DNA from: Syntrophobacterales bacterium
GTDB taxonomy: Bacteria; Desulfobacterota; Desulfobaccia; Desulfobaccales; 0-14-0-80-60-11
Direction of reading: 5' to 3'
Assembly (NCBI GenBank): GCA_020052215.1
Contig: JAGVPN010000077.1
Coordinates: 1-6,896 of the forward strand
DNA length: 6,896 bases
The translations under genes were made by a program, and so were the position numbers. The notes beneath the pieces are model-generated. The model had not been told where the DNA came from. It saw only the letters and a program-made list of their open reading frames with translations, and did no database searches. Below are positions 1 through 6,896 of the stretch, one piece after another. How positions within the stretch are numbered: the stretch's first letter is position 1; each line of letters starts with the position of its first letter.

Positions 1-366
1 GTCACCCGGGTAAAAATCATTGAACTCCTGAAGACCCAGGGGCCTTTAGGGGCCATGGAAATCGCCAAGCAATTGGGGGTCACCCCTGCCGCGGTGTCGC
101 AGCACCTGAGATTACTGAGGCAATCCGGCCTGGTGCGGAGCGAGAGAAAAGGGTATTGGATTCCCTATTCCATTGACGAAGAGGCGTTGGCAAAGTGTGG
201 CCGCCAGTTGGCCGAAGTCTGCACCTGCGGATGCAAAGGGACCGGCGCCTGGCGGGATCAAGAACAGGCTAATACCGATCTGGAGTCGCTGCAGAGGTAT
301 CAAAGGGAATTGCAAACCGAACTCAGCTTGGTGGATGCCAGAATTAAGGAATTGAAGCCTAAATAA
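1..366 (+). CDS. ArsR-family regulator with C-terminal CxCxC cluster and coiled coil (5' truncated)
   Basis: The reading frame is open from base 1, and the start codon lies outside the window. Alignment with the paralogue at 3424-3831 suggests that about 14 N-terminal residues are missing. The visible 121 residues hold a winged helix-turn-helix with the ArsR hallmark region TPAAVSQHLRLLRQSGLVRS (recognition helix) and a wing around RKGYWIPYS. After the DNA-binding domain come C66 and the cluster CTCGC (C74, C76, C78), then a predicted coiled coil from LESLQRYQ to the end. ArsR/SmtB proteins are cytoplasmic dimeric repressors that leave DNA when they bind metals or oxidants. The Cys cluster outside the HTH is the likely sensing site here, which is inference. 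A Cys-rich 60-aa protein follows, apparently in the same transcription unit, with an operator-like palindrome between them. The inducer cannot be named. Confidence 0.9.
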   Translation, partial: VTRVKIIELLKTQGPLGAMEIAKQLGVTPAAVSQHLRLLRQSGLVRSERKGYWIPYSIDEEALAKCGRQLAEVCTCGCKGTGAWRDQEQANTDLESLQRYQRELQTELSLVDARIKELKPK

Positions 367-405
367 GCAGGCGAAAATAAACATAATTTTTTTTAATCCA
401 GGTCT

Positions 406-427
406 TTAGTAATTGCTTAATAACTAA
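406..427. promoter_or_regulatory. Imperfect palindrome, candidate ArsR-type operator
   Basis: The outer arms TTAGTnATT and AATnACTAA are mirror-complementary around a 4-nt centre, and the site contains the core TGCTTAAT. Related palindromes with ATTAAG/CTTAAT cores precede the paralogous regulator (3384-3403) and its peptide gene (3854-3877). A T8 run lies just upstream at 387-394, as at 3842-3849 in the second cassette. The position between regulator stop and peptide start suggests that the regulator controls the peptide gene separately. The arms are imperfect, so the call is moderate. Confidence 0.5.
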
Positions 428-437
428 CGGCCCCAAA

Positions 438-450
438 AAAGGAGGTGATC
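438..450 (+). promoter_or_regulatory. Extended Shine-Dalgarno of the 60-aa peptide
   Basis: AAAGGAGGTGATC is complementary to 13 bases of the conserved 3' end of bacterial 16S rRNA, far longer than the usual 4-6. It lies 3 nt before ATG 454. The GTG inside it at 445 is in frame but would bury the ribosome-binding site, so ATG 454 is preferred. Confidence 0.8.
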
Positions 451-453
451 AGA

Positions 454-636
454 ATGTGTACCCCCAGAGGACAGCATCCGGGTCCGGTGTGTCGTTGCGA
501 CTGCGGCTGTGGCCTTTCTTTCCGCAAGTTCTTTTCCACCAAAGAAGAACTGGATAGCCTGGAAAACTACCGGGACCAGTTGAAGAAAGAACTGGCCGGG
601 GTTGAGGAGCACCTGGGAAAGCTCAAAGGGCAGTGA
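454..636 (+). CDS. 60-aa Cys-rich coiled-coil protein, putative metal-binding
   Basis: This small soluble protein has an N-terminal Cys-rich head (C2, C13, C15, C17, C19; core CRCDCGCG) and a charged helical tail from about residue 30 to 58 with heptad-like leucines. The tail and Cys motif match the C-terminus of the two ArsR proteins in this window. From LDSLENY onward, about 10 of 28 residues are identical to the first regulator's tail without a gap. The function is unknown. Metal or metalloid chelation, or pairing with the regulator through the coiled coil, would fit. It starts at ATG 454 behind a 13-nt Shine-Dalgarno and ends at TGA. The frame stays open past that TGA into the next small gene, but the intervening residues look non-coding and the next gene has its own very strong ribosome-binding site. 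I know of no named family; a distant resemblance to short DUF5320-like proteins is possible. Confidence 0.8.
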   Translation: MCTPRGQHPGPVCRCDCGCGLSFRKFFSTKEELDSLENYRDQLKKELAGVEEHLGKLKGQ

Positions 637-679
637 AAACGTGCGGATAGCCGGCGAGCCGGAAATCCCTGGGCGCCAC

Positions 680-700
680 CAGAGGAAAATGACTCCTCTG
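680..700 (+). other. Intergenic hairpin between the two small Cys-rich genes
   Basis: CAGAGGA (680-686) and TCCTCTG (694-700) form a perfect 7-bp stem with a 7-nt loop. No T-tract follows, so an intrinsic terminator is unlikely. It could stabilise or process the mRNA between the two peptide genes. No function is proven. Confidence 0.45.
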
Positions 701-722
701 ATGCAATGCCCGGATTAACAAG

Positions 723-736
723 AAAGGAGGTGATCC
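723..736 (+). promoter_or_regulatory. Extended Shine-Dalgarno of the 39-aa peptide (14-nt match to 16S tail)
   Basis: AAAGGAGGTGATCC is complementary to 14 consecutive bases at the 3' end of 16S rRNA. It ends 2 nt before ATG 739. The start region is almost identical to that of the 60-aa gene (GAGGTGATC then A/C, GA, ATG), which suggests a shared origin of the leaders or common selection for very high translation. Confidence 0.8.
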
Positions 737-738
737 GA

Positions 739-858
739 ATGGCAGACCAGCAAAAGAAGTGCGGCTGTGGCTGTGGCCTGGCCGTGCCTCAGAACCAGGG
801 TGGGAAAGATAGCGCCCAAGGTAAGAAAGAGGCCGAAGACCCCAAAGCCACGAAGTAG
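739..858 (+). CDS. 39-aa CGCGC peptide, metallothionein-like candidate
   Basis: The predicted protein is MADQQKKCGCGCGLAVPQNQ followed by 19 charged, Lys/Glu-rich residues, ending at TAG. The only cysteines are C8, C10 and C12 in a compact CGCGC motif, suited to binding a soft metal or metalloid. There is no signal peptide or membrane segment. It resembles the 34-aa protein at 3904-4008 in length, in the position of the Cys motif and in its hydrophilic tail (MAxQxK...CGCGC). That recurrence, plus the ideal ribosome-binding site, supports it as a real gene despite its size. The role is inferred only: metal buffering, or delivery to or from the neighbouring ArsR and CopD-like proteins. Confidence 0.75.
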   Translation: MADQQKKCGCGCGLAVPQNQGGKDSAQGKKEAEDPKATK

Positions 859-873
859 GACTAACCATCCATG

Positions 874-912
874 ACCGGAGGCAGGGGCGGCAAAAACGCC
901 GCTGCTTCCGGT
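874..912 (+). other. Long intergenic hairpin before the CopD-like gene
   Basis: ACCGGAGGCAG (874-884) pairs with CTGCTTCCGGT (902-912), with one G-T pair. An inner CGGC/GCCG stem is capped by AAAAAC, and a GGG bulge separates the two. A run of A's rather than T's follows, so this is not a standard terminator. It may be an mRNA processing or attenuation element that sets the peptide-to-membrane-protein ratio. Confidence 0.5.
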
Positions 913-943
913 GCTCTCGAAAAATTAAGCGAAGGACTCATTC

Positions 944-953
944 AAAGGAGGTG
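944..953 (+). promoter_or_regulatory. Strong Shine-Dalgarno of the CopD-like gene
   Basis: AAAGGAGGTG lies 4 nt before ATG 958 and is complementary to 10 bases of the 16S tail. It fixes ATG 958 as the start in preference to the upstream in-frame ATG 871, which sits inside the hairpin region. Confidence 0.75.
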
Positions 954-957
954 TGTC

Positions 958-1461
958 ATGAACTTGATTGTTTTGAGCTTAAGTCACTTTATCCATTTAT
1001 TCGCCACCGTGATCTGGATCGGCGGAATTTTTATGGTTCTCCTGGTAATCCTTCCCAGCGCCAGGACCTCGCTGGAATCGACCGCTATGGCGGCATTAAT
1101 GAAGGAAATTACCGGGAAATTCACTCCCCTGGCAAACGCCAGTATCTTGGTGATGGTTATCACCGGGATTATCATCGCCTTGTATAAAGAGAAATTCGGT
1201 GGATTTTTCAATATGGGCGACTTCTGGAATGGTACTTTGGTCTTCAAACATCTTTTGGTAGCCTTGATGATAATCATTCACTTTTACCGGGGACTGGTAT
1301 TAGCTCCCAGAATCGGGAAATTATCTGCTGAAGCCGCGGGATCACCTTCTTTATCTGCTCAAGTTGCCAGGCTGCAAAAGTTTTCATTAAATCTCGTTAA
1401 AGCCAACTTTGGCTTGGGGATCATGGTCTTATTGGTTACCGCGGTTTTGATGTCGAAATGA
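958..1461 (+). CDS. CopD-like / DUF-type four-helix inner-membrane protein
   Basis: This 167-aa integral membrane protein has about four hydrophobic helices (roughly residues 4-32, 58-76, 94-116 and 148-165). The opening HFIHLFATVIWIGGIFMVLL is typical of CopD-domain and related small membrane proteins, where paired histidines and the W-I-G-G motif recur. H10, H13, H98 and H108 lie in or next to membrane segments and could ligate haem b or a metal ion. CopD proteins are linked to copper handling or act as small cytochrome-b-like membrane subunits. The substrate cannot be read from this sequence. It follows the Cys-rich peptide genes by 99 nt and may belong to their transcript, with a hairpin in between. 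The gene ends at TGA used as a normal stop: no conserved sequence follows it. Confidence 0.75.
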   Translation: MNLIVLSLSHFIHLFATVIWIGGIFMVLLVILPSARTSLESTAMAALMKEITGKFTPLANASILVMVITGIIIALYKEKFGGFFNMGDFWNGTLVFKHLLVALMIIIHFYRGLVLAPRIGKLSAEAAGSPSLSAQVARLQKFSLNLVKANFGLGIMVLLVTAVLMSK

Positions 1462-1520
1462 CCACGAATCATCATCGATTGATGTCCGGAATGATCTCCT
1501 GATCCTCACCAAATGCCGAA

Positions 1521-1550
1521 TTGACCGACATCGCTGCCGGCCTTTATAAT
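1521..1550 (+). promoter_or_regulatory. Sigma-70-like promoter for the methyltransferase
   Basis: TTGACC (1521-1526) and a perfect TATAAT (1545-1550) are 18 nt apart. Transcription would start near 1557, giving a leader of about 15 nt. A TTG that could start the protein at 1521 is the -35 itself, which supports ATG 1572 as the true start. Confidence 0.55.
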
Positions 1551-1571
1551 GGCGGAGGAGAGTATCTAGAA

Positions 1572-2216
1572 ATGGCCAACATCTTTGAAGAATCGGCTCA
1601 AGAATACGATGACTGGTTTATCCGAAATGAGTTCGCCTACCAATCCGAACTGGCGGCGATCAAAGCCTTCATGCCGGAAGAAGGCCGTGGTTTGGAAATC
1701 GGGGTGGGAACAGGGCGATTTGCCGCGCCGCTGGGAATTGAAGTGGGGGTGGAGCCGGCCAAGGCCATGGCCGCAATCGCCAGGAAACGGGGAATAAAAG
1801 TCCTGGAGGCCTATGCGGAAGAACTTCCTTTGGAGAATGGATCATTCGATTTTGTCCTGATGGTCACCGTCCTCTGCTTCCTGGCAGACCCGTTTCGAGC
1901 CTTGCGCGAAGCTACCAGGGTATTGAAACCGCGAGGCCGCCTGATTATCGGCATGATTGACCCTGACAGCCCGCTGGGCCGGGCTTATGAGGCAAACAAG
2001 AAAAAGAGCCGGTTTTACCGCCAGGCAAAATTTCACTCGTTGGGCCAAGTCTTAAAATGGTTGGAAGACCTTGGTTATGCCGATCTTAAGACCTGCCAAA
2101 CCATCTTTCAAGACTCGGCGACCGTCAAGGCGCCGCAGCCGGTGAACGAAGGCCATGGTGAAGGGGTCTTTGCAGTAATCGCCGGAGAAAAATCCGGTGC
2201 GGTTCCTCCTTGCTGA
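1572..2216 (+). CDS. Class I SAM-dependent methyltransferase
   Basis: This 214-aa soluble Rossmann-fold methyltransferase of the Methyltransf_11 type has motif I LEIGVGTGRF (residues 41-50), which binds S-adenosylmethionine. The acidic residue after motif I is E61, and motif II / post-II spans about ELPLENGSFDFVLMVTVLCF (84-103). LKPRGRLIIGMID (118-130) is motif III. The acceptor cannot be assigned. Its place among ArsR-controlled redox genes makes a metalloid, thiol or small-molecule target thinkable but unproven, and the Cys triad of ArsM arsenite methyltransferases is not evident (only C102, C175 and C214). ATG 1572 is chosen because the upstream in-frame codons overlap the promoter. GGAGGAG (1554-1560) is the likely ribosome-binding site, with a long spacing. 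The gene has its own promoter and ends 2 nt from the convergent VTT gene. Confidence 0.85.
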   Translation: MANIFEESAQEYDDWFIRNEFAYQSELAAIKAFMPEEGRGLEIGVGTGRFAAPLGIEVGVEPAKAMAAIARKRGIKVLEAYAEELPLENGSFDFVLMVTVLCFLADPFRALREATRVLKPRGRLIIGMIDPDSPLGRAYEANKKKSRFYRQAKFHSLGQVLKWLEDLGYADLKTCQTIFQDSATVKAPQPVNEGHGEGVFAVIAGEKSGAVPPC

Positions 2217-2218
2217 CG

Positions 2219-2917
2219 CTATCCAGTCTTAATGCCCTGCCAGAACTTCAGTTTGTTGATGATCTTGGGAATAAACAGGGAAAAGACGAAGAGCCCCAGG
2301 GAAAAGAACACCTTCCAGGTCAGGAGATTGGCCCACTGGCCGCTGCCCCAGACTTCTTTGATGGTCCCCACGAAAAAGGTGAAGATAAAAGTGCCCACCA
2401 GGATGCCTAAGCCTGTACCCCAGAGGTAATCCCGAAAGCCCACTTTGGTCAGACCCATGCCGAAGTTCATGGCCGTGAAAGGGAAATAGACCAGGCGCAG
2501 ATAGAGCACGGTGGCAAAGCCGTTTCGTTCGATGGCGTCATCGTATTTCTTGAGTCGGTCGCCGATGAGAGAGGCGGCGAACTCTCGGCCCAGGTACCGC
2601 CCGATGAGAAAGCCCCCCGCGGCCCCCAGCATGGCGGCCACCCAAACATACAAGAATCCCCAGTAGGGGCCGAAAATGGCGGCCCCCAGGGCGGTGAGCA
2701 GGGTCCCGGGAATGAACAGGCAGACCCCCAGAGCATAGACCAGGATGAAGGCCAGGGGCGCCCAGATTCCCGCGGCCGCGAGCAGGGCCCCGAACTTCTC
2801 CACGGTGAGGAATTCCCTGACGCCGGTAAAACGGATCATCACCACCGCAGCCACGATGAACATTAGCAGGAGCATGGCTTTTATTAAGGCTGCCCCACGA
2901 AATCTGCGGGTCTGCAT
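2219..2917 (-). CDS. TVP38/TMEM64 (VTT-domain) family membrane protein
   Basis: This 232-aa inner-membrane protein has a basic N-terminus and then a first helix at about residues 12-30. The VTT/SNARE-associated core has the family's re-entrant motif from GVCLFIPGTLLTALGAAIFG (64-83) to the following G-x-x-G, the GRYLGR turn (106-111), and RLVYFPFTAMNFGMG (141-155) before the last helices. The length is normal for TVP38/DedA-like proteins. Members are polytopic and are associated with membrane homeostasis and lipid or solute transport. Family members also turn up near mercury and selenite resistance genes, but the transported species is not established. It starts at ATG 2917 behind GAGGT and follows the Sec Trx-like gene by 85 nt, in a region with two tandem hairpins, so the two are probably co-transcribed. 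It ends 2 nt from the convergent methyltransferase stop. Confidence 0.88.
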   Translation of the reverse strand: MQTRRFRGAALIKAMLLLMFIVAAVVMIRFTGVREFLTVEKFGALLAAAGIWAPLAFILVYALGVCLFIPGTLLTALGAAIFGPYWGFLYVWVAAMLGAAGGFLIGRYLGREFAASLIGDRLKKYDDAIERNGFATVLYLRLVYFPFTAMNFGMGLTKVGFRDYLWGTGLGILVGTFIFTFFVGTIKEVWGSGQWANLLTWKVFFSLGLFVFSLFIPKIINKLKFWQGIKTG

Positions 2918-2942
2918 GTCTCGACCTCTACCTCAACTTGCC

Positions 2943-2988
2943 GCCCGGCTTCCCGGGCAGACCGATGGCTCGGCCTGGGAAACCAGGC
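2943..2988 (-). other. Two tandem intercistronic hairpins
   Basis: On the transcribed minus strand, GCCTGG-TTTC-CCAGGC (2973-2988) and GCCCGG-GAAG-CCGGGC (2943-2958) are each perfect 6-bp stems with 4-nt loops, 14 nt apart. Neither has a T-tract. They separate the Sec Trx-like gene from the VTT gene. Transcript processing or partial attenuation, giving unequal expression, is the likeliest role. Confidence 0.6.
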
Positions 2989-3002
2989 GGTACGGAAAAT
3001 GG

Positions 3003-3320
3003 TTACTTGCCGAAGAGGCGGCCCAGGAAGCCTTTCTTTCGGGGCTCCGGCTCCGGCAACCCCAGGTGCCGGCAGATGACGGCCTCCAGTTTATCTTCGG
3101 CGACATCGGCGCCTTCCACCACGATTTCCTCTCCCACCATGATGGCCGGGGCCGTGGGGAGATCCAACTGGAAGTATTCGTCGGTCTGGTAATCGGCAAT
3201 GGGCTTGGAGATGATCTCCGCTTCAAACTCATACTTTTGGCCCAACCTGGGCAGCATCTTTTGGAAGTGCTTTCAGGGTTTGCCGTTGGGCTCGTTGTAA
3301 AAGCATCTGACTTTGAGCAT
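3003..3320 (-). CDS. Selenocysteine-containing thioredoxin-fold protein A (Sec16)
   Basis: The gene starts at ATG 3320 (AAGGAG 5 nt upstream) and encodes 105 aa if the in-frame TGA at 3273-3275 is read as Sec16. The fragment after that TGA alone would lack the first beta strand and active site of the fold. The N-terminus MLKVRCFYNE-PNGKP-Sec-K places Sec at the end of the beta1-alpha1 loop, where thioredoxin-fold proteins carry CxxC. The cis-proline motif TAPAIMV (P58) faces it, as in glutaredoxin/thioredoxin folds. It aligns gap-free with protein B at 4105-4386 over about 89 residues (roughly 40 identical), including the TGA and the following hairpin. No resolving Cys lies next to Sec; C6 and C83 are the only cysteines. 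A basic tail (RKKGFLGRLFGK) may touch the membrane. It is probably a cytoplasmic redox carrier. The partner is unknown, though a VTT gene follows it and a DsbD-type fusion lies in the neighbouring operon. Confidence 0.85.
3240..3254 (-). promoter_or_regulatory. Candidate bacterial SECIS hairpin of Trx-like A
   Basis: On the mRNA strand the site is CTGCCCAGGTTGGGC: stem GCCC/GGGC with loop AGGUU, the loop lying 28-32 nt from the first base of the UGA. Bacterial SECIS elements are short stem-loops just downstream of UGA with G residues in the apical loop, such as the AGGUCU loop of E. coli fdhF. The same 15 nt occur at the same distance in Trx-like B. Confidence 0.65.
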
Positions 3321-3355
3321 TTTTTCTCCTTTAGGCTAAGTTTTTCAAAAAAACC

Positions 3356-3386
3356 TTGACAAGGGTCTTGTCCTGCACTATATAAT
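3356..3386 (+). promoter_or_regulatory. Sigma-70-like promoter of the second ArsR cassette
   Basis: A consensus TTGACA lies at 3356-3361. The -10 is either TATATA (3379-3384, 17-nt spacer) or TATAAT (3381-3386, 19-nt spacer). The palindrome at 3384-3403 overlaps the -10 and the transcription start, the classic position for autorepression by an ArsR protein. Confidence 0.7.
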
Positions 3387-3403
3387 TAAGCAAATACTTA
3401 ATT
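3384..3403. promoter_or_regulatory. ArsR-type operator palindrome in the divergent promoter region
   Basis: AATTAAG and CTTAATT are perfect inverted repeats around CAAATA. The site lies between the divergently transcribed regulator (3424) and Sec Trx-like A (3320), so one bound dimer could repress both. The half-site ATTAAG recurs at 3854-3877, and a related TGCTTAAT core lies at 406-427. Confidence 0.65.
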
Positions 3404-3423
3404 GCCTAATTGGATCAGCGCTC

Positions 3424-3831
3424 ATGGAATGGGAAATTGCCGAAATGTTCAAGGTCCTGGCCGTGGAAACCCGGGTGAAGATACTCGAACTCTTGAAGAC
3501 CCAAGGCCCATTGGGGGCCAAAGAAATCGCCAGACTGAGGGGTATCACCCCCGCGGCGGCCTCGCAGCATCTCAAGATTTTGAAGCAGGCCGGACTGGTA
3601 AGAAGCGAACGCCAGGGATATTGGATACCGTATGCCGTTAACCCGGAGGCCTTGGAAAAATACCGCCAGATCTTGTCGGAAGTTTGCACCTGCGGCTGCC
3701 AGGGTAGCGGCCAATGGCGAGAACAGGAGCGAGGCGCAACCTCTCTGAAGACCCTGGAGCAATACGAACAGGACCTGCAAAATGAGCTTAAAAATGTGCG
3801 CCAGAGGATCAAAGAGCTGAAGCCGGAATAG
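3424..3831 (+). CDS. ArsR-family regulator with CTCGC cluster and coiled coil (paralogue of 1-366)
   Basis: This is a complete 135-aa cytoplasmic regulator: N-terminal helix MEWEIAEMFKVLAVETRVKI, winged HTH at about residues 34-70 (recognition region TPAAASQHLKILKQAGLVRS), Cys cluster C88, C90, C92, and a coiled coil at about 107-133. Most ArsR proteins of about 100 aa lack such a tail. There is no Cys in the alpha3 helix, unlike classical ELCVCDL ArsR, so sensing should use the C-terminal cluster; this is inference. The ribosome-binding site is poor, in sharp contrast to the peptide gene behind it, so little regulator and much peptide are expected from one mRNA. Operator palindromes lie on both sides of the gene. 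Sequence similarity to the regulator at 1-366 runs through the whole protein, so the two cassettes look duplicated. The ligand is unknown. Confidence 0.92.
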   Translation: MEWEIAEMFKVLAVETRVKILELLKTQGPLGAKEIARLRGITPAAASQHLKILKQAGLVRSERQGYWIPYAVNPEALEKYRQILSEVCTCGCQGSGQWREQERGATSLKTLEQYEQDLQNELKNVRQRIKELKPE

Positions 3832-3853
3832 AAGGAAGCGCTTTTTTTTCTCA

Positions 3854-3877
3854 ATTTAATTAAGTGCTTAATTAAAT
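3854..3877. promoter_or_regulatory. Perfect 11-2-11 palindrome, candidate operator before the 34-aa peptide
   Basis: The arms ATTTAATTAAG and CTTAATTAAAT match perfectly around TG, a size like the 12-2-12 sites of ArsR/SmtB proteins. The core ATTAAG/CTTAAT equals that at 3384-3403. It lies 26 nt before the peptide start and directly after a T8 run, the same order as in the first cassette. No clear -35/-10 pair is visible, so it may act as a roadblock or serve an internal promoter. Confidence 0.65.
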
Positions 3878-3887
3878 ACCTAAACAG

Positions 3888-3898
3888 AAAGGAGGTGA
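3888..3898 (+). promoter_or_regulatory. Extended Shine-Dalgarno of the 34-aa peptide
   Basis: AAAGGAGGTGA is complementary to 11 bases of the 16S 3' end and lies 5 nt before ATG 3904. It is the third such leader in front of a Cys-rich mini-gene in this window. Confidence 0.75.
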
Positions 3899-3903
3899 GT
3901 ACG

Positions 3904-4008
3904 ATGGCTGAACAGAAAAGCGCCTGTGGGTGCGGCTGCGCCTTGAAGAAAGGCAACGCCGAGGCCACCAAACCCCAGCAGCAGGCTGAAAAGCCCAAGG
4001 AGAAGTAG
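3904..4008 (+). CDS. 34-aa CGCGC peptide, metallothionein-like candidate
   Basis: The predicted protein is MAEQKSACGCGCALKKGNAE followed by 14 residues rich in Lys, Gln, Glu and Pro, ending at TAG. Its three cysteines (C8, C10, C12) sit at the same positions as in the 39-aa peptide at 739-858. The hydrophilic tail suggests a flexible soluble protein. It follows a paralogous regulator by 72 nt, with a perfect palindrome and an 11-nt Shine-Dalgarno in front, which argues strongly for a real, regulated and highly translated gene. Binding of a thiophilic metal or metalloid through CGCGC is inferred from composition. No family name is known to me. Confidence 0.75.
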   Translation: MAEQKSACGCGCALKKGNAEATKPQQQAEKPKEK

Positions 4009-4023
4009 ATCAATGGATTAACC

Positions 4024-4070
4024 AGCCCGAGGGGGAGGTTGAGAGATAGAGCCCGCCCCCTCGGCTTATT
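4024..4070. terminator. Hairpin terminator between convergent operons
   Basis: CCGAGGGGG (4027-4035) and CCCCCTCGG (4056-4064) form a perfect 9-bp GC-rich stem with a 20-nt loop, followed by TTATT. A few more pairs are possible with a one-base bulge. It lies between the 34-aa peptide stop and the end of the converging selenoprotein operon and could stop transcription from both sides. The T-tract is short, so efficiency is uncertain. Confidence 0.65.
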
Positions 4071-4104
4071 ATGATTATCTGTCTGCCGCGCGTGACTGCC
4101 CATT

Positions 4105-4386
4105 TCATTCCATTGAGGCTGGCAGTTGCAGATGCCGTCGGATAACCGCTTCTACTTTCTCTGCCGAGAGGGTTGGCCCCTGGTCGGCGATTTCGTCTTC
4201 GACCATCACCGCCGGGGCCGCGGGTAGTCCCGAGGCCAGGTAAGTCTCGCTCTGGTATGCTTCCCTGGACTGTAAAATTTCCTCCACCGTAATGTCGTAT
4301 TTTCCGCCCAACCTGGGCAGAATCTCGTGGAGGCGCTTTCAGGTCAACCCACAGGGGTCGTTCACAAAAACTCTGATTTTGAGCAA
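4105..4386 (-). CDS. Selenocysteine-containing thioredoxin-fold protein B (Sec16)
   Basis: The gene encodes 93 aa from a TTG start at 4386, with AAGGAG 7 nt upstream and an N-terminus collinear with protein A (MLKxRxF). The in-frame TGA at 4339-4341 is codon 16, exactly as in protein A. The active-site loop reads NDPCGLT-Sec-K, so a C12-x3-Sec16 pair is possible here; protein A has Asn at position 12. Cis-proline P58 (AAPAVMV) completes a thioredoxin/glutaredoxin-like site. The terminal TGA (4105-4107) acts as a stop: the sequence beyond is not conserved with A. It is the last gene of the minus-strand operon, 20 nt after the rhodanese-DsbD-thioredoxin fusion. It is therefore a good candidate for the cytoplasmic electron donor or acceptor of that membrane protein (inference). 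It lacks the basic tail of A. Confidence 0.83.
4306..4320 (-). promoter_or_regulatory. Candidate bacterial SECIS hairpin of Trx-like B
   Basis: The 15 nt CTGCCCAGGTTGGGC are identical to those in Trx-like A and lie at the same distance (22-36 nt counted from the UGA). GCCC/GGGC closes an AGGUU loop. The flanking codons differ between the genes, so the identity here, including synonymous positions, stands out. Confidence 0.65.
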
Positions 4387-4406
4387 AGCGATTCTCCTTG
4401 GCAAAT

Positions 4407-6143
4407 TTATTTCTTTACGGCCGCCGCCATGCGGGAGAGCATCTGCTCCGGCGGCAGATAATCCACCATTCGCAAGTCCAGGCATTCCCGGCCCTGCTTA
4501 TCTATAAAGACCACAGTGGGCACTCCCTTGACCCCATACTGGCAAAGCAAACGCTCATGCACGGGGTTCCCTTTCTGGGTCAGGTCCAGCTTGACCATGA
4601 CAAAATCCCGGTCCGCTATTTTCACCACATCTGGATGATGAAAGGTGATGTCGTCCAGTTCCCGGCAGGGGGTGCACCAGGTGGCGTAGAAATCAATGAT
4701 CACCGGCTTGTGCTCTTTCACCGCTTGGGCCAGGAGTTGGTCCGAATATGGCTGCCAGGCTACTCCCGGGCCCCGCAGCGCCCAGGACCCCGCCAGGAAG
4801 GTGGCGATGATTATTCCCAGCAGGGCGGCGATGGTTTTGACCCACTGGAAACTTCGGAACGTCGCGGTGGTGCGGTCCAGCCACCCCAAGTGCACCGCCG
4901 CGGCCAGGGCTACGGCAGCCAGCAGGAACATGCTGACGGATTCGGGCAGCAAAGGTTTGATGAAATAGGCCGCCATGCCCACCAGGACCCACCCCATGAG
5001 CTTGCGCACCCAGAGCATCCACTCCCCGGACCGTGGCAGTTTCTCCAGGCTGCCGGAAAAGATGGCCAGGATAAAGAGGGGCAGGCCCAATCCCAGGCTG
5101 AGGGTGAAAAAGACTAGGAAACCTAGCAGAGGAGAACCCATACTGGCCACCCAGGTGAGCAACCCCAGCACGAAGGGACCGATACAGGGCGCCGCCACCA
5201 ACCCCAGGGTCAATCCCATGAACAGACTGCCGAAGTAGCCCGCATAGGACTTGGAAGCCGCCTGAGTGAGACCGCCTGGCAAGCGCAACTCCCAGAAGCC
5301 GAAGAGGCTGGTGGCAAAAAACACCAGGATGGCGGCCACGGCCAGCAACACTATGGGATTCTGCAGCATGGCCCCCATGAGGCCGCCGGTTAAAGCCGCC
5401 GCCACCCCCAGGGTAGAGTTGGTCAGGGCCAGGCCCACCAGATAAAAAAGGCCGTGCACCAAGAGCCGCCCCTGACCTTGACCGCTCTTACCGCCAAAAT
5501 AGGAGACCGTGATGGGCAGTAAGGGATAAACGCAAGGCGTCAGGTTGAGAGCCATGCCGCCTACAAAAATGCCGAGCATGGTCCAGACCATGGCCCAACC
5601 GGAAAGCAAGCCGGGGGCATAGGCCTCCGGTGCGTAATCGCACAACCCCAGGGGATCGCTGGCCACGGGGAGCCTCTGGTTTTGCCATTCCGGGTACCCC
5701 AACGGATCGCGATAGACGTTTTTGTAACCGAGCTTTACGGCCACCCGGGCCGCCGAGTCGCTGCGGACTCAGGCCAGGCCCGCTCAGTAAAAAACAATGA
5801 GCCGGTCCTTATCGGGTCCCAGAAAATTGCTTAAGGCCCTCTCGGAGCGCCACCGCCCCCAGGCGGTGGGCTCTATGGGAAAGTTCACGGCTCCTTGGAT
5901 GTGGCCGGTGCGATATTCCCAATCCTGCCGAGTATCCACCAGCAAGAGCTTGCCGGCGTCCTGCCGGTAGCGCTGCGCCAGTTCTTCGGTAGTTATCAAG
6001 CGATAGCCGCCGCTTTGGGCTTCGGCCTTGACGTCCTCCCAGGTGGCCTCTTTAACGATGATCGGCCGGTTGAGATACCAAAGAACACTTAACGTCAGGG
6101 CTGCGGCCGCCAGGGCTAAAAGGGTGGTTCCCTTCCGTTGCAT
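4407..6143 (-). CDS. Two-selenocysteine rhodanese - DsbD - thioredoxin membrane fusion
   Basis: This is one 578-codon frame from ATG 6143 to TAA, interrupted only by TGA at codons 120 (5784-5786) and 125 (5769-5771). Residues 7-24 form a signal anchor. Residues about 50-155 are a rhodanese domain: LLLVDTRQDWEYRTGHIQGA, then the catalytic loop IVFY-Sec-AGLA-Sec-VRSDSAA, where Sec120 replaces the catalytic Cys, then LGYKNVYRDPLGYPEW. Residues 180-456 form about eight helices of a DsbD/CcdA-type unit with the two membrane cysteines, C204 in NLTPC and C320 in AAPC. Residues 465-578 are a thioredoxin domain with WCTPC (C490, C493) and cis-proline P542. DsbD moves electrons from cytoplasmic thioredoxin to the periplasm. 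Here the usual N-terminal DsbD-alpha domain is replaced by the selenorhodanese, and both soluble domains should face the periplasm. It lies 18 nt after the upstream gene. A nonsense-mutated gene is unlikely: both TGAs sit at Cys-type sites and the frame continues perfectly. Confidence 0.88.
5738..5752 (-). promoter_or_regulatory. Candidate SECIS hairpin for Sec125 of the fusion
   Basis: On the mRNA strand CGGCC and GGCCG form a 5-bp stem, with one more G-U pair possible, around the loop CGGGU. The loop lies 25-29 nt from the second UGA. A G-rich loop ending in U resembles the AGGUU loops of the two Trx-like genes. Confidence 0.55.
5753..5772 (-). promoter_or_regulatory. Candidate SECIS hairpin for Sec120 of the fusion
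   Basis: CTGAGTC and GACTCGG form a 7-bp stem (one U-G pair) around CGCAGC, 22-27 nt from the first UGA. The second UGA lies inside its 5' arm, and the next hairpin starts immediately after it. The loop lacks GGU, so this element is less typical. Confidence 0.45.
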
Positions 6144-6161
6144 TTGCCTACCTCGTTGCGG

Positions 6162-6614
6162 TTAAGATATTTTCCCTTCCCTCGACAATTTGGACATGAG
6201 GAAATTGGCTCCCCGCTCAGACAGCCCGAGCTTATGGGCCAAGTCTTCGGGTTTCAAGGGGCCGTGCTGTTTAGCCAGCGAGACCACCTCGTTTTCCAAT
6301 TCGTCCAGCCAATCTTCAAACAGGACCAGGAGTTCCGGGTCGGCAACAGCCATCAGTTGCCGTGATTGCGCCACCCGGTTCACCAGCTTTTGACACATGT
6401 GCGTTGGATCGACACCTTCGTCCAGGCATTCCGCCAGTCAGAGGTGCACCAGGCTGGCCACCTGGTCATCACCAGCGCCGCCGATGAGATTGACCACGAA
6501 ATTCAGCCGATCCTCATCCGTAACCAGAGGCAGGATTTTTTTCAGCGCCGCCCCAATTTCCGTAAGAGCTTTTTCCGGCGTCATGCGGTCTAAACGTTCT
6601 TGAATTCCGGCCAT
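6162..6614 (-). CDS. Uncharacterised selenoprotein with C-terminal winged-helix-like region (Sec59)
   Basis: This 150-codon frame runs from ATG 6614 to TAA with one in-frame TGA at codon 59 (6438-6440). The context VASLVHL-Sec-LAEC gives a Sec59-x3-Cys63 pair on what looks like an amphipathic helix; C74 follows. The N-terminal half (TPEKALTEIGAALKKILPLV, then DRLNFVVNLIGGAGDDQVAS) is helical and unfamiliar to me. Residues about 100-150 (LAKQHGPLKPEDLAHKLGLSERGANFLMSKL) look like a winged helix-turn-helix. There is no membrane segment or signal peptide. GGAGGTGAT, 8 nt before ATG 6614, supports the start. The gene lies 22 nt after an ArsR gene and 18 nt before the selenorhodanese fusion. A cytoplasmic redox- or metal-responsive regulator or adaptor is plausible but unproven. 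GAAGGU, 22-27 nt from the UGA, sits in a weak 3-bp stem, so its SECIS is the least convincing of the set. Confidence 0.78.
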
Positions 6615-6636
6615 AATGATGAATCACCTCCCCTGA

Positions 6637-6896
6637 TTAAAAGGTTGTTCTGGCAGCCAATAAATCTGTGGCCAATTCTTTTAACGCCTCCAGGATCGTC
6701 AGAATTCTGGAATCGGCGATTTCGTAGTACACGAAGGGGCCGCTCCGCTCCACCTTGACCAGCAGGGCCCGCCGCAATTCCTTCAGATGGTGGGAGACCA
6801 GGGGCTGGGACAGGTTCAGTTCTTCCACAATGCTGGAAACGGACTTCTTCTCGTTATTGACGCACAGCAAAATCCGCAAGCGGTTTTCATCCGCGA
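6637..6896 (-). CDS. ArsR-family transcriptional regulator (5' truncated by window end)
   Basis: The 85 visible codons run in from beyond the window end to TAA. ADENRLRILLCVNNEKKSVS is the family's N-terminal helix region, where most homologues have a run like (L)ADxxRLRIL. It is followed by the helix-turn-helix SIVEELNLSQPLVSHHLKEL and a beta wing at RSGPFVYYEIAD. It lacks the CTCGC cluster and coiled-coil tail of the other two regulators, and its only visible Cys is in RILLCVNN, so it belongs to a different subgroup. It heads the selenoprotein operon (22 nt before the next start) and probably represses it from a promoter outside the window. The true start is not visible; an internal TTG at 6879 is not a credible start because the conserved domain extends upstream of it. 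Confidence 0.9.
   Translation of the reverse strand, partial: ADENRLRILLCVNNEKKSVSSIVEELNLSQPLVSHHLKELRRALLVKVERSGPFVYYEIADSRILTILEALKELATDLLAARTTF

Follow-up and report, generated by a model that had tools for sequence, protein, structure and literature searches.

A Tso operon copy with two tsoC genes and five UGA codons predicted to encode selenocysteine

Introduction

Four neighbouring minus-strand frames on contig JAGVPN010000077.1 are interrupted by five in-frame TGA codons, and the question that they raise is whether these codons specify selenocysteine (Sec) and, on the assumption that they do, which cellular system the genes serve. The contig consists of exactly the 6,896-nt stretch analysed here (hereafter the window). 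A 2026 review (PMC13188914, which cites Haft & Tolstoy 2025, mSystems) lists, in the sections available, TsoA, TsoB, TsoC and the Tso ('three selenoprotein') operon, and its table gives the motifs LULAxC, UxxxxU and GxxU; no functional test of Tso appears in those sections, and the review was the only Tso publication among the entries that our literature search listed. Among the selenoprotein operons described, Tso belongs to the larger ones. We consider (at a probability of about 0.88) that the region is a Tso copy (tsoR-tsoA-tsoB-tsoC and a second tsoC), that its five UGAs are predicted to be read as Sec by means of downstream hairpins, and that its products likely constitute a selenium thiol-redox relay of the inner membrane. 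Seen in the sequence itself are the frames, family membership, conserved UGAs, conserved hairpins and, in the same genome, genes of the Sec machinery, whereas the relay is inferred. The locus and its relatives supply nucleotide-level evidence for UGA recoding (i.e. covarying hairpins within coding sequence), and point to the VTT membrane protein and the second tsoC as likely Tso partners.

Identity and organization of the locus

The four frames and all five TGAs were located where a preliminary description, made from the letters alone, had placed them: 3003-3320, 4407-6143 and 6162-6614 are open from end to end once TGA is read through, while 4105-4386 is open with one TGA read through, being listed not on its own but inside a longer read-through frame (4075-4485), with its own TGA stop at its end. 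Five neighbouring genes (encoding TsoR, TsoA, TsoB and, twice, TsoC) score above the curated NCBIfam cut-offs (Table 1), with the TsoA, TsoB and TsoC family matches running across the TGAs. As in the Tso operon, the same families stand in a row and share the motifs LULAxC, UxxxxU and GxxU; the minus-strand order is R-A-B-C1, with TsoR upstream and inter-gene gaps of about 20 bases. As judged from these profile matches, the region is a real Tso operon copy, of a kind already described, in which tsoC occurs twice. In comparison with the operon as presented in the available parts of the review, the second tsoC lies downstream, with a mini-protein gene and a divergently oriented ArsR-type gene in between, and is followed by a VTT gene. 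What the present locus adds is the second tsoC, accompanied by an ArsR-type gene of its own and by Cys-rich mini-proteins, as well as the VTT-domain gene and the back-to-back tsoB hairpins. The four adjacent selenoprotein genes had been described as an unusual density; the number stands, but since the cluster is the named Tso operon, such a density is already known for it. Another multi-selenoprotein operon, SAO (Sec-assisted organometallic; PMC13188914, section 9), comprises six other selenoprotein genes, unlike Tso, and the NCBIfam profile search of the window gave no match named SAO.

Table 1. Coordinates of the genes and SECIS-like hairpins in the window
Feature	Position	Strand	Predicted Sec codon	Details
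tsoR, ArsR/SmtB-type regulator	6637..6894	-		NF045707 151.4 bits (cut-off 115), profile 15-99 of 99
tsoA, LULAxC selenoprotein, 150 aa	6162..6614	-	59 (6440-6438)	NF045695 TsoA 224 bits (cut-off 170)
tsoA SECIS-like hairpin	6406..6423	-		GGACGA, loop AGGUG, UCG-A-UCC; loop 20 nt after UGA
tsoB, rhodanese/DsbD-like/thioredoxin selenoprotein, 578 aa	4407..6143	-	120 (5786-5784), 125 (5771-5769)	NF045694 TsoB 1014.8 bits (cut-off 805); UxxxxU
tsoB UGA120 SECIS-like hairpin	5755..5770	-		Loop 18 nt after UGA120; stem includes UGA125 bases
tsoB UGA125 SECIS-like hairpin	5737..5753	-		Loop 21 nt after UGA125
tsoC copy 1, NDPCGLTU type, 94 aa	4105..4386	-	16 (4341-4339)	NF045708 TsoC 110.6 bits (cut-off 45); TTG start, TGA stop
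tsoC1 SECIS-like hairpin	4306..4318	-		GCCCA, loop GGU, UGGGC; loop 25 nt after UGA
ArsR2, second ArsR-type gene	3424..3831	+		NF033788 83.1 bits (cut-off 55); CTCGC stretch; divergent from tsoC2
tsoC copy 2, NEPNGKPU type, 105 aa	3003..3320	-	16 (3275-3273)	NF045708 TsoC 145.9 bits (cut-off 45)
tsoC2 SECIS-like hairpin	3240..3252	-		GCCCA, loop GGU, UGGGC; loop 25 nt after UGA
VTT-domain membrane protein gene	2219..2917	-		Pfam VTT_dom 83.3 bits; downstream of tsoC2

TsoB combines three Pfam domains (Rhodanese 53-155, DsbD_TM 187-398, Thioredoxin_7 462-548). Like DsbD, it pairs a DsbD_TM part with a thioredoxin domain at the C-terminus (CTPC), but its match to DsbD (PRK00293, 238.4 bits) remains below the NCBIfam cut-off of 330, and its N-terminal domain is, unlike that of DsbD, a rhodanese with UxxxxU. 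The tsoC2 product is predicted to adopt a thioredoxin fold (AlphaFold2, mean pLDDT 91.9), and all six PDB matches of TsoC at E <= 0.001 are thioredoxins (best: S. aureus thioredoxin 2o7k, E 1.1e-4, TMq 0.54). The likeness is one of fold, as TsoC carries GxxU in place of the thioredoxin CxxC, shares 14-25% identity with the 50 PDB matches listed, and, in the case of TsoC1, reaches Pfam Thioredoxin_3 at an E value of only 0.067. Within the TsoC tree, tsoC1 falls in an 8-member clade of NDPCGLTU type (support 0.911), and G13 is invariant in the 56 aligned sequences (out of 83 available), all selected for TGA at column 16. For TsoA, C63 and C74 are invariant across 47 aligned sequences (out of 48 TGA-bearing frames), likewise all selected for TGA at the Sec column; its predicted structure (mean pLDDT 74.7, pTM 0.39) gave no PDB match at E <= 0.001, and its C-terminus holds a winged-helix-like hint (HTH_24, 19.1 bits, below the cut-off of 21.9).

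Neighbouring genes and putative function

The related loci considered here are the 80 best among 537 matches confirmed for a query in which the UGAs were read through. One of these loci, L039, belongs to a cultured Tso carrier, Desulfoprunum benzoelyticum DSM 28570. Among the 64 loci with enough flank, 39 show the order R-A-B-C, and 25 are without the full order in the search used (10 of these without any of R, A and C). Apart from the Tso genes themselves, neighbour clustering of the 80 loci and the window revealed few recurrent partners, namely VTT (in 28 loci), a different ArsR-type family (in 11), and a methyltransferase and a response regulator (in 9 each). In 23 of the 80 loci the VTT gene follows tsoB in the same orientation, at a distance of 73-2144 bases; a literature search returned nothing linking TVP38 with a selenoprotein. 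Genes for CGCGC mini-proteins occur three times in the window (454-636, 739-858 and 3904-4008), together with a CopD-like gene (Pfam) and a further ArsR-type gene (1-366). A CGCGC mini-protein (34-40 aa) was found in L018, L019, L022, L028, L029, L032 and L066, six of which have a strong ArsR2 relative (L028 has weak ones only), and the placement of ArsR2 between two tsoC genes recurs in L018, L019, L032 and L066. Near ArsR2 there are palindromes at 3385-3402 and 3859-3872. The ArsR control claimed in the preliminary description is consistent with the upstream TsoR gene (truncated at its 5' end, where the contig stops), which would act as repressor of the operon.

We propose that the Tso proteins likely relay electrons across the inner membrane by selenium-based thiol-redox chemistry, with the topology of TsoB, the electron path and the substrate inferred from domain names. 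Electrons would pass from cytosolic thioredoxin to the DsbD-type membrane part of TsoB and then, by way of its own thioredoxin domain (CTPC), to the UxxxxU loop in the rhodanese domain, which would lie outside the membrane. There, a diselenide or Se-S-Se bond might open and close as the substrate, an oxidised thiol or a sulfane-sulfur compound, becomes reduced. The cytosolic partners of TsoB would be TsoC, with GxxU in a predicted thioredoxin fold, and TsoA, a protein predicted to be helical and to carry U-C-C. The same genes could be selenoproteins that serve metal(loid) or selenium detoxification instead of sulfur/thiol redox, as part of a metal-handling island, a reading that we hold to be rather unlikely: the ArsR-type genes at 1-366, 3424-3831 and 6637-6894 and the CGCGC mini-proteins, CopD-like gene and VTT gene nearby would suit it, but the mini-protein is present in 7 of the 80 loci (best 80 of 537), the core operon being far wider in its distribution. 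Moreover, some TsoR members are devoid of Cys (L050 and L051) and no Cys is conserved among the 12 members listed, which makes it less likely that TsoR senses metals or thiols through Cys.

Conservation of the UGA codons

As to whether the UGAs are translated, their recurrence in relatives is the first line of evidence. Both TsoB columns hold TGA in 79 of the 80 related loci (best 80 of 537), the remaining one being truncated; the TsoC column holds TGA in 86 of 87 frames (with one TGC, in L075), and of 51 TsoA frames 48 have it at their column (the others being one AGA and two fragments), the window's own genes counted in both cases. Such recurrence at the same columns speaks against the TGAs being due to chance or to assembly errors. 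Cys-Cys relatives of TsoB were found in P0002, P0016 and G278:C128, and since the last hardly differs from P0016 over the stretches inspected, no more than two of these cases are independent. Our sample may contain too few Cys forms, because the 80 loci are the best matches to a read-through query. The expectation that homologues would carry Cys at the UGA columns was thus borne out for TsoB and for one TsoC relative, but not for TsoA, for which none was seen in the sequences examined: among the best 120 of 475 homologues, the 12 that cover the column all show W, which is the mark of a misread contig. One locus (L065) has an intact TsoA frame with Arg at the Sec column, and the U of TsoA may therefore not be essential.

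We regard it as very improbable that the UGAs are real stops, with the genes decayed or their halves being separate genes (e.g. a 445-aa DsbD-like frame with GTG at 5744). Most of the listed database entries do hold only the part after the UGA (118 of the best 120 of 6183 matches for TsoB and 116 of the best 120 of 2179 for TsoC do not reach the UGA columns), but their truncation looks like an artefact of gene calling, the full-length entries (12 for TsoA and 4 for TsoC, among 120 listed each) show W, as expected from misreading TGA as Trp, the protein is conserved on both sides of the UGA, and the hairpins covary. Still less probable is a genome-wide reassignment of UGA to Trp or Gly, to which the W at Tso columns in some database entries might point, since TGA terminates other genes of the window, as the preliminary description had noted, TsoC1 included, and many TsoC and TsoA relatives at conserved C-termini, relatives carry Cys at both TsoB columns, and the genome encodes SelB, SelA and tRNA-Sec. 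Gene decay and a recoded genome were both rejected on recurrence, covariation, TGA stops and Sec machinery, and the selenoprotein reading of the four genes, with Sec insertion predicted, is strongly supported.

The search of the window's own genome for the Sec machinery, proposed beforehand as a check, recovered selB (365.9 bits), selA (570.3 bits, the match starting at profile position 53) and tRNA-Sec (74.7 bits; tRNA-SeC with anticodon tca in ARAGORN), all over their cut-offs. For selD, a weak match (24.3 bits, below cut-off) corresponds to a 91-aa C-terminal open frame cut by a contig end, in an assembly of 72.8% completeness. Across 297 genomes of the phylum, TsoB scores over its cut-off in 14 (15 matches, 14 with two TGAs and one with none) and SelB in 263, a base rate too high for TsoB-SelB co-occurrence to be useful as a test.

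SECIS-like hairpins

In the bacterial SECIS model as published (PMC13188914, section 5), the loop lies 16-37 nt after the UGA, and we applied this distance together with the presence of G at the first or second position of the loop. Hairpins of this kind follow all five UGAs (Table 1), and two-sided changes occur in three of the four hairpin types, the codon-120 type having none. The UGA125 hairpin has 28 two-sided changes (461/468 cells paired), and its two third-position pairs hold mutual-information ranks 1 and 2 among 81 third-position pairs. The tsoA hairpin (287/288 cells, 48 sequences) has 13 two-sided changes, all at one pair, and the TsoC hairpin (416/425 cells, 85 sequences) has 9, all at the outermost pair; in each of these three types none of 500 shuffles, which ignore sequence relatedness, reached either value. 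These counts cover 48 of 51 TsoA, 85 of 87 TsoC and 78 of 81 TsoB frames (L018 and L089 were missed by the motif pattern and L094 is truncated). L018 does carry UxxxxU.

The UGA120 hairpin (380/390 cells paired, no two-sided changes, not better than shuffles) is without covariation because its bases hardly vary. The Val after UGA125 is encoded by GTC or GTT in 75 of 75 sequences (vs. 1910 of 3734 Val codons across TsoB frames) and the Asp of this hairpin by GAC in 77 of 78 (vs. 730 of 1528 Asp codons). The Arg codon that provides the loop GG of the TsoC hairpin is AGG in all 74 sequences with Arg, whereas TsoB frames use AGG for 261 of their 2169 Arg codons.

A blind hairpin scan passed four of the window's five UGAs, yet also 101 of 285 ordinary codon positions, and was therefore dropped in favour of covariation; the tsoA hairpin, whose stem is bulged, was missed by the automatic scan, which required four unbroken pairs. 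An Rfam search of the window yielded five weak matches, none at gathering score.

With its two predicted Sec codons 15 bases apart, tsoB offers a testable case of such close spacing; the second UGA sits inside the stem of the first hairpin. We tentatively envisage, as a joint scenario with the odds against it, that the ribosome must open one of the tandem tsoB signals to reach the next, and that in this lineage the relay is split into two arms under separate regulation, one being TsoR-A-B-C1 and the other TsoC2-VTT, controlled by ArsR2 and joined by the Cys-rich mini-proteins.

Identification of the locus as a Tso system

All four minus-strand frames were named by NCBIfam profiles as selenoproteins of a single system, Tso (see table). 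The Tso operon is described in the review PMC13188914, where Haft & Tolstoy 2025 (mSystems 10:e0141724, doi 10.1128/msystems.01417-24) is cited for it and where the motifs LULAxC (TsoA), UxxxxU (TsoB) and GxxU (TsoC) are given. Since the system already has a name, the window locus is counted as a further member, one with a doubled tsoC whose copies are separately flanked.

Features of the window, with NCBIfam scores and cut-offs (bits)
Feature	Position	Strand	Score	Cut-off
TsoR	upstream of tsoA, interrupted by contig end	-	151.4	115
TsoA	6162-6614	-	224	170
TsoB	4407-6143	-	1014.8	805
TsoC1	4105-4386	-	110.6	45
TsoC2	3003-3320	-	145.9	45
ArsR-type gene	1-366	+
ArsR2 (ArsR-type gene)	3424-3831	+
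Cys-rich mini-proteins	454-636, 739-858, 3904-4008	+
CopD-like membrane gene	958-1461	+
Methyltransferase gene	1557-2216	+
Palindrome ATTAAGCAAATACTTAAT	3385-3402
Palindrome ATTAAGTGCTTAAT	3859-3872

Predicted selenocysteine at the in-frame UGA codons

The preliminary description had read the five in-frame UGAs as selenocysteine (Sec), and this reading stands: the machinery genes, the retention of the UGAs in relatives and covarying hairpins together provide strong support, at the level of sequence, for tsoA, tsoB, tsoC1 and tsoC2 as selenoprotein genes. The frames and their TGA codons (codon 59 in tsoA, 120 and 125 in tsoB, 16 in both tsoC) were recovered at the positions first reported, and starts and spacings are likewise ordinary, with a purine-rich site ahead of every start (ATG in tsoA, tsoB and tsoC2, TTG in tsoC1) and 18-22 bases separating tsoR, tsoA, tsoB and tsoC1. 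The window is one entire contig (C44) of a fragmented genome (514 contigs, 2.83 Mb, completeness 72.8%), in which three of the four machinery genes that the preliminary description proposed to look for are present: profile searches recovered selA (570.3 bits) and selB (365.9 bits), and tRNA-Sec was detected at 74.7 bits, with ARAGORN concurring. For selD we observed a 91-aa C-terminal selD-like open frame at a contig edge, which the profile matched weakly (24.3 bits, below cut-off). Among the matches listed, the closest relatives are genomes assembled from metagenomes and carry the labels Deltaproteobacteria, Desulfobacca or Desulfobaccales.

Across the related tsoB loci (best 80 of 537 matches), TGA occupies both TsoB columns in 79/80, the remaining one being truncated. 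The TsoC column is TGA in 86/87 frames (exception: TGC in locus L075) and the TsoA column in 48/51 (exceptions: one AGA and two fragments). Both TsoB positions are Cys in the database homologues P0002 and P0016 and in one locus of G278 (a genome of the same phylum); as the latter appears near-identical to P0016, no more than two of these can be independent. Among the 120 homologues listed per gene, the Sec columns were covered in 2 for TsoB (both Cys-Cys), in 4 for TsoC and in 12 for TsoA (all W). The Trp-bearing entries apparently derive from short contigs on which the gene caller read TGA as Trp. The Cys that the preliminary description proposed to look for at the UGA columns was found for TsoB and once for TsoC (L075), and for TsoA in none of the sequences examined.

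The AGA (Arg) codon lies near 2460 in the tsoA of L065, whose neighbouring tsoR, tsoB and tsoC look intact. The G278 Cys-Cys frame (L109, G278:C128) starts at about 4375, in a genome that also holds a UGA form, and neither TsoA nor TsoC was found around it in the fetched 11-kb stretch. The full-length entries with W are P0121, P0132, P0201, P0206, P0241-P0251 and P0254.

SECIS-like hairpins

Hairpins were observed 3' of the UGA in TsoC (GCCCA-GGU-UGGGC, loop at 25 nt), TsoA (GGACGA-AGGUG-UCG(A)UCC, loop at 20 nt) and downstream of TsoB UGA125 (six pairs, loop at 21 nt). Among distinct sequences, 416/425, 287/288 and 461/468 cells were paired, respectively, with 9 two-sided changes (all at pair 20-32), 13 (all at pair 16-29) and 28. 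In none of these three cases did any of 500 shuffles, which ignore sequence kinship, attain the paired-cell or two-sided-change value, and shifted registers always paired less (smallest drops: TsoB at -3, 357/468; TsoC at -1, 244/425). Furthermore, when 81 third-position pairs per gene were ranked by mutual information, the predicted TsoC pair 20-32 came first and the TsoB pairs 17-29 and 20-26 first and second; the TsoA helix, having no third-third pair, was unranked. The Arg codon bearing the TsoC loop is AGG in 74/74 Arg-holding sequences (9/83 hold another residue), against 261/2169 Arg codons across TsoB frames.

The putative UGA120 hairpin, whose stem takes in bases of UGA125, was paired in 380/390 cells, showed zero two-sided changes and paired no better than its own shuffles. 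Its support comes from codon choice: Val is GTC/GTT in 75/75 sequences (3/78 hold Ala; background in TsoB frames 1910/3734) and Asp is GAC in 77/78 (background 730/1528).

Protein architecture and proposed relay

Profile matches divide TsoB into three parts: a rhodanese domain, a membrane part of the DsbD type and a thioredoxin domain. TsoC is predicted by modelling to fold like thioredoxin, and U16 lies in the model close to where the first helix (14-29) begins; the thioredoxin active-site motif is CGPC, and TsoC GKPU falls opposite it (alignment by eye). The TsoA model is helical, with low confidence around Sec, and C63 and C74 are invariant in 47 aligned sequences. We propose that cytosolic thioredoxin would donate electrons through the DsbD part of TsoB to its CTPC domain, from which they would reach the UxxxxU loop in the rhodanese domain. 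TsoC and TsoA are the putative cytosolic partners; candidate substrates are an oxidised thiol, sulfane sulfur or a metalloid.

Gene order and neighbourhood

Sixty-four loci had enough flank, and the order tsoR-tsoA-tsoB-tsoC was found in 39, only tsoC in 12, none of tsoR, tsoA or tsoC in 10, tsoR-tsoA without tsoC in 2 and tsoR only in 1. Among the best 80 of 537 loci, 20 carry at least two tsoC genes and 23 a VTT-domain gene that lies on the tsoB strand, downstream of tsoB. In a tree of 56 sequences, tsoC1 of the window falls into a clade of 8 members (NDPCGLTU or NEPCGLTU; support 0.911), and tsoC2 shows the common form, NEPNGKPU; a divergent ArsR-type gene between both copies, as in the window, recurs in L018, L019, L032 and L066. 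Three features seem to us worth pursuing: the doubling of tsoC with separate flanks for each copy, the VTT-domain gene as a neighbour, and the hairpins in tandem.

The palindromes lie ahead of tsoC2/ArsR2 and of a mini-protein gene, and are possible ArsR2 operators. The two ArsR-type genes are related, contain a CTCGC stretch and each stand upstream of Cys-rich mini-protein genes. The three mini-proteins (34-60 aa), each preceded by AAAGGAGGTGA, had no Pfam or NCBIfam match above cut-off; a CGCGC-type form (34-40 aa) occurs in 7/80 related loci (L018, L019, L022, L028, L029, L032 and L066). Relatives of the CopD-like gene were observed in L022 and L029, and those of the methyltransferase gene in 10/80 related loci at the search threshold.
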